NCBI RefSeq assembly: GCF_000970025.1
Contig: NZ_CP009528.1
Location: 4,203,168 to 4,267,167 of the forward strand
DNA: 64,000 bases
Source of the DNA: Methanosarcina barkeri MS
GTDB lineage: Archaea > Halobacteriota > Methanosarcinia > Methanosarcinales > Methanosarcinaceae
Direction: 5' to 3'
This document shows, in pieces, positions 1 through 64,000 of the stretch. Under the pieces are notes generated by a model, which saw only the letters and a list, made by a program, of their open reading frames with translations, was not told the origin of the DNA and ran no database searches. Made by a program: the position numbers and the translations under genes. Position 1 is the first letter of the stretch; each line of letters opens with the position of its first letter.

Positions 1-273
1 AAAAAAATCTGCGATCTGGCTCTTGATTTTGCAGATGTGGAAATCCGGAGTATCAGGGTAGGGAAATTCTCAAAATCAGCAGGAATGACTCTTGGGGAAC
101 TCAATCTTCGGAAGAACTATGGAGTGTCCGCACTTGCAATCTCACGTAGTCATAAAATCATTCCCGGACCGGAAGCTGAGACTGAAATTCTCGCGGATGA
201 TATTCTGCTTGTGATCAGCCCACCTGAAAATGTTGAGGAAGTTAGAAAGCTTTTCGAGGACGGTGCGGAATAA
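1..273 (+). CDS. RCK C-terminal (TrkA_C) domain protein, 3' end only
   Basis: The frame is open from base 1, so this is the C-terminal part of a longer gene that begins outside the window; a GTG at 37 is inside the frame and is not taken as the start. The 90 visible residues have the pattern of a TrkA_C/RCK_C domain (SAGMTLGELNLRKNYGVSAL, then GPEAETEILADDILLVI). Such domains bind small ligands and regulate K+ channels, Trk/Ktr uptake systems or cation antiporters from the cytoplasmic side. The next genes downstream are DUF1538 membrane proteins, which fits an ion-homeostasis locus, although 245 bp of AT-rich DNA separate them. Which transporter it regulates cannot be seen. Confidence 0.75.
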   Translation, partial: KKICDLALDFADVEIRSIRVGKFSKSAGMTLGELNLRKNYGVSALAISRSHKIIPGPEAETEILADDILLVISPPENVEEVRKLFEDGAE

Positions 274-518
274 AGAGAAGTTCCATTTTGTTATTTATAA
301 TGAGAGAGTTTATAATGAAAGATTTAACTTAGCTATAATGTTTACATACTTATAGTAACTATATTGTTAATGCTTATATTCTAAAATTTTTGGGGTCAAA
401 AGTACTTGAATACTCACAAGTGGCAGATTTAGAATTTAGTGTTTATTTTTATATTTATTTAAACATTTTTATTTGCTCGCTTAATTAAGTGCTTATTTAT
501 CTATCTGGTGGAACTTTC

Positions 519-1211
519 ATGATGCGTGATGTTAAAGAAACTTTTCAGGAAGTCGTCCAAGCTATATTTCCTTTAACACTTGTAGTCGTGTTACTGTTGC
601 TTGTGTTCGTCGGTATAGGCCTGGATGATCTGATCTCCTTTTTGATAGCTACAGTGCTAACTGTAATCGGAATGACCTTTTTTCTAACCGGGGTTAAGCT
701 GAGTATGCTTCCTATAGGTGAGGCAATAGGAGCTGATTTGCCTAAGCACAGCTCACTGGCTTTTATCGCAGTGATGGTGTTTCTACTCTCGTCCTTTGTA
801 GCTGTAGCGGAACCTAATGTAAGTGTTTTAATTAGCATGATAAACTCAGCTTTACAAGGGAGTATAGATAACAATTTACTGATAATTTCTATATCCTTTG
901 GAGTAGGTTTTCTTATGGTTATTTCCGTCCTGAGAATAATCTTTGGATTTCCGATCAAATATCTGTTTGCAGGAAGTTATTCAATCATACTCATGCTGTC
1001 TTTCTTTGTACCTGCTGATTATCTGGCAATTGCCTTTGATTCCGGAAGTGTGACTACAGGAGCAATGATTGTGCCTGTGATTATTGGCCTTGGAGTCGGG
1101 ATAGCTTCAGTATTGCAAGATAGATCTGAACTTGATGGTTTTGGACTTATCGGCCTAGCGACTATAGGTCCCATATTGAGTCTCATGCTACTGGGGGTTC
1201 TGTCTTCATGA
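519..1211 (+). CDS. DUF1538 membrane protein, UmpA-like (copy 1)
   Basis: About 230 residues with six or seven hydrophobic segments. The DUF1538 hallmarks are an Ala-Glu-Pro motif in the middle (VAVAEPNVSVL) and a late FDSGSVTTGAMIVP motif. ATG 519 is preferred over GTG 489 because GGTGGA lies about 7 bases upstream and the start then aligns with copy 2. Paired DUF1538 proteins (UmpAB) from a halophilic Halomonas have been reported as a two-component Na+(Li+,K+)/H+ antiporter; that role here is transferred by family. It overlaps the next gene by 4 bp (ATGA), as expected for subunits made together. The second motif carries Ser where copy 2 has Ala-Gly (FDSGS against FDAGG), so substrate handling may differ. 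Confidence 0.8.
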   Translation: MMRDVKETFQEVVQAIFPLTLVVVLLLLVFVGIGLDDLISFLIATVLTVIGMTFFLTGVKLSMLPIGEAIGADLPKHSSLAFIAVMVFLLSSFVAVAEPNVSVLISMINSALQGSIDNNLLIISISFGVGFLMVISVLRIIFGFPIKYLFAGSYSIILMLSFFVPADYLAIAFDSGSVTTGAMIVPVIIGLGVGIASVLQDRSELDGFGLIGLATIGPILSLMLLGVLSS

Positions 1212-1936
1212 GTTTAGAAATTACGGGATTTTGGCTCGTGTTTTTTGAAGTTATCCAATCAATTGCTCCTCTAATAATTTTCTTCACATCCCTTCAGATA
1301 TTATATTTAAAGCTGCCATTATCACAATTAGTAAGACTTTATATAGGGCTAGCCTTCACTGCATTTGGTATGATCTTATTTCTTCATGGAGTCAATAACG
1401 GATTTCTCCCTGCAGGAACGAAGATAGGGGAGTTCTTTGGCGATTCTAAGAAGAACTTTTTAATTCCTCTAGGTTTTGTTCTTGGTTTACTTGCTGCTTT
1501 TGCGGAACCTTCTGTAAGAGTATTGTGTTATCAGGTTGAGGAATCTTCCAGTGGCTATATAAGATCAAATCTTATGCTCTATATGCTTTCCTTCGCAGTT
1601 GCTATGTTGTCTGCGATTTCAATGGTAAAAATTGTCTATAAGATACCTTTCATATACATAATAGTTCCAGGTTATTTATTTGTCCTTATTCTGTTATGGC
1701 TTTGTGACAAAGATTTTGTGGGTATTGCATTCGACGCAGGAGGAGCTGTAACAGGTCCGATGGCTGTGTCTTTTCTGATGTCAATGGCTGTAGGAGTGGC
1801 TACATCATACGAGGGGACAGATCCTGTCGCAGACGGCTTTGGCCTGATTGCGATGATAGCACTGGCGCCCATCATTTTCGTTATGCTTCTGGGTGTTTAC
1901 ATAAGATTTAACGGAGGTAGAGAGAGTGTGCAATGA
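1208..1936 (+). CDS. DUF1538 membrane protein, UmpB-like (copy 1)
   Basis: This is the second half of the DUF1538 pair, 242 residues, all-helical and hydrophobic. It has the family motifs AAFAEPSVRVLCYQVEESS and FDAGGAVTGPMAVSF. It starts within the stop of the previous gene (ATGA overlap) and ends inside the start region of the P-II-like gene, so the three genes are tightly coupled. By family it would form a membrane complex with the preceding protein for monovalent cation/proton exchange. The paired motifs in both subunits suggest an inverted or pseudo-symmetric pore, but that is inference. Confidence 0.8.
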   Translation: MSLEITGFWLVFFEVIQSIAPLIIFFTSLQILYLKLPLSQLVRLYIGLAFTAFGMILFLHGVNNGFLPAGTKIGEFFGDSKKNFLIPLGFVLGLLAAFAEPSVRVLCYQVEESSSGYIRSNLMLYMLSFAVAMLSAISMVKIVYKIPFIYIIVPGYLFVLILLWLCDKDFVGIAFDAGGAVTGPMAVSFLMSMAVGVATSYEGTDPVADGFGLIAMIALAPIIFVMLLGVYIRFNGGRESVQ

Positions 1937-2279
1937 GAAAGATTTTGTATTAATAGTCACAATTGTAAAAAAAGGCTGGGGCGATGAGGTAATTAAGGCT
2001 TCAAGAAAAGCCGGTGCCCATGGCGGAACAATCTTATTTGGTCGCGGTACAGGAGTTCATGAGAATAAAAGTATTCTTGGCTTAATGATCGAACCAGAAA
2101 AGGAAATCGTCCTCACAGTAGCTGAATCGACAATTGAGGATAAAATCAAAAATAGTATTATTGAGGCTGTAAACCTCAACGAACCCGGAAAAGGGATTGG
2201 GTTTGTAGTTTCTCTGGATAAAGTATTTGGAATTTGTCATCCACTTTATGATATGTTGCACTCTAACAGAGAAATATGA
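1926..2279 (+). CDS. P-II-like regulatory protein linked to DUF1538 transporter
   Basis: 117 residues with a P-II (ferredoxin-like) layout: an opening strand (LIVTIVKKGWGDEVIKASRK), a glycine-rich stretch (AGAHGGTILFGRG), a variable T-loop region and a late GKGIGFVVSLDKVFGI stretch matching the B/C-loop area. The start is GTG 1926, supported by GGAGGT at 1913-1918; it overlaps the upstream gene by 11 bp. P-II family proteins are trimeric sensors of nucleotides and other small ligands that often bind a membrane transporter encoded beside them. Here the partner is most simply the DUF1538 pair. It is not a GlnB/GlnK close relative: the usual uridylylation Tyr context is absent. The ligand is unknown. 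Confidence 0.7.
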   Translation: MCNEKDFVLIVTIVKKGWGDEVIKASRKAGAHGGTILFGRGTGVHENKSILGLMIEPEKEIVLTVAESTIEDKIKNSIIEAVNLNEPGKGIGFVVSLDKVFGICHPLYDMLHSNREI

Positions 2280-2894
2280 GTAACTCCACTTAGGAAATTA
2301 TGAATGTTCCTATCTGGAGACTTTCAAGTTTGAATTTAACTTAAAAACTTATTTTTTTCGTTAGATCTGGTTGACATTTGCTATTCTCAATAGTGATAAT
2401 TTTAAACAATGAAAATTAGCCGTTACCACGGTTAAAAGAGAAATAGCATAACAATGAGGTCTGTTAAGGATTATTTTAAAATCAAGGAGTAGAAAAAGTA
2501 AATTTACTTGCTATCTATATTTTATTTAGACGGAGACTTGTGCTCAAAGAGTATTATATAATATTAGTCATATAATTAATTGGGGAATTGGCAATTAAGA
2601 TTCAGATATGAAATCTACGATTTAAACCAGATGTCTAAAGCTGAAATAGGAAATTTAAAAATCCTTGTAGAAAATAGAATTTCTAAATTCATAATATATT
2701 AAGATTAATGAATATATATAGACATGTAAATACAATGGATCGTCTGCTCTTTCAACTTAACAACGTGGCGAAGATACTTCACCAGTTTAGCAATAATTGA
2801 TATTTTCAATATGTCTCATTGATGAAATTTACCTTAAACAGCTCAGATCTGTAATTTGTAAAGTAAATTCTATCTATTGCGGAGGGAAATTTTT
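2280..2894. other. AT-rich intergenic region between the two DUF1538 operon copies
   Basis: No convincing gene. A possible 40-codon frame opening with TTG near 2580 has no clear ribosome binding site and resembles nothing I know. The promoter of the second operon copy should lie in the right half. The left part follows the intact P-II-like gene. Confidence 0.5.
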
Positions 2895-3590
2895 ATGATA
2901 TGTGATATTAAAGAGACTATTATTGAAGTTGTGCAGGCAGTATTTCCTTTAACGCTTGCAATACTTTTGCTCATGCTGACATTAGTTGGTACTAGTTTGA
3001 ACCAGCTTGCATCTTTTTTGACGAGCATATTACTTATCTCACTGGGAATGATTTTTTTTCTTGTAGGCGTTAAGATTGGTATACTTCCAATGGGTGAGGC
3101 AATAGGAGCTGATTTGCCCAAGCATAATTCACTTGCTTTTATTGCAATAGTAGTCTTCCTACTCTCGTTTCTAACAACCATTGCGGAGCCTGATGTAAGA
3201 GTTTTAAGTAACATGGTTAATTTAGTTTCACAGGGCAGTATAGATAGTAATATGATAATAATCTCTATAGCCTTTGGAGTTGGCTTGTTTGTAGTTATTT
3301 CTATTTTCAGAACAATTTATGGAATTCCAATCAGGTATCTGTTTGCAGCAGGCTATCTAATTATACTCGCGCTGTCATTTTTTGTACCGAGTGAATACCT
3401 GGCAATCGCTTTCGATGCAGGAGGTGTGACCACAGGGTCTATAACTGTACCTGTTATTATGGCTCTTGGAATCGGAATAGTTGCAGTATTACAAAAGAAG
3501 TCTGAACTTTCAGATAATTTCGGAATCATGGGATTAGCTTCCATGGGCCCTGTAGTTATTGTAATGTTGCTGGGGGTTCTGTCTTCATGA
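2895..3590 (+). CDS. DUF1538 membrane protein, UmpA-like (copy 2)
   Basis: 231 residues from ATG 2895, which has a strong GGAGGG ribosome binding site at 2881-2886. It is a clear paralogue of the protein at 519-1211, with the same block order (DVKET/DIKET, then MGEAIGADLPKH and AEPDVRVL). It keeps the standard FDAGGVTTGSITVP motif that copy 1 has altered. The 4-bp ATGA overlap with the next gene is preserved. The role is the same as in copy 1: by family, one half of a putative cation/proton antiporter in the cytoplasmic membrane. Confidence 0.8.
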   Translation: MICDIKETIIEVVQAVFPLTLAILLLMLTLVGTSLNQLASFLTSILLISLGMIFFLVGVKIGILPMGEAIGADLPKHNSLAFIAIVVFLLSFLTTIAEPDVRVLSNMVNLVSQGSIDSNMIIISIAFGVGLFVVISIFRTIYGIPIRYLFAAGYLIILALSFFVPSEYLAIAFDAGGVTTGSITVPVIMALGIGIVAVLQKKSELSDNFGIMGLASMGPVVIVMLLGVLSS

Positions 3591-4318
3591 ACTCAGTTAC
3601 AGAGGGAATCTCGCCTGTATTCTTTGAAGTTATTCAGTCACTTGTCCCTCTTGTAATTTTTTTTGCTCTATTTCAAAAAGCACATTTAAAGCTTCCGTTT
3701 TCACAATTAATAAAACTGTATACCGGATTAATTTTAGCCGGATTTGGAATAGTATTATTTCTTTATGGCGTATACAGTGGCTTTTTTCCTATAGGAAGAG
3801 AGATTGGTGAATTTTTCGGCAATTCCGACAAAAAAAACATTTTAATACCGATAGGTTTCGTGCTTGGATTCCTTTCAACTTTTGCAGAGCCTGTTGTAAG
3901 GGTATTATGTTACCAGATTGAAGAGTCTTCCAATGGTTATATAAGATCAAAACTTATGCTTTATGTTCTTTCCTCTGGAATTGCTGTGTTCGTTGCCATT
4001 GCAATGGCAAAAATAATTTATGGAATCCCTTTTCTGTATATAATAGTCCCAGGTTATCTATTCGTATTTGTTTTATTATGGTTTTGCGACAAAGATTTCA
4101 TAAGTATAGCATTCGATGCAGGTGGAGTTGCAACAGGCTCTATGGCTGTAACATTTCTCACATCAATGACCGTCGGACTAGCATCTGCACATGAAGGTGT
4201 AGATGCAATTGCAGACGGTTTCGGCTTAATTGGAATGATGGCACTTGCACCCGTTATTTTTGTTATGTTTCTGGGCATTTATATAAAATATAATGAAGAT
4301 AAAAAAGATATTCAATGA
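3587..4318 (+). CDS. DUF1538 membrane protein, UmpB-like (copy 2)
   Basis: 243 residues, paralogue of the protein at 1208-1936, with STFAEPVVRVLCYQIEESS and FDAGGVATGSMAVTF. It starts inside the stop codon of its partner. The gene that should follow, the P-II-like regulator, is present only as a decayed remnant immediately downstream. If this second pair still works it must do so without its own regulator, or share the one from copy 1. Confidence 0.8.
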   Translation: MNSVTEGISPVFFEVIQSLVPLVIFFALFQKAHLKLPFSQLIKLYTGLILAGFGIVLFLYGVYSGFFPIGREIGEFFGNSDKKNILIPIGFVLGFLSTFAEPVVRVLCYQIEESSNGYIRSKLMLYVLSSGIAVFVAIAMAKIIYGIPFLYIIVPGYLFVFVLLWFCDKDFISIAFDAGGVATGSMAVTFLTSMTVGLASAHEGVDAIADGFGLIGMMALAPVIFVMFLGIYIKYNEDKKDIQ

Positions 4319-4660
4319 GAAACTTTGCGTTAATAATTAAAGTTATAAAAAAATTATACAAATTTAACTATTACAGTTTCTCGTAGAAACTTGCACCTTT
4401 CGAGAAATAATATATTATTTGGACTCTATATATCATTCATGAAAATAAAAATATTTTTAGTTTAATATTGAATCTGATAAAAAAATTACTCTTACAATAA
4501 CTAAATCAGATATTGTAGATAATAAATTCTATTACTAAGGCAGCAAAATGAATTCTATTACTAAGGCAGTAAAAATGTTAACAAACCCCCAAATTAGTGT
4601 AGGATCTTTGGTCTGTGTTGATTAACATGGTATTGCTCATACTGTGAGAAAGAGAATTAC
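4319..4660 (+). pseudogene. Decayed P-II-like gene of the second DUF1538 operon
   Basis: Directly after the copy-2 UmpB-like gene the DNA aligns by eye with the intact P-II-like gene at 1926-2279. It shares the opening (GAGAAA..TTTGYRTTAATA), the CATGAAAATAAAAATATTTTTAGTTTAAT block and a late GTAGGATCTTTGGTCTGTGTTGAT block matching the GIGFVVSLDK region. Frame is lost several times and stops are frequent. A 26-bp tandem duplication (4525-4550 repeated from 4551) lies in its 3' half. The remnant shows that the duplicated unit originally contained all three genes. Confidence 0.75.
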
Positions 4661-4820
4661 CACAGTAAAAATCTTATTTATAATCTCTATTCATAATCTC
4701 AGCACTGCTGGAACCTGCAACAAACAATTAAACCAAAATGAACATTCAGAAAAAAAGAAGTTTGAGAAATAAATCGGATAACATTACCGCTTAATAGCAA
4801 TGAAACTTTGAGGCTCTAAA

Positions 4821-5078
4821 ATGTTTAAAGTCCTTATTGACATCCCTGCGCAAGCCTTTTTGAAATCGGCTGATGAAATGACTTACTCCAGAGTCAAAGA
4901 AACTCTTGATGAACTTGTCCTCGATCCGGTCCCACCGCGAGCAAAAAGAATAATTGAGAGTAAGGAAAAGCTTTTCAGACTACGGTCCAGGCATTTAAGG
5001 CTGCTTTATAGAGTCAATTATGAGCACCAGACCCTGGTAGTTATAATTATCGAGCCTGTAAATCGCATGTATCGTTGA
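4821..5078 (+). CDS. RelE/ParE-family toxin, apparently without antitoxin
   Basis: 85 residues with the compact RelE fold pattern: an N-terminal helix pair (QAFLKSADEMTYSRVKETLDEL), a basic central stretch (PPRAKRIIESKEKLFRLRSR), a LRLLYRVNYE strand and a terminal EPVNRMYR. RelE toxins cleave mRNA in the ribosomal A site using basic residues plus an aromatic/Arg C-terminus, all present in outline here. A TGAGG motif sits just upstream of the ATG. No antitoxin-sized frame lies directly upstream or downstream; the only small frame upstream (4737-4793) is 18 codons. It may be a solitary remnant, or neutralised by an unlinked antitoxin. Confidence 0.7.
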   Translation: MFKVLIDIPAQAFLKSADEMTYSRVKETLDELVLDPVPPRAKRIIESKEKLFRLRSRHLRLLYRVNYEHQTLVVIIIEPVNRMYR

Positions 5079-5451
5079 AGAGAGTAAAGATGTAAACTCT
5101 TCTTCCGTTAAGTGTTATAACAGGAAATTAGAAAAAGAATGATCAGGCAAATACAAAATATAATTTCAACCTGTCTTAAGAAATTATCTTGCATAGTTCA
5201 TAATATGCAAGACTACTATAAATTATTTACTCAATATTGACTATTGAAACTCATGGGATTCCAATAAACTGAGATATAGGCATAAATTTTATACATATAT
5301 TCTATTTTTAGGTATCAATAAACTCTAATATTTATTATGATATATTTTTTGAATAGTTAGACCGAAAACATTGGGAATTGCTATTATTTTTATACATCTT
5401 CAAAAAATAATTTTTTTTATTTTTGGAAATTTTTCCAAAAAGTCAGTATAA
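5079..5451. other. AT-rich intergenic region
   Basis: No gene seen. It lies between the 3' ends of two convergent genes. A T-rich run near 5400-5420 could serve in termination of the plus-strand toxin gene. Confidence 0.5.
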
Positions 5452-7529
5452 CTACCTTTTGTTACTTCCTTTTATGTAAAATATAGTTAGCAAACTAACA
5501 ATCCCCCAAATTAGTTCAAATCCTGGAGTTTTTTTGCTTTCTTTTGGAGGAGCGCGGGTCTCTTTTTTCTGCTCAGGCGTCTGCTTAACATTTGCTACTG
5601 CACTCTCATTTTCTTGTTTAAGGCTCTGAGTGTTATTTTCAGGCTGTGTTAAACTGGAATTCATAACAGAAGTTACTGACTGTTCTAAATTGGCTTTTAA
5701 TACCAAAATACCATTATTGGAATCGGCTACATAGATAGTACTGCCGGAAATTGAAACGTCCAAAATTCCCCAGGAAGAACTGAATCCTCCTTCTACAATT
5801 GGAGAAGAGGAATTGCTAATATTAACAATCACAAGACCAGAATTAGCAATATAGGCGTAATTACCTGAAACTGAAATGGCCTTACAAATGCCAATATGGC
5901 GGCTTTCGCTTCCTTTGTGAATTGGAGAAGAGGGATTACTGATATCAAAAATCACAAGACCATCAGAGTCTTCAACTAAATAAGCGTAATTGCCGGAAAC
6001 TGCAACACAGTCAGCATATCCAGTTTCATACTTTCCTTTAAGGGTCGGAGAAGAAGGGGTGCTAATATCAACAACCACAAAACCGTTATCACCAGCAGCT
6101 AAATAGGCGTAATTGCCGGAAACTGCAACACTACAAGCACGTCCGGCAGTATTGTACCTTCCTTTGAGCTTTGGAGAAGAAGGATTGCTGATATCAATAA
6201 TCTCAAGACCTTTATCACCAGCAGCCAAATAGGCGTAATTGCCTGAAACTGCAATATCTTCAGCAGATCCTTCAATAGTGTAGCTTCCTTTGCGAATTGG
6301 AAAGGAAGAATTACTAATATCAACAATCATAAGATCACTAAACTCGGTTACATAGGCATAATTGCCTGAAACTGCAACATCCGTAGAATAATCGTCAGTA
6401 CCAGAGCTTCCTTTAAAAATCGGAGATGAAGGGTTGCTTATATCAATAATCGCAAGACCCAAAATACTATTAGCTACATAGACATAATTGCCTGAAACTT
6501 CTATATTGTCAGCATATCCAACTGTATCGTAGCTTCCTTTAAGGACTGGAGAAGAGGGACGCCTTATATCAATAATCTCAAGACCACGATATGTGGTTAC
6601 GTAGGCGTAATTACCTGAAACTGCTATTCCGTCAGCGTCTAAAGTATTGTAACTTCCTTTGAGAACTGGAGAAAAGGAGTTGCTTATATCAATAACCAAA
6701 AGACCCTTAGTAAAATCGGCCGCATAGGCGTAATTGCCGGAAACTGCAACGCTGTAAATGCTTCCAGAGGTATAGTATTTTCCTTTAAATGTTGGAGAAG
6801 AAGGATTGCTCGTATCAACAATCACAATACCATCATCCCCATCAGCAACGTAGGTATAATTGCCTGAAACTACAGCACTCCAAGCAACTCCATGCCATGG
6901 GTATTGCATTTTCCTTTAAGGATTGGAGAAGAAGGATTGCTAATATCGACAATTAAGAGACCATTATCACCAGCAGCTAAATAGGCGTAATTGCCGGAAA
7001 TTGCCACAGTACGAGCATCTCCAGAAGTATTGTAATTCCCTTTAAAAATTGGGGAAGAAGGATTACTGATATCAATAATGTCAAGACCACTATAATCATC
7101 AGCTACATAGGCGTAACTGCCTGAAATCGCTATACTGCTAGCATAGCCAGGTGTATCGTAGCTTCCTTTAAGAACCGGAGAAGAAGGATTGCTAACATCA
7201 ATAATCACAAGACCGTTATCACCAGAAGCTACATAGGCATAATTGCCGGAAATTTTTACTCCAGATATTAAGTTTTTTGTCATAATCCTACCTACTGAAA
7301 CAGGTGAAGAAGGATTAGCAATATCCAGTATCACAAGATCCTGTCCTTGCCCAATGTAAGCGTAATTGCCAATGACATCAACGGCATCTATAAACCCTCC
7401 GAAATGCCCCACAGGTTTCACTTTACCTTTAGGAACAGATGCTGCCCCAGCAATTGTTACTGCAATTGTTACCAAAAAAGCAACAAATACAAATGGATAA
7501 ATTATTTTTTCTTTATTCCCATAAATCAT
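5452..7529 (-). pseudogene. LVIVD beta-propeller surface protein with PGF-CTERM, split by a 5-bp duplication
   Basis: Two overlapping minus-strand frames form one gene of about 690 codons. An N-terminal signal segment (YPFVFVAFLVTIAVTIAG) is followed by some 13-14 repeats of about 42 residues with the LVIVD pattern (GLVIIDVSNPSSPVLKGSYD, then SGNYAYVA). A Thr/Glu/Lys-rich stalk and a PGF-CTERM tail (PGFELIWGIVSLL plus basic end) follow, so the mature protein would be lipid-anchored by archaeosortase. The frame breaks in repeat 4, where the plus strand reads CCATGCCATGG. Removing one 5-bp copy restores the repeat (KGKCNTHGVAWSAVVSGNY), and the total from 7529 then divides exactly by three. The start is uncertain: ATG 7529 precedes the signal segment but has GGAG only about one base away; ATG 7637 is in frame. 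It may be phase-variable, dead, or a sequencing error. Confidence 0.8.
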
Positions 7530-7953
7530 ACTCCTTTTCCCCAAATGATTGTCCAGATGTACAAAGATGTAGGATTTATTTCCCAATTTGTCCGTTATTA
7601 TCCGTTCAAGACAGGATGCGCTTTTAAGTTGATGCACTATTGAGAAATGAGTCGTATTTTTGCATACATATATGGAAGTTAATTTTTAGACATTTTTAAC
7701 TTCTTTTTAATTATCCTATAATTTCTATTTACTTTGTATTAAAATTTTGTTTTTCTAATTTCCCTTCTATCAACCTTTATCTATGTACTCAGAATAGCCT
7801 TTCGACAACTTAATATAATGTAATGAGATATATACAATATGTAAAGTTTGCATTACATATTGTAATTAAACATAGACATTTATACGTGTACATATACATG
7901 AGTATACTGAGAGAATTCGGCTTTCATTGAAAACCCTTATGGAGGTTCTGTAA
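7530..7953. promoter_or_regulatory. Divergent promoter region
   Basis: About 420 bp between the minus-strand LVIVD gene and the plus-strand DUF2178 gene. It is AT-rich, with several TATA-like stretches (for example ATATACAATATG near 7830). A GGAGG box at about 7940-7944 serves the gene at 7954. The transcription starts cannot be fixed by eye. Confidence 0.4.
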
Positions 7954-8337
7954 ATGAAACATAAGCAGTTCAAAATAATCACCTTTCTTACTACAATGGT
8001 TATGGCAGCTGTAATTAGCTTTTCAATTTTAATAGGAAATCCTGCACTTGCCGTAGCTTCCTTCTTTGGAGGCATAGCTGTTATGTACCTCTCAAAACGC
8101 AGACTGGAAGATATTGTAGAAGATGAGAGAATTCGTCAGATAAGTCAAAAAGCCTCAGGAATTACATTCCAGTTCATAATTCTTAGTTTTGCCATCGGGG
8201 GTGCAGTCCTTATAGCAATGAAGGATACTTATCCGAAATATACGGATTTTGGTTTTTTCATGTCATATGCAGCTTGTACGGGTCTTGTACTCTACTCTAT
8301 CTTTTATATGTATTTTAATATGAAATCAGGAGGCTAA
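7954..8337 (+). CDS. DUF2178-type small membrane protein
   Basis: 127 residues, with GGAGG about 10 bases before the ATG. There are four predicted membrane segments (residues about 10-30, 30-45, 70-88 and 98-118) around a charged cytoplasmic loop, LSKRRLEDIVEDERIRQISQKAS. The DERxxxIxxKA-like loop is typical of DUF2178 proteins, which in archaea and Gram-positives are regularly encoded beside a short HTH regulator, as here. The molecular role of the family is not established; a membrane partner or sensor for the regulator is the usual guess. Confidence 0.7.
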   Translation: MKHKQFKIITFLTTMVMAAVISFSILIGNPALAVASFFGGIAVMYLSKRRLEDIVEDERIRQISQKASGITFQFIILSFAIGGAVLIAMKDTYPKYTDFGFFMSYAACTGLVLYSIFYMYFNMKSGG

Positions 8338-8427
8338 GTTGAAGGTTAGAGTTTACAGGTTTCCAGATTACTGGAGTATCTCATCAGACATCCGTTTACA
8401 CTCGCTTGTGAAGAGATGGAGTTTTCA

Positions 8428-8652
8428 ATGAAAAATAATATGAAAGTTTACAGGGCAATGCAAGATCTTACTCAGGAAAACCTGGCTGAAAAAGTAGGAG
8501 TTACAAGGCAAACCATAAACGCAATTGAAAAAGGTAAATATGATCCCTCGCTTGAACTTGCATTCAAGCTTGCCAGGCTTTTTGGCGTCCGTATTGAGGA
8601 AATTTTCCTCTATGAAGACCGTGAAGTCAGAAGTTCAGAAAGAAAAGGTTGA
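8428..8652 (+). CDS. XRE-family HTH regulator (YozG-like)
   Basis: 74 residues from ATG 8428, chosen because GATGGAG (8415-8421) is well spaced from it; the frame also opens at 8416. The whole protein is a lambda-repressor-type helix-turn-helix: MKVYRAMQDLTQENLAEKVG, VTRQTINAIEKGKYDPSLEL, then LARLFGVRIEEIFLYE. It is a short DNA-binding protein of the kind that pairs with DUF2178 membrane proteins and probably autoregulates the two-gene unit. The 90-bp spacing from the upstream gene suggests co-transcription. Confidence 0.85.
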   Translation: MKNNMKVYRAMQDLTQENLAEKVGVTRQTINAIEKGKYDPSLELAFKLARLFGVRIEEIFLYEDREVRSSERKG

Positions 8653-9089
8653 TTTATTTAATTCTGAGATAAGAATTTACTAATTTAAAATTGAGAAATT
8701 TTAAAAAAATATTTTTTAGATAGTTCTAAGTTTAATTTTTTTCATTGAAAGCTGATTTATGAGATATTTCCAGATAAACCTAACTTTCCTGAATTCTCTG
8801 AACAAGTAAACCCGGAGAAAAGAAAGCCATATAACTAATTTATATTTCCACGAAAACGAGAACTGAGAGCTATTCAGGCTCTCTAGCAAGTAAGCTGATT
8901 TTCCTTTCAAAGATTAACAGTAGTGCACTCCAAAAAACAATTTTAGTTTTTAAATATATTTATAAGAAATGAAAAGATAGTTACAATTAATGGACGTCTG
9001 CAGATGTACAGACCGTCAGCTTTTGTTATCAGAGAAACTAACAGGTAAATAAACAAGTTGTAAAGAAAATAAGCAGGAGAAAAGAATCT
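8653..9089. other. AT-rich intergenic region
   Basis: No supported gene. A minus-strand frame at 8716-8910 has no recognisable features and poor codon character. A GCAGGAGA box at about 9074-9081 belongs to the small gene starting at 9090. Confidence 0.5.
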
Positions 9090-9269
9090 ATGATGCAATC
9101 ATTTATAGTAGAACACTATCTCAATAAGGATGTGGATGTTTATTGCGGTGGACCTGATGTTTTCAAGGGAAATGTAGAAGCCTGTGCCGATAATGTTCTG
9201 ACGCTCAATAGCGAAGGAAAACTCACCCATATAGCTATTGATAAAATAATAGCCCTCTGGGGCCAATAA
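9090..9269 (+). CDS. Small conserved-looking protein, Sm-like pattern (copy 1)
   Basis: 59 residues: MMQSFIVEHYLNKDVDVYCG, then GPDVFKGNVEACADNVLTL and HIAIDKIIALWGQ. A GCAGGAGA ribosome binding site sits 9-10 bases upstream. A near copy follows at 9473. The order of a glycine turn, an F-x-G-x-V strand, a D-N-x-L-T-L strand and a final HIAIDKIIA strand resembles the Sm/LSm or another small beta-barrel fold, so RNA or nucleotide binding is possible, but this is fold-pattern inference only. I do not recognise the family. Conservation between the two copies supports it being a real gene. Confidence 0.65.
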   Translation: MMQSFIVEHYLNKDVDVYCGGPDVFKGNVEACADNVLTLNSEGKLTHIAIDKIIALWGQ

Positions 9270-9472
9270 GTTCAAAGTTCCAAATTCCGATATTTCTGTA
9301 CTATAGAGGACAATTATATAGAACAAATGAATTAAGGAAAGATTTTAAGAATTTTCTTCTAAATCTGACTAAAACTGGAAAGCTGAACTAGTGCCCTGGT
9401 TTTTGGGAATAAAGGTCACTCAAATTGGCGGCCTGGATTTTGATATATGAGAAAATGTTGAGGTGCAAAGAA

Positions 9473-9649
9473 GTGCAATCTTTTATAGTAGAACATCTTC
9501 TAGGCGAAGTCGTAGATATTTACTGCGGGGGTCCTGATGTATTTAACGGTAAAGTGGAAGCCTGCGCAGACAACGTGCTCACTCTCGAGCATAACGAAAA
9601 GTACACGCACATAGCAATTGACAAGATAATAGCCATTTGGCGTACTTAA
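9473..9649 (+). CDS. Small conserved-looking protein, Sm-like pattern (copy 2)
   Basis: 58 residues from GTG 9473, which has TGAGGTG (9459-9465) at good spacing and aligns exactly with the start of copy 1; the frame also opens further up at 9425. The sequence is about two-thirds identical to copy 1 (QSFIVEH, DVYCGGPDVF/DIYCGGPDVF, VEACADNVLTL, HIAIDKIIA). Differences concentrate in the loop after LTL and at the C-terminus (WRT against WGQ). This is a recent tandem duplication with both copies intact, which argues for selection or dosage. Function unknown. Confidence 0.65.
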   Translation: MQSFIVEHLLGEVVDIYCGGPDVFNGKVEACADNVLTLEHNEKYTHIAIDKIIAIWRT

Positions 9650-9717
9650 CTAACGTAAACCTCGTTGAATAAAAAGGGTTCTGGACGCATCAAATCTGGA
9701 TATACTGAGCCCTGGAG

Positions 9718-9779
9718 TAATGAGTCCTGAGATATTGAACTCTGGATGTAATGAGTCCTGAGATATTGAACTCTGGGAA
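9718..9779. repeat. 31-bp direct repeat, two copies
   Basis: TAATGAGTCCTGAGATATTG continues identically into a second copy 31 bp further on (starts 9718 and 9749). It lies between the second small protein gene and the 3' end of the agmatinase gene. No coding sense. Confidence 0.75.
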
Positions 9780-9844
9780 AGTTCCGAAGTTTTTAATGCT
9801 TCGCCTTTTCCAGCAGTTTAGCTAAAACTTTCTGTTTTCTTAGC

Positions 9845-10720
9845 TTATGCTTTCCTGCAACTTTTTGCATGGGAAGCAATAAATTCTCTCATCAATTTTG
9901 CCCCAAGCATGGCGGTTTGCCCGGAATCGTATTCAGGAGCGATTTCTACAACATCAAAAGCCATTGAGAAAGGAGCAAGTGTCCTTATTGCAGTCCTTAC
10001 ATCTCGCGCACTCAGGCCAAAGGGTTCAGGCGTGCCGAGACCAGGAGCATAAGCCGGGTCTATTGCATCCATATCAAGGGAAAGATAGATCTGACTGCAG
10101 TCAAGCCACTCGAGGGCTTCTTTAAGAATCTCTACCATGCCTGTGGATTCCACATCATCAGCTGTGTAATACTTCAGGTTATTTTCCCTGGCAAAAACCC
10201 ATTCTTCTTCCGGACCACTTCTTATACCTATGGAAACAAGATTCTTAGTGACCTCACTGAGGATATTTCGGGACACACAGGCGTGGTTATGCTTAAAGCC
10301 CCTGTACTCTTCCCTGAGGTCAAAATGGGCATCCAGGACAAGGACCCCGAAATCTTCTCCTGCAAGTTCGGCGCAGGCTTTCACCATAGCGAAAGTCAGC
10401 GAATGCTCCCCTCCAAGCATAATGGGAAGCTTTCCATCATTCAGGAGGTCTTTTGTAGCTTCGTAAAGGCTCTGCAGAGTCTCGTCAACCAAAGCGGAAG
10501 TTTCCAGATTCCCGGCATCATAGATCGGAAGATCGACAAGGTCTATGTCGAAAGTCGGGTTGTAACTCTCAAAATTCGCAGAAGCCTGCCGCATAGCGTC
10601 AGGAGCCCAGCGGCTGCCTGCCCTGTAAGAAGAGGTATTATCAAAAGGCACGCCGAAGATAACATAACGTGCAGATTCATAGTCTGCAAGAGCGTCTATA
10701 AAGGAATTGGGTAAAAACAT
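9845..10720 (-). CDS. speB: Agmatinase (ureohydrolase family)
   Basis: 291 residues. The arginase/agmatinase metal site is visible: GGEHSLTFAM, VLDAHFDLREEY and the signature SLDMDAIDPAYAPGLGTPEP, which together supply the His and Asp ligands for two Mn2+ ions. The enzyme hydrolyses agmatine to putrescine and urea, the archaeal route from arginine to polyamines. It lies downstream of the aIF5A gene on the same strand, separated by 82 bp containing a hairpin. Polyamine supply is needed for the (deoxy)hypusine modification of aIF5A, so the pairing makes metabolic sense. An agmatinase-like protein has been linked to aIF5A modification in Haloferax. Confidence 0.9.
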   Translation of the reverse strand: MFLPNSFIDALADYESARYVIFGVPFDNTSSYRAGSRWAPDAMRQASANFESYNPTFDIDLVDLPIYDAGNLETSALVDETLQSLYEATKDLLNDGKLPIMLGGEHSLTFAMVKACAELAGEDFGVLVLDAHFDLREEYRGFKHNHACVSRNILSEVTKNLVSIGIRSGPEEEWVFARENNLKYYTADDVESTGMVEILKEALEWLDCSQIYLSLDMDAIDPAYAPGLGTPEPFGLSARDVRTAIRTLAPFSMAFDVVEIAPEYDSGQTAMLGAKLMREFIASHAKSCRKA

Positions 10721-10761
10721 AATTTAGCCTGATATGAAATTATTTGCTTAAAAAAAGAACG

Positions 10762-10782
10762 ACTCAGGTTCTTAACCTGAGT
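10762..10782 (-). terminator. Hairpin plus T-run after aIF5A
   Basis: A 9-bp perfect stem (ACTCAGGTT/AACCTGAGT) with a 3-base loop. On the minus strand it is followed by CGTTCTTTTTTT. It sits between the end of the aIF5A gene and the start of the agmatinase gene, so it may terminate or attenuate transcription between them. Confidence 0.65.
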
Positions 10783-10802
10783 TTCACTTTAGTGTAGGAA
10801 GT

Positions 10803-11189
10803 TTATGTCCGTATATCGAGCTTGACCTTACTAAGAGCTGTAATGTAAGAAATCTCTTCGCCCTCTTTGACCTTCTCCTTGTATTCATCAGGAACTACGA
10901 TCTCAAAGGTTGAGAAGTCTCCCATGTCCATAAGCTGGGCAATGTCGCCGGTAATCGAGAGTACCTGTGCTGTCTTTCTTTCCACAATCGGGACGTATAC
11001 TTTGGTTGCAACTGAGCCTATGAAGGAGCGCTTCTGGCCGTCAAAAAGTCCGATAGCCTCTACTCTTGCCTTTGCAGCCCCGTGTTTTCCCGGTTTGGAC
11101 TTGGTAATACTTTTTATGACACATGCTTCGTCATCAATGATTACATATTTCCCTTCTTTGAGTTCCTTAACTTCTACCTGCTGTTTCAT
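10803..11189 (-). CDS. eif5a: Translation factor aIF5A
   Basis: 128 residues, full length for the family. The modified loop is clear: SKPGKHGAAKA, with Lys35 as the expected hypusine/deoxyhypusine site. The N-terminal SH3-like barrel holds this loop and the C-terminal OB fold runs from about residue 70. The protein helps ribosomes through difficult sequences and in termination. GGGAG lies about 6-10 bases before the ATG. The closest downstream gene is agmatinase, which makes the polyamine precursor needed for the Lys35 modification. Confidence 0.95.
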   Translation of the reverse strand: MKQQVEVKELKEGKYVIIDDEACVIKSITKSKPGKHGAAKARVEAIGLFDGQKRSFIGSVATKVYVPIVERKTAQVLSITGDIAQLMDMGDFSTFEIVVPDEYKEKVKEGEEISYITALSKVKLDIRT

Positions 11190-11206
11190 AATGATTCTCC
11201 CATACG

Positions 11207-11228
11207 TTTTTATATGTTTATAAATAAG
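11207..11228 (-). promoter_or_regulatory. TATA-like element upstream of aIF5A
   Basis: On the minus strand CTTATTTATAAAC followed by ATATAAAAA lies 20-40 bases before the ATG. This is the right composition for an archaeal TATA box, and would give a very short leader. The exact start site is not determinable by eye. Confidence 0.45.
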
Positions 11229-11734
11229 CTGTAAACGCCATTCCGGATTTGCCAGAAACTTTCCACGGCTCCGGTAAAGTAGTATAAGAAGGCTTTTCTA
11301 ATTTTTAAGCCTGACTCTTATTTTACCAATACATTACTTAAGATCTGCATAGAAAAACTGGAAAATATTCCGAGCTTGGAGTGCCTGCAGAGCTAATCTA
11401 CAGATCGAGAACTAATACGATTAATTTATCCTTGACTATATAACGCTTGTGCGAGATTTTACGTCTTTTGACTGGATTCCTGAGAAAACTGCCTGAAATC
11501 TCCGAAAAAATCCGGAAAAATCCAGATTAAAGGAATACTGGATTAAAGGAAATATTGGATTAAAGGTAATATTAGGTTTCAAAGAGAAAATCCTTTACTC
11601 AATAAGAGTTATTATTCTCTTGAAGCATACAGTGTAGTAAATTTGCCTGGAAATTCCCTTTTTTCTTTTACAGGTGGTTCCGGACTCCGTTCCGCAATTC
11701 TTACGCCATCCACACTGTCTTTCCGACTTTCGTC
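11229..11734. other. Intergenic region with 17-bp repeats
   Basis: No gene seen. Three imperfect copies of GATTAAAGGAAATATTG occur at about 11525-11574, preceded by related TCCGGAAAAA stretches. The region separates the 3' end of the oxidoreductase gene from the aIF5A promoter; both genes are on the minus strand. Confidence 0.6.
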
Positions 11735-13510
11735 TTAAAAGCTGCTCCCAAGTTCCTTTAACTTTTTCGATCCGGGAACTCCTTCTTCATTCCATCCGCG
11801 GTAATGGTAATATTCCTGAAGTGCAGCTTCGAATTCCTGCCTGGGAAGTCCGTACCCTTCGTTTTCACCCTTGTTTTCAAACAGCCTTTCAGGAAGGGTA
11901 TCGTCTTTTCGGGCAAATCCTGCATTAAGGTTATACGTTCTCTCCAGATTATAGATTCTTTCTCCGATTTTCAGGAGCTCCGCAGGTGATATTTCCATAC
12001 CTGCACCCGAAAGCAAAAGAGCAGAACCTAGCTCTTCGTTAAGGGCAAAACCTGAGAAGGGGCAGAATACAAAAGAGTCCAGAACTGCAGTCAGGTTTTC
12101 AAATACCTGGAGGATACCTGCTTTTCCTTTAAGGCTCAGACGATTAAGACTTACAGGTCTTCCAAGTACCTCGGGTCCAACCATGAAAGCAGTCAAATAG
12201 TCTCCCCCATGGGTGGAAGTAGCATAAGCCAGGGCCTGTCCCTTTATCCCTCGCGGATCAAAACCTCCGAGTTCGAGCCCCTTTACATCCATGCTCAGGT
12301 CTTTTCTCCCAAGGCCTGATAAGTATCTCCTGGCTCCATTTCCTAGTTTGCCTCCTTCCCCGATTTCAAAGAGCCTGGATTCCAGTTCATTAGCCTTGAT
12401 TATTCCTTCTTTGAGTTCTGCATATGCCCCGAGCACGGAACCTGCCGAGATAGGATCAAGCCCGTAATCCTTGCATATCCTGTCAGCCTTAAGCACGGAA
12501 GTGATATCAGGGTTTTCAAGGTTAAACCCGAAGGCCCAGAAGGAATCGTAATCAGGCAAAATCTGTCCTTCAGGTAAAATCGGCCCTTCAGGCAAAATCT
12601 GCCCTGCATTTTTAAACATCTGCCCTGCTCCTTTAATTCTTTTTTTACAACCCAGAGGACAGCCAGGACAACTCTCATTTTCAAGCTTGAAAGTGGATTT
12701 GATACACTCTCCTGAAAGTAAATCTGCAAAAAGAGTCTTTTTTCCGGTAAAGTTCCTGCTAGGAATGAGATTCATATAATCCAGCAGTTTTACAAGCACA
12801 GAAGTGCCGTAATTTGCAAGGCCTTTAGAAAGCACGGGACTTGCATCAAAGAGCTTCGATAGTTTTACCTCAAGTTCCCTGAATCTCTCAGGAGCAGAAG
12901 GTGAAAGTTCCTTTTCTCCTTTTACAACCACGGCTTTGAACATTTTTGAGCCGGCAACCGCACCCAGACCTCCTCTCCCGCTATGTATGGAATCAACAAC
13001 AAAAGAGGAAATAAGAACCTGTTTTTCTCCTGCCCTACCAATACAGGCCACACTGCCTTTGTCTTCAAGGGCTTCGGTACATTCTCTGATATTCATTCCC
13101 CAGAGATGTTCTGCGGGCACAATTTCAATATTTCCGGTCTCTATTTTTACATACGAAGGCCTTTTTGCCTTTCCGATAACAATCAGAGCATCGATTTCAG
13201 CTTTCTTCAGTTCACTTCCGAAGCCCCCAGTCATGTTCCAGCTAAATATCGTGCCTGTTAAAGGCGATTTTGATGTGAGGACCGCACCTGAAGCCATCGG
13301 AGCAAGGCCAGAAAGAGGCCCAGAGGTGAATATTAAGGGATTTTCCGGACTAAGAGGGTTAATATTCGCGTCTGCAAGTTCGGAAAGCAGTTTTACCCCC
13401 AACCCTCGGCCACCAAGGTATTTCCGAATTAAGTTCTCATCGGTCCTGACTGTATTTACAGATTCAGAACCAAGGTCTACATATACTGTTTTTCCTTTCA
13501 AGCCCGCCAT
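11735..13510 (-). CDS. aor: Tungsten-type aldehyde ferredoxin oxidoreductase
   Basis: 591 residues, normal size for the AOR family. The N-terminal tungstopterin-binding domain is recognisable (MAGLKGKTVYVDLGSESVNT, KYLGGRGLGVKLL, IFTSGPLSGL), and the Fe4S4 site CPGCPLGCKK lies near residue 280. These enzymes oxidise aldehydes to acids with ferredoxin as acceptor in the cytoplasm. The start ATG has GAGG about 9 bases upstream. Odd point: just after the Fe-S Cys cluster, an 18-bp DNA unit repeated three times (12553-12606) gives a GQILPEG/GPILPEG/GQILPD series that looks like an in-frame expansion. The natural aldehyde cannot be told from sequence. Confidence 0.9.
   Translation of the reverse strand: MAGLKGKTVYVDLGSESVNTVRTDENLIRKYLGGRGLGVKLLSELADANINPLSPENPLIFTSGPLSGLAPMASGAVLTSKSPLTGTIFSWNMTGGFGSELKKAEIDALIVIGKAKRPSYVKIETGNIEIVPAEHLWGMNIRECTEALEDKGSVACIGRAGEKQVLISSFVVDSIHSGRGGLGAVAGSKMFKAVVVKGEKELSPSAPERFRELEVKLSKLFDASPVLSKGLANYGTSVLVKLLDYMNLIPSRNFTGKKTLFADLLSGECIKSTFKLENESCPGCPLGCKKRIKGAGQMFKNAGQILPEGPILPEGQILPDYDSFWAFGFNLENPDITSVLKADRICKDYGLDPISAGSVLGAYAELKEGIIKANELESRLFEIGEGGKLGNGARRYLSGLGRKDLSMDVKGLELGGFDPRGIKGQALAYATSTHGGDYLTAFMVGPEVLGRPVSLNRLSLKGKAGILQVFENLTAVLDSFVFCPFSGFALNEELGSALLLSGAGMEISPAELLKIGERIYNLERTYNLNAGFARKDDTLPERLFENKGENEGYGLPRQEFEAALQEYYHYRGWNEEGVPGSKKLKELGSSF
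12553..12606 (-). repeat. 18-bp in-frame triplication inside the AOR gene
   Basis: Three units related to CAGGCAAAATCTGTCCTT on the plus strand lie head to tail. They encode a Pro-Glu-Gly-Gln-Ile-Leu series in the oxidoreductase, next to the Fe-S ligand region. Confidence 0.8.
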
Positions 13511-13550
13511 ATTAATTCCTCTATTTCTTTTCCCGCTCCATTTTACTTCT

Positions 13551-13683
13551 GTTTTTACTCCTGCTTCTTAATTATGTTTTTACTCCTGCTTCTTAATTAT
13601 GTTTTTACTCCTGCTTCTTAATTATGTTTTTACTTCTGCTTTTTAATTATGTTTTTACTTCTGTTTCTTAATTATGTTCTTAC
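13551..13683. repeat. 25-bp tandem array in the AOR leader
   Basis: Five copies plus a partial one of GTTTTTACTCCTGCTTCTTA (and ATTAT) lie 40-170 bp upstream of the oxidoreductase start. The three copies nearest the gene are identical; the two distal ones have drifted. Read on the mRNA strand, the three identical units contain GCAGGAG, a Shine-Dalgarno-like motif, although no start codon follows. Confidence 0.9.
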
Positions 13684-14075
13684 CTATGGATAGATAACCA
13701 TGGACAAGACCATAATAGTTAACATTAGCGTTTTTATTCAATAATCAAAGGATAAGAACTGTGACCTTAATGGCAACTAATCCCATAAACGCCGTAGATA
13801 TACAAAATAAAATTACCAAATAAATCAAAAAAGAGTATCTTCTTCAAATTGTATGAGTAAAAGTAAATTTCATGTATTTGCTGAAAATTTAAGAATTTAA
13901 CCAAGCGTAAGAAACAACTTCAAACGATGCATTTAACTCAATAACTGTATGATAAAATTGTTGCACATTTTTCGAATTGGAAAATCCTCCATTAAATTTG
14001 AAGAGAATACCGAAAATTTAAAAAACACTATCAATGAAACTATTAAATAAGGAATAGTTCTGCCTCCCAGAGGAA
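13684..14075. other. AT-rich intergenic region holding a dispersed ~70-bp repeat
   Basis: No gene seen. At about 13821-13895 there is a block (GTATCTTCTTCAAAT, then GTAAAAGTAAATTTCATGTA) that recurs almost unchanged at 23920-24000. Promoters for the minus-strand oxidoreductase gene and for the plus-strand sulfur-relay genes must also lie in this stretch. Confidence 0.6.
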
Positions 14076-14280
14076 ATGTCAGGGTAGAACTTATGGGCAT
14101 ATATAAACACCTGCCCCAGACCAACTGTCGAGACTGCGGTGAACAGAGCTGCTACATCTTTGCCATAAGGCTACGGCAGGACAGGTAAGTTTAGATCAGT
14201 GTACGCAACTTAAAGAGTCAGGTTATGAAACCAACCTCGAAAGGCTACAGTTTCTGGCTGGCGTACATTTGAGTCACAAT
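14076..14280 (+). pseudogene. Fe-S cluster domain gene (PF04060-like), frameshifted
   Basis: From ATG 14093 one frame encodes GIYKHLPQTNCRDCGEQSC and continues FAIRLRQDR to a TAA at 14186. The next frame over continues with GQVSLDQCTQLKESGYETNL. Joined, these give the four-Cys pattern C-x2-C-x4-C-x(about 16)-C of the PF04060 Fe4S4 domain found in CO dehydrogenase/acetyl-CoA synthase corrinoid subunits and redox proteins. One base is missing near 14175-14182. A second lost base at ATG 14076 may have removed the original start (ATG-GTC-AGG-GTA expected). It sits just before the DsrE-like gene and was probably part of that unit. Confidence 0.6.
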
Positions 14281-14308
14281 CTGATGTATCAATCAGTTGG
14301 AGGAAGCT

Positions 14309-14689
14309 TTGAAAACACTAACAATAGTACTCACTGATGGTCCTTACATCTCTGAGTACGCTGAGATCGCCTACAAACTCGCCAGGGCTGCACTTAAACA
14401 ATATAAAGTAAACATATTTCTGTACCTGGATGCAGTGCACATCCCAAAAAAGAGCCAGGACCCATCCTTCTTTACCAATGCAGGACAACTGTTTTCCGGA
14501 CTTGCGGAAAAAGGGGTCGTTATTCGAGCCTGTGCGCGATGCGCCAGTGCAAGAGGCTACATTCCAGAAGAGGAGATTATACAGGGAAGTAACTGCAGAG
14601 ATTATCTCCCTGGAATAAGAATTACTAGCCTTTATGAGCTGTCGGAAATGTTAAATAAAAGTGACAGAGTAATTTCACTTTCAAGATAA
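14309..14689 (+). CDS. DsrE-like sulfur carrier protein
   Basis: About 127 residues from TTG 14309; GGAGG at 14299-14303 selects it over TTG 14297. The pattern is DsrE/TusD-like: KTLTIVLTDGPYISEYAEIA, then NIFLYLDAVH, then the loop RACARCASARGY with Cys75 and Cys78, one of which would carry the persulfide. It is the first of three consecutive small genes matching DsrE, DsrF and DsrH (TusD, TusC, TusB), which form heterohexamers passing sulfur between thiol carriers. In a methanogen the acceptor could be tRNA thiolation or Fe-S assembly; this is inference. Confidence 0.75.
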   Translation: MKTLTIVLTDGPYISEYAEIAYKLARAALKQYKVNIFLYLDAVHIPKKSQDPSFFTNAGQLFSGLAEKGVVIRACARCASARGYIPEEEIIQGSNCRDYLPGIRITSLYELSEMLNKSDRVISLSR

Positions 14690-14731
14690 GGTTTTATTGA
14701 TAAAATCCAATTTTTGGGAGGTTCGGATCTT

Positions 14732-15076
14732 ATGAGATCAGTTTTTTATCTGCTGGATACAGCACCATACGGCAGTGAAAAAGCTTTTGGAGCATTGAAT
14801 GCAGCTGCAGTAAGCCTTAGGAAGATGGATGTGACTCTCGGTCTTTATGGCGATGGAGTTTATCTTGCGGTTGCAGGGCAAGACAGCAGAAAGCTTGGAT
14901 TACCAAACCTTGCAGATATTCTTTATGCATACGGGGAGTTGAGAGTGCTTGTGCATGAACCCTCGCTGATGGAAAGGTACCTTTTCGGAGAAACTTTGAT
15001 AGAAACCCTAGAACTGACCGACGAAGAAGATTTTTTTGAAGTAATGAAAAGCTCGGATGGTGTGATCTCGTTTTAA
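14732..15076 (+). CDS. DsrF/TusC-like protein
   Basis: 114 residues from ATG 14732, served by GGGAGG at 14716-14721. It has the DsrF/TusC pattern: SVFYLLDTAPYGSEKAFGAL, then DVTLGLYGDGVYLAVAGQ. There is no cysteine, as expected for the structural subunit. It ends with the family-like SSDGVISF. It is spaced 42 bp from the DsrE-like gene, clearly in the same unit. It most likely serves as scaffold in a DsrEFH-type complex. Confidence 0.75.
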   Translation: MRSVFYLLDTAPYGSEKAFGALNAAAVSLRKMDVTLGLYGDGVYLAVAGQDSRKLGLPNLADILYAYGELRVLVHEPSLMERYLFGETLIETLELTDEEDFFEVMKSSDGVISF

Positions 15077-15119
15077 TAATGGCTGAATACTACTTAATGG
15101 CTGAATACTACTGCTGATC

Positions 15120-15440
15120 ATGGATTTATCGGATGATAATATGAAACAAGAACAATCGGATGTGTTCCTGCTGACAAAGCCTCCCTTCAGCCAGAAATCG
15201 GAGTTATGTCTTAAACTGGCTGCCTGTTCTGAGAAAGCCAGAATCTACCTTGCAGGAGATGGAGTCTATCACCTGCTTACCGGGATAGAAGAACAACAAG
15301 AGTTCAAAATTTACGCATGTAAAGAAGACCTGGAAGCCAGAGCTATGAGGGCAGGAGATAAAGTGACAGTCTTGGATGACTTTTACACCGATTTTATAGA
15401 GGATATAATGGAGCATTGCAGGCATGAATATACATTTTAA
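15120..15440 (+). CDS. DsrH/TusB-like protein
   Basis: 106 residues; ATG 15120 is used, with an in-frame ATG at 15141 as alternative and no strong ribosome binding site for either. It has the DsrH/TusB pattern SDVFLLTKPPF, then KARIYLAGDGVYHLL, then IYACKEDLEARAM (the family's DLEARG region), with a Cys in the strand before it. It completes the E-F-H order. A 17-bp duplication (TAATGGCTGAATACTAC) lies just upstream at about 15077-15113. Confidence 0.7.
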   Translation: MDLSDDNMKQEQSDVFLLTKPPFSQKSELCLKLAACSEKARIYLAGDGVYHLLTGIEEQQEFKIYACKEDLEARAMRAGDKVTVLDDFYTDFIEDIMEHCRHEYTF

Positions 15441-15594
15441 AATTTTAAGTGTTGTAATTTGAGAATTATATTTTTTGATTTGTGGTAAAAAGTGCCAGAT
15501 CTTTTTTGCCATATTTTACTTTGCCAAATTTACTTTCATAATTGCAACCGCTCCTTTAAGTTATTGGAAATAAAGCTGAACCGGATTGATTTTT

Positions 15595-15879
15595 ATGGTT
15601 GAGAGTATCCCGAAAGAGATAATAAAAGAACTGCAATCAGTATGCCAGTTGCATGAGGAAGCTGTCTGCAATCACGATAAATGCAGGGAATTTAGTGAGA
15701 GTTTATCAGGAATATTGGTCCGGCTTGAAGATCTAAAATTCTACCGGATGGCTGACAGACTGATGAGTATTCTCCTGAACTGCAAGCCAAAGGAGGCCTC
15801 TCACTGTGAAAAAGCTAACCTCGTTGGAGAAATGATGAAAGAAATAACAAAAGAAGCTAAGAGAGCGGCAGGAAAATGA
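15595..15879 (+). CDS. Small helical protein of unknown function
   Basis: 94 residues from ATG 15595 (an ATT/ATG pair further up is also in frame). It is charged and helical throughout, with five cysteines (SVCQLHEEAVCNHDKCREF, LLNCKPKEASHCEKAN) and a lysine-rich end. I do not recognise it. It lies between the sulfur-carrier genes and the Cys-rich ArsR regulator on the same strand, so it may belong to that functional group. The spaced Cys and His residues could bind metal, but there is no classical motif. Confidence 0.5.
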   Translation: MVESIPKEIIKELQSVCQLHEEAVCNHDKCREFSESLSGILVRLEDLKFYRMADRLMSILLNCKPKEASHCEKANLVGEMMKEITKEAKRAAGK

Positions 15880-15979
15880 AATCTGAAGCTTTCTTATTTT
15901 ATAGCTTGTTTAAAGGTAACCCGGATCAAGTGTTTGATTTTATTATTCAGCTTTAGAAAAATATATATTCTTATATTCA

Positions 15980-16294
15980 ATGTTTATTGATATGAGTGAT
16001 GAAGAAAACATCCAGCTTTTCAAGGCACTGAGCGAAGATACAAGGTACAGAATTATCAAGGCTCTTCTTGATGCTGAGTGCAAATGCAAAGAGAATAAAT
16101 GCAGTGACTGCAAAGGAGAACTATGCGCCTGCGAGATCCCGGAACTCATTGATAGAACTCAGTCAAATACCTCAATGCACCTTGCAAAATTGCAGGACTG
16201 GGGAATAATTAAAGTGAGAAAAGAAGGGAAGATGAGGCTCTATTCCATAGAAAACGATAAAATCAGGAAACTTCTGAAAGTTCTTGAAAAATAA
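15980..16294 (+). CDS. ArsR-family regulator with a six-cysteine insert
   Basis: 104 residues. The winged helix is clear: LFKALSEDTRYRIIKALLDA, CEIPELIDRTQSNTSMHLAK and a wing at VRKEGKMRLYSI. Between helix 2 and the recognition helices are six Cys in 18 residues (34, 36, 41, 44, 49, 51: CKCKENKCSDCKGELCAC). Ordinary ArsR/SmtB proteins have one Cys-x-Cys here. The cluster should bind a thiophilic metal(loid), zinc or an Fe-S cluster, or sense sulfide or redox state. Its position after DsrE/F/H-like genes suggests control of them. ATG 15992 is an alternative start. Confidence 0.8.
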   Translation: MFIDMSDEENIQLFKALSEDTRYRIIKALLDAECKCKENKCSDCKGELCACEIPELIDRTQSNTSMHLAKLQDWGIIKVRKEGKMRLYSIENDKIRKLLKVLEK

Positions 16295-16382
16295 TTTTGT
16301 GCAAGTATTTCAATTAAAACTCAATAGGCAACATTGGCACCTTCTCACAAGGAAAAAGGGTTTATTTACTCTTTTCAGGCAG

Positions 16383-17099
16383 TTATTCATATTTTTCAAG
16401 TTTTGCTCTTTCTTGCAGAGTTAAAAAACCGTAATCTTGAGCTTTTAAGGTACGGATCAAAACTTTAAGGTTGTTTAGGGCTTTTTCTCCAGTATTGAAC
16501 TTGCAATCCAGGCGTATAGATGTGTTTGACATATCCACGAATTCCCAGGGATGGACAAAGATTACAGGGGATTCCCAGCGTTTGAGTAGCGGGATAAAAA
16601 ATTCTGGAGGCAGCCTTATAAATGAAGAAGTAATCGTCGCTGGAATCCTTATTATTTTGCCTTCAACTTTGCTCCGGGAAAAAGGAGGCTTATATGCTGC
16701 AATGGATGAGTCGTACCTAAAACCCTCATCTTCCAGAAGTCCAAGATAATTTTTCGGGAACTGCAGGTTCGGGGCCCTGAAAGAAACCAGCTTCCTTTCA
16801 AACTGCCTCAAAACTCCTCCAGCCTGCTTGAGAGCAGTTCTGGCTTCTTCTTTATCCATGCGGTCAAAACGCGTATGAGTATATCCATGGCATCCAAGTT
16901 CATGTCCTTCTTCCGGGATTCTATGTATAATGTCAGGATATTGCTTAGCCATCATCCCGGTAACAAAAAATGTTGCTTTTATCCTTTCTTTTTTGAAAAG
17001 ATCCAGTAACTCAGGCAGTCCTTCTTCCATGCCTCTCGTACTTGTAAGCATCGGGGGACAGTCTTCTTCCACATCAACAGTTATTGTGATATTTTTCAT
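16383..17099 (-). CDS. Polysaccharide deacetylase (CE4/NodB fold)
   Basis: 238 residues from ATG 17099; the frame is open further to 17153, but that part lies inside the glycosyltransferase gene and precedes the conserved ITVDVEEDCPP. The CE4 motifs are present: Asp-rich motif 1 (TVDVEED), HGYTHTRFDRM with the metal His pair, and SFRAPNL motif 3. Such enzymes remove N-acetyl groups from glycans in the presence of a divalent metal. There is no signal peptide, so it probably acts on a lipid-linked sugar at the cytoplasmic face. It overlaps the glycosyltransferase gene by 26 bp, forming the end of a three-gene operon. Confidence 0.85.
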   Translation of the reverse strand: MKNITITVDVEEDCPPMLTSTRGMEEGLPELLDLFKKERIKATFFVTGMMAKQYPDIIHRIPEEGHELGCHGYTHTRFDRMDKEEARTALKQAGGVLRQFERKLVSFRAPNLQFPKNYLGLLEDEGFRYDSSIAAYKPPFSRSKVEGKIIRIPATITSSFIRLPPEFFIPLLKRWESPVIFVHPWEFVDMSNTSIRLDCKFNTGEKALNNLKVLIRTLKAQDYGFLTLQERAKLEKYE

Positions 17100-18204
17100 A
17101 AATGACACTTGTATATACTTTGCTTGTCTGTTCACAGATCCGGTTCCAGTCATAATTTGAAAGCCCTCTTAAAGCTTCCCTGGAAAAGGAAGTTCGCAGG
17201 GCCGGTTTTTCTATAAGATTCTCAAGATATTCTGAAAATTCGGTAATGCTGTCTGCAAGATAGCCGTTCACACCGTTATTTACAATATCCGAAACCCCAC
17301 TGTTATTCATTGCTACAACAGGAACCTCTTTTGACATTGCCTCCAGAATCGAAATTCCAAAAGCCTCATTAATCGAGGGAAGAGCAAATATATCTGCCTG
17401 TTCCAGATATCCCAGCACTTTTTCCCTGGGTACTTCCCCTGTAAAGTAGAAATTTCCGGATAAACCTGACTCCTCCACCGTGCTTTCAAGCTTTTCCCTT
17501 AGTGGGCCGTCTCCTATCATTACAAACAGCAAATTTTTATGCTTTTCCAGAAGTGAAGGGGCTAAATCTACAATGTTTTGAACACCCTTTTTCTTTGTCA
17601 TGCGTGCAACCGTGGCAATTACGAGTTTTCCTTTAGTATTAACAGGGAAGGAGACTTTGATGATTTTATCTTCAGAATCTACCCCATTGAAAATCCGGTA
17701 TATTGGTTTTTTTGTCATCAGCTTTGAGTCTTTTTCAACTGCCGAACTAACTGCAATTACAGCATCAGTATTTTTTAGAAGCAATTTGCCTGCAAGATAT
17801 AAAAGCGAACTATATGGCGTATCTCCTACCAGGGAATGATTGGTGACTACTACGGGAATTCCGAGTTTTCTGGAAATAATAAGAGCAATCATACCGATGG
17901 GTGAATCAAGCCCATGACAATTGACAATATCATAATTCCCGTTTTTTAAAAGGTTGAAGAGTTCTTTATATGCACCTGGCATGAGAAATCGCCTCTGTCC
18001 GGGTAAAGGTTTACCTTTAACTCTTATTACTGATACTCCATCCCTTCTACTGTACTCAGGAACACCTGGGTAGCTCCTTGTAATAACGCTTACCTCATAT
18101 CCATGCTTGCTCAGGGTTTTAGCAAGGGTGTGCATTGAATACTCGATTCCTCCTACCTTTGGAAAATACCAATCACTGATCATTGCAATTTTATGTTTTT
18201 CCAT
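17074..18204 (-). CDS. GT4-family glycosyltransferase
   Basis: 376 residues with a GT-B fold: an N-terminal acceptor domain (PKVGGIEYSMHTLAKTLSKH) and a C-terminal nucleotide-sugar domain with the E-x7-E motif (EAFGISILEAMSKEVPVVAM). It transfers a sugar from a nucleotide donor with retention of configuration; the sugar is not readable. It overlaps the flippase-like gene upstream by 25 bp and the deacetylase downstream by 26 bp. The three genes look like one transcription unit for a surface glycolipid or glycan. Confidence 0.9.
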   Translation of the reverse strand: MEKHKIAMISDWYFPKVGGIEYSMHTLAKTLSKHGYEVSVITRSYPGVPEYSRRDGVSVIRVKGKPLPGQRRFLMPGAYKELFNLLKNGNYDIVNCHGLDSPIGMIALIISRKLGIPVVVTNHSLVGDTPYSSLLYLAGKLLLKNTDAVIAVSSAVEKDSKLMTKKPIYRIFNGVDSEDKIIKVSFPVNTKGKLVIATVARMTKKKGVQNIVDLAPSLLEKHKNLLFVMIGDGPLREKLESTVEESGLSGNFYFTGEVPREKVLGYLEQADIFALPSINEAFGISILEAMSKEVPVVAMNNSGVSDIVNNGVNGYLADSITEFSEYLENLIEKPALRTSFSREALRGLSNYDWNRICEQTSKVYTSVIYEKYHNNC

Positions 18205-19142
18205 ATCTCAGATCCTCCGTAATAAAACAGGTAAAGGAATCCTATCAGACTGCTCAGTCCAAAAGAGATAAAACGTTCCAGAAAAACGAAACTTCCTGAA
18301 GAAGCAAGCGATAACCCAAAATATAGAAGCAGGGAAATCAATCCTCCTTCAACGATTCCAAGCCCTCCAGGAGTTATTGGCAGGAGTCCGAGCAGGAGAT
18401 ACAAGATTGAAACTGATGCGATAATATGCAGAGAAAGATTAAGATTTAGAGCCAGGGCGATCAGTTGAAGTCGTACTATATCCAGAATCCAGACCCCAGA
18501 AGATAATAGGAGAGCAGGAATAAAAGATTTATGAAGTTTTTTCCAGTTTTGCTTTATATCTTTAAGAAGGACAGTAAATCTTTCCCGGAAAATCCATATG
18601 AGTATTCCAGTTGCAAGGGAGGCAAGGAGAAACAGATAAGTTGAATTTAATGTCAGGATATTTTTCAGAGGCAGGAATTTAATATCTAGAGAAGGAACGA
18701 AATATAGCACGTAGAATAAGAGCAGGATAATGGGAATCGCTTCAACGAGCCTTTCAAAGAGGATCGTTATGAAAGCATCGGTATAACTTATCCCAAAGCG
18801 TTTGTTAACCCATAACATCCGCAGGGGTTCACCTCCTGTCCGGTTCGCTGGAGTTAGATTATTCACAAAAATTGCTCCGAAAAGAATGGGAAGAAGATCT
18901 GTGGCTTTAAGATTGTGGCCAATGGAGGAGAGTACCTGCTGCCAGCGGACTGCAAATAAGTACACACTCAACAGGTAAACTAAGAACGCCAAAATAACAT
19001 ATCGAATCCGTGTTTCAGCGAGCATTTTCAAGCTCTCTCCAAGAACAGATACAATCTCTGTCCAGTAGGCATGGACCAGAAATACTCCAACTGTAAGTAG
19101 TAAGAGAATTACAATGGCTTTCTTCAATATTCCCTGATTCAA
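18180..19142 (-). CDS. Flippase-like (LPG_synthase_TM/UPF0104) membrane protein
   Basis: 320 residues with about eight membrane segments. It has the family-typical block NLTPANRTGGEPLRMLWV and a late PITPGGLGIVEGG. The family includes AglD/MprF-like flippases that move lipid-linked glycans or lipids across membranes. It starts with TTG 19142, preceded by GAAGGTG. It is the first gene of an operon with a glycosyltransferase and a deacetylase, which supports export of a modified glycolipid to the cell surface. Confidence 0.85.
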   Translation of the reverse strand: MNQGILKKAIVILLLLTVGVFLVHAYWTEIVSVLGESLKMLAETRIRYVILAFLVYLLSVYLFAVRWQQVLSSIGHNLKATDLLPILFGAIFVNNLTPANRTGGEPLRMLWVNKRFGISYTDAFITILFERLVEAIPIILLLFYVLYFVPSLDIKFLPLKNILTLNSTYLFLLASLATGILIWIFRERFTVLLKDIKQNWKKLHKSFIPALLLSSGVWILDIVRLQLIALALNLNLSLHIIASVSILYLLLGLLPITPGGLGIVEGGLISLLLYFGLSLASSGSFVFLERFISFGLSSLIGFLYLFYYGGSEIWKNIKLQ

Positions 19143-19152
19143 AAATACACCT

Positions 19153-19374
19153 TCATAGGGATTCAGAGTGGAATTTCTGTGTATATTTTTTATAATTAAA
19201 ATCTGTTCCTATCCGGATTTTCCATTCATTGAGATTGATCAAACTCTGGACCTTGTACTTCTCCAGATTGAAAAAGGCATATTTAAAATATTCTTTTTTA
19301 CGTATCAAAGACCACATCTCTACATGCCCGAAGCCATAACTCATTAAAAGGTATTTCTTATCTTCTACCTGGTC
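19153..19374 (-). pseudogene. Possible C-terminal gene fragment, unrecognised
   Basis: A minus-strand frame ends 10 bp before the flippase-like gene and encodes KKYLLMSYGFGHVEMWSLIR followed by an aromatic, basic stretch. The frame is open above its ATG (19344) up to a stop near 19378, so it could be the tail of a lost gene or a short genuine protein. I do not recognise it, and no ribosome binding site supports ATG 19344. Confidence 0.3.
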
Positions 19375-19377
19375 CCA

Positions 19378-19709
19378 TTCTTATTTTTAGATTCTTTTTA
19401 TATAATACCTGTCATCATCGTTTTTTCCAGATTTAACTTTAGATTTATAGTTTCAAATTGAAACCTAACATTTCTAATATAGTTTTCTATTACTATTTTC
19501 CTGAATTTATTCTTTTATCAAATTTCTTTTGTTTATGTTTATACTGTTCGTAGTCTCACAAAGTATCGTCTCCAATCCTGACGAAAAAGTAGTAAGAATT
19601 TCTTTCATGGTGGATTTTTCTTTTAAAAATCTGTATTTGAAAAAAGCTATATCCTGAAGATCTTAAAAGAGCCAGCCTTTAAGACAGAGAAATCTCACAT
19701 ATATATTGT
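19378..19709. other. AT-rich intergenic region
   Basis: Divergent upstream region between the minus-strand glycan operon and the plus-strand Nudix gene. It is T-rich, with no gene seen. Confidence 0.45.
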
Positions 19710-20147
19710 ATGAATCTGGAGAAACCTTACATCGTTTCTGTTTATGCCGCTCTACGGAACGAGAAAGGCGAATTCCTGCTTCTCAAGCGGTCGGAAAATT
19801 TTCACAGCAATCCGGGGAAATGGGATCTGCCGGGTGGAAAGCTGAGCCGTGGAGAACTTCTTAAAGATGCAGTTGTTCGGGAGGTCTGGGAGGAAACCGG
19901 GATTTCAATTGTGCTCGGAGAGATTGCAGGATATGCTACCTTTGAGCTTCCGGACAAAAAAGTAATTGCCATAATATATGATGGAGGATATGTCATTGCT
20001 GATGTAAAGTTGAGCTATGAACATGTGGAACATGCATGGAGCTCTCTTGAGGATATTCTGGAAATGAATGATCTTCCCGCTCATTTTAAAGAGTTCTTTA
20101 AAAGATTCACTGCAGAAAATAAGGAACTCCCAGAGCTGCCTATTTAA
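19710..20147 (+). CDS. Nudix hydrolase
   Basis: 145 residues. A complete Nudix box is present, running from GGKLSRGELLKDAVVREVWE into ETGI, with the REVWEE core that binds the divalent metal. Family members hydrolyse nucleoside diphosphates linked to another group (damaged nucleotides, ADP-ribose, sugar nucleotides); the substrate is not determinable. It stands alone, in an accessory region with mobile-element copies directly downstream. Confidence 0.85.
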   Translation: MNLEKPYIVSVYAALRNEKGEFLLLKRSENFHSNPGKWDLPGGKLSRGELLKDAVVREVWEETGISIVLGEIAGYATFELPDKKVIAIIYDGGYVIADVKLSYEHVEHAWSSLEDILEMNDLPAHFKEFFKRFTAENKELPELPI

Positions 20148-20381
20148 ACTCTATCCGAAAAGTGATTACCTGCTGAGCCTGTCACAAAACCAATTTTTAT
20201 TTTCATGATTTATAAGAGTTCTAGAATTGCTTTCTTGGCCAGAATCTCAATTGGCGATTTTAAAAATGAGTTTCAAAAAAGTAGATATTGAGTTTTTGAA
20301 TCAGCTCTTTAAGTAAAAATTCGAAAGAAAAATTAGTGACTTACACTAAGGCCATTTGTAAGCTGATAATAAAGAACTTTT

Positions 20382-20570
20382 AATGCGTCTTCGGTTAAGT
20401 AAGAAATCGTGACAATTGCGTCAATGTTCTCAACATTTGTTAAATATTTTAATAAATTATGAGCTGGAACAGGGTATCGATTTCATGCAAACAGGCCAAA
20501 ATTTAAGGCCAACTTCTAATGCAAAATCGATAGCTGTCAGGCAAGAAAACTCCTTAACCGATGACCAATG
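20382..20570 (+). mobile_element. ~190-bp non-autonomous mobile element (MITE), copy 1
   Basis: 189 bp with imperfect terminal inverted repeats: GCGTCTTCGGTTAAG at the left, and CATTGGTCATCGGTTAAG reading in from the right. It is flanked by exact 10-bp direct repeats AAGAACTTTT (20372-20381 and 20571-20580). About 85-90% similar to copy 3 by eye. It contains no gene. The internal block GTATCGATTTCATG, then GGCCAAAATTTAAGGCC is shared by all three copies, with small changes. Confidence 0.85.
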
Positions 20571-20710
20571 AAGAACTTTTTATATATTTTAAGTATATTT
20601 TTAATACCGAGCCTATCCCAAAAGTAATATTATATTGAAATTATAAATTTACCGATTATATTGGAATTATAATTTACCGTTATGTCATTCTATTAAATCG
20701 ATGACGTTCT

Positions 20711-21486
20711 ATGGAACTCCATAGAACTTTATCTTCCTCCGCAGAAACCGAATACAGGAAGGCTTCGTGCAAATTGAGGAAGTTAATGAACGGTATTTTG
20801 TACGTTGTTATGTCCGGTTGTACATGGAAAAACGTTCCCAGAAGATATGGATCTAAGTCAACAGTTCATAGATTTCATCCATATCTGTTTGAACATAGTA
20901 TATATCAGAAGATTTTCAATGAACTTTTAAACAAAGGTTATGATTTGGATAAGATAGATATTTCCCATTGCTTTACTGATACAAAGGATATTCCTGCCAA
21001 AAAATGGGAAAAACCAATTAAAATGGATACAAAAAAGTAAAAAAGGTAAGATTAAGCGTTTTAATAGACATAAAAGGTTTCCCTCTCTTGATTATTATTT
21101 TTCCTGCAAATAAGAATGACTCAACTCTATATATTCATACGCTTAAAAATTTCAAGATAAAAAGACCCGCATGAAGGCCTGCAAACAGGCCTTCCAAAGT
21201 GACAGCTGATGCAATTTATGATACAGATAAAATTAGAAAATATAATCGGAGAGAAGGAATAAAGTCCAATATACCAGTGAACAAAAGAAATCAGAAGAAA
21301 AAGAAGAGAGGAAGACCAATAAAGGTAGATCAGGAAGAATACAAAAAGAAAAGTGAAATAGAGAGGTTTTTCAGCGGGATAAAGTCATGTAAAAAAGTAT
21401 TTCCAAGATATGAAATCAAAGAAGCATCATATTTAGGAGTTATAATATTAGCAGTAATAATTAGATTACATGAAGTTTTGGGATAG
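20711..21486 (+). pseudogene. IS5-type DDE transposase, broken in three frames
   Basis: The transposase is readable in three pieces. The first (20711-21040) has SGCTWKNVPRRYGSKSTVHR and the first Asp in FTDTKDIPAKK. The middle piece (about 21046-21173, another frame) has LIDIKGFPLSLIIFPANKND with the second Asp. The last (from about 21197) has VTADAIYDTDKIRKYNRREG and the catalytic Glu in EIERFFSGIK. One frame change occurs near 21040-21048. A short palindromic segment (21173-21194) sits at the second break. It cannot make a functional enzyme as it stands. Confidence 0.8.
21173..21194. repeat. Palindromic hairpin interrupting the transposase
   Basis: GAAGGCCTG/CAGGCCTTC, a 9-bp perfect stem with a CAAA loop, lies exactly where the transposase frame breaks between IKRP and KVTADA. 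Confidence 0.7.
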
Positions 21487-21754
21487 TCTCACAATCTATA
21501 ATTACAATTTCAAGAATTATTTTCATAGTTATTACTTTATCTGGGTTGTTTTCAATAAATTACGGATTAACTGAACTTCTTTTTAGAGATATACTCTTGA
21601 AATAATTCTATTCAAAAAAGTAAGCTTATATTTAAGAACAAATTTTTCGGTCATTGTCTGGTAAACAGCTAACAAAAATGAATAGGACTTATGCAACTAA
21701 AGTAAGGAATTGTAGAATTTACATCTTAGTTGGTTTGTCCTAAGGAGTCCTTAT

Positions 21755-23512
21755 ATGAAAAAATCTTTTTCATCTATGATTTTATTAGTTACACTATTCT
21801 TGCAAGTAACTTTAGCTATTATACCATCAATTGGAGTGGTTTCAGCTGTAGGCAATGTCACATCTTCAGACAATGTCACAATTAATGACTTTACATGTAA
21901 TATTACTCATGGGACTGTTCCTTTTGAGTCCAGGCTAAATGGTAACGTTACCGGTCAAGTTACCAGATGGAAATGGGAATTCTATAATCCTCAAATTGAC
22001 CACTGGTCTTACAGCGCTGGAAACGGGAACTTTGTAACTACTTCTCATGAATTTGGAAGAGTTGGCGCTTATGGAGTCTTTAATGTTACTTTAATTGTAG
22101 TTGGGTCTAATGGAAGTGATTCACTTAAAAAGATAGATTATGTGGTAGGAAATAAAAACACTACAGGTCTACCAACTGCTAATTTCTCTGCATCTTCTAC
22201 TTCTGGATATGCACCATTGAATGTAACATTTACCGACAACAGTAAAAATGCAACTACAACTTTATGGTATTTTGGACTGACAAATACTTCAAAAGAAAAG
22301 AACCCAACATATACTTTCACTTCTCCCGGGACTTATAGAGTTGTTTTAGAAGTGAGCAATGGAAGAGGTTGGGATGCGACAGCTCAAGAAATAACTGTTC
22401 AGGGACAACAGAAAGTTCTTCCTGAAGCAGGCTTTGACGCCGATACTTTCAATGGTCTCGATGTGCAGTTTGTAGACACCTCACAAAATGCAAATGGATG
22501 GAACTGGGATTTTGGAGACGGAACTAATTCAACCGAGCAGAATCCGACACACATATATTCACAAGCAGGAAACTATACTGTCAATCTAATAGTAAACAAT
22601 GAAAACGGAACAAGCTTAGCAAACAAAACAATAAATGTAGAAGAAGTAAGTAGCTCAAGTGATGAAAGCGATAGTGGGGACAGCAGCAATGGAGATAGCG
22701 TGGGAACTGTTACTGTATCAGATAGCAGCGATAGTAGCAGCAGTGGCAGCAGTGGCAGTGGCAACAGTGGCAGTAGTAGCAGTGGCAGCAGTAGCAGTGG
22801 TAGCAGTGGTAGCAGTGGGGGTACTGGGGGCTCGCCCGAACCTCAAAGCAATGTTGCAACTAAAGAACTTTCACAGACATCTATTACATACGGAAACTCT
22901 GTAAATTTCAATTTCCCACAAAATGCCACTCCTGTCACTAATATAAATTTTGATTCAAAAAAGACTGTTGGCAAAACTACAGCTATAGTTGAGATGCTAA
23001 AAAATCAGTCCACTCTGGTTTCAGAACCACCTTCTGATGAAGTATATAAATTCGTAAACATCTGGGTAGGAAACAGTGGATTTGCAACTTCCGATAATAT
23101 TGAAAATGCAACAGTATATTTCAAGATTGAAAAATCCTGGTTACAAGATAAAAATATAGACAAGTCTTCCGTTACCTTCAAGAGGTACAATGATTCAAAA
23201 TGGAATCCTTTACAAACCACTCTTGCAGGAGAAGACAATGAGTACCTGTATTTCATAGCTGAAACCCCAGGATTATCTTCTCCTTTTGCAATAACTGGCA
23301 AGACCGCATCAAACGCAGCTATGAACGAAACAAAATATGGAACTCAATCTGGATCTAATAGTAGTCTTGAAAACAATGCAAGTAATGCAACAAATGTTAA
23401 ACAGACACAAAGTCCAACTACTTCTGAAAATGAAGACAAAAAATCTCCAGGTTTTGAATCAGTTTTTGGGATCGTTAGTTTGCTTGTTGTGTTTTTGTAT
23501 AAAAGAAAGTAA
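21755..23512 (+). CDS. PKD-domain surface protein with PGF-pre-PGF and PGF-CTERM
   Basis: 585 residues. Order: signal peptide (1 to about 31); three PKD-like Ig folds (about 45-125, 140-215 and 225-297, the last with WNWDFGDGTNSTEQNPTH); a Ser/Gly-rich linker (about 300-365); a PGF-pre-PGF domain (about 370-520); a second linker; and a PGF-CTERM tail (PGFESVFGIVSLLVVF plus KRK). It would be exported, cleaved by archaeosortase and lipid-anchored, as a cell-envelope adhesin or scaffold. Many N-x-S/T sites suggest glycosylation. The Ser/Gly linker DNA (22720-22826) is a run of AGC/AGT/GGC codons prone to slippage. It is flanked by the dead IS and copy 2 of the ~190-bp element. Confidence 0.9.
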   Translation: MKKSFSSMILLVTLFLQVTLAIIPSIGVVSAVGNVTSSDNVTINDFTCNITHGTVPFESRLNGNVTGQVTRWKWEFYNPQIDHWSYSAGNGNFVTTSHEFGRVGAYGVFNVTLIVVGSNGSDSLKKIDYVVGNKNTTGLPTANFSASSTSGYAPLNVTFTDNSKNATTTLWYFGLTNTSKEKNPTYTFTSPGTYRVVLEVSNGRGWDATAQEITVQGQQKVLPEAGFDADTFNGLDVQFVDTSQNANGWNWDFGDGTNSTEQNPTHIYSQAGNYTVNLIVNNENGTSLANKTINVEEVSSSSDESDSGDSSNGDSVGTVTVSDSSDSSSSGSSGSGNSGSSSSGSSSSGSSGSSGGTGGSPEPQSNVATKELSQTSITYGNSVNFNFPQNATPVTNINFDSKKTVGKTTAIVEMLKNQSTLVSEPPSDEVYKFVNIWVGNSGFATSDNIENATVYFKIEKSWLQDKNIDKSSVTFKRYNDSKWNPLQTTLAGEDNEYLYFIAETPGLSSPFAITGKTASNAAMNETKYGTQSGSNSSLENNASNATNVKQTQSPTTSENEDKKSPGFESVFGIVSLLVVFLYKRK

Positions 23513-23572
23513 GAATATGTAATTAAGAAAGAATATATGATGAGGATTCAATATCCTCATCTAAGTCTTTTA

Positions 23573-23777
23573 CATACGTCTTCGGTTAAGTGAAGACTTG
23601 TGATAAATTGCGTCAATTTTAAAATATTTATTAAATATTTTAATAGTTTATGGGCTGGAATATTTATGGGCTGGAATAGAGTGTCGATTTCATGTAAACC
23701 TGCCAAAATTTAAGGCCGGCTTCTAATGCAAAATCGATAGTTTTCAGGTAAGAAAATTCCTTAACCTATGACCAATG
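23573..23777 (+). mobile_element. ~190-bp non-autonomous mobile element (MITE), copy 2
   Basis: 205 bp, same orientation as copy 1. It runs from CATACGTCTTCGGTTAAG to CCTTAACCTATGACCAATG and is flanked by exact 10-bp direct repeats AAGTCTTTTA (23563-23572 and 23778-23787). It is longer than the others because GGGCTGGAATATTTAT is a partial internal duplication. It is the most diverged copy (CCTATGA for CCGATGA at the right end). Confidence 0.85.
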
Positions 23778-23787
23778 AAGTCTTTTA

Positions 23788-24133
23788 TAGCTCCATTTTT
23801 AGTTGCGAGGATGCTAACAACTATTCGTTATTTTCAGGGCCAAACCATGATTCGGAACCGGAAATATTGGGAACTACTGTGAATATGTCAGGTTAGTTGA
23901 AATAGACTTAAAAATATGGATAAATGAAAAAAGGTATCTTCTTCAAATCATATGGGTAAAAGTAAATTTCATGTATTAATAGTAAACTTAAAAATTTAAT
24001 AAATATAATGCGAAAAAAAGGATTATTATAAAAATATTTTTTGTAAACTTATCCAAAATCAATTTTGATTTTTAGGATAGGGGTTCAATAGGGTTTCAAC
24101 TTGGATTTACTCTGAGGTACTTTAAATAAATTT
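23788..24133. other. Intergenic region with the second dispersed ~70-bp repeat
   Basis: At about 23920-24000 the block GGTATCTTCTTCAAATCATA, then GGGTAAAAGTAAATTTCATG repeats the sequence at 13821-13895. No gene seen. Confidence 0.6.
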
Positions 24134-24823
24134 TCACTTGAAATACTTATCCTCAAGTTTTTTCCTTTTTTTCCTGCTGCGCTGCCAGCTTACCCCGAGG
24201 GACAGGAGAACTACAAGAGCCACAAGAGCTGCCACCTGCAGTATAGGCCCGTACTTGCTCATGAGTAGAGGGTTTAGATCTTCTCTTTGCTCGTATTCAG
24301 GATACATGATATCCCTTCTGTTGCTGCTGTGACCCAGGCCCAGAGCGTGCCCGAATTCATGCTTTGCAATAGAAAGCATTGTTGTATCCCCATACTGGCG
24401 CCAGGCTTTTCCCTGATAGTTGCCTACTTCAAGCACTATATCGACTCTTACAAATCGACCATCAGATACCGTGGGACTTGCATAGCCAGCAACACCCGGA
24501 GGAGCCCCTTCAACTTTCTCCAGATTCTCGACCCATTTTATTCTGATATCAGCTTCTTTCGAATCCACAAGTTTGAAAACAGGCGTAAACTCAAGGTTTC
24601 CGTTTCCTCCCTCCTCCCAATATTCCATAGCCTTTTCTATTTGTGTGTAATAGGTCGTGCTGTAGTGTTCGGGAACATTGCTGTCATCAATATATACAGT
24701 AATAGGGGAGTGATCCCATGGATAATCCAGAATTTTTTCCGGATTCGTTCCAGATGCAGCTGAGACAGTGGGTAAAATAAGTACCATCAGTAACAGCATA
24801 AAAAAGAATCTAACTTTGTACAT
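24134..24823 (-). CDS. Matrixin-like zinc metalloprotease, membrane-anchored
   Basis: 229 residues. The zinc motif is complete: HEFGHALGLGH with His155, Glu156, His159 and His165, followed by a Met-turn (DIMYPEY, Met173). Residues 1 to about 22 form a signal peptide. A C-terminal membrane segment (about 194-212) with a basic tail (RSRKKRKKLEDKYF) anchors it facing outside. Matrixin/M10-like proteases cleave extracellular proteins; the substrate here may be envelope proteins. No propeptide cysteine switch is visible. Confidence 0.85.
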   Translation of the reverse strand: MYKVRFFFMLLLMVLILPTVSAASGTNPEKILDYPWDHSPITVYIDDSNVPEHYSTTYYTQIEKAMEYWEEGGNGNLEFTPVFKLVDSKEADIRIKWVENLEKVEGAPPGVAGYASPTVSDGRFVRVDIVLEVGNYQGKAWRQYGDTTMLSIAKHEFGHALGLGHSSNRRDIMYPEYEQREDLNPLLMSKYGPILQVAALVALVVLLSLGVSWQRSRKKRKKLEDKYFK

Positions 24824-25249
24824 ATAGTCTCGATTTATATAAATCGGCCTACCAAATAAATATTATTAACCCTGAAGACCCAACGTAAAAGTATCGATCT
24901 CCTGTATACATCCCATACATCCCGCATATACTCCAACACTTATCACAAATGTTCGCATAAAATTCGGTGCAAAAGGGCGAGTCTGTATAGGTTGGATGAT
25001 TATTGATTGAGGACTTCCTGGGATTAGCTTTTGGTCAGGTGTGGTCAGGGAATTAATTTTTCAAAATTAAATGAGATCCTCATGAACTGAATTTATAAGA
25101 TCACAAAACGAATTTTTATAGTGAATTTTTATAGTGAATTTTTATAGTGAATTTTTATAGTGAATTATTATAGTGAATTTTTACAACGAATTTCTACAGT
25201 GAATTTCTACAGTGTTTATAATGGATTTATTACCTACTGAATTATCTAT
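24824..25249. other. Intergenic region with a 13-bp tandem array
   Basis: Upstream region of the metalloprotease gene plus the 3' side of the AhpD-like gene. No gene seen apart from the array listed separately. Confidence 0.5.
25110..25213. repeat. 13-bp tandem array, eight copies
   Basis: GAATTTTTATAGT is repeated eight times without gaps; the left copies are identical and the right ones drift (GAATTTCTACAGT). It ends about 35 bp from the 3' end of the AhpD-like gene. Confidence 0.9.
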
Positions 25250-25717
25250 TTACTTAAAAGTGGCTTTGGAGATATTACATATCTCACAGTTCGAGTCACA
25301 GCAGTATTCTTCTTCATTTCCTTCATCCGGAAATTCGGATGTAAGAGCTCTTGTGCTTTCAGCTAGTACTGCAGCATTGGAGAGAGATGCTCCTATCATA
25401 ATTGCATAAAAGATTCTTTCTTTGCTAACTCCTTTCCGTTTTGCGACTCTAATATGCATTTTCAGGCAATGCTCGCAGCGAAGGGCAGAAGCTACACCTA
25501 TCGCGATAAGTTCAACTGTCTCTGGGTCGAGGTTCTTGAATCCCCTCATGATAGAGTTTTCGTAAAGCGTTTTTGGGATGAAAATCTCCGGGAGATCTTT
25601 CATGAAGTTCATTATATATGGGACTTCACCATACTGATTCCGGACATCTTCAAGGAGTTCAGGAACAGCTTTCTCAGGGTCCTTTTTCAAAATTTCCACA
25701 ATATCCTCAAGTTCCAT
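25250..25717 (-). CDS. AhpD/carboxymuconolactone decarboxylase-family protein
   Basis: 155 residues. The family redox motif C-x2-C-x3-H is present (RCEHCLKMH: Cys81, Cys84, His88) after IAIGVASALR. AhpD-like proteins act as thiol peroxidases or disulfide reductases. Unusual feature: a C-terminal extension with four more Cys (YCCDSNCEICN, residues 139-147) not typical of the family, possibly a metal site or second redox centre. It lies just downstream of the methanogenesis-marker operon on the same strand with a 140-bp gap, so a role in oxygen protection of that system is conceivable but not shown. Confidence 0.8.
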   Translation of the reverse strand: MELEDIVEILKKDPEKAVPELLEDVRNQYGEVPYIMNFMKDLPEIFIPKTLYENSIMRGFKNLDPETVELIAIGVASALRCEHCLKMHIRVAKRKGVSKERIFYAIMIGASLSNAAVLAESTRALTSEFPDEGNEEEYCCDSNCEICNISKATFK

Positions 25718-25859
25718 ACGAAACCACCAGCGTAGATTAACGTGGAAAAAAGATTCGGGCTCCGTTTTCTGTGGCAGGCTTTACAGTATAAAGGATAAGT
25801 GAAAAACACACACCCAGTAAAATGTAAAGCAAATAACTCTTAATGCAACAGAATCCGGG

Positions 25860-26792
25860 TCAAATTGCAAAACCAACGTCAGACTTAGATTTGATTTTTA
25901 TCAATATATAATTTTTCATTTTTGATTTTGAAATATTTGCAAGTTCAGAAAGAGTAACCCCTTCATCAAATTCCAGTTTTTCAATTTTTTCGTGGAATTC
26001 ATCATAGGGCAACTTGACTCTGAGCCCATTAAGCTGGAGGGTAAGTGGAGCAGGCGAAAGTACAGTTCGGATTTCCGGAACCTGGTTTTCAATCTCTTTC
26101 ATAACTCTGGCAGGAAGCACTGAGAGAGGGTCTTTTGCCTGCTGTTTACGAATGTTATCAGCAATCTTTCCAACTCCTTCATTGAGTTTATCAAGGGCGC
26201 TAATCTCCTCGGCTTTTCTCAACCTGTGAGAAGTCCTCCCAATATCCCCTACGTAAAGATCTGCTCCGGAAACTTCCTCGGTCTTAAGATCAGGCCCGCC
26301 TGTAACCACAATCGGGATCTCTATGCCTTCAAAGAGCTTTGGCTTCTTGTTTATTATGCAGTCACTGAAAGACCCGAATGTGAAAACTGCAATATCGTGT
26401 TCGTTGATAAGCTTCCTTTCGTAGTCCATAGACAGGGATACCCTTCGCCCCATTCCTCTTGCAAGTCCTATCATGTTTGTATTGGCTCCGGGGTGACGGA
26501 GATACTCTGCTATGTCACAGGCTGAATGCGGAAGGTGATGAGAAGCAAGAGTCGGCGAAACAACTGCAATCTCAACTCCAGTCAGAGGAGCTTCTACCAT
26601 AATTCCAAGCAGTTCGTCAGATTGCTTTTTCACTATTGGGATATCTTTTTCCGGAATAAGCATAATAAGGTTGACTTCAGTCCCTGTAACTACTTTCTGG
26701 ATTATGTAACCTCCAAGGTCTTCCAGCAGCTCAATTAAAAGTCCATGCTTGTGGACGCCACCGGTATAAAGATAGGGTCGGAGTACAGCCAT
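25860..26792 (-). CDS. Methanogenesis marker protein 7
   Basis: 310 residues matching the mmp7 family (AVLRPYLYTGGVHKHGLLIE, SHHLPHSACDIAEYLRHPGA, VVTGGPDLKT). It occurs only in organisms with methyl-coenzyme M reductase (MCR). With McrC, Mmp3, Mmp17 and component A2, Mmp7 has been found in the ATP-dependent MCR activation complex, which reduces the nickel of F430 to Ni(I). It is the last gene of a five-gene minus-strand operon, starting 1 bp after mmp17 ends. Confidence 0.9.
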   Translation of the reverse strand: MAVLRPYLYTGGVHKHGLLIELLEDLGGYIIQKVVTGTEVNLIMLIPEKDIPIVKKQSDELLGIMVEAPLTGVEIAVVSPTLASHHLPHSACDIAEYLRHPGANTNMIGLARGMGRRVSLSMDYERKLINEHDIAVFTFGSFSDCIINKKPKLFEGIEIPIVVTGGPDLKTEEVSGADLYVGDIGRTSHRLRKAEEISALDKLNEGVGKIADNIRKQQAKDPLSVLPARVMKEIENQVPEIRTVLSPAPLTLQLNGLRVKLPYDEFHEKIEKLEFDEGVTLSELANISKSKMKNYILIKIKSKSDVGFAI

Positions 26793-26793
26793 C

Positions 26794-27393
26794 TTACTTT
26801 TTCCCTCCTTTCGTCAGTTCTTCGAGCATTGCTCCTGCTTCTTCAATCCACTCATGTTTTAGTGCTTCTTCAGACGCCACGAAAATAAACTGGTTACCTT
26901 TATACAGGTGATACCGGACCCTGAAACCCTCTGGAGTGACACGGATTGCGAAATCAACAAGGTTTTCGTGAAGCCTGTGCCTTGGATCTGCAACCATCAT
27001 ATCTTTAAGAAAAGCCGCTTCTGCCCTTGGGTTATCCGTACTTATGGCCACAGTCCAGCGGTCAGGCTGGCTGATATTAGCTTTTCCATAGCGTTCCCAG
27101 AGTTTTCCCAGCAATTCTGGAATATACTGTTCTTTTTTGATCGAAATTATTATCTCACTGGCAATCGGTTTTACTTCCATGTCAGCAATATCAGTTGTTG
27201 TAACTCTGGTGCCCACATCCCTCAGGAGAATTGCCATCTGAAAAAGGGAATCCTCAGGTCTCAACACTACCTTAATTCTCCCTATTGCCGGGGCAAGCTT
27301 GAGACTTGAAAGATTGTCCTCGATAATCTTTCTATAAAATTCCTGCTCTGGAGAAATTGCAGACTCGACATCAAAGACTTCAAGCGGATCCAT
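26794..27393 (-). CDS. Methanogenesis marker protein 17
   Basis: 199 residues from ATG 27393 (MDPLEVFDVESAISPEQEFY). The frame is open to 27426, but that part overlaps mmp15, and the chosen start gives the usual N-terminus. Family members are restricted to methanogens and related MCR-bearing archaea and occur in the MCR activation complex with Mmp7 and Mmp3. It lies 7 bp after mmp15 and touches mmp7, so it is translated as part of one operon. Confidence 0.85.
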   Translation of the reverse strand: MDPLEVFDVESAISPEQEFYRKIIEDNLSSLKLAPAIGRIKVVLRPEDSLFQMAILLRDVGTRVTTTDIADMEVKPIASEIIISIKKEQYIPELLGKLWERYGKANISQPDRWTVAISTDNPRAEAAFLKDMMVADPRHRLHENLVDFAIRVTPEGFRVRYHLYKGNQFIFVASEEALKHEWIEEAGAMLEELTKGGKK

Positions 27394-27400
27394 ATTCTCC

Positions 27401-28648
27401 TCACTCCTCCACAAAGCCCGAAGCAAGCAAAGCTGCTCCTACTGCTCCTATCAGGTGTGAGTTCTCTGGCACAAGGACATCGATCTTTAGAAGTTCTCCA
27501 AGGGCTTTTGGTACTCCTGCAATTAAGGAAGATCCACCTACAAGAATAAGAGGCTCTTTAACATCCACTTCCTGCAACTGCTGCTCGTAGATCTGTTCTA
27601 CCACACTATAGCAGGCTGCAGCAGCCACATCTTCAGGCGTGGCACCTCTTGCAAGGGAATTTACAAGGGATTGAGTTCCGAAAACTATGCAGTAGCTGTT
27701 CATAGATACATGTTCATGCATCCCTTTAACTGCCAGAGCTCCCAGTTCGGTGATATCTACACCAAGCCGCTTTGAGATCATTTCAAAGAAACGTCCAGAA
27801 GCACCTGCGCAAATCCCACCCATTGTAAACATTCCGGGAATTCCGTCCTGAACCGAGATCGCCTTGTTGTCCATACCGCCTATATCAATAACTGTTGCAT
27901 TGCCCTTCTGCTTATCAGCAAGGTAGACGGCTCCTTTTGAGTTAACAGTGATTTCTTCCTGGACAAGCTGAGCTTTAAAATGAGTGCCTATAAGAAATCG
28001 TCCGTATCCGGTTGTACCCAGAGCCTGAATTTCTTCCCTGGAAACACCAGCCTCTTTCAGGGCAATAGAGTAAGCTTCTTCAGCACTTTCAAGGACTTTT
28101 GTTGTGGGCACCCAGCCCATACCTATTATTTTGTTGTCCCTCATTACCACGGCTTTCGTGGTTGTTGACCCGGAGTCTATTCCCGCGGTCAGCCCGGTCT
28201 GAACTTCCCTTGTAAGAAGGTGCCTGCGCCTGACAATTGTAGTAAGAGCTTCCAGGCGAGTAAGAAGTGTACCTGCACTGGTGCTTTCGGTAAAAGAATA
28301 GCTGATTACCGGAATATTGGAGTGCTCATGGATATATCTTCTAACCTCATTTCGTACAATAGCTCCTTCGGCACAGCGGAAACAGGTGGTAATGAAAACT
28401 CCGTCTGCATTGGTTATACCTTCAACAACAGCTTTTGCCCGGGCCATCATAAGCCTCAGGTCTCCACTCGCAACCTCAAGCCCGAAATCTCTGCCTATAG
28501 TATCTACGGATGAAACATCAATTTCAGGGTAAATAAATTTTGCATTCACTTTAGCTGCTGCTGCTTCAAACTCAGGCTGAACTCCGGCATACTCAGAACC
28601 ACAGGATACAAGTGCAATCTTAACAAGTCCCGACTCTTCATCACTCAT
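27401..28648 (-). CDS. Methanogenesis marker protein 15 (BadF/HgdC-type ATPase)
   Basis: 415 residues. An ASKHA ATPase core like that of 2-hydroxyglutaryl-CoA dehydratase activators is visible: [14 protein letters not shown] (phosphate 1), [13 protein letters not shown] (phosphate 2) and [14 protein letters not shown], where activators have a Cys ligating a bridging Fe4S4 cluster. The N-terminal region has more Cys (TCFRCAEG). By analogy it is an ATP-driven low-potential electron donor, well suited to the reductive activation steps of the MCR system encoded around it. It overlaps mmp5 by 4 bp. Confidence 0.9.
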
Positions 28649-29157
28649 TTCTTGCCCTCCTTTTCTGACTGCTTTTCATTTTTTGCCTTATCATCTTCCT
28701 CAGACTTCTCCTTAGGCAATGACTCCAGAAATGTCGCGATTTTGTTTACAAAATCGCGGGCTTCGTCGTCGGATTCAGGATACTTTACCTCGAGTACGGG
28801 GACACCTTTTGAGCGGACCAGATACTTCGTCAGCTCATTTGTACGATTACAGCCCACACAACCAAAATCCGTGGGTGGGTTTTCAACTATAATTGCAGCT
28901 TCTGTCTGTTCTATAAGAGGGCCTATTAATGACATCCTTCCCCTTACTCCAGCCGGCACTTCAATTGCAGCATATTTAAGACCCAATTTAGGGTCTTCGG
29001 GAGTAATGTTTAGAGGAGGAGAATCAAGGCTGAGGCTTGTAACTTTTTCTCGGATCTGGCTCATCATGGTAAGGGGTTTGTGCCCAAAACGTTCAACCAG
29101 GTCAGCTAAAATAAGACTATTTATAGGGTAAATGAAAACCTTTGCCAAAAAACTCAC
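28645..29157 (-). CDS. Methanogenesis marker protein 5
   Basis: 170 residues: [20 protein letters not shown], then [20 protein letters not shown] with a conserved Cys-x2-Cys, then a charged Lys/Glu-rich tail ([19 protein letters not shown]). Found only in MCR-containing archaea. Its role is not fully established; the location between mmp6 and mmp15, with ATGA overlaps on both sides, ties it to the MCR activation group. The Cys pair could bind a cluster or be redox-active. Confidence 0.85.
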
Positions 29158-29597
29158 CTCGCAAGCTCCTCTTCAATAACTTTTTTCAGGTCCGAAGTTT
29201 TAAGCCTGCATTTCTTTTTGCATTTTTCTGTTACACATTCCTTTGCTTCCAGTTCGTCAAGTGCAGCCCCTATAGCAGGAAGCATCTCCACTTCTTCCCT
29301 CAAAAAATGGAATCCCGGCCGCGGGCCTCCTCCCCTGCTTGCGCGGCAGCGCCTTTCATCTCCTGGAGGGAATCCCCTATCCTTTACAAAAATATGATTT
29401 TTATCCAGTTGCCGTATTTGTTCAACCAGGATCTGGACATCGTCTTTGGCTCCTGATACGATAAGTCCAAAACATGTCTCTTTTACCGTAACTGGAAACT
29501 CTGATTCATAGATCTTCATAGCTGCATCTGAAGGCAGCACTTTATCCGAACTGATTACAATGTACTTTGTAACCTCTTCTTTTTTCGTTTCCGTCAT
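29154..29597 (-). CDS. Methanogenesis marker protein 6
   Basis: 147 residues from ATG 29597 (MTETKKEEVTKYIVISSDKV), with a GGAGAGA box just upstream; the frame is open to 29660. Conserved blocks include ETCFGLIVSGAKDDVQILVE and RGFPPGDERRCRASRGGGPR. A Cys-rich patch (ECVTEKCKKKCRLK) near the end may bind metal. It is the first gene of the operon mmp6-mmp5-mmp15-mmp17-mmp7. The biochemical role is unknown. Confidence 0.85.
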   Translation of the reverse strand: MTETKKEEVTKYIVISSDKVLPSDAAMKIYESEFPVTVKETCFGLIVSGAKDDVQILVEQIRQLDKNHIFVKDRGFPPGDERRCRASRGGGPRPGFHFLREEVEMLPAIGAALDELEAKECVTEKCKKKCRLKTSDLKKVIEEELAR

Positions 29598-29877
29598 ATT
29601 TCGTCTCTCCTTAGCCTTGGGAGACTTTAACTTTCGATAAATTAATGTGAATCCGCTCAATCATCTTGATTCATTAAAACGACCACGTTATAATGATCTG
29701 ACTTATTCGTTAACAAGATTTAACCTGAATACCTGCAAGCTGAAAATCAGCTTGAGCCACTAACCGGATATTTATACGTTTACTTACTTATTACTGTGCT
29801 TATATATTACATATTTTATATATTATTGCGTACGCCTTAATAGTTATTCAATTGTATTATGTTTTATATTTTTAAGT
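29598..29877 (-). promoter_or_regulatory. Promoter region of the mmp6-5-15-17-7 operon
   Basis: 280 bp between mmp3 and mmp6, very AT-rich. Read on the minus strand it contains AATATATAAAATATG (about 29813-29827) and CGTATAAATATCC (about 29766-29778), either of which could be a TATA box. This suggests that the five-gene unit has its own promoter, separate from component A2-mmp3. Confidence 0.5.
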
Positions 29878-31434
29878 TTACTTGCGTACAATTTCAGTTA
29901 CGTATATCACATCTCCTTCTTTAACATCAAGGAGCTTTTCAGGATTTATTATCCGGCCGACAATATTAGTTGATGAAAATCGTTCTCCAGTAGGGCCAAA
30001 AAGTTCGTCGTCTCCAAGTCTTACTCCTATAGTCCCCATTCTCTTTGAAGCCTGATTTGTGATCCCTATTTCCCCTCCGTGTACTTTGTCCGCAGGAGTA
30101 TTTTCTGGAAGGATTTCCTTATACTTCACAACTTCCTTTTCGGTTTTAAAAAGGTAGGCATCGTCATATATCATATAAACAGGCAGTTTCCCAACAGTTT
30201 TTGTTTTAAGTTCAAGACCGTGGCGGAAGAAATCAACAGATTTCGGGGCTTTTTCAGGGTAAAGCTCAATCTCAATCAGTTTATCTCTGGGTACTGCATA
30301 CGCAGTCACCTTCGCTTCTCCAAGGATCTCCAGGGTTGTTGGCGGGTTCTGACTGACAATTACGGCACCTTCTCCGGTATATCCGTCTTTTACCAATTCA
30401 ACCCCTATGGAAGAAAGTACAGGCTCGACTTCCTCAAAGCTATGTCCCAGAAGCACTATCTGGGGAGGAAGACTCTCAACCGAAAGCTTCTGTCCTTTTT
30501 CTGCAAGTTTAATGAGTTCGATACCTTTCATTACCTGCCCTACAACCGAATGAACAAGGCTTGAAGGACGATCTTCTCTTGAAATATATATTCTACCCAA
30601 CCCATATCCGACTGTACGGACAGAAACTGCACCTTCTCGTCTTGGATCGAAATTTTCGTAAGGAGCAGATATTCCCTTCAGGTCATCATCTGAGATAAAT
30701 GAGCTGGTAGTAACATCTATATTGAGAGTTCCTTCACGGGTAAGTGCATAGAAATGTTCTGCCCCTTTCGGAGCATTTCTGGAAAGCTCAACTTCAAAAT
30801 AAGTAAATATACTGTTTCCATCTTCAAGCAGAATAGAAAGATCAGTTGTGCAGGTCTTTTCTGAGATTTGTTCCCATTCTATAATTGGTTCAATACCAAG
30901 AATTGTATCTTCTCTGGAAAGCCTGGACAAAATTTTCCTTCCGGTCACAACTTCTGCAAAGACTCCGTCTTCAGGAGTTCCATATTCTGCAGTATGTCTT
31001 TTAAGCGAAAAAATAAGATGAGTATTGTGAGGATCGAACCCCCCTGCTCCAAACACCACCTCAAACGCTTCAAAACTCCCTGCCTCACGCGAAGGTTTAA
31101 TTTCGGCTTCAAAGGGCCCGAAAGCCAGAGCTTCAGGACTTGCCCAGTGAATAGATTTCCCTTCGTACTCTTTAAAATGCTCAGCCCATAATTTTCCTGA
31201 AGGCGATTCAGGATTTTTTATTTCTATCCTGAATTCTCCTCTGGGAGTATTGATAGCGTATTCGGTGACTATTTCTGTCTTTTCCTCAGCGACCTTTTTC
31301 ATAATTCCGACCGCTGTACCGGCTATATAAGGGGCTCTGGAAACTTTAAGGGCATCTTCAAGGGTAGAGCCTGCAAGTAAGGTATATTGTTGCCCATTCA
31401 CCTCTACGCTGATCTCATTACTCGTAATCGGCAC
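29878..31434 (-). CDS. Methanogenesis marker protein 3 (UPF0288)
   Basis: 518 residues, full length. The N-terminal ubiquitin-like part (ISVEVNGQQYTLLAGSTLED) is followed by long beta-rich domains, including cyclophilin-like stretches (VHGGEIGITNQASKRMGTIG near the C-terminus). Mmp3 occurs in the purified MCR activation complex with McrC, Mmp7, Mmp17 and A2. It starts 40 bp after the component A2 gene, on the same strand, so the two are very likely co-transcribed. Confidence 0.9.
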   Translation of the reverse strand: MPITSNEISVEVNGQQYTLLAGSTLEDALKVSRAPYIAGTAVGIMKKVAEEKTEIVTEYAINTPRGEFRIEIKNPESPSGKLWAEHFKEYEGKSIHWASPEALAFGPFEAEIKPSREAGSFEAFEVVFGAGGFDPHNTHLIFSLKRHTAEYGTPEDGVFAEVVTGRKILSRLSREDTILGIEPIIEWEQISEKTCTTDLSILLEDGNSIFTYFEVELSRNAPKGAEHFYALTREGTLNIDVTTSSFISDDDLKGISAPYENFDPRREGAVSVRTVGYGLGRIYISREDRPSSLVHSVVGQVMKGIELIKLAEKGQKLSVESLPPQIVLLGHSFEEVEPVLSSIGVELVKDGYTGEGAVIVSQNPPTTLEILGEAKVTAYAVPRDKLIEIELYPEKAPKSVDFFRHGLELKTKTVGKLPVYMIYDDAYLFKTEKEVVKYKEILPENTPADKVHGGEIGITNQASKRMGTIGVRLGDDELFGPTGERFSSTNIVGRIINPEKLLDVKEGDVIYVTEIVRK

Positions 31435-31474
31435 CTCATTTAGTATTTTTCTATACTAAGAGGTGGCAGCATAT

Positions 31475-33088
31475 TTATATCTCTTCTGCAGCTTGGGACC
31501 TTTCGTCTTCGGTGAGTTGAGAGAGTATAGTCTTCGGCTCACCTAAGTCTACAATTTTCCCGTTACGCATAAGTGCGACACGGTCACATATCTCGTTTAC
31601 GAAGTCGATATCGTGAGAAACTACAACAAATGTTTCTCCTATCTCTTCTCTAGCTTTCAGGATAGAATTCGTCACCGATACCTTGGTAATCGGGTCCATA
31701 GTCCCTGTTGGTTCATCCATAATGACGATTCTCGGTTCCTTAATCAAAACCTGTGCAAGTGCAACCCTGTGCCGCTCCCCTTCACTCAGCTCATCGGTCA
31801 TTTTGGGTAAAATAGCTTTTGCTTTGTTTTCATCAAAACCTGCAGCTTTGAGAGTAATTACAGCTTTTCTGACCCCGAGTTCAAAAGGTAGATCAAGACT
31901 AATAGACTCGGTAAGATTATCTATTACTGAGCTATGAGTGTAAAGGCCATACTCCTGGTGCAGGAACCCCATATATTTGGTTGCTCTTCCTTTATTTTCC
32001 ACTCCCAGCTTTGTCATGTCAACCCATTCGTCTCCCACGCGAACCTCAACTTCTCCGGATGTGGGTGGTAATATTCCCATTAGGATTTTTGAGGTTGTAG
32101 TCTTGCCCGCTCCGCTCACTCCGACTAACCCGAAAATTTCTCCTTCCTTTACATCAAAAGAGATGCCGTCTACAGCTCTGACCACGCCTCTATCGACTGA
32201 AATATAACGCTTTGCGAGGTCTCTTACCCTTATAATAGGCTCCCCAACCATGACATTCTTTTCCTGCCTCACAATGGACACACTTTGCATAAAGACTGCA
32301 GAAACCTCTAGTGGATCTCCTTCCTTGACTACCTCTCCGTTTTCAAGCAGAATAGCTTTATTCGCCAGCTGTTCAATAACTTCAGGCCAGTGCGAAGTCA
32401 GAACCATGCTCATATTATAATTCTTGACCGCCCTCATCATAGCGTCATGCACCAGCTTTGCAGTCATGGGATCAAGGGTACCTGTGGGCTCGTCAGCTAA
32501 CAGGAGCAAAGGATTTCTCACAAGCTGCCTTGCAAGCACAACCCTCTGTTTTTCTCCACCCGAAAGTTCTCTTGCAACATGCATCATGCGATGACTCAGG
32601 TTTACTTCTTCCAGCAGTTCGATTGCTTTTCTCATAGAGTCTTGTCCGGTATATCCGATTTCATTCAGGGAGTTTATGACGTTTACAAGAACTCTTTCGT
32701 CTCCGTAAAGTGCAAAGGTACGCTGAAGCATGATAGCTATGCGCTTTGTAATATCTTTCCTTATCGGATCATAAAGTGAAAGTTTTACAAAATCGGCTTC
32801 AAAAGCTTCCAGTCCTTCTCCACAGACCGGACACTTCTGACCTGTTTTACTGGGGCGCTCTATGTATCCGCATTTCGGGCAGCGAGATAGATGATAAATT
32901 ACTTCACCTGAAATGTTCTCAAAAGACTCTGTGCCGCGCAGTACGTGCATCAGGATTGTTTTTCCGGACCCGCTTTTACCCAGAATTCCAACTATTTCCC
33001 CTTCATTGATACTTACATTTACGTTTTTCAGGGCTTTATGACCGTCGAAATCTACGGTTAAGTTTTTGACTTCAATAAATAATGGCAT
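31475..33088 (-). CDS. atwA: Methyl-coenzyme M reductase component A2 (twin ABC ATPase)
   Basis: 537 residues with two ABC ATPase cassettes and no membrane part. Cassette 1 has Walker A GKSGSGKT, signature LSGGEKQR and [13 protein letters not shown]; cassette 2 has [16 protein letters not shown] and [13 protein letters not shown] zinc-ribbon-like insert (CPKCGY, then CPVCGEGLE) in the first cassette is characteristic of component A2. The protein couples ATP hydrolysis to reductive activation of MCR. It is followed directly by mmp3. Upstream, at 33208-33312, is an 18-bp tandem array. Confidence 0.95.
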
Positions 33089-33536
33089 GGATTTTCCTCC
33101 GCAATTATGAGATGCAATACTTTCTGGTGGCTCTTGCCTGTCTGAGCATATCGCTCAAGAGTGAAAGGCAATTACTATAAATGAATAATACAATAATACA
33201 AGCAACAAATTTCACACACTTAACGAATTTCACACACTTAACGAATTTCACACACTTAACGAATTTCACACACTTAACGAATTTCACACACTTAACGAAT
33301 TTCACACATTTGGGCAACAACTACTAAGAGTAAAGATTACATAAACATAACGCATTATTTTTTCACTGTTAACATTTAAAGCACATTTAGAGTAAAGTCA
33401 AATCCCTCTAACGAACTTGCTCAATCAGTACTTTAATCTCATTCTGTATACTGACTCGATGTGTTATATTTTTGCTTATTATTGACCCGTCGTGTTATAT
33501 AGATTAGTTTATATAATAATTATTTATACATCCTGA
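33089..33536. other. Upstream region of component A2
   Basis: No gene seen; a minus-strand reading frame here (repeated Lys-Phe-Val-Lys-Cys) is only the translation of the 18-bp array. The promoter of component A2-mmp3 must lie here or within the array. Confidence 0.5.
33208..33312. repeat. 18-bp tandem array upstream of component A2
   Basis: Five perfect units of AATTTCACACACTTAACG plus a degraded sixth, 120-225 bp before the component A2 start codon. The perfect identity indicates recent expansion. Confidence 0.92.
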
Positions 33537-34337
33537 TTACAGCGATTTTACCACATCCACAACCTTTATAATATCATCAATTATCACATCTGCAGCTTCT
33601 CTTAGTTCTTTAGGTCTTTTGTCGCCCTGCTGTGTTGTCATTACTCCTACATCTGCTGCTCTGAATGCCAATATGTCATTAATTCCATCTCCTACCATGA
33701 GTACCAGATCATATTTTTGCTTTAGTTCGAGCACTACTTTTTCTTTCATCAGGGTGTTTGAATAAGCAAAGACTCTTTCCGGGGGAATATCTATGAACTC
33801 AGCCAGTTGCATGAGAGCAAATAAACCATCACCGGACGCTATATACGTATCCACTTTCATGGAATGAAGAGTCTGGACCGCTTGTAACGTGGTATTGAAT
33901 ACATGCCCTCCTGTACTCAGTATATATGGAACAGTTTTAGCTTGAGAATCAACTATCAGGCCTGCCGCTAGATAAAAAATATTTGGACAGTGGGATGCAA
34001 CTGCTTCCAACACATCATGTATGTCGCCCATTTTTGGAGATGTTCCCTTTATGATATCACATGCAATCTCTGGAGTAAAAATTCCTTTTGAACAGCTTAT
34101 ACCTATTGAAATTCTGTACTTTTTTATAAACTCAAACAGAGGCATGTCTCTTCTTGAGCGCAGGAGTATATCACTTTCGGCATTCAGAACTACAAGCCCG
34201 CATCCATTCTTTTGCGCGACAATAGCAGTGCTCTCTATATTTTCAAGGATATTCCCGGTACTGGATTCCTTTGCAACCCTGTACATATGTAGAAGAGTTC
34301 CGGCACTATCAAAGACCACTGCAATTCTTTTGTACAT
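33537..34337 (-). CDS. Soluble HAD-superfamily protein, P-type-ATPase-like
   Basis: 266 residues. HAD motif I is VVFDSAGTLL, so the residue two after the nucleophile Asp is Ala rather than Asp/Thr. The C-terminal MVGDGINDILAFRAADVGVM is the hinge motif of P-type ATPases. The protein lacks membrane segments. It resembles the stand-alone phosphorylation domain proteins of methanogens; phosphatase activity is likely but the substrate is unknown. It stands alone, with its own upstream region toward the presenilin homologue. Confidence 0.8.
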   Translation of the reverse strand: MYKRIAVVFDSAGTLLHMYRVAKESSTGNILENIESTAIVAQKNGCGLVVLNAESDILLRSRRDMPLFEFIKKYRISIGISCSKGIFTPEIACDIIKGTSPKMGDIHDVLEAVASHCPNIFYLAAGLIVDSQAKTVPYILSTGGHVFNTTLQAVQTLHSMKVDTYIASGDGLFALMQLAEFIDIPPERVFAYSNTLMKEKVVLELKQKYDLVLMVGDGINDILAFRAADVGVMTTQQGDKRPKELREAADVIIDDIIKVVDVVKSL

Positions 34338-34434
34338 ATCAAGTGATTAAACTATTAAATAAAAAAATCTTTGCGAAAATTTGAGAATAAAATAGAGATT
34401 TATAAAAATAGTAATATGTGAAGAAAAGTTAACT

Positions 34435-35322
34435 TCACAGAAATGAGGCCCCTGAGATCAGGACACCAGCAAAGAACCCCAAGATTACTCCGGAATTCAA
34501 AAAGGGAAGACCTGCCTGTGGATTTCCTTTCATTACCTGAATGGAAAGAATTGCGTGCCCTATAAGCGTGCCCAGTATGGCCCCAAGGACTGGATAGAAA
34601 TTACTTTTCATGAAGACGTTTGCTGAGACTACTAGCAGGGTAGGCATAACAGCATCTCCGAGCCCCATAAAAAAAGCCTCATGCTTTTCGTCCTGTTTGA
34701 AGTCTTCCGTCAAGAAAGAATAGTTCAGGTTTTTTGGAATTACAAACATTATTGGAAGTTTCAGATCCATTACTCCCTCAGCCATAGATACCATGTGCTT
34801 TGTTTTGTATACTGAGATAGCGTCGTATATTGCAAGAAGCACCAGAAGTACTATTACGGGGACAACTGAGAGGGAAATTCCTATCAGGGCACTGACCCCA
34901 GCTGCAATACAAACTCCCACAATGTCAACTACATACCATTCTGGATATTTATAGAGCAGCACTGTTATTCCTACGGACAGCACAACTGAGACAATGGACT
35001 CAACTCCTGAAAGAAACGGAATGAGAGTAAACAGGGCGAGGACTACGTAATAGATAGTGCTTATTATGGCCAAATAAATAAAGAGGCTGATTACCCATTT
35101 CATATTTTTCTTTATTGCTATAAGGACAAACAGGGTAAAAACCAGGATCATTATAATATAATATATAGAATTAGACACCTGGGTTGGGTCCTCAAAAGCC
35201 TGCATTCCACTAACTTCCATTGGTGTGGACAAAAAGAGTGCAAGAATCTGCACTATAAGGATTAGTCCTCCCATGGAAATAATAGGTAAATATTCTTTAA
35301 TTGATTGTTCAATGGAACTCAA
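34435..35322 (-). CDS. Presenilin/signal peptide peptidase homologue (GxGD intramembrane protease)
   Basis: 295 residues with about nine membrane segments. The catalytic motifs are present: Tyr166-Asp167 (AIYDAISVY), Gly220-Leu-Gly-Asp223 (MGLGDAVMP), and a PAL-like Leu272-Pro273-Phe274 (AGLPFLN). These define aspartyl intramembrane proteases, of which the archaeal PSH enzyme is a structural model for presenilin. The PAL motif here is LPF, a variant. It would cleave membrane-spanning helices, for example leftover signal peptides. There is no obvious partner gene: it is followed at 99 bp by the HAD gene and faces a divergent gene upstream. Confidence 0.85.
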   Translation of the reverse strand: MSSIEQSIKEYLPIISMGGLILIVQILALFLSTPMEVSGMQAFEDPTQVSNSIYYIIMILVFTLFVLIAIKKNMKWVISLFIYLAIISTIYYVVLALFTLIPFLSGVESIVSVVLSVGITVLLYKYPEWYVVDIVGVCIAAGVSALIGISLSVVPVIVLLVLLAIYDAISVYKTKHMVSMAEGVMDLKLPIMFVIPKNLNYSFLTEDFKQDEKHEAFFMGLGDAVMPTLLVVSANVFMKSNFYPVLGAILGTLIGHAILSIQVMKGNPQAGLPFLNSGVILGFFAGVLISGASFL

Positions 35323-35767
35323 GTGCTAAACTCCTTAGTTCTTGACAGTATGCCTTTTCTATTCCTTTATATACTTACTGTAATTTCATCTCCGTTTCTC
35401 ATGACTGTTTATATATAACTTTACCTGAGAATCTCGTATTTCTTCTATTAATTAAATAGAGATTTTCCCACGAAATGATTCCAAAATATATTTCTGAGAT
35501 ACGTTTATGAGATACTGGCTCTTTTTTCACAGGAGCGATAAATCAAAAGTAAAGGAATAAATCGATAAACGTTAGTTTGTGAAAAAATTATATATCATAC
35601 CTCTTAAAAAATGAACAAAATAGAAAAAAGTAAAAAATCGAAAATCGTAAAAATAGAAAAGCAGTAAATACTTAAAGGAATATTCCGCTTGGTAATTTTG
35701 AAACAGGCTATATTACAGAATGCTTGTGTATGCGGAACAATTTTTACAGGTATGTTAGAGGTATACG
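35323..35767. other. Divergent intergenic region
   Basis: AT-rich, with TATATA stretches near 35410-35420 and 35590, between the presenilin homologue (minus) and the small membrane protein (plus). No gene seen. Confidence 0.45.
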
Positions 35768-36091
35768 ATGGAGACTAGAGATACAGTATTTCTTGTTGTG
35801 ATGGTTCTGTCATCCTTTCTTCTATCCTTTGAGTGGCTTAGAAGATTTGAATATAAATCCACAAATCCCCTGATTATTCTTTCGGTTATGGTCCTGGTCG
35901 GAACATTAGCTGTCATGCTCATCTCTGTAAACAATAGGCTTCAGGAACTCGAAAACAAAATGGAAGCAAAAGACCGTACTCTCAAGGTCAACATGGAAAA
36001 TACAGAAACAAAGATTGAAGAACGGATGAATGAGCTATCAAGCAAAGTTGATAATGCAGTTTACGAATTCAACCGCAGAAAATACCATTAA
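35768..36091 (+). CDS. Small membrane protein with C-terminal coiled coil
   Basis: 107 residues: two membrane segments (about 5-22 and 34-53) separated by a short loop, then a charged helical stretch (about 54-104) with heptad spacing (NNRLQELENKMEAKDRTLKV onwards). I recognise no family. The topology would place the coiled coil in the cytoplasm or outside, depending on orientation. It lies opposite the presenilin homologue and could share its promoter region. No clear ribosome binding site except weak GAGG (35758-35761). Confidence 0.55.
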   Translation: METRDTVFLVVMVLSSFLLSFEWLRRFEYKSTNPLIILSVMVLVGTLAVMLISVNNRLQELENKMEAKDRTLKVNMENTETKIEERMNELSSKVDNAVYEFNRRKYH

Positions 36092-36586
36092 TTTCATTTA
36101 TAATTTTTTATTTCAGGGCAAAATATTTAGTTTTCTATATTAAAAAGCATGATTTGAATCCCCAGATTTTTAACAATCGAATTTAATTTTTTATCCAGGA
36201 ATACTCAATACTTTATAAGTATGCTCTTTATAGAGCAGTAATCTTCTATATATGCAGCGTTAATTGAAAGAAAAAACAGCTCAAGTATTTTTAGAACAGA
36301 CTCTCAATCTTCGTTCAGTTTTGAATTTAATTTATGAATATTTATCCTAATATTAATACTAATATATGCTAATTTTTCTAATGTAATTAATACCCTACGA
36401 TAAAAATTCGGGCACAGGGACCTTTATCCAGTAAATTATATATACTGGTTCTTCTGTAGAACAGGGAATATCTGGATTTTTAACAATAATAAAAAAATAA
36501 ATTAGATATCTTGGATCGTAAGTTATTATTACTCAGAGTTAGTATTATTTGATTACTTGTGTAAGCAGGTAAAGAAGGAAAGCTAT
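36092..36586. other. AT-rich intergenic region
   Basis: No gene seen. AAGGAA just before 36587 is the ribosome binding site for the next gene. TATATA-containing stretches near 36245 and 36437 could be promoter elements. Confidence 0.45.
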
Positions 36587-36889
36587 ATGCACCTTAGTCT
36601 GGAACCGATTGGCATTATTACAAAGGTTGCAAATAAGTCGGAAATTTTGATTTATTCTGATTTTGAACAGGTCATAAGAAATATCGTGTCCAAAATAGGA
36701 GAAGGGGCTGAGAAAGGGCAGAAGCTCCTGGTCGTCCATAAAAACAACAACCAGAAACAGGTGGATGGTCACCAGGTCCAGGTCACGAAAGCGACTTTAC
36801 TGGAAAGAAAAGGTAATTTGCTGACGATATCCAAAATAGAAGCAAATGAAGATTCAGTAATCGATGTTCGACTTGACCTTACTGCTTGA
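36587..36889 (+). CDS. Conserved-looking protein of unknown function
   Basis: 100 residues from ATG 36587, chosen because GAAGGAA lies 8 bases upstream; the frame is open to 36557. The sequence begins MHLSLEPIGIITKVANKSEI and is mostly beta/alpha alternating, with a basic central stretch (KNNNQKQVDGHQVQVTK). The opening EPIGIITK recalls the start of TsaA-like proteins, but the rest does not carry their motifs, so I leave it unnamed. It is a single gene. Confidence 0.5.
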   Translation: MHLSLEPIGIITKVANKSEILIYSDFEQVIRNIVSKIGEGAEKGQKLLVVHKNNNQKQVDGHQVQVTKATLLERKGNLLTISKIEANEDSVIDVRLDLTA

Positions 36890-37540
36890 TAGTAGGTGTC
36901 TGTAGAAGCTATAAAGCCTATAAATCTCGTCTCTTTTCACTCTTCATACTGGATAGCTTTGATTGGGCTTCCGAAAGGCTAATAAGGCCAAGTTCAAAAA
37001 ATCGGATTAAAAATCTATGACCATGACTGGAATTCCAGGACTTATCTGGATCCTATGATCTGATGAAATCAATGACTGGTTGAAGTCAATGGCCGCTTGA
37101 AGTCAATAACTGTCGAAATTCGGAGACAAAATGAGTTAAGTAACTGCCGGAATTCAGTGATCGAATGAGTCCCATGAATTGAAATAAAAATCACATTAAG
37201 TTTCTTTACTTTTTTCTTCCAGAGTAGTACTCTGTCTTTCAACAGTGTATATTCATCGATAAGTATCTCAGGAGAACTCTGAAAACGCGGTAAATATAAG
37301 ACTTCAGTATCTATAAAGCGTATTGAGCAATAAATCACATGATTGCTGCAAAGCATCTTTAATATTGACTTACTGCAAAGCATTTTTGATATTGACCTGT
37401 AGTAAAGGATATTGATATTGATTTTCTGCGTAACAGTTGACGAGCTAAAAAGTAAGAAAAGACTAAAAAAGTAATGAAAGAGAAGAAGATAATGAAAGCG
37501 CTGAAGCTTTCTGAAAAATTTAAGACATACGAGGGAAAAT
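36890..37540. other. Intergenic region upstream of fen
   Basis: No gene seen; a minus-strand frame at 37069-37383 has no protein-like features. It contains imperfect short repeats (TGAAGTCAATGRC-type near 37060-37100; CTGCAAAGCATYTTTRATATTGAC twice near 37347-37395). The FEN1 promoter must lie in the right part. Confidence 0.5.
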
Positions 37541-38557
37541 ATGGGTACAGATATAGGCGACCTGCTCCAGAAAAGAAAAGTTGAACTTTCGGATCTTACT
37601 AATCAGGTGGTTGCAATTGATGCGTTTAACACGCTACACCAGTTTTTGAGCATTATTCGCCAGCGGGACGGAAGCCCTCTGGTTGACTCTGCAGGGAGAG
37701 TAACTTCACATCTCTCAGGCCTGCTCTACCGAACAGCGAGCCTTATAGAAGCAGGTGTCAAACCTCTCTTCGTTTTTGACGGCAAGCCTCCTGACCTCAA
37801 ATCCGAAACCCTGAACCAAAGAAAAGAAATAAGAGAATCCTCCCGGGAAAAATGGGAGAATGCAAAGGCTATAGGAGATCTTGAATCGGCCTATAAGTAT
37901 GCTCAGGCTTCTTCAAAAGTAAACCAGGAAATTGTTGAAGATTCCAAATATCTCCTTGGTATTATGGGAGTTCCCTTTGTTCAGGCCCCCTGTGAGGGCG
38001 AAGCACAGGCTGCACATGTGGTTCTCAAAAAAGATGCCAACTGCGTTGCTTCGCAAGATTACGATTCATTTCTTTTCGGGGCTCCAATTGTTGTCCGGAA
38101 CCTGGCTGTAACAGGAAAACGCAAGCTTCCGGGAAAAAACATTTACGTTGACGTCGAACCTGAAAAAATCAAGTTGGATGAGACTCTCAAAGCCCTGGAA
38201 ATTACGCGGGAGCAGCTCATAGATATCGCTATCTGTGTGGGCACGGATTATAACAAAGGGCTGGAGAAAGTAGGCCCCAAGACAGCCCTTAAACTAATTA
38301 AAAAGCATGGGGATATTTATGCCGTACTCCGGGAAAAAAAGGCAGAAATTGAAGCTGTGGATCAAATAAGAGATATCTTTCTCCACCCTGAAGTAACGGA
38401 TAATTACAAAATAAGATGGGGAAAACCTGATTCTGAAAAACTTCTCGAATTCCTCTGTGAGAGTCACGATTTTTCGATCGACAGGGTGGGAAAAGCTGCA
38501 GAACGACTTAAAGCTGCTTCAGGAGCCAGACAAAAAACTCTCGACCAGTGGTTTTAA
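37541..38557 (+). CDS. fen: Flap endonuclease 1 (archaeal FEN1)
   Basis: 338 residues, full length. The catalytic acidic residues are in place: [42 protein letters not shown] and GTDYNKG. An H3TH motif follows ([19 protein letters not shown]). The last residues, QKTLDQWF, form a PCNA-interacting box (Q-x2-L-x2-W-F). It removes 5' flaps during Okazaki fragment processing and long-patch repair. Confidence 0.95.
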
Positions 38558-38671
38558 GGAATCTTCTTTCAAAATCCTGATTTTCCTAATTTTTTTATTT
38601 ATGTGTATTTTTATCCTTAACAATTCAGTTAAGTAGATCTTAGATTGACAAGGATAGGCCTGAACTCTTAC

Positions 38672-39240
38672 CAGGAAAAACACTCACATGTGCCCATACG
38701 TATGGAATCGTGGATCCTGAACTTCTCTCCACATCAGGGGACTTTGTGCGGTCAAATGGTATTTTGCCGTACTTATGGTAACAGCTCTTATTCAGGCGTT
38801 TATTGCCTGGTCTTCGGAAAGCTTAGCTCCTCTCGAGAATACAGTCATAATTTTGGAGATGCTGCAACCTTTTGGAGATGCCGCAACCAAAGACACTTTA
38901 GGTCTTGCCTTTTATCTTTCCCAGAAAAAGTTGTATAAGCATTTTACGTACGGTTACGGCAGAAAAGAGGATATTGCAGCCTGAGAATCGTACTTAAATT
39001 AATTTAGAAGGAATGTGACTGAAGTAAGTACTTGCCGTCTAGGATACAGGCTATATGCGGAAGTAAATATTGCGGTAGACCCATTGATTTTGGTTGAAGA
39101 ACAGTATGCGATTGCCATAAGAGTGAGACACAGAACGACACGTGGATCTAGTTATTTATCAAATGTGTTCGTACATGTGGGCTCATTCGGGTCAGCCGGG
39201 GAATCATTTCACAGGCTGACCGAGCATGATCACAATGATT
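38672..39240 (+). pseudogene. Ghost of a CDF-family metal exporter (DmeF-like)
   Basis: The left part translates, across a frame change, as HTYGIVDPELLSTSGDF followed by TALIQAFIAWSSESLAPLEN and FTYGYGRKEDIAA. These correspond to the N-terminus, first two membrane helices and the F-x-YGYGR-x-E-x-AA loop of cation diffusion facilitators. The right part (from 39015) reads LGYRLYAEVNIAVDPLILVE and SYLSNVFVHVGSFGSAGESF, matching the C-terminal cytoplasmic domain. The middle helices with the metal site are missing (about 110 residues deleted at 38984-39015). The gene once exported a divalent metal such as Co, Zn or Fe and is dead. Confidence 0.75.
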
Positions 39241-39269
39241 TTCGGTTTCACTCACTGAATATAAGGCTT

Positions 39270-40226
39270 TCAAACCCGGGATATTTCTGCTCCGTGATTT
39301 CTTGCCCTGGTAAGCATGACAGTCCCACCAACAGAGTCGTCAAGCATTTTCTGGACTTCCGCCTGAAGCTGCCTGCCTTCCGATTTGTTATCTACAAAAG
39401 AATATACTACAGGCCCAAAAGAACTTACCCCGGCTCCGTAGCTCCGGTTGCGCATTAAAGAAGCAATATCTTTCACAAACTCAGGCCAGATAAGGCTCTC
39501 CCTTTTGTTAAAACCAACAGTCTGAACATGATTTACTGCGGCCCCGAAACTCACTATATCTTCTTCCATCACGGCAGGCATCATCTGCATGAGCACGACA
39601 TGGGAAATTTCCCTGACTTCTTCTACAGGGAGGGGACAGAATTTCTTGAAGGTCTCGACTTCCTCCTGGTCATGCATTCCCTTGTCGTTGGGGATTGCTA
39701 CCACCATTTCCCATTGAGGAAAATCCTCTCTGAAGAGCACTGGCCCGGGCGGTACTTTACTGGCAGCCGACGGCATAAAACCACCTTTATCTTTGAACTT
39801 ATGCCCTCCGTCAACTATAAACCCGCCTTTCTCAAAAGCAGCTACTCCTATACCAGAAGTCCCTCCTCTTTTTACTGCAAGTGCAAGTTCTCTAACACTC
39901 ATCCCAAGTCCATATAGTTCATTTACAGCTGCTGCCGCGGCTAGGGAAGACTGAGTTCCTGACCCGAAACCTACATGGGCTGGGTACACTTCCTGTACGT
40001 TGATCCTGATCCCTTTACCCTCAGGAAGCAGGGATTCTGCAGCTCTTTTCATCCGATCGGCAAAACTCTGCAGACCTTCTATATTGACTCCATCGGCTTC
40101 TTCAGCCGTAATTCGTATATTGGGAGAGGAAAGGGTTAGTCCTGCTCCTCCATCGACTCTTCCGATCTCCGCATTCATATCAATAAGCGTCATATGAATT
40201 CGGCAAGGAGTGGTTATTTTGATCAT
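39270..40226 (-). CDS. mptG: Beta-ribofuranosylaminobenzene 5'-phosphate synthase
   Basis: 318 residues from ATG 40226 (MIKITTPCRIHMTLIDMNAE); the frame is open to 40250. A GHMP-kinase-fold protein with HVGFGSGTQSSLAAAAAVNE as its nucleotide-loop equivalent and the family's TPCRIHMTLIDM opening. It joins PRPP and p-aminobenzoate with loss of CO2 and pyrophosphate, the first committed step of tetrahydromethanopterin synthesis. It is a single gene; its upstream region contains a 14-bp tandem array. Confidence 0.9.
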   Translation of the reverse strand: MIKITTPCRIHMTLIDMNAEIGRVDGGAGLTLSSPNIRITAEEADGVNIEGLQSFADRMKRAAESLLPEGKGIRINVQEVYPAHVGFGSGTQSSLAAAAAVNELYGLGMSVRELALAVKRGGTSGIGVAAFEKGGFIVDGGHKFKDKGGFMPSAASKVPPGPVLFREDFPQWEMVVAIPNDKGMHDQEEVETFKKFCPLPVEEVREISHVVLMQMMPAVMEEDIVSFGAAVNHVQTVGFNKRESLIWPEFVKDIASLMRNRSYGAGVSSFGPVVYSFVDNKSEGRQLQAEVQKMLDDSVGGTVMLTRARNHGAEISRV

Positions 40227-40678
40227 TCCTGTTAAACTCCAAAACTGCACTTAAAACTTTATGACTTATGAAGTCCTGTGCCCCTTTTATTGTAGCTGCT
40301 GGTATTTAACCTTTTAAAAAGTATTTTTTATCCAATCTTAATTCTATGTATCTAATAAAAATAACAAAAGAAGTGACGTATAAGGAGAGAAGGAACAGAA
40401 AGGAAAATTAGGAAAGGAAAATTAGGAAAGGAAAATTAGGAAAGGAAAATTAGGAAAGGAAAATTAGGAAAGGAAAATTAGGAAAGGAAAATTAGGAAAG
40501 GAAAATTAGGAAAGGAAAATTAGGAAAGGAAAATTAGGAAAGGAAAATTAGGAAAGGAAAATTAGGAAGGAAAAATTAGGGTTTCTGAAATTTCTGGCTG
40601 CTTTTCTCGTTATTTCGTAATTTTCAGATAATTTCTCCTTCTTAAATAATTTCAGATTATTTTTTTCTTTTTAAATTA
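40227..40678. other. Intergenic region dominated by a 14-bp array
   Basis: Lies between the start of mptG and the end of the phosphoglycerate mutase gene, both on the minus strand. No gene seen. Apart from the array it is AT-rich. Confidence 0.5.
40399..40580. repeat. 14-bp tandem array, about 13 copies
   Basis: AAAGGAAAATTAGG is repeated 12 times perfectly from 40399 to 40566, then once with changes. It is purine-rich on the plus strand, so the mptG transcript strand would be pyrimidine-rich. It lies 170-350 bp upstream of mptG. Confidence 0.95.
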
Positions 40679-42223
40679 TTATTTTATAATAAGAGATTCT
40701 CCTGTCATCTCCTCAGGCTTTCGGATCTTGAGGAATTCCAGAAGGGTTGGTGCAAGATCACACAGTTTTCCGTTCTTAAGTCCTTTAACTTCATCGTTTC
40801 CGAAGTAAATGCACTTTACCGGATTTGAAGTATGTGCAGTATGTGGCTCTCCCGTTGTCGAATTTTCCATCTGTTCGGCATTTCCATGGTCTGCGGTTAT
40901 AATTGCTACGCCTCCTACCTCTTTCAGACACGCGGCAATTTTGCCCACGCAGCTATCTACGGCTTCCACTGCCTTTACTGCAGCCTCAAAGATACCGGTA
41001 TGCCCGACCATATCCATGTTTGCGAAGTTAAGGACAATCACATCATACTTTCCTGACCGAATCCTCCCTATCACTTTCTCCGTAACCTCATATGCACTCA
41101 TTTCGGGCTTAAGGTCATAGGTAGCAATCTTTGGTGACGGGATGAGGCAGCGGTCTTCTCCCTCATAACATTTTTCCTGCCCTCCATTAAGGAAAAAGGT
41201 CACATGAGCATACTTTTCTGTTTCGGCAATCCGAAGCTGGGTCAGTCCCTGCTTGCTCAGTACTTCGCCAAGCACATTTTCAAGTTCTTCCGGTGGGAAA
41301 GCTATAGGCAAATCAAGGGTTTCATCGTACTGGGCCATACAGACATAGTAAACTTTCGGGTGTTTTTCTCTGGGAAAGTTCTCAAAGTCTTGATTTACAA
41401 AAGCCCAGGTAAGCTGCCGTGCTCTATCAGGCCTGAAATTAAAAAAGATTATAGAATCATTATCCTTTATGACTGCCTCAGGCTTTCCTTCTGAATCTGT
41501 GATTACAGTCGGTTTTACAAACTCATCAGTTTCTCCTCTATCATAAGCTTCAGAAACTGCAGTTTCTGCATCAGGAGTTTTGTAAGGCGCAACTCCCAGA
41601 GTCAGGGCATCATAGGCAAGTTTTGTTCTATCCCAACGTTTATCTCTGTCCATTGCATAATAGCGCCCTGATATAGTTGCGATTTTAGCATTTCCGTGCT
41701 CCTTACAAAAAGCATCAAGCTCCTTTATATCTTTGAGGGCGGCTTTAGGAGGCACGTCTCTGCCATCCAAAAAAGCATGTATATATACTTTTTTCAACCC
41801 TTCCTGCTGTGCGAGCTTGATAAGGGAATAAATATGGGTCATATAGCTATGAACGCCTCCGTAGGAGACAAGCCCCATGAGATGCAGGCTGGAATCGTTG
41901 GCTTTGGCATTTGAAATTGCACCCAAAAAAGCCGGATTCTTGAAGAAGTCACCTTTCCTTATGGAGAGATTTATTCGGGTTAGGTCCTGGTACACAATTC
42001 GCCCTGCCCCTATATTCAGGTGCCCGACTTCAGAGTTTCCCATCTGGCCTTCCGGAAGGCCTACAGCTTCCCCTGAGGCTTCTAAGAAACACCAGGGATA
42101 TTCTTCTATCAGAGAGTCAAGATTTGGAGTTCTGGCTGCCAGGATAGCGTTTCCTTCTCTTGCTTCCCTGTAGCCCCAGCCATCAAGAATAATGAGCATA
42201 AGAGGTTTTTTTGCATGAGTCAT
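40679..42223 (-). CDS. gpmI: 2,3-bisphosphoglycerate-independent phosphoglycerate mutase
   Basis: 514 residues from ATG 42223 ([20 protein letters not shown]); the frame is open to 42241. Alkaline-phosphatase fold with metal Asp in ILDGWG, the phosphoserine nucleophile in [15 protein letters not shown], and C-terminal metal ligands in [11 protein letters not shown] and [14 protein letters not shown]. It is the bacterial-type iPGM (about 510 residues), longer than the archaeal aPGM form. It interconverts 2- and 3-phosphoglycerate in gluconeogenesis and glycolysis. Metal: Mn2+ or similar. Confidence 0.95.
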
Positions 42224-42318
42224 ATGAAGCAAATTCCACACTCGTTCATAAATAGCTTATTATGAAAATTTTTAACAACTCGTGGGGACTATTATATTAT
42301 TTAGTTATATTGTATTGA

Positions 42319-42330
42319 AAATATAAATAC
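42319..42330 (+). promoter_or_regulatory. TATA-like box for the acetate transporter gene
   Basis: AAATATAAATAC about 140 bp before the ATG, in an AT-rich stretch, which would give a leader of about 115 bases. Confidence 0.4.
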
Positions 42331-42469
42331 TGTCCTTAATTATAAGTATTAACAATTACATATTTCCAAAATGTGAAAAACGGACCTTAAAAACAACTGA
42401 GTATCTTAATGTTATTTTTATTGGAAGTTTGGGTTAGATTTCCGGTAACGGGAAGGAGGATTTAATTTT

Positions 42470-43072
42470 ATGAGTCAAAATATTAAAGACGTCATGAATA
42501 TTCGTGATATAAAAATAACGGATTTATCCGCAAACCCTGCTCCTCTGGGTTTAATGGGCTTCGGAATGACAACTGTACTATTGAATATACACAATGCGGG
42601 TTTCTATCCGATGAATGCGATGATCCTTTCGATAGGTATCTTTTACGGTGGATTAGCTCAGGTCATTGCCGGACTCGAGGAATGGAAGAAAGGAAATACC
42701 TTTGGAGCCACTGCTTTTACCTCATTCGGGTTTTTCTGGCTTTCTCTGGTGGGGATTATCCTTATTCCTAAGTCTCCAGACTACGCAGGGCTGGCCACAG
42801 AGTCACTCCCATTTGCTGCATACCTATTCATGTGGGGAGTTTTCACCCTATTCATGTTCATAGGTACTCTCAAAGGCTCAAAGGCTCTCTCCGTTGTTTT
42901 CCTGACCCTTACAATCCTGTTCTTCTTGCTTGCAGCAGGAAATTATCTGGAAAGTGCCGGAATCCTGAAGATAGCCGGTTATGAAGGAATCCTTACAGGA
43001 CTCTCTGCAATATACACAGCCCTTGGTCAGGTATTAAATGAAGCATATGGAAAGAAAATAGTTCCTTTATAA
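42470..43072 (+). CDS. aceP: Acetate uptake transporter (AceTr/SatP family)
   Basis: 200 residues, six membrane helices. The family signature [14 protein letters not shown] opens the first helix (residues about 21-34), and [20 protein letters not shown] follows. SatP/YaaH-type channels are hexameric and move acetate or succinate with protons; AceP in Methanosarcina is associated with growth on acetate. A GGAAGGAGG ribosome binding site precedes the ATG by about 8 bases. It is a single gene with its own promoter. Confidence 0.9.
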
Positions 43073-43759
43073 TATTTGTAATCCTTTTTTTCTGGGCTTT
43101 ACTGCCCTCTATTTTTAATGTTTAATCATTTCTGCTGATCAGAGCCTTCCGAAAAAGTTTTTATTCGATTTTATTCAAGCACATTTTAAATCATTTTCCA
43201 GAATTACATCGGTGCCGTTCAACATATTTATTTTGGCTCTTCGCTGTTTTGAGTGAGTAGTTTAACCCACTTTCCACAGTAAAATTTGATATTTTACAAG
43301 TTTCTTGATATCGATTTTAAATCAAACGTGGATTTATTGAACTTTTATGCAGAAGGAAAAATCGACTATGTGGTGTATTTAGAGAACAAAAAGATACCAT
43401 TCAATTTTCACGAAATGCCCATAAGAGTTCAAATTAAAGGAATCTGTTTCAAAAAGCGTTATCAGGAAAAATATTGATTTTTAAAAAAACACCGCAAAAT
43501 GTGAGTTTACCATCCATTTCTTACTATGGAAACCACGCGTTTAAACCTAAAAAATATTGTATTGTTTGGATGCCTTTCAGGATACACGCCAATATTTTTA
43601 AGGATAGCAAGAACATGATTCTCTTCTAAAATAATCGTTAGTTTACTCAGCTAGTGTTAGCTTATTTCTCTAAAACATAGACGATTCCTTATATCTTACA
43701 AACATTGTAAAATCTTATACTGAATAAATAATATTTAAAAGTGTTCCAATATTATTTTT
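43073..43759. other. Intergenic region, possible remnant of an IS end
   Basis: No well supported gene. At about 43232-43241 GGCTCTTCGCTG resembles the terminal repeats of ISL3-type elements and the ends of the short element at 47361-47463. A 63-codon frame at 43286-43477 (for example KIDYVVYLENKKIPFNFHEM) is unrecognised and may be debris. Confidence 0.4.
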
Positions 43760-44683
43760 ATGAGCTCCAATGTATTTTTCGGAAGTTTTGAACGTTTTCT
43801 CAGGTACAGACGAAAGAATGCCCCAGAATATGGGAAAAAGAATGCCACACTAGAACTCTTAAAAAGTTCCATATTAGTTGCATTTTCAGGCGCATTAAGG
43901 ATTCATATTGCCTTCCTCCTGCTTCAAATTCATTCAAGTATATTCACCTGTATTGCAGGAGGACTCGTAATTTACAGCGTATATACACTCGACAGGGCTC
44001 TTGGATCAGAAGAAGATATTATAAACCGGAAAGAGTTAAGTGGGTCAAGAAAAGAAATAGGACTTGCAGTCTCTATGATTACCTTCGTGATAGGAAGCTA
44101 TGTACTGGCAAAAGAAGGAATGCTAGCACTTGCATTCTTACCTCTCATAACCGGCTTCCTTTATAGTAAAGGAATTAAAATAGGAAAATTCGCTTTAAAA
44201 CTCAAAGGTGGACTTGGAGGCAAAAATTTTGTTGTAGGTCTCACCTGGGGGGCTTTCATTTCAGGGCTTGCAGGCAGCACCTGTAGGAGCATGCTCCCAA
44301 TAATTTTAGTTTTCACTTTCTTTGGGGTTAAGCTCTTCATCAATTCTGCTATATATGACTTCAAAGATATCAAAGGAGATACTCTCGCAGGTATCAAAAC
44401 CCTTCCTGTAAGCCTTGGGGCACAAAACACCCGTAATTTCCTTCTTGGATTGCACCTGCTCTCCCACCTGATTCTCGGTATTTCTATAATTAATGGAGTC
44501 CTTGCTTTTGAACCTATCATTATCCTCTATAGCTTTATATGTGGGCTGATCTGCATCCATAATTATACAAAAACTGATAACATAGAGTCTCGTTCCCGCA
44601 AGTTAGAAAGAACAATTCTTGTAGATGGAGAATCAACCTCAATTGTCGGACTGAGAACTATTGCAAGTGTCTTTTTAACATAA
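43760..44683 (+). CDS. UbiA-family prenyltransferase-like membrane protein
   Basis: 307 residues, eight or nine membrane helices. The two Asp-rich motifs of the UbiA superfamily are present in variant form: VYTLDRALGSEEDIINRKEL (in place of N-D-x2-D-x3-D) and IYDFKDIKGDTLAGIKTLPV (D-x3-D). UbiA enzymes transfer prenyl chains from diphosphates to aromatic or lipid acceptors with Mg2+. In Methanosarcina such enzymes serve methanophenazine and archaeol-lipid synthesis, but the acceptor of this one is not readable. Missing the first Asn-Asp of motif 1 is unusual. It is a single gene. Confidence 0.8.
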   Translation: MSSNVFFGSFERFLRYRRKNAPEYGKKNATLELLKSSILVAFSGALRIHIAFLLLQIHSSIFTCIAGGLVIYSVYTLDRALGSEEDIINRKELSGSRKEIGLAVSMITFVIGSYVLAKEGMLALAFLPLITGFLYSKGIKIGKFALKLKGGLGGKNFVVGLTWGAFISGLAGSTCRSMLPIILVFTFFGVKLFINSAIYDFKDIKGDTLAGIKTLPVSLGAQNTRNFLLGLHLLSHLILGISIINGVLAFEPIIILYSFICGLICIHNYTKTDNIESRSRKLERTILVDGESTSIVGLRTIASVFLT

Positions 44684-44854
44684 AGGGATTCAAAATGAAA
44701 ATTTGTGTGGAAGTGGGAAAGCAGTGAAAAAACATAAAAATATATAGAAAATTTTACTTAGTTATTTGGAGATTTATCTGGAAAAAACCAAATTCTTCAA
44801 TCCCGATTTACCTCTCCAGTTTTAAGGTTTCTTCCCAGAAACCTTCAACAAGTT

Positions 44855-45640
44855 TTATAGATTTTTTATTTCAATTGAATTATCTTTGTAATACTTAAAA
44901 AGATCTTCACCCCATTTGAGTGAAGAGGAGTCAAAACCTATCAGATCGTTTCTAGGATCAAAGGTTCCGTTTTTGAAAAAGAGCGAAAGGGATAGGAAAC
45001 GATCTGTTACCACAAAGGCTACTTTTGCATTGTCGTATACATAAAGACCCGTGTGCTTGAATTTAAGGAATTCTTCAATCTGAACACTATGTTCACTTTT
45101 TATTTTAAAAAATACATTAGGTGTAAGAATTATTGAAATGGGAATATTCCTACGGGCTAAATCTAAAAACATCATGGGATGGCTTGGAAGGAAAATGGAT
45201 GAAAAGCCCATGAAGTGGATAGAAGTCCTTACGTTCTCTATAAATGCTTTATGAGTATCGTAAATATGTTCCTGTTCATCTCTTACGACTCTACACTCTT
45301 TAAGTTCCTGAATTCTGTTTAACAATATATCAGGAATCGCAGCGAGGTCATGATCTTTCCAGAAAATTTCGTTTGCTTCTATAGCTGTCAGAGTATCCAG
45401 TAAGGGTCTGTAATGTATGGCTGAAACTTTTCCAATAGGTGTCAGCCGATACAGTCCCTCCTGCCTGACAATCAAATTTGAACCTTCCATTTCTTTAAGG
45501 CGAGGCAGGATTTCAGGTGACCTTACATCAAAGTAATCTTTAATTTCGGAAAGAGTTCTTGGATTCTCTTGAAGTAAAAATAGAATATCCTTCCTTTTTT
45601 CTGAAAAGGTGAGAATGCTTAAGAGTCCACTAGCTTTCAC
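44855..45640 (-). CDS. FilR1-type HTH regulator (DUF1724)
   Basis: 261 residues: an N-terminal winged helix (LLQENPRTLSEIKDYFDVRS, then LPRLKEMEGSNLIVRQEGLY) and a FilR1/DUF1724 domain covering the rest, ending in SSLKWGEDLFKYYKDNSIEI. The family contains methanogenesis regulators such as the Msr proteins that control methanol methyltransferase genes in M. acetivorans. A second member is at 54228-55013. The target is not readable; the gene stands alone next to a repeat-rich region. Confidence 0.85.
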   Translation of the reverse strand: MKASGLLSILTFSEKRKDILFLLQENPRTLSEIKDYFDVRSPEILPRLKEMEGSNLIVRQEGLYRLTPIGKVSAIHYRPLLDTLTAIEANEIFWKDHDLAAIPDILLNRIQELKECRVVRDEQEHIYDTHKAFIENVRTSIHFMGFSSIFLPSHPMMFLDLARRNIPISIILTPNVFFKIKSEHSVQIEEFLKFKHTGLYVYDNAKVAFVVTDRFLSLSLFFKNGTFDPRNDLIGFDSSSLKWGEDLFKYYKDNSIEIKNL

Positions 45641-46343
<703 letters not shown>

Positions 46344-46452
46344 ATAAAATAGCAATCTACTGTCGATGAAGTGACAATGTTCTGCCAATAAAATAGCAAT
46401 CTACTGTCGATGAAGTGACAATGTTCTGCCAATAAAATAGCAATCTACTGTC
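46344..46452. repeat. 44-bp direct repeat, about 2.5 copies
   Basis: Identical units beginning ATAAAATAGCAATCTACTGT at 46344 and 46388, and a third partial one at 46432-46452. Head to tail with no spacers. Confidence 0.95.
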
Positions 46453-46720
46453 AAATTTGAAATCACCATTTTTCTTCGATAATCAAAAGCCAGCAGACAT
46501 TTAAAAAATACACGACAACTAAATAAGAAGAAGCCCGAAAGCAATTCAATCCGTTTGCTGTATCCCCCAATACAACCGCTTTAAGAGTATGCCCCAATCT
46601 GACAATCCTGAAGCAAGAACCGCCAGCTCTCGGAAAATTCTGTTACAATACGTTACTTCACTATTCAATCATACCCTTTCTCTTCCAGCTCCACAATATA
46701 GTAATAAAATAAATTATTTT

Positions 46721-46910
46721 CATTGGTCATCGGTTAAGGAGTTTTCTTGCCTGAAAACTATTGATTTTGCATTAGAAGCCGGCCTTAAATTTTGGCCCAT
46801 TTACATGAAATCGATACCCTATTCCAGCTCATAATTTATTAAAATATTTAGTAACTGTTGAGGAAATTGACGCAATTTTTCACGATTCCTCACTTAACCG
46901 ACGACGCATG
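46721..46910 (-). mobile_element. ~190-bp non-autonomous mobile element (MITE), copy 3
   Basis: 190 bp, opposite orientation to copies 1 and 2. Flanked by exact 10-bp direct repeats AAATTATTTT (46711-46720 and 46911-46920). The inverted terminal repeats CATGCGTCGTCGGTTAAG and CATTGGTCATCGGTTAAG match at 15 of 18 positions. The interior is about 85-90% similar to copy 1 by eye. Confidence 0.88.
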
Positions 46911-47154
46911 AAATTATTTTAAATTAATGATATGAAAAATGGCATGTTAGCGAAAAATAGTTTCATGGAAAAGATTTCAAAGCCAAAAAAGAACATTATA
47001 GAAAAATATAAAGCTATATAAAGTCTTAACAAGAAACTATTAAAAAGCAGAATAAAAAGGAAAGGAATATTTATGGAAAATTACATAAAATAGTCTCAAT
47101 CTGGCACAAAAATTAAGTACAAGAATTAATCTATAAGTAAAAGCTTTAACATGC

Positions 47155-47227
47155 AGTCCTGTAGGGTAGTGGTCAATCCTTCGGGCCTTTGGAGCCCGGG
47201 ACAGCGGTTCGAATCCGCTCAGGACTA
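47155..47227 (+). tRNA. tRNA-Gln (UUG anticodon)
   Basis: A full cloverleaf can be drawn: 7-bp acceptor stem AGTCCTG/CAGGACT, D-loop GGGTAGTGGTCAATCC, anticodon stem CGGGC/GCCCG around loop CTTTGGA (anticodon TTG), and T-arm GCGGTTCGAATCCGC. The discriminator is A and CCA is not encoded, as is common in archaea. No intron. Confidence 0.95.
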
Positions 47228-47360
47228 TAAAAATATTTTAGCTAGTTCTAATTAATACTACTATTTTTTTGTCTTATCCCGAAATAATTTTGGGATAAAA
47301 CATATGTAAATTCGAGGAAAATTATAATTATATAAATTAAGAATAAAATAAAGTGTAATT

Positions 47361-47463
47361 GGCTCTTCGCCATTCCCTATGGATAAGATGATTTTCAATT
47401 CGAGACCACATTGGTTTTTATGAAGACATTGCGAAGATATCCACATAAAACAACGAAGAGCTG
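47361..47463. mobile_element. Possible ~100-bp ISL3-type mini element or remnant
   Basis: Starts GGCTCTTCGCCATTCCC and ends with AACAACGAAGAGCT, giving 9-bp inverted termini (GGCTCTTCG and AGCTCTTCG). GGCTCTT-type ends are typical of ISL3-family elements. No target duplication is seen, and there is no room for a transposase. It lies directly upstream of the damaged start of the next gene. Confidence 0.45.
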
Positions 47464-47601
47464 AATAAATATAACTACTAAAACTGTATAAAATGAGAAA
47501 CAAAAGAGCATATAAAGGGTTCAGCTCTTAGTTTCTTCTTGCTGAAAACTCTTCGACCTTTTTACTTTTAAGAATTTTCAGGATCTCTGGGGGGTGAAAG
47601 A

Positions 47602-49182
47602 ATTACTTCTTTAATATCTGAAGATGCAGGATCTGATGAACTTGAGTTTATAGCGGTCGCGGTACACTCTCTTGTTGGACTTCCAACCACTATCCGCAGC
47701 CTCAAACGAAAGGGACTTCGCCTGGAGAAAGGTAAAATCCTTGACAGAAATTATACAGGCCCTGTACTCGAAGAGGTGCTCAGGACCGGAAAGACCATAC
47801 GTGGAGTGCCAAAGAAAGGCACGTATCTGGGCAGGAACGTGGTTGTTTCTCCCATATTCTCAGAGGACGGGAAGGTTATTGCGGTAATAGGAATTGTGGA
47901 TTTACTTTCTGTCCTTGAGATGCAGGAAATAATCAGGACAGTAGTAAATAACAGTCCTGCAGTGGTATTTCTCTGGAAAAATGAAGAAAAATGGCCTTCT
48001 GAATTTGTTTCTGAAAATGTGGTTCAGTTTGGGTACACAGTGGAGGACTTCATTTCAGGCAGAGTCCTGTATGGAGATATTATCCATCCTGAGGACCTGA
48101 AGAGAGTTGAGGATTCGCTTAAAGAGCGCATCCGAAGAGGTGAAGTCGACTTCAATATAGAGTATAGAATCTTTACAAAAGTAGGGGACATCCGCTGGGT
48201 GAATGAAAGGACATTTATCCAGCGGAGTCCTGAAGGAGAAGTGACTCACTTTCAAGGGCTTGTACTGGACGTAACTGAGAGAAAAGAAAACGAAGAAGCT
48301 CTCAGGAAGTCTTTAGAGACTCAGAAACTTTTGAGAACTATAATCAATAACAGCCAGGCAGTGGCTTTTTTGTGGGAAAACAAAGAAAACCTGCCAACGG
48401 TGTACGTTTCAGAAAACGTAACTAAGTTCGGATATAGAGTAGAAGATTTTACGTCAGGAAAAGTCCCTTACAAAAGCATTATTCATAAAGATGATAGAGG
48501 CTCAGTTATTGAAACTCTCAAACGCAACATTGCAGAGAAAAAGGACTATTTCGACGTTGAATATAGAATTTTAACGGGAGATAGAAAAACGCTCTGGGTA
48601 GAAGAGAAAACCTTTATCCAAAGAGATGAGGAAGGAAAAGCAACTCATTTCCAGGGCCTTGTAGTTGATATTACTGAAAGAAAAGAAGCCCAGAAAATGC
48701 TTGAGATCCAGCGAGAACTCGGAAAGGAACTGAGTACTACCTGGAATCTCCAGACAATACTCTCCCGAGTTCTTGATTCCTGCCTTCAAATAAACGGACT
48801 CGATGCAGGGGTTATATACCTCAAGGACGAACTCCTGGATCAACTAAACCTGGTTGCATATAGGGAAACTTCCCCTGAGTTTAGAGAAAAAGCTTCCAGA
48901 TATAAGGCAGATTCTCTGGAGGCACGGCAAATTTTGATTGGAAAGCCCATATACTCACTGGAATTCTACTCAGATACAACGGTTGACGCGATGAAGAAGG
49001 AAGGAATAAAATCCATTGCCATAATTCCACTCAACTATAGAGGAGAGATTGTGGGCAGCCTGAATTTCGCTTCCCATACGCTTGATAAGATTCCTTGGGA
49101 TATCCGAAACTTCCTTGAGAGCATTGCTCTCCAGGTGGTAAACTATATCGCTCCAGTCTGCATTCAAGCAGAGCTCTCGTGA
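47602..49182 (+). CDS. DUF2111-PAS-PAS-GAF sensor protein, start codon apparently lost
   Basis: The frame opens after a stop at 47569 and has no ATG, GTG or TTG until GTG 47776, yet it encodes a full DUF2111 domain before that point (ISEDAGSDELEFIAVAVHSL, LDRNYTGPVLEEVLRTG). A GGGGGGTGA box lies 5-8 bases before codon ATT 47602, so the original start was probably there. Domains: DUF2111 (about 1-110), PAS+PAC (about 115-230), PAS+PAC (about 235-355) and GAF (about 360-520). No kinase domain follows. It may use ATT inefficiently, make a shorter protein from 47776, or be inactive. Soluble signalling protein. Confidence 0.65.
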   Translation: MTSLISEDAGSDELEFIAVAVHSLVGLPTTIRSLKRKGLRLEKGKILDRNYTGPVLEEVLRTGKTIRGVPKKGTYLGRNVVVSPIFSEDGKVIAVIGIVDLLSVLEMQEIIRTVVNNSPAVVFLWKNEEKWPSEFVSENVVQFGYTVEDFISGRVLYGDIIHPEDLKRVEDSLKERIRRGEVDFNIEYRIFTKVGDIRWVNERTFIQRSPEGEVTHFQGLVLDVTERKENEEALRKSLETQKLLRTIINNSQAVAFLWENKENLPTVYVSENVTKFGYRVEDFTSGKVPYKSIIHKDDRGSVIETLKRNIAEKKDYFDVEYRILTGDRKTLWVEEKTFIQRDEEGKATHFQGLVVDITERKEAQKMLEIQRELGKELSTTWNLQTILSRVLDSCLQINGLDAGVIYLKDELLDQLNLVAYRETSPEFREKASRYKADSLEARQILIGKPIYSLEFYSDTTVDAMKKEGIKSIAIIPLNYRGEIVGSLNFASHTLDKIPWDIRNFLESIALQVVNYIAPVCIQAELS

Positions 49183-49185
49183 ACA

Positions 49186-49209
49186 CCCCTAAGCTTAAAG
49201 ACTTAGGGG
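49186..49209 (+). terminator. Hairpin after the PAS/GAF gene
   Basis: CCCCTAAG/CTTAGGGG, an 8-bp perfect stem with an 8-base loop, 3 bp after the stop codon. No T-run follows closely, so it may act as an RNA-stability hairpin rather than a terminator. Confidence 0.55.
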
Positions 49210-49651
49210 CTTCCTTGAGTCATCCCCCCAACCCAGTTTCCCATGTAAAGAATTACAACACTTGCATTAGCGCAGGAGATATTCAAGAATACCCAGGGCA
49301 AAGAACAAAATCGCCGTAGAAATCGAGAGACTGCTGGACTCACAGCAGAAGTAAAAAATAGTGGATAAAACAGCGGAGGATAGAAAAGGAAGACTGAAAA
49401 AAGGATCTATGCGTAGATTCAGGATTCACAAAACTTAGGCATTGAACAAAAGTTGAATTAAAATCAGTTAGGTGGTCCACAAGGTTTATTCTATGTCAAT
49501 GAAGTTTATTACTGGATCAGTTTTGAAGCTGCCCGGTATTTCCCTTCATTTCACAGCTACTCCCTTATGAACCAATTTATACTATATGCCCAATATTATA
49601 AAATCGTGTCGATAAAACTATAGTTTATTTGATCAGTTATTATATTTGGCA
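49210..49651. other. Intergenic region between convergent genes
   Basis: No gene seen. It separates the plus-strand PAS/GAF gene from the 3' end of the minus-strand ABC permease. Confidence 0.5.
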
Positions 49652-50923
49652 TTAGGCTCCTTTGTTCATCGATCTGGATTCCGTCCAGATATTCTTCCAG
49701 ATTTCCTTTACTTTCGGTCTTTTCCCGTACATGAGCAGATAAGTCCTGAAAAGCCGGCTGGAAAGTAAGATCACAACATAAACCGAAATCAACAGAATGA
49801 AGATACTGGCAAGAATCTGATAAAGAGGCACAGACGTAGTTCCCATCCTGGCAAGCATGGCTACAGGCGAACTAATAGGAAAGAGAGAAAGAAAGACTGA
49901 AAATAAGCTGTCTGGGCTTGTAACGATCATTTGCATAAATATGAGTGGAAATGCGGCGACAAACGTAAAAATTCCTGCAATCTGCTGGCTCTCCTGAAGG
50001 GAACTGGTGACAGCCCCAATTCCTGCCATCACACTGGCAAAAAAGAGGAAACCAAATATGAAATAAATGACAGCAAGGAAGAGAGTGGTAGGTTCGATTT
50101 TTACAGTAAGGGCATACCCGCTCCCGAGCGTTATTACCACAAGCCAGATTAAAACCTGCAGAAGACCGACTGCGCCAAGGCCAAAGATCTTGCCTGTAAG
50201 GATTTCAAAAGGAGTTGCCGAAGACAGCAGGATTTCTATTATCCTGTTTTCTTTTTCTTCGGCAACTCCGCGAAGCAGAAAGCCGGATGATGAAAAAATG
50301 CTGAAGAAGAGGAAAAAAGCTGTAAGAAAAGGAAGACCAAAGCTGGCAAAGATATCATTAATACCCTGTTCAGAAGACTCTCCGCTCTCTCCCACATTAT
50401 AGAACTTTATGTTAACCGGGTCTCGGACCCTGTTGAGAGTTAGCTCGTCCACTTTGTCCTTAAGGAGGGAAGTAATAACGATATTAGAGAGTCCAGCGGA
50501 CAACCCAAAATTTTGCATAGATGCTTCTTTTTCAAAGCTATACAGTTCTATTGTTCCGGTTTTAAGAAAATCTTCATGAATAACAAGGTAGGAAGAAATC
50601 TGTCCTGCCTGTAAGGCTTGCCTTGCATCAGAAATGTCACTGTACATTACAAATTCTACAACTGAGGTTTTTACCTCTGAGGGCTCTAGAGAAAAACCTT
50701 CTCTATGTATTGATTCTGGGAATTCGAAAGAGCCAGTCATATCAATATAACCCACTCTCTGGCCTTCAGTTGGGCTAATGCCCGAAATAACTGCAGGGAG
50801 AACACTGATTCCTGCAAACAGGAATGGAAAGAAGAAGGTTATAAAAATAAATTCTTTACGCTTTATTGTTTTCAGGAACTCATGCCTTGCAACAATAAAG
50901 GTTTTTTTGGAAAAACTATTCAT
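49652..50923 (-). CDS. ABC-2 type permease (NatB-like)
   Basis: 423 residues from ATG 50923; GGAG lies 8 bases upstream and the start overlaps the end of the ATPase gene by 8 bp. One N-terminal helix (about 22-42) is followed by a large extracytoplasmic domain (about 45-185) and five helices at the C-terminal half, the ABC-2 layout of Na+ exporter NatB and related permeases. The marker block RGVAEEKENRIIEILLSSAT-P typical of this family is present. It works with the ATPase encoded just before it to export an ion or small molecule; the cargo is not readable. Confidence 0.85.
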   Translation of the reverse strand: MNSFSKKTFIVARHEFLKTIKRKEFIFITFFFPFLFAGISVLPAVISGISPTEGQRVGYIDMTGSFEFPESIHREGFSLEPSEVKTSVVEFVMYSDISDARQALQAGQISSYLVIHEDFLKTGTIELYSFEKEASMQNFGLSAGLSNIVITSLLKDKVDELTLNRVRDPVNIKFYNVGESGESSEQGINDIFASFGLPFLTAFFLFFSIFSSSGFLLRGVAEEKENRIIEILLSSATPFEILTGKIFGLGAVGLLQVLIWLVVITLGSGYALTVKIEPTTLFLAVIYFIFGFLFFASVMAGIGAVTSSLQESQQIAGIFTFVAAFPLIFMQMIVTSPDSLFSVFLSLFPISSPVAMLARMGTTSVPLYQILASIFILLISVYVVILLSSRLFRTYLLMYGKRPKVKEIWKNIWTESRSMNKGA

Positions 50924-51827
50924 TGGAAGCACTCTCCAGAGTTTGAATAAAGATCTCATTCAGAGAAGGAAGCTTTTTTTCAAAACGTATGAGGTTTGCT
51001 TTCTGGACAAGCTCCTCAAGAAGGATCTGGACGCTTATTTCATCTTCAGGGAAAATTTCAACCGATTTTCCATGTTCTATTACTTTCTTTATGCCAGAAA
51101 TTTCCCGAATTGTATTCAAATCCCCTTTTTCTGCAAATTCTACGATCAGAGAGTTTTTTCCATGCTCCCTCCTGATATCATCTACAGAGCCATAAAGTAC
51201 TCTCTTGCCTTTGTTAAGCATAAGGATCCTATCACAAAGTGTCTGGGCCTGTTCCATCATATGGGTGGAAAGGATTATTGTTTTTCCTGCTGCCCTGAGT
51301 CCCAGGATTTTGGCCATAACTGTCTTCGTATTTACAGGGTCAAGCCCGGAAAAGGGTTCATCAAGGATTAAAAGTTCAGGTTCATGGATAATTGCGGAAA
51401 GGAACTGGATTTTCTGCTGCATTCCCTTGGAAAGTTCTTCAACTTTTTTGTTTTTATATTGCTCTAATTCTAGGGATTTGAGAAGGGACTCAGCGTTTAA
51501 ATGAGCCTGTTTTTCTGGTACGCCTTTAAGCTGTGCAAGATAAACCAGCATATCAAGAAGTCTTGTTTTCTTATACAATCCCCGTTCTTCAGGAAGGTAT
51601 CCAATTCTGTTTTTTGCAGCAGGGCTCAGGAAATCCCCAAAGACAAGTATTTCCCCAGAGTCCGGCCTGATAATATCAAGAAGAAGCCTTATAAGCGTTG
51701 TTTTTCCTGCCCCATTTGGCCCTAGAAGCCCGAAGATCTCGCCCTGCTTCACTGAAAACGAGATATCCTCGAGAATAGTCTTTTCTGAAAAAGACTTTGA
51801 TACGCTTTCAAATTCTATAGTATGCAT
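50916..51827 (-). CDS. ABC transporter ATPase (NatA-like)
   Basis: 303 residues from ATG 51827 (MHTIEFESVSKSFSEKTILE). Walker A is GPNGAGKT, signature ELSKGMQQK, Walker B LLILDEPFSGLDP, and the switch His lies in ILSTHMMEQA. A C-terminal regulatory extension (about 215-303) is usual in NatA-type exporters. It is translationally coupled to the permease gene. The divergent gene on the other side is a RibD-type reductase. Confidence 0.9.
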   Translation of the reverse strand: MHTIEFESVSKSFSEKTILEDISFSVKQGEIFGLLGPNGAGKTTLIRLLLDIIRPDSGEILVFGDFLSPAAKNRIGYLPEERGLYKKTRLLDMLVYLAQLKGVPEKQAHLNAESLLKSLELEQYKNKKVEELSKGMQQKIQFLSAIIHEPELLILDEPFSGLDPVNTKTVMAKILGLRAAGKTIILSTHMMEQAQTLCDRILMLNKGKRVLYGSVDDIRREHGKNSLIVEFAEKGDLNTIREISGIKKVIEHGKSVEIFPEDEISVQILLEELVQKANLIRFEKKLPSLNEIFIQTLESASNE

Positions 51828-51983
51828 TAAAATTAAATACATTCCTATACAGATAACTTCTTTGATATATTATAGAAACTTTAAAGTAATTAAAAGCTGA
51901 TTTGGCTTTTAAAAGTAATTTTTCAGTATTAAAAGGGTTAATGGGAGTTAAATAGGATAAGTAAGGAAAATCCAGGGGATAGT

Positions 51984-52655
51984 ATGATACCAAAAGTAAT
52001 AATTCACAACAGTATAAGTCTCGACGGCTCTACTACGGGCTTCGAAGCAAATATTGGAGTTCATTACAAAATCCTGAGCAGTTATCTGCCAGATGCCATG
52101 ATAGTAGGCTCGAACACTGCAAAAACCGGAACCCAGTTCTTCTGCGAAAAAATTCCGCCTGAAGAGGAAGCGGACTTCAAGAAACCTGAAATTCAGCCTG
52201 ATGATCCCAGGGCATACTGGCTGATTGCAGACTCAAAGGGAATCCTTGAAGGGTTAATGCACGTGTTCAGGCGTTCCGAGTTCAGCAAAGACGCTATCGT
52301 TCTGGTCTCACAAAAGACTCCTGAAGCTTATATAAATTACCTCAAAGAAAGAAATTATGATTTCATCCAGACTGGATCAGACCGTGTAAACATTAGACAG
52401 GCACTGAAAATTGCAAACGAAAGATATGGTTTTGAACTTGTAGTTTCAGATAGCGGGGGAGTTCTGAACAGCATATTACTCGAACATGGACTTGTCGAAG
52501 AAATCAGCCTAATCCTCACTCCTGAAATAGTAGGGAAGAATGGAACAAATCTTTTCAGGACCCTGGAAAAAAGTGGTACTCGGCTTGAACTTTTAAGAGA
52601 CGAAATTGTGGAAAAACAATATGTACATCTGCTGTATCGGGTTTTGAAAAAATAA
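51984..52655 (+). CDS. RibD C-terminal-type reductase (pyrimidine reductase of riboflavin/F420 pathway)
   Basis: 223 residues with a DHFR-like fold. The RibD_C pattern is clear: VIIHNSISLDGSTTGFEANI, then DAMIVGSNTAKTG, VSDSGGVLNSILLEHGLVEE and a C-terminal YVHLLYRVL. Archaeal members (ArfC-type) reduce 2,5-diamino-6-ribosylamino-4(3H)-pyrimidinone 5'-phosphate with NAD(P)H, a shared step toward riboflavin and the F0 part of F420. A paralogue with another substrate cannot be excluded. CAGGGGATAG precedes the ATG. Confidence 0.75.
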   Translation: MIPKVIIHNSISLDGSTTGFEANIGVHYKILSSYLPDAMIVGSNTAKTGTQFFCEKIPPEEEADFKKPEIQPDDPRAYWLIADSKGILEGLMHVFRRSEFSKDAIVLVSQKTPEAYINYLKERNYDFIQTGSDRVNIRQALKIANERYGFELVVSDSGGVLNSILLEHGLVEEISLILTPEIVGKNGTNLFRTLEKSGTRLELLRDEIVEKQYVHLLYRVLKK

Positions 52656-52999
52656 AAGAGCTGGAAATATAATTTTTAGTACAAAAAAAGCTAAAAATTC
52701 GATATTTAGTACAAATAAAGTTAGAAATACAATATTTAGTAAAAATTTTTCACTTAACAGACTTACAACCACCAGACCTCAGAGATTTCAAGACTGAAAA
52801 GTCTCGTAAATGGAGCTCAATTAGCTTTTGCAAAAATTCTGTTTCCCGATTTCGCCTTGGTAGGAGGAAACATAGTGACTACCCTAAAAATTATTTATAC
52901 TAGGTAAAGTAAGAGAGAACACTATATAAATTAGCCCTTTTTGAGCTCTAATTGGAGTTGTTTTTTAGACCTAAACTCCGACTAATTATGGCATAAATA
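52656..52999. other. Intergenic region with short repeats
   Basis: Three imperfect copies of AAAAATTCGATATTTAGTAC-like sequence lie at about 52660-52745 (TTTAGTACAAA recurring about every 33-35 bp). No gene seen. Confidence 0.55.
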
Positions 53000-53128
53000 T
53001 TACATATAGGCAGTGGAGTCGACAAAATCCTGCCTGTGGATATAAAAATCCCTGGAAACCCTCCCTCTCCGAAAGAAATCCTACGCGGGATATCTGCCCT
53101 GGTAAAAAATAAGGAAAATGAAAACTGA
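53000..53128 (+). pseudogene. C-terminal fragment of a NuoB/EchC-type small subunit
   Basis: A frame with no start reads GSGVDKILPVDIKIPGNPPS then PKEILRGISALVKNK to a stop at 53126. This matches the C-terminal signature of the 20-kDa subunit of complex I and energy-converting hydrogenases (I-P-V-D-x-x-I-P-G-C-P-P-x-P-E). The last Fe-S ligand Cys is replaced by Asn, and everything upstream is gone. A relic of an NiFe-hydrogenase- or Fpo/Nuo-like gene. Confidence 0.65.
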
Positions 53129-53173
53129 TATAATTTGGAATACTAAATTATTTCAGAAACTGGCAGATTTGAC

Positions 53174-54067
53174 ATGCAGGCCAAGAGAGACATTCCACAC
53201 AGAGAACTAAAACTTTCAGTTAAACAAGCTGAAGCTCTGGGATATTACGACTTTATGAGTTATCTGGAAGTACCTTATTATCATGTAGGTGGCCTTACCT
53301 CTACCAAAAAACTTGCTGAATTATGCAGGATTGACTCTAAGAAAAAAGTCCTGATGGTTGGATGTGGAAGCGGTTTTTCTGCCTGTTACCTTGCCAGAGA
53401 AATCGGCTGTGAGGTAGTAGGAATTGATATTGCAAAACTTTCGATTGAGAAAGCAAAGAAAAGAGCAAAAAGACAGGAAGTTTCAGACAAAGCAGAATTC
53501 ATCGTCGGAGATGCTCATGCCCTGCCCTTTGAAGCAGGGACTTTCGATGCCGTGATAACAGAGTTTGTGTCCCAGTTTTTAGACAGGGAAATAGCTTTCA
53601 AAGAATTCGCAAGGGTTCTTAAGTCGGGGGCTTATGTGGGGATGAACGAAATGTATAGAGAAAAAGAGATTTCTGCCAAAGCCGCCAAAGAAATCGCTCA
53701 AGCCGAAAAAATAATTGGAGAAATAACAGGACTTCCGTTTTCCCTGTTGTTACCTGAAAAATGGAAAGAAGAACTTGAAAAAGCAGGATTGAAAGATGTT
53801 AATGTAAGAATGTGCAAACCTATCCGGTACCTTCAGGAAACAAAATACATGGTAGAAGCGATGGGGGGCACCTGGAGCTTTGTAGAGTACCTCATAGACA
53901 CAATTTCGAAAATGCTGAAATACTACCTATTAAGTAAAAAGATCCGATACCGGTTCAAAAGGCTGGAAAAAAGCAAAAAAATTCTCCTCCGAAAAAAATC
54001 AACCTCAAAGTATGTGGGTTATGTATTAGCTACGGGAAAAAAGAAGGTTTTTTGGAAAAAAATATAA
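53174..54067 (+). CDS. SAM-dependent methyltransferase (class I)
   Basis: 297 residues. The SAM motif VLMVGCGSGFSACYLAREIG lies near residue 60, followed by the acidic ribose ligand in VVGIDIAK, then GDAHALPFEAGTFDAVITEF. The C-terminal third is very basic (RYRFKRLEKSKKILLRKKST), suggesting RNA or membrane contact. The small-molecule substrate is unknown. It begins 45 bp after the hydrogenase-subunit relic and ends 160 bp before a FilR1 regulator. No good ribosome binding site is visible before ATG 53174. Confidence 0.8.
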   Translation: MQAKRDIPHRELKLSVKQAEALGYYDFMSYLEVPYYHVGGLTSTKKLAELCRIDSKKKVLMVGCGSGFSACYLAREIGCEVVGIDIAKLSIEKAKKRAKRQEVSDKAEFIVGDAHALPFEAGTFDAVITEFVSQFLDREIAFKEFARVLKSGAYVGMNEMYREKEISAKAAKEIAQAEKIIGEITGLPFSLLLPEKWKEELEKAGLKDVNVRMCKPIRYLQETKYMVEAMGGTWSFVEYLIDTISKMLKYYLLSKKIRYRFKRLEKSKKILLRKKSTSKYVGYVLATGKKKVFWKKI

Positions 54068-54227
54068 AGGATCAATTGAAAAGTAGCGCAATAATGTTGC
54101 GAGAAGCTCCTTCAAAGTTCTTCTGGAGGAAGAAAGAATTTTTTACTAACTCAGACTGCTTTCTGAAAAGAAATAAAGGAGGAATATCTCTTCTAGATAT
54201 AAAACTTTCCCGGGGAGATGGAACAAA

Positions 54228-55013
54228 ATGAAAACATCACTTATTGATCTGGCGTTTCTTTCAGAAAAAAGGAAGGATGTATTACTCCTGCTAGAAGAAG
54301 GGCCAAAGACTGGAGACGAAATAAAAACAGCCCTCAACGTCAACTCAACATCGATAATGCCCCAGATCAAAAAACTAAAAGAAGGACGCCTGATAGTACA
54401 AGACGATAAGAATACCTACAAGCTCTCGGAGATTGGAGAGATAGTAGTCGAAAAGATGGAGCCTTTACTGAACACCGTAAGGGTTTTTGAGGAAAATTAC
54501 GATTACTGGACAAGCCATGACTTTACTGCAATTCCCGAATATCTCCTTAACAGGATTGATGAATTAGGGAACTATTTCATGCTTGAGCCCGACCTTAACC
54601 GGCTTTTTGAAATTCCTGAAGATTTCAGAAGCAACCTTCTGGAATCAAAACACGTCAAGATGTTTCTCTCATATTTCAACCCTCTTCACGTTGAAATGTA
54701 CCTGGAACTTGCACAAAAAGAGGCTGAGATATGTCTTATCCTGACAGAACCCGTTTTTGACAGGATGAAAAAGGATTATTATGAGGATCTGAAGTTTCTT
54801 CTGGAATCGAAAAATGTTGAAATTTACACTTGTGAAAAAAGCGTAACACTGAAAGACGTAGTGACAGAGCGTTTCTGCTCGCTTGTGCTTTTCGACAAGA
54901 AGGGAAAGTTTGACCATCAACGCCTGATGAGTTTTGACGAGAGTGCACTGAAATGGTGCGAAGAACTCTTTTCATACTATAAAGACAGGTCCACACAACT
55001 GGAGAAACTATAA
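54228..55013 (+). CDS. FilR1-type HTH regulator (DUF1724), second copy
   Basis: 261 residues, the same length and architecture as the protein at 44855-45640: winged helix (LLEEGPKTGDEIKTALNVNS, MPQIKKLKEGRLIVQDDKNT) plus a FilR1 domain ending in SALKWCEELFSYYKDRSTQL. It belongs to the family of methanogen regulators that includes the Msr proteins for methyltransferase genes. It is convergent with the response regulator gene. The regulated genes are not readable. Confidence 0.85.
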   Translation: MKTSLIDLAFLSEKRKDVLLLLEEGPKTGDEIKTALNVNSTSIMPQIKKLKEGRLIVQDDKNTYKLSEIGEIVVEKMEPLLNTVRVFEENYDYWTSHDFTAIPEYLLNRIDELGNYFMLEPDLNRLFEIPEDFRSNLLESKHVKMFLSYFNPLHVEMYLELAQKEAEICLILTEPVFDRMKKDYYEDLKFLLESKNVEIYTCEKSVTLKDVVTERFCSLVLFDKKGKFDHQRLMSFDESALKWCEELFSYYKDRSTQLEKL

Positions 55014-55027
55014 CTACCTTTCTGAGG

Positions 55028-55402
55028 TTAAGATGAATCATCTCCCAGATACTTATCTATCAGAGCCCTGAATTTGTGAATATCTATAGGTTTGGAGACA
55101 TAGTCCACACAGCCCATTTCTATGAAATGTTCTTCACTGCCTTTCATAGCATGGGCAGTAACCGCTATCACGGGGATATCTGCAGTCGCAGGGTTTTTCT
55201 TAATTTGATCGAGAACCTCAAGTCCGTCCATCTTCGGAAGCTGCATATCCAGCAGGATAATGTCGAATTTTGTTTCAGCAAGGCGTTCAAGGGCCTTTAC
55301 CCCATCCTCGGCTTTAGTTATGTTATGTCCGTAGAATTCCAGAAGGTCCAGGATCAGTTCCATGTTCATGGGATTATCTTCGACAATCAGGATTTTTTTC
55401 AT
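55028..55402 (-). CDS. Single-domain response regulator (CheY-like)
   Basis: 124 residues, a receiver domain only: acidic pair in ILIVEDNPMNME, phospho-Asp in FDIILLDMQLPKMDG, Thr in VIAVTAHAMKG, Lys in DYVSKPIDI. No output domain, so it acts by protein contact or as a phosphorelay partner. The gene overlaps the 3' end of the hybrid kinase gene by 29 bp, so the two are translationally coupled and the kinase is the likely phosphodonor. Confidence 0.92.
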   Translation of the reverse strand: MKKILIVEDNPMNMELILDLLEFYGHNITKAEDGVKALERLAETKFDIILLDMQLPKMDGLEVLDQIKKNPATADIPVIAVTAHAMKGSEEHFIEMGCVDYVSKPIDIHKFRALIDKYLGDDSS

Positions 55403-58400
55403 CATTCCGCCTCTTCAGCATAGTTAATTGTTTTATTCTATTAATTAATTCTTTTCTTCCGAAAGTGCCTTTCTTCAGAATAGAAATAAGATGTCCTTTT
55501 AGCTCACTGTTCAGTTCCTCGAGATTCTTCTCAGTAAGCTCACCAGAAGTGCATACAATAAGAGGAATATTTTTTGTGCGTACATCGGCCCTCATACTGG
55601 ATATAACATCAAACCCGCTAATTCCCGGCATCATGAGGTCAAGAATCAGAATATCGGGTTGATGCTCTAAGAAAAGATTCTGTAGGCCTTCTCTCCCGCT
55701 GTAAGCTTTTATAACCTCAAAGCCCTCGGGCTCAATCATCGAGCTCAGTAGTTCTACAGTATTTTCATCGTCATCTACTATAAGAACTTTAGGAGATTCG
55801 AACCGGAACTTTCCAGTAATTTCCCTGAGAGAGTTTACCAGTTCAATTCTTTTTACCGGCTTTGCAAAAGAGTAAGTTGCCCCGAGGGTAATTCCAAGCT
55901 CGTTATTATTGGTCATGGAAATAATAAGTACAGGTATAGAAGCCGTATAAGGGTCATTCTGTAGCTGCCTCAAGACAAGCCAACCATTAGTATCCGGCAG
56001 AAAGACGTCCAGAGTAATAATATCAGGTTTCAGGCTCTTTGCAACCTCTAAAACTCTTTTTCCACTATAAAGTAGAGCCACACTATATCCTGCATCCTTA
56101 AGGATAATGGAAAGAAGTTCACTGGAACTTTTGTCATCATCAACGACCAGAATAAGTTCCTGCTTAACATCTCCCTTTTCAGAGGGACAGATTTCGGGCA
56201 GCTCTACTTCTTCCTGCGAATTCTCTATATTTTCTTTTACTGAAAGAGCTGCTGCTTTACTCATCTCGAATTCTAGGATTACATCTTCGATTCCAATCTT
56301 GCTGGCTTTCCTGAGCTCCAGCGGTTTCCTGAGAGGAAGTGAAAAGGTAAAGTTACTGCCCTTCCCGGGATCGCTCTCAACCCAGATATCTCCCTGATGC
56401 AAGTTCACGATTTTCTTCACAAGAGCAAGACCAAGCCCTGTGCCGCAATATTGCTTGGCTGTTGAGGCATCGAGCTGGGTAAAGGGCTGGAAAAGTTTTA
56501 CTTGGTCTTCGGCAGAAATGCCTATACCGGTATCTATGACTGAAATAAGAGCTCGATTTCCACTTTCTTTGCAATATACCGAGACTTTTCCACCATTTGG
56601 AGTAAATTTTATTGCATTACTTACGAGGTTGTAAAGAATCTGAATTAGGCGACCTCTATCGGCTTCGAGCGTTGTAACGTCGGATTCTACATTAAAAGTT
56701 ACTTCAAGAGATTTTACCTGTATAAGAGGAGAAAGAACAGCTTTAACTTCTTCAAAAACAGAATCAATAGAAAATTCACTGTAGTGAAGTTCCATTTTTC
56801 CGGCTTCTACTTTTGAGAGATCGAGGATATCATTTATAAGTGCCAGCAAATGTTTCCCACTTGTTGAGATATTGCTTATGTATCGGAACTGCTTTTCGTT
56901 AAGATCTCCAAAAACTTTATCAAGAAGAATATCCGAAAAGCCTATAATGGAATTCAAAGGTGTTCGCAACTCATGGCTCACATTTGTAAGAAATTCACTT
57001 TTGGAATTATTGGCTTCTTCAGCTTCCAGTTTTGCCTGAATTAGTTTTTCTTCCGAACGCCTGTGTACGGTAATATCAAACCCTGTTTTCAGGATCCCGG
57101 TTATTCTGCTGTCTTCGTTCTTTATAGGAATCGCAGTGATCGTCCAGACCTTTCCATCCTGCGTAACTACTTCCCCGAACTCTTCGTTCCCAGATTCCAG
57201 TGCTTTCAGTACTGGAGATTTACCCGGGTTTTCTTTATATAAAATATACAGATCTTGATAATGCTGCCCGATAACGTCATCCATTTTCATGCCCATGTAA
57301 TCAAGAGCTGCTTTATTTAGCCAGATTATTTTCAAGTCGGAGTCCATGAAGACTACCAGTTCACTGAGAGAATCAAGGATTAGCTTTTTTTCGTGTTCCT
57401 GGGCTTTAAATTCATTAGAAGTAGTTTTCAGGCGGTCAAGAGTCTGATTTATTCCCTCGGACAGCCTTGAGAGCTCATCATCTCCATCCATGGGAAATCG
57501 TTCGGAGAAATTTTCATTTAGTCGTACTTTCTCCACGAAATTATCAATTGCAACTATTCGGGATACAACTTCCCTATCGAGAAGAAACTTGCAACTTGCC
57601 CCAATCGTGAGACCTGCGAACAGAAGGAAAAACACTATGTATCGGAGAGCCTTCTGACCCTCGGCATAGATACTGCTGTCTGCGTCAGTCTGGATTACAA
57701 TAGCTGGGCTTCCAGAAAGATCCTCAAGCACGGAATAACAGATGACGTGTTCTCCAGTTACCGTATATGTAAAATTCGGACCAGGATTTTCAAAAAAAGC
57801 CTGAAGAAGATCCGAGGATGCATTGTTAAAACTATAAAGTGCAAATGTACTTCCTGTACTTTCCTGAACAGATTCGATAAAACTCGAATCAAGATATTTA
57901 CCAAGAATGATTGTACCTGAGCTTTCGTTATTATCCGGTGCAGCGAACACAGGCTGGCTAGAGATTATTGCAGGACCATTTTTCAGCAGAAACAGACCAT
58001 TTAAAGAAGTTTCAGTTTCCTTACAGAGTAAACTGCCGTCATTAATTCTCTGACGGACTATGGGAAGATAGGAAGCATTAACAGTAGAAGCATTAACAGT
58101 AGAAGCATTAACAGTAGAAACAGTAACAGTAGAAACATTAAGAGTGGAAGCGCTAGTAGAAGGCTCGGGATCCGAAATTTCAGAATACACAATATACCCT
58201 GAATGATTTACCAGAAAAATAAAATCACACCCACTGATGGAAAAGATGTCACCGAGTGGAGTTCCACTGCTGAGATTCTGAAGACCCTGATTAAGCATTA
58301 AATTCCTGACATCGTCTCTTGAAGAGAGATCAGAATTAATCTTCTCAAGCTGTAGGATCTGAAGGTCGATCATGTTCTCTATCTTTTCTACGTTGTCAGT

Positions 58401-58526
58401 TGCCTCTTTTTTCTGCAAGTCGGAAAAAGTGGAACCGAGAATGCTCTGAGATGCAAAAATAACAACTGAAATGAGAAGAGCAAAGATGATATAGATAATA
58501 GCAAGGATCTTTCTACTAACGTTCAT
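55374..58526 (-). CDS. Membrane hybrid histidine kinase with two receiver domains
   Basis: 1050 residues. Order: membrane helix (7-28); extracytoplasmic sensor (about 30-300, CHASE4-like start STFSDLQKKEATDNVEKIEN); second helix (about 300-322); HAMP (to about 375); PAS (about 385-490); HisKA with the phospho-His in NVSHELRTPLNS; HATPase (GTGLGLALVKKIVNLHQGD); two receiver domains (IITLDVFLPDTNG and ILILDLMMPGISG). It senses an external signal and relays phosphate to its own receivers and probably to the CheY-like protein encoded next. Odd: the sensor contains a 15-bp repeat array (58072-58146) encoding a Val-Asn-Ala-Ser-Thr series. Confidence 0.92.
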   Translation of the reverse strand: MNVSRKILAIIYIIFALLISVVIFASQSILGSTFSDLQKKEATDNVEKIENMIDLQILQLEKINSDLSSRDDVRNLMLNQGLQNLSSGTPLGDIFSISGCDFIFLVNHSGYIVYSEISDPEPSTSASTLNVSTVTVSTVNASTVNASTVNASYLPIVRQRINDGSLLCKETETSLNGLFLLKNGPAIISSQPVFAAPDNNESSGTIILGKYLDSSFIESVQESTGSTFALYSFNNASSDLLQAFFENPGPNFTYTVTGEHVICYSVLEDLSGSPAIVIQTDADSSIYAEGQKALRYIVFFLLFAGLTIGASCKFLLDREVVSRIVAIDNFVEKVRLNENFSERFPMDGDDELSRLSEGINQTLDRLKTTSNEFKAQEHEKKLILDSLSELVVFMDSDLKIIWLNKAALDYMGMKMDDVIGQHYQDLYILYKENPGKSPVLKALESGNEEFGEVVTQDGKVWTITAIPIKNEDSRITGILKTGFDITVHRRSEEKLIQAKLEAEEANNSKSEFLTNVSHELRTPLNSIIGFSDILLDKVFGDLNEKQFRYISNISTSGKHLLALINDILDLSKVEAGKMELHYSEFSIDSVFEEVKAVLSPLIQVKSLEVTFNVESDVTTLEADRGRLIQILYNLVSNAIKFTPNGGKVSVYCKESGNRALISVIDTGIGISAEDQVKLFQPFTQLDASTAKQYCGTGLGLALVKKIVNLHQGDIWVESDPGKGSNFTFSLPLRKPLELRKASKIGIEDVILEFEMSKAAALSVKENIENSQEEVELPEICPSEKGDVKQELILVVDDDKSSSELLSIILKDAGYSVALLYSGKRVLEVAKSLKPDIITLDVFLPDTNGWLVLRQLQNDPYTASIPVLIISMTNNNELGITLGATYSFAKPVKRIELVNSLREITGKFRFESPKVLIVDDDENTVELLSSMIEPEGFEVIKAYSGREGLQNLFLEHQPDILILDLMMPGISGFDVISSMRADVRTKNIPLIVCTSGELTEKNLEELNSELKGHLISILKKGTFGRKELINRIKQLTMLKRRNDEKNPDCRR
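58072..58146 (-). repeat. 15-bp in-frame tandem array in the kinase sensor domain
   Basis: GAAGCATTAACAGTA is repeated three times perfectly and twice with changes. It encodes STVNA-type pentapeptides in the extracytoplasmic domain of the histidine kinase, each with a potential N-x-S glycosylation site. Confidence 0.92.
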
Positions 58527-58982
58527 ATTTTAAGCTCGGTGCTGAGGCTTCAGGTTAATTAAACCGGAGGTAAGATATGGATCGGGTCTGCAAGGAACAT
58601 TATAATGTAATAATACTGACAGATGAAATTAAATTGGAATCTATATAAAAGTTTTCTACAATAAATCATAAAAAATTAGCTTTATTAAATCAAAATTAAA
58701 GGACAATAACATTCGCTATGACAATTACAAGTAGGTATTAGAGTTTTTTATAGAAAAAAATGTTTAAAAATCAATTATTCACAAAATAATGCTAATTTTA
58801 GTGCTTTATTATTTAACAAAAAGATACAGAGCATGGAGCTCAGATATATTATAGTTGGTAATATATAGGAAATGAGATGACATGCCTTTGTAAAACGAAG
58901 AAAAAACCATGACTCACTTCTGTTTGCTACCCTGACCAACATTACAATTTTCATTGTAAATCCCGCTTTTTATAACTTTGAT
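58527..58982. other. AT-rich intergenic region
   Basis: Upstream region of the kinase gene and 3' flank of the P-type ATPase gene, both on the minus strand. No gene seen. AT-rich stretches such as TATATTATAG near 58850 could be promoter elements. Confidence 0.45.
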
Positions 58983-61847
58983 TTACCACTTAAGATATCT
59001 GGTTACCCAGCTTACATTCCTTCTCAACAGATATTTTCTTAACTCATCGATTCCAAGCAACAAAATCGCAAAAGGAACAGCAATTAGCAAATATCTGAGG
59101 TCAAGAGGAGAAGTATTGAAAATAAGATTTGCCGACGGATTCCAGATAATAAATGCCAGGATCAGGATTTCACTTGCAATTCCTATCAGGACCATACGAT
59201 TACTAAATAAACCCATTGAGAAGACTGACTGATACCGAGTTCGGGAAGCAAAAACATTAGCAATCTGGCATATAATCACTGCTGAAAAGAAGGCAGTTAT
59301 TGACTGCATGTAAAGGGGGTTGTTATTTGCAAGCTGCTCGCCAAACCTCCAGCCCCCCTCAAAAAGGACGGCAAAATAGCAGAAAAAGCCTGCAATAGCT
59401 TCTACAGGGCCCTTTACTGCGTAAGCTGTAAAAAGCAGAGGAGGAGTCAAAAGCTTTTCTTCTCTCGCTCTGGGAGGTCTTTTCATAATATCACCTTCTC
59501 CTTTTTCTTTTCCCAAGGCAATCGCAGGTAGCATATCCGTGCCCAGGTCGATTGCCAGGATAAGCTGTACAGGCATGGGAAGGGGCAGGGCAAAGAGGAC
59601 GAAGGCTATGAAAGGCAGGATCTCAGGAATATTGCTAGCAAGAATGTATACGATGAATTTTTTAATATTATCGAAAACCGTCCTGCCCTCCTCTACAGCA
59701 TTCACAATCGTAGCGAAATTATCATCAAGGAGAACCATATCCGCAGCTTCGCGCGCCACATCCGTGCCACTACCCATAGCAACACCCATATCCGCATTCT
59801 TGATTGCAGGAGCGTCATTGACCCCATCTCCGGTCATGGTCACTATCTCCCCTTCGGCTTGAAAAAGCTGCACAATTTTTAGTTTTTGTACAGGAGAAGT
59901 GCGAGCAAAGACGATGCTCGGATTTTTTAATCTTGAAGCAAGGTCTGCGCGTGATAGCGTTGCCAGCTCGTTTCCAGTAATGATCTCAAGGTTTCCTGAG
60001 TTTGCAAGCCCTACATCCTTTGCTATTGATTCTGCCGTGACAGGGTGATCACCTGTGATCATGACAACCTTGATCCCGGCTGTATGGCACTTTGCTATAG
60101 CTTCTCTGGCTTCAGGGCGTGGAGGATCTACAATTCCTATAAATCCCAGAAAGATAAAGTCCCCTGTATATTCCCTTAGTTCTTCTATCTGCCTGTACGC
60201 AAGGGCTATAATTCGTTCTCCTTTTTTTGCAAGGCTCAGGTGCCGGTTAAGAAGCTCTTGTTGCTCAGTTTCATCCAGATTCCGGATTCCTCCTCCTGAA
60301 TCCAGGGATGAACTGCACATTTTCACAACTACTTCCGGGGCGCCCTTGAGATAGACTTCAAGTTTTCCTTCAGGAGTGCGGCAGATAACTTCCATTCTTT
60401 TCGTAAGCGAATCAAAAGGAAATTCTTCCAGCCTCGGATAATCATTCTTGAGATTTCCGATATCTTCCAGACCATTTGCAAAAACGAGAAGTGCACCTTC
60501 AGTTGGGTCACCAGTATATCCCGGAGCAGACTCGCGAAGTTTTGCATTATTACATAGTCCTGCAACTCTTATGAAAACAGATGATAATTTTTCAGGATCC
60601 CATACAGATTATGTTAGAACACAGAATTCTTCTGCCTCTGAATCCACAAGTTTTTCTACATCCTCTTTGTTTGTACTTTCGATGATACCCTGTTCTGTGG
60701 TTGTTTTTTTAGTACTGGTAGGGTTTTCGAGAACGAGACATTCAAAACCGATCATGATAGAGTTTACTGCCATCTTATTCTGAGTCAGGGTACCGGTTTT
60801 ATCCGTACAGATAACCGTTGTCGAGCCCAGAGTTTCTACGGACTCAAGCTGCTTTATAAGAGCATTCCGCGAGGCCATTCGCTTGGAAGCAAGGCTAAGG
60901 GCAAGAGTGACTGTGGGCAAAAGCCCTTCGGGCACATTGGCAACAATAATTCCAATCGCAAAGATTAGGCTTGCAAGAAAAATATCCTGAAGAAGAAAAG
61001 CAAGCATAAAGAAGACTATTCCCAGGGAAATCGCAATTGTAGATATAACTTTTATGAAATAATTTATTTCTCTTCGAATGGGAGTATCCACACCTGAAGT
61101 CTGTTGTGTGAGTGTTGCAAGGCTTCCGATCTGAGTATTTTGTCCAGTTGCAAAGATAACAGCTTTTCCATTCCCGCTCTGTATTAGAGTCCCTGAAAAA
61201 ACCATATTCCTGCACTCCAGCATATTTGGATGAGTGCATTCAAGGGACCGAAGCTGAGGCTCGGATTCGCCAGTAATAGCCGAGTTATCCACTTTCAGAG
61301 TATTAATTTCAACCAAACGCCCATCTGCAGGAACCTTATCTCCTTCCTCAAGAAGGATGACGTCTCCTACAACAAGCTCCGATGCCAGAATATCCTTTAC
61401 CGTTCCTTCCCTCAGGACCCTGGCATGGGGGGGAAGAAGCTGACGAAAGCTTTCCATTGTTTTTTCAGCCTGGTACTCCTGTATGAATGTAAAGGTCCCA
61501 TTGATGACTACAACGCCTGCAAGAGCAATTCCTATATACAGGTTTCCCTGTCCTGGATCAAGGTATTCTCCAATGAAAGACAGAATCGATCCCACAGTTA
61601 ACAGGATCGAGAATAAATTCCGAAACTGCCTGAGATACTTATTTATTATGCTCTCTTTTCCTGTTTCTTCAAGAACATTGGCTCCACATTCTTTGAGCCG
61701 ATTGGCAGCTTCCTGATCGCTGAGCCCGTTTTCGTCAACGTTTAACTTTTGAAAAAACTCCGAAAGTTGAATACTATGTTCGTTCCCCTGGGGAGAACAA
61801 ATCTTGCTGTTATCACCAGTCAGATTCTTCCCCATCGAAATCCCCAT
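58983..61847 (-). pseudogene. P2-type cation-transporting ATPase interrupted by one TAA codon
   Basis: One continuous minus-strand frame of 954 codons with a single internal TAA (60609-60611, codon 413). The part before the stop has the N-terminal cation-ATPase domain, GDKVPADGR, ITGESEP, PEGLLPTVTLALSLASKRMA (closer to Na+/K+-ATPase P2C types than SERCA) and the phosphorylated Asp in CTDKTGTLTQNKM. The part after the stop has GDPTEGALL, KGAPEV, MTGDGVNDAPAIKNADMGVA and six C-terminal helices. Full length would suit a Na+, K+ or Ca2+ pump. TAA is not the pyrrolysine codon, so read-through is not expected. It is dead, split, or a sequencing error. Confidence 0.85.
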
Positions 61848-62408
61848 TGTGATTTAATGCGATACAAGAATAAGAAGCTTGACATAGATTCTGAAAAACA
61901 TTTTGAAATCCAAAGTGAGAGAGGTAGCAAATAAAAGAGGAAATAAGGTAGAGAAAAATTGCATTTGGTTTGTTATCAGATCAGACTTGATCCATTAACA
62001 AAGTAAAGTGAAAAAGTGGAGAACCTAGCTACCATAAAAGGATGAACAACGAGATCGAAATTTATGACCCTATTTATTAAAAATATGGTAAAAAAATATT
62101 CTTGACAAATAGCTTTTATAAGTTGTTAACTAAAAAAAATGCCCGTACTCTAATGTAATCAAAGGAGCCTGAGAATTATTTTTAGTACCCTGGTTTCTAT
62201 CTCCGCTTGGACGAGGTGGAAAGGGAGATTCGAATTTATTTTTGAGTTCCCAGGCAAAACCTAAGATTTTAACTGTGTTTCAAAACTCTGGATTTTCTAT
62301 TCCGGGGCGTGAAACCTTTTGGATTTAAAAGGTCTGAACACTAATATTGTCAAGTAGGCAATAAAATTCTAATAAAAATAAATCAAGACAACTTAAAAAG
62401 GTATGACT
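61848..62408 (+). promoter_or_regulatory. Long upstream region of mtbA
   Basis: 560 bp with no gene, between the divergent ATPase start and mtbA. GCTTTTATAAGTTG near 62110 is a TATA candidate, which would leave a leader of about 270 bases. The leader has several paired stretches (for example ACCCTGG near 62188 with CCCAGG near 62248). Long leaders are known for methyltransferase genes in Methanosarcina; regulation at RNA level is inference. Confidence 0.45.
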
Positions 62409-63428
62409 ATGAGCGAATTTACACTTAAAACGAGACTCTTAGCTGCCCTTGAAGGCAAGCCCGTTGACAAAGTACCTGTCTGCTCCGTAACCCAGACCGG
62501 GATTGTAGAACTTATGGACAAAGTTGGAGCTGCCTGGCCTGAAGCTCACACTAATCCAGAACTTATGGCAAAACTAGCAATTGCTAACTATGAACTTAGT
62601 GGACTTGAAGCTGTGAGGCTCCCCTACTGTCTTACCGTTCTTGGTGAAGCAATGGGCTGTGAAATCAACATGGGTACCAAAAACAGGCAGCCGTCTGTCA
62701 CAGCTAGCCCCTACCCCAAAAACCTCGATGGTGCAGCCGTCCCTGCAGATCTCCTGCAGAGAAACAGAATTCCAGCCGTACTCGAAGCAATTAAAATTGT
62801 CAGGGAAAAAGTAGGACCTGACGTGCCAATTATAGGAGGTATGGAAGGCCCGGTTACACTAGCTTCCGACCTGATAAGTGTAAAATCCTTCATGAAATGG
62901 TCCATTAAAAAAACTGACCTCTTCGAGCAGGCTCTTGATATCTCCACAGAAGCTGCAATCGCCTATGCAAACGCAATGGTCGAAGCTGGCGCAGATGTTA
63001 TCGCTATTGCAGACCCTGTCGCCTCTCCTGACCTCATGAGCCCTGACACATTTAGACAGTTCCTTCAGTCAAGGTTACAGAAGTTTTCCGCTAGCGTTAA
63101 CTCCGTGACTGTACTCCACATCTGTGGTAAGGTTAACGCGATCCTCAGCGACATGGCAGACTGCGGTTTTGAAGGACTCAGCGTAGAAGAAAAGATCGGT
63201 AACGCAGCTGAAGGAAAGAAAGTCATTGGAGACAGAGCAAGATTAGTAGGAAATATTTCCAGTCCTTTTACCCTACTGCCTGGACCTATTGACAAGATAA
63301 AAGCTGAAGCAAAAGTAGCTCTTGAAGGCGGCATAGATGTGCTTGCACCTGGCTGTGGGATTGCACCCATGACTCCTCTCGAAAACGTCAAAGCCCTGGT
63401 TGCAGCAAGAGACGAGTACTACGCCTGA
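62409..63428 (+). CDS. mtbA: Methylcobalamin:coenzyme M methyltransferase, methylamine type
   Basis: 339 residues from ATG 62409 (AAAGGT is correctly spaced for it; ATG 62403 abuts it). UroD-fold MT2 enzyme: it moves the methyl group from a methylated corrinoid protein to coenzyme M. The zinc site is visible, with His237 and Cys239 in VLHICGK and Cys316 in APGCGIAP. Similarity to MtbA, for example in QTGIVELMDKVGAAWPEAHT, is closer than to the methanol enzyme MtaA. The following gene is the corrinoid activator RamA, which serves the same methylamine pathways. A hairpin terminator candidate lies 30 bp after the stop. Confidence 0.9.
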   Translation: MSEFTLKTRLLAALEGKPVDKVPVCSVTQTGIVELMDKVGAAWPEAHTNPELMAKLAIANYELSGLEAVRLPYCLTVLGEAMGCEINMGTKNRQPSVTASPYPKNLDGAAVPADLLQRNRIPAVLEAIKIVREKVGPDVPIIGGMEGPVTLASDLISVKSFMKWSIKKTDLFEQALDISTEAAIAYANAMVEAGADVIAIADPVASPDLMSPDTFRQFLQSRLQKFSASVNSVTVLHICGKVNAILSDMADCGFEGLSVEEKIGNAAEGKKVIGDRARLVGNISSPFTLLPGPIDKIKAEAKVALEGGIDVLAPGCGIAPMTPLENVKALVAARDEYYA

Positions 63429-63459
63429 AAAGGCACAAAAATTTTTTTATTTTTTAAGG

Positions 63460-63503
63460 ACACATTCCAGAGTTCTAAGATTTTAGAATAGCTGGAACTG
63501 TGT
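63460..63503 (+). terminator. Two-part hairpin with T-rich tail after mtbA
   Basis: Outer stem ACACA-TTCCAG/CTGGAACTGTGT (one bulge) and inner stem TTCTAA/TTAGAA form one long hairpin. TATATTTTTTTAGTTTT follows at about 63511. It probably ends or stabilises the mtbA transcript before ramA. Confidence 0.6.
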
Positions 63504-63721
63504 TCTACGTTATATTTTTTTAGTTTTGGCAGAGGAGTGAAAGCTCTAGAGCTAGACTCTGATAGGCTATGACCTGAGGAAAGCCGTTCAGAACAAACAA
63601 TTCAGTTAAATAGCTTTAGATCTAATTCAACATAATACTTATTTAAATATATTAAACTAAGAATATGTCTAAAACGTACTGGCTAACAAATCTTAAACTT
63701 TTTTTTGGAGGAGGTTAAGAT

Positions 63722-64000
63722 ATGAGAATAGGAGTTGCAATTGACCTCGGAACCAGCGGTTTTAGGGCCCAGAAAATTGACCTGGAAACCGGTGAGATTA
63801 AGAAAACCGTCATAACACTGAGAAATCCCCTGCCCGGAGCAAACGTAATGGATCATCTTGATTTTGCAATCCACTACGGACTTGACAAGGCCCACGGGCT
63901 CTCGGCAACCGCAGTAAAAAACATTCTTGCTGAACTTGGAGTAAACCTGGCAGAAATGGAAAAATTTGCAATTTGCGGAAACCCAATTCAGCTTTCTATA
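63722..64000 (+). CDS. ramA: RamA-type corrinoid protein reductive activator, 5' end only
   Basis: 93 codons are visible before the window ends. ATG 63722 has a strong GGAGGAGG ribosome binding site. It opens RIGVAIDLGTSGFRAQKIDL, the phosphate-1 loop of an ASKHA-type ATPase domain, and AICGNPIQLSI is the last sequence seen, as in RamA-like proteins. RamA reduces the Co(II) form of methylamine corrinoid proteins to Co(I) using ATP and low-potential electrons, with C-terminal Fe4S4 clusters that would lie outside this window. Adjacent to mtbA, as expected for the methylamine pathway. Confidence 0.85.
   Translation, partial: MRIGVAIDLGTSGFRAQKIDLETGEIKKTVITLRNPLPGANVMDHLDFAIHYGLDKAHGLSATAVKNILAELGVNLAEMEKFAICGNPIQLSI

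Follow-up and report, generated by a model that had tools for sequence, protein, structure and literature searches.

The known roles of DsrEFH and TusBCD are in sulfur oxidation and tRNA thiolation, with DsrC or TusE as the usual acceptor. The selenocysteine-assisted organometallic (Sao) system likewise contains a DsrE-family protein, SaoD, together with the efflux transporter SaoE. In A. vinosum, Cys78 of DsrE carries a persulfide and Cys20 of DsrH is needed in vivo, according to the portion of PMC3397948 used here. A non-canonical DsrEFH type II with archaeal members was described in 2026 (PMC13293266, consulted portion), and in this description it sits with tusA/yeeE or dsrMK/qmo, unlike the equally non-canonical unit reported below; the two were compared by their descriptions. 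A term search of the main text of PMC13293266 returned neither "methanogen" nor "Methanosarcin". DsrE/F-like genes were found to respond to arsenite in a 2019 transcriptome, their role being left unclear in the part of that source used here (PMC6620896). The terms "DsrE", "DGC" and "Methanosarcina" were absent from the main text of the review PMC6205960 in a term search. Among the matches listed in our literature search, no title or abstract opening described an arsenic-linked DsrEFH of methanogens, a TBP-containing ArsR regulator or a PF04060 regulator; subscription literature lay mostly outside the scope of this search.

The window analyzed here, a stretch of 64,000 nucleotides from Methanosarcina barkeri MS, encodes on the forward strand a DsrE-like sulfurtransferase subunit (14309..14689), a DsrF-like subunit (14732..15076) and a DsrH-like subunit (15120..15440). 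In Pfam and NCBIfam profile searches, DsrE and DsrF scored over the cut-off of PF02635, and DsrH over those of PF04077 and TIGR03011 (74.1 bits, cut-off 49.2, for the latter). The best PDB matches were A. vinosum DsrE (2hy5_A, E 1.3e-6), DsrF (2hy5_B, E 3.9e-7) and, weakly, DsrH (2hy5_C, E 0.01). As each product was matched best by the A. vinosum subunit of the same name, the gene order E-F-H proposed in an earlier, sequence-only reading of this DNA is correct. The same reading had placed an active cysteine pair in the first gene, and this pair is indeed conserved: Cys75 of DsrE (cysteines 75, 78, 96) aligns with A. vinosum DsrE Cys78, a further cysteine, Cys78, follows three residues later in a CxxC motif, and both were present in 44 of 44 aligned loci. 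DsrF has no cysteines. In DsrH (cysteines 30, 36, 67, 100), Cys30 aligns with A. vinosum DsrH Cys20 and was present in 40/40 aligned loci; since DsrH homology begins only at about 15160, the real start codon may be internal.

The window set therefore shares with A. vinosum DsrEFH type I and E. coli TusBCD the three paralogous subunits and the equivalents of DsrE Cys78 and DsrH Cys20. It differs in the extra CxxC cysteine of DsrE and in its scores against the NCBIfam equivalog models, which stayed below the cut-offs for TusD (42 bits, cut-off 89) and TusC (34 bits, cut-off 94); the TusB model was passed (74 bits, cut-off 49). The methanogen set as a whole differs further in its own regulator, its ars neighbors and the lack of DsrC/TusE in the family. 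Like the Sao system, it pairs a DsrE-family protein with an efflux transporter, as judged by NCBIfam names, but scores of window-type proteins were far below the Sao cut-offs. Of 15 comparisons, 14 gave dN/dS ratios of 0.04 to 0.27; the exception was DsrH versus G078 (0.58, few changes). By this measure the window's genes are still mostly under constraint, and the set is beyond chance because it is kept across Methanosarcina. The best reading of the homology and the conserved cysteines is a sulfane-sulfur relay, for which we infer both the sulfur step and its target; this supports the sulfur handling that had been suggested for the locus.

Just before dsrE, the sequence-only reading had reported a frameshifted PF04060 Fe-S gene. 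Both the PF04060 piece (14093-14188, E 1.7e-8) and the frameshift (near 14170-14186) are real, but they do not form a separate gene. Based on tblastn of intact relatives, a search of the own genome and PF04060, they belong to a regulator pseudogene at 13967..14262 (+) that is reduced to a C-terminal stub, roughly its final 100 residues. Regulator homology starts at about 13967, in frame with the PF04060 piece, and crosses a TAA at 14048-14050, and the N-terminal ~160 residues are gone. A stand-alone Fe-S gene with one frameshift or sequencing error was rejected in view of the missing N-terminus, the combination of stop and frameshift, and G078, a close relative in which the regulator was lost through different lesions and dsrEFH is intact.

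The intact regulator of about 268 aa consists of an ArsR-type winged helix, one TBP-like repeat and a CFeSP-type [4Fe-4S] domain, which were detected with sequence profiles at E 6e-7 (ArsR 1y0u), 3e-6 (TBP 2z8u) and 8e-9 (CFeSP 2h9a), respectively. The predicted folds of intact relatives agreed, with a CzrA/CadC-type winged helix (Z near 12) and a middle domain resembling TBP 2z8u (Z 11.8, rmsd 1.8 over 87 residues); Foldseek matches included CFeSP 4c1n and TBP, none of them below E 0.001. Profile and predicted structure thus both place a TBP repeat fold in the middle domain. A second tandem TBP repeat, as in the DNA saddle, was not found in the model, where the single repeat spans approximately residues 99-190. 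The regulator is predicted to contain one full repeat like those of M. jannaschii TBP, and it differs in that this repeat stands alone, fused between the winged helix and the Fe-S domain. From ArsR/SmtB repressors such as CadC and CzrA, with which it shares the winged helix, it is set apart by the added TBP-like repeat and [4Fe-4S] domain. The latter has the four-cysteine PF04060 pattern of the N-terminal [4Fe-4S] domain of the CFeSP gamma subunit, but no corrinoid protein is attached.

The conservation of this neighborhood, which the sequence-only reading had suggested examining in other Methanosarcina, was complete for the regulator and dsrE. Across a sample of 392 genomes of the phylum, strong DsrE occurred in 31 genomes (32 strong matches), and in 30 of the 111 genomes of the family subset. 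The regulator, in full, remnant or short form, lay directly upstream of dsrE in 32/32 strong matches. It was a full-length open frame in 28; the other four were a short form without the winged helix (G385), a copy at a contig end (G007), a copy with a stop (G083) and the stub in the window genome. The ancestral unit is best explained as a single gene string, regulator followed by dsrE-dsrF-dsrH. As the adjacent regulator gene is dead in the window strain, dsrEFH is probably unregulated there or served by an intact regulator paralogue at another locus.

Downstream of dsrH, the Cys-containing helical protein noted earlier is encoded at 15595..15879 (+) and follows dsrH in 27/33 Methanosarcinaceae loci. 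Its 94 residues (Cys 17/25/30/63/71) are predicted to form a four-helix bundle (AlphaFold2 pLDDT 83). No family was found for it in Pfam, NCBIfam (above cut-off) or the PDB, and fold searches returned only generic or designed four-helix bundles. It was present in 41/392 genomes. In the Methanothrix-type loci retrieved, its gene is separated from dsrEFH, so the protein was rejected as a fixed DsrEFH partner. The last gene, at 15980..16294 (+), encodes an ArsR/SmtB-type repressor with a winged helix (NF033788, 74.8 bits, cut-off 55; CadC 1u2w, E 9.4e-11). The six clustered cysteines described for it are present (34, 36, 41, 44, 49, 51). Cys49 and Cys51, a CxC aligning to the CVC metal site of CadC, were kept in 27/27 close homologues (at least 55% identity, some matches sharing one genome); the remaining four were kept in 4, 13, 4 and 2 of 27, which speaks against a conserved six-cysteine sensor. 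For 17 of these 27 homologues the next co-directional gene was an ArsP-type permease, and the window ArsR is closely related to the ArsR encoded ahead of the ArsP operon. On the neighborhood data, the integral role in the unit that this ArsR had first been given was rejected.

A link to arsenic-resistance genes was added in the present analysis to what the sequence-only reading contained. An ACR3 or ArsP-type permease was found at 37/46 dsrEFH loci compared to 0/19 loci of other DsrE types (Fisher p 6e-10, the rows not being independent). The case loci were the window, 32 Methanosarcinaceae loci, 12 Methanothrix-type loci and G385, with the degraded copy L069 excluded. The controls were 16 loci chosen among DsrE matches of at most 110 bits plus L070-L072, with G145, G256, the second G416 match and weaker, mostly fused matches excluded. 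Because the marker set was derived from Methanosarcinaceae loci, the counts are partly circular in that group, and the Methanothrix-type loci (family f5, taken to be Methanothrix from the named loci) provide a more independent test. In 10/12 of these, acr3, the regulator and dsrEFH were consecutive, and a rhodanese-domain gene preceded acr3 in three loci scanned. In the five named Methanothrix loci (L199, L200, L202, L203, L204) acr3 was not adjacent; it lay approximately 3 to 4 kb away in three, and neither L200 nor the short L204 showed it. Neither permease was seen at 9/46 case loci, several of them on short contigs; in G385, which has the short regulator, no ars marker occurred within ~8 kb and acr3 was on another contig. 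The same marker set placed ArsP or ACR3 at the locus of 20/29 full-length TBP-FeS proteins, 9/26 short ones from other archaea and bacteria, and 0/23 PF04060-only controls.

Among 12 Methanosarcinaceae genomes with both genes on one chromosome-size contig, acr3 was at most 20 kb from dsrE in nine and more than 100 kb away in three; in G081 (counted as near) and G083 it consisted of fragments only. The window genome is one of the three, with acr3 338 kb from dsrEFH, the four-helix protein and ArsR, and comparison with relatives indicates that a rearrangement parted these genes from the acr3 island. ACR3 exceeded its cut-off in 78/111 family genomes, compared to 30 with strong DsrE; ACR3 thus often occurs in genomes that lack dsrEFH, which makes the relay optional and not a requirement for efflux, and the weak genome-level co-occurrence of the two follows from ACR3 being common.

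The homology, cysteines, gene order, ars placement in most relatives, absence of DsrC/TusE, regulator decay and island separation are all established at the sequence level. We consider it probable (roughly 0.58) that the dsrEFH locus of the window is a displaced piece of a sulfur relay linked to arsenic resistance. The ars neighbors in relatives suggest that sulfur-transfer machinery was co-opted to deal with arsenic. The sulfane sulfur would be taken up by DsrE Cys75, and its donor would be a cysteine desulfurase/TusA in Methanosarcina or, in Methanothrix-type genomes, the rhodanese-like protein of the cluster. TusA was found in 28/30 genomes. DsrC/TusE (PF04358) was found in 0/111 family genomes, with the control profile match obtained in E. 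coli, and DsrEFH would pass the sulfur to another acceptor. This acceptor may serve arsenic detoxification through arsenite thiolation, the more specific guess, or through renewal of arsenic-damaged thiols and Fe-S sites. The [4Fe-4S] domain of the regulator may sense As(III), redox or sulfur state and thereby set DNA binding.

A rather unlikely alternative is a general biosynthetic relay of Tus/Dsr type, for tRNA thiolation, cofactors or Fe-S assembly, located in a metalloid island only because islands collect genes; arsenic islands do gather many unrelated ones. The E/F/H homology to DsrEFH is compatible with this, as are the occurrence of the unit in G385 without nearby ars markers and the TusA, class-V aminotransferase (desulfurase-like) and NifU genes clustered beside the displaced island in the window genome. 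However, strong DsrE is patchy (31/392 genomes), unlike a core pathway, DsrC/TusE is absent, the permeases mark dsrEFH loci and not other DsrE loci, and the arrangement differs in Methanothrix-type genomes. It is very unlikely that the DsrE and DsrH thiols bind As(III) and deliver it to ACR3 as an ArsD-like metallochaperone with no sulfane sulfur moved: the invariant DsrE CxxC and the acr3 adjoining most Methanothrix-type units would suit such a role, but the cysteines match those of the A. vinosum persulfide carrier DsrE and of the DsrH required in vivo, and the rhodanese neighbors indicate sulfur. Least probable is an island for other metalloids or organometallics (Se, Sb, Te, Hg, methylated As) akin to Sao, to which the ArsP-like permease (best match NF040736 SaoE, below the cut-offs of the named NCBIfam efflux models), the weak match of DsrE to NF040913 SaoD/DsrE (E 0.08) and the MtrA-like, ArsM and ArsE-type thioredoxin neighbors would point, since the curated ACR3 model TIGR00832, over cut-off directly beside the unit in relatives, and an arsenite methyltransferase over cut-off among their neighbors both favor arsenic. 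For the MtrA-like neighbor, a term search of PMC10418091 found neither "arsenic" nor "MtrA".

The proposed arsenic-linked sulfur relay could be extended to a new arsenic defense of methanogens, in which DsrEFH, under the control of an Fe-S-gated regulator with one TBP repeat, sulfurates arsenite to an exportable thioarsenical. The TBP-FeS sensor module would then serve again in the arsenic clusters of Archaeoglobi, Bathyarchaeota and Clostridia; in this complete form the proposal is speculative and distinctly unlikely. If the regulator is a transcription factor, its combination of one TBP repeat with an Fe-S domain would be an unusual reuse of a basal-factor fold in a sensor. This branch of DsrEFH occurs without DsrC/TusE and is accompanied by a three-domain regulator of its own; in two methanogen families, arsenite efflux or ArsP-type genes are mostly found with it as well. 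It offers a concrete connection, open to testing, between the trafficking of sulfur and the tolerance of arsenic in anaerobes, and the locus provides a setting for explaining the arsenite response of DsrE/F-like genes.

In the window (C2:4203168–4267167 of G000, a Methanosarcina-type genome), the dsr genes are flanked on one side by an aldehyde ferredoxin oxidoreductase gene (11735–13510) and on the other by a polysaccharide deacetylase gene (16383–17153), both on the minus strand. The stretch between them carries five intact genes on the plus strand: dsrE, dsrF, dsrH, a gene for an unknown 94-aa protein, and arsR. The sequence-only reading had taken the three small genes as E-F-H, and the best PDB match of each product was indeed the same-named A. 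vinosum subunit, with DsrH matching only at E 0.01. Residue-level alignment placed DsrE Cys75 at A. vinosum DsrE Cys78 and DsrH Cys30 at A. vinosum DsrH Cys20, the cysteine roles being those set by PMC3397948; Cys75 was kept in 44/44 and Cys30 in 40/40 aligned loci. In the proposed DsrE active pair Cys75/Cys78, the second member, Cys78, is an extra CxxC cysteine (also kept in 44/44). Of 15 gene comparisons for the dsr locus, 14 showed that constraint persists.

The "broken Fe-S gene" reported before dsrE was broken, by a stop and a frameshift, and is not a separate gene: it corresponds to about the last 100 residues of a regulator that in relatives is a ~268-aa protein ending ~40 bases 5' of dsrE. 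By profile, this regulator matched winged helices of the ArsR family, the C-terminal portion of TBP from M. jannaschii and, in the corrinoid iron-sulfur protein (CFeSP), the N-terminal [4Fe-4S] domain. An AlphaFold2 model of an intact relative's regulator (mean pLDDT 83, 40 sequences) predicted a winged helix and a complete repeat of the TBP type, plus a small Fe-S portion that is helical. With VIA-align, the model matched TBP at Z 11.8 (rmsd 1.8 over 87 residues) and CzrA/CadC-type repressors at Z near 12; CFeSP was also among the Foldseek matches, none of which had E under 0.001.

Strong DsrE matches were found in 31 of 392 phylum genomes (32 matches of at least 199 bits, the next at 110), and a regulator match lay directly upstream on the same strand in all 32 cases. 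Twenty-eight of these regulators were full-length open frames, the others being a short form in G385, where Pfam detects only the Fe-S domain, a contig-cut gene (G007), an interrupted gene (G083) and the window stub. The G083 gene (locus L057) carries a stop that leaves a 170-codon frame, which resembles the short TBP-FeS form. In G078, a close relative of G000, only the first ~170 residues remain, split over two frames; since the remnants differ, the losses in G000 and G078 were different events. Both genomes retain an intact regulator paralogue. Loci L017, L018 and L021 (G081, G093, G084) hold a second, decayed DsrE copy between two tandem regulator paralogues, which makes a past duplication of the regulator-dsrE unit probable. 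An intermediate DsrE clade (L261 and L262, in G241 and G378; 100 to 110 bits) has DsrF adjoining, and DsrH too in L261; neither regulator nor ars markers were found in these two neighbourhoods.

Neighbourhood conservation, proposed as a check of the whole cluster, held for regulator and dsrE and less fully for the unknown gene: among 33 Methanosarcinaceae loci, 27 have it after dsrH, but it lies apart from dsrEFH in the Methanothrix-type loci fetched. Its product was modeled as a four-helix bundle, with which fold searches returned no informative relatives. One Methanosarcina genome (G097, locus L172) has the four-helix protein and no DsrE or ACR3 match. As for the six clustered cysteines ascribed to ArsR (15980–16294), Cys49 and Cys51 were kept in all 27 close homologues, whereas the remaining four lie in a variable insert and were kept in 4, 13, 4 and 2 of 27. 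The next co-directional gene after ArsR was an ArsP-type permease in 17 of the 27.

In relatives, the unit neighbors genes for ACR3 (TIGR00832) and ArsM (arsenite methyltransferase model), both over cut-off, and a low-molecular-weight-phosphatase-type ArsC (best match arsenate reductase, under cut-off), together with ArsP-like permeases, an ArsE-type thioredoxin, and DGC, MtrA-like and DUF6951 proteins. ACR3 or ArsP was present in 37/46 loci of the unit versus 0/19 loci of other DsrE types. Where dsrE and acr3 shared one chromosome-size contig, acr3 lay within 20 kb of dsrE in 9/12 Methanosarcinaceae genomes, which share ancestry and include G081 with acr3 fragments only, versus a chance expectation of 0.7 to 2.5% per genome. 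Ten of the 12 Methanothrix-type loci carry acr3, regulator, dsrE, dsrF and dsrH as consecutive, co-directional genes; the remaining two have acr3 ~4 kb from dsrE. Among five named Methanothrix loci (L199, L200, L202, L203, L204), a non-adjacent arrangement prevailed: acr3 was separated by ~3 to 4 kb in L199, L202 and L203, and none was seen in L200 or the short locus L204; ArsC followed dsrH in all five. The arsenic association is more than a single inherited block, given that gene arrangement differs between Methanosarcina and Methanothrix-type genomes. A Pfam scan placed a rhodanese-domain gene before acr3 in L146, L163 and L258 and after it in L153. Short TBP-FeS proteins without a winged helix adjoin ArsP and thioredoxin in L209, L210, L214, L217, L219 and L220 (Archaeoglobi, Bathyarchaeota, Clostridia, Acetothermia), some also with ArsR or ACR3; DsrE had no match within these loci.

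Much of the arsenic island of G000 lies at 3.861–3.881 Mb, some 340 kb away from the genes of the window locus, and encodes TusA, a desulfurase-like class-V aminotransferase, NifU, the regulator paralogue, CMD, ArsM, an MtrA-like protein, DUF6951, DGC, thioredoxin, ArsP, two ArsR and ACR3. G078 has its regulator paralogue, CMD, ArsM, MtrA-like, DUF6951, DGC, thioredoxin, ArsP, arsR and ACR3 genes within ~15 kb on one side of dsrEFH, and TusA on the opposite side at a distance of 13 kb. Hence, the window holds a rearranged fragment. A tandem array of an AT-rich 25-base unit (13543–13683; 5.6 copies, 93% matches) lies in the stretch that separates the oxidoreductase gene from the regulator stub and is possibly linked to the rearrangement. 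The MtrA-like gene of the G000 island is disrupted by an insertion that carries transposase-like frames (G000:C2:3871519-3873784; L078/L079), and a second, full-length copy is at C2:776577. A 132-codon open frame of repeated LNIR (L079:2030-2428) is probably not a gene but simple repetitive DNA.

ACR3 was over cut-off in 78/111 family genomes versus strong DsrE in 30/111, which speaks against a strict need for the relay alongside ACR3; the island substrate could also be another metalloid. Thioalkalivibrio DsrE/F-like genes are reported to respond to arsenite, with a role described as unclear (PMC6620896). PMC13293266 surveys DsrEFH types I and II, and a term search of its main text gave no occurrence of 'methanogen' or 'Methanosarcin'; the regulator-dsrEFH unit was not described in the titles and abstract starts of the literature matches listed. 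DsrC/TusE was absent from 111/111 family genomes, and TusA was encoded in 28/30 genus genomes. Comparison likewise establishes gene content, domain make-up, conserved cysteines and constraint. In the inferred mechanism, sulfur would be loaded on DsrE Cys75 and handed by DsrEFH to an acceptor other than DsrC. The regulator may sense through its Fe-S domain, and the relay would be used in arsenic detoxification.
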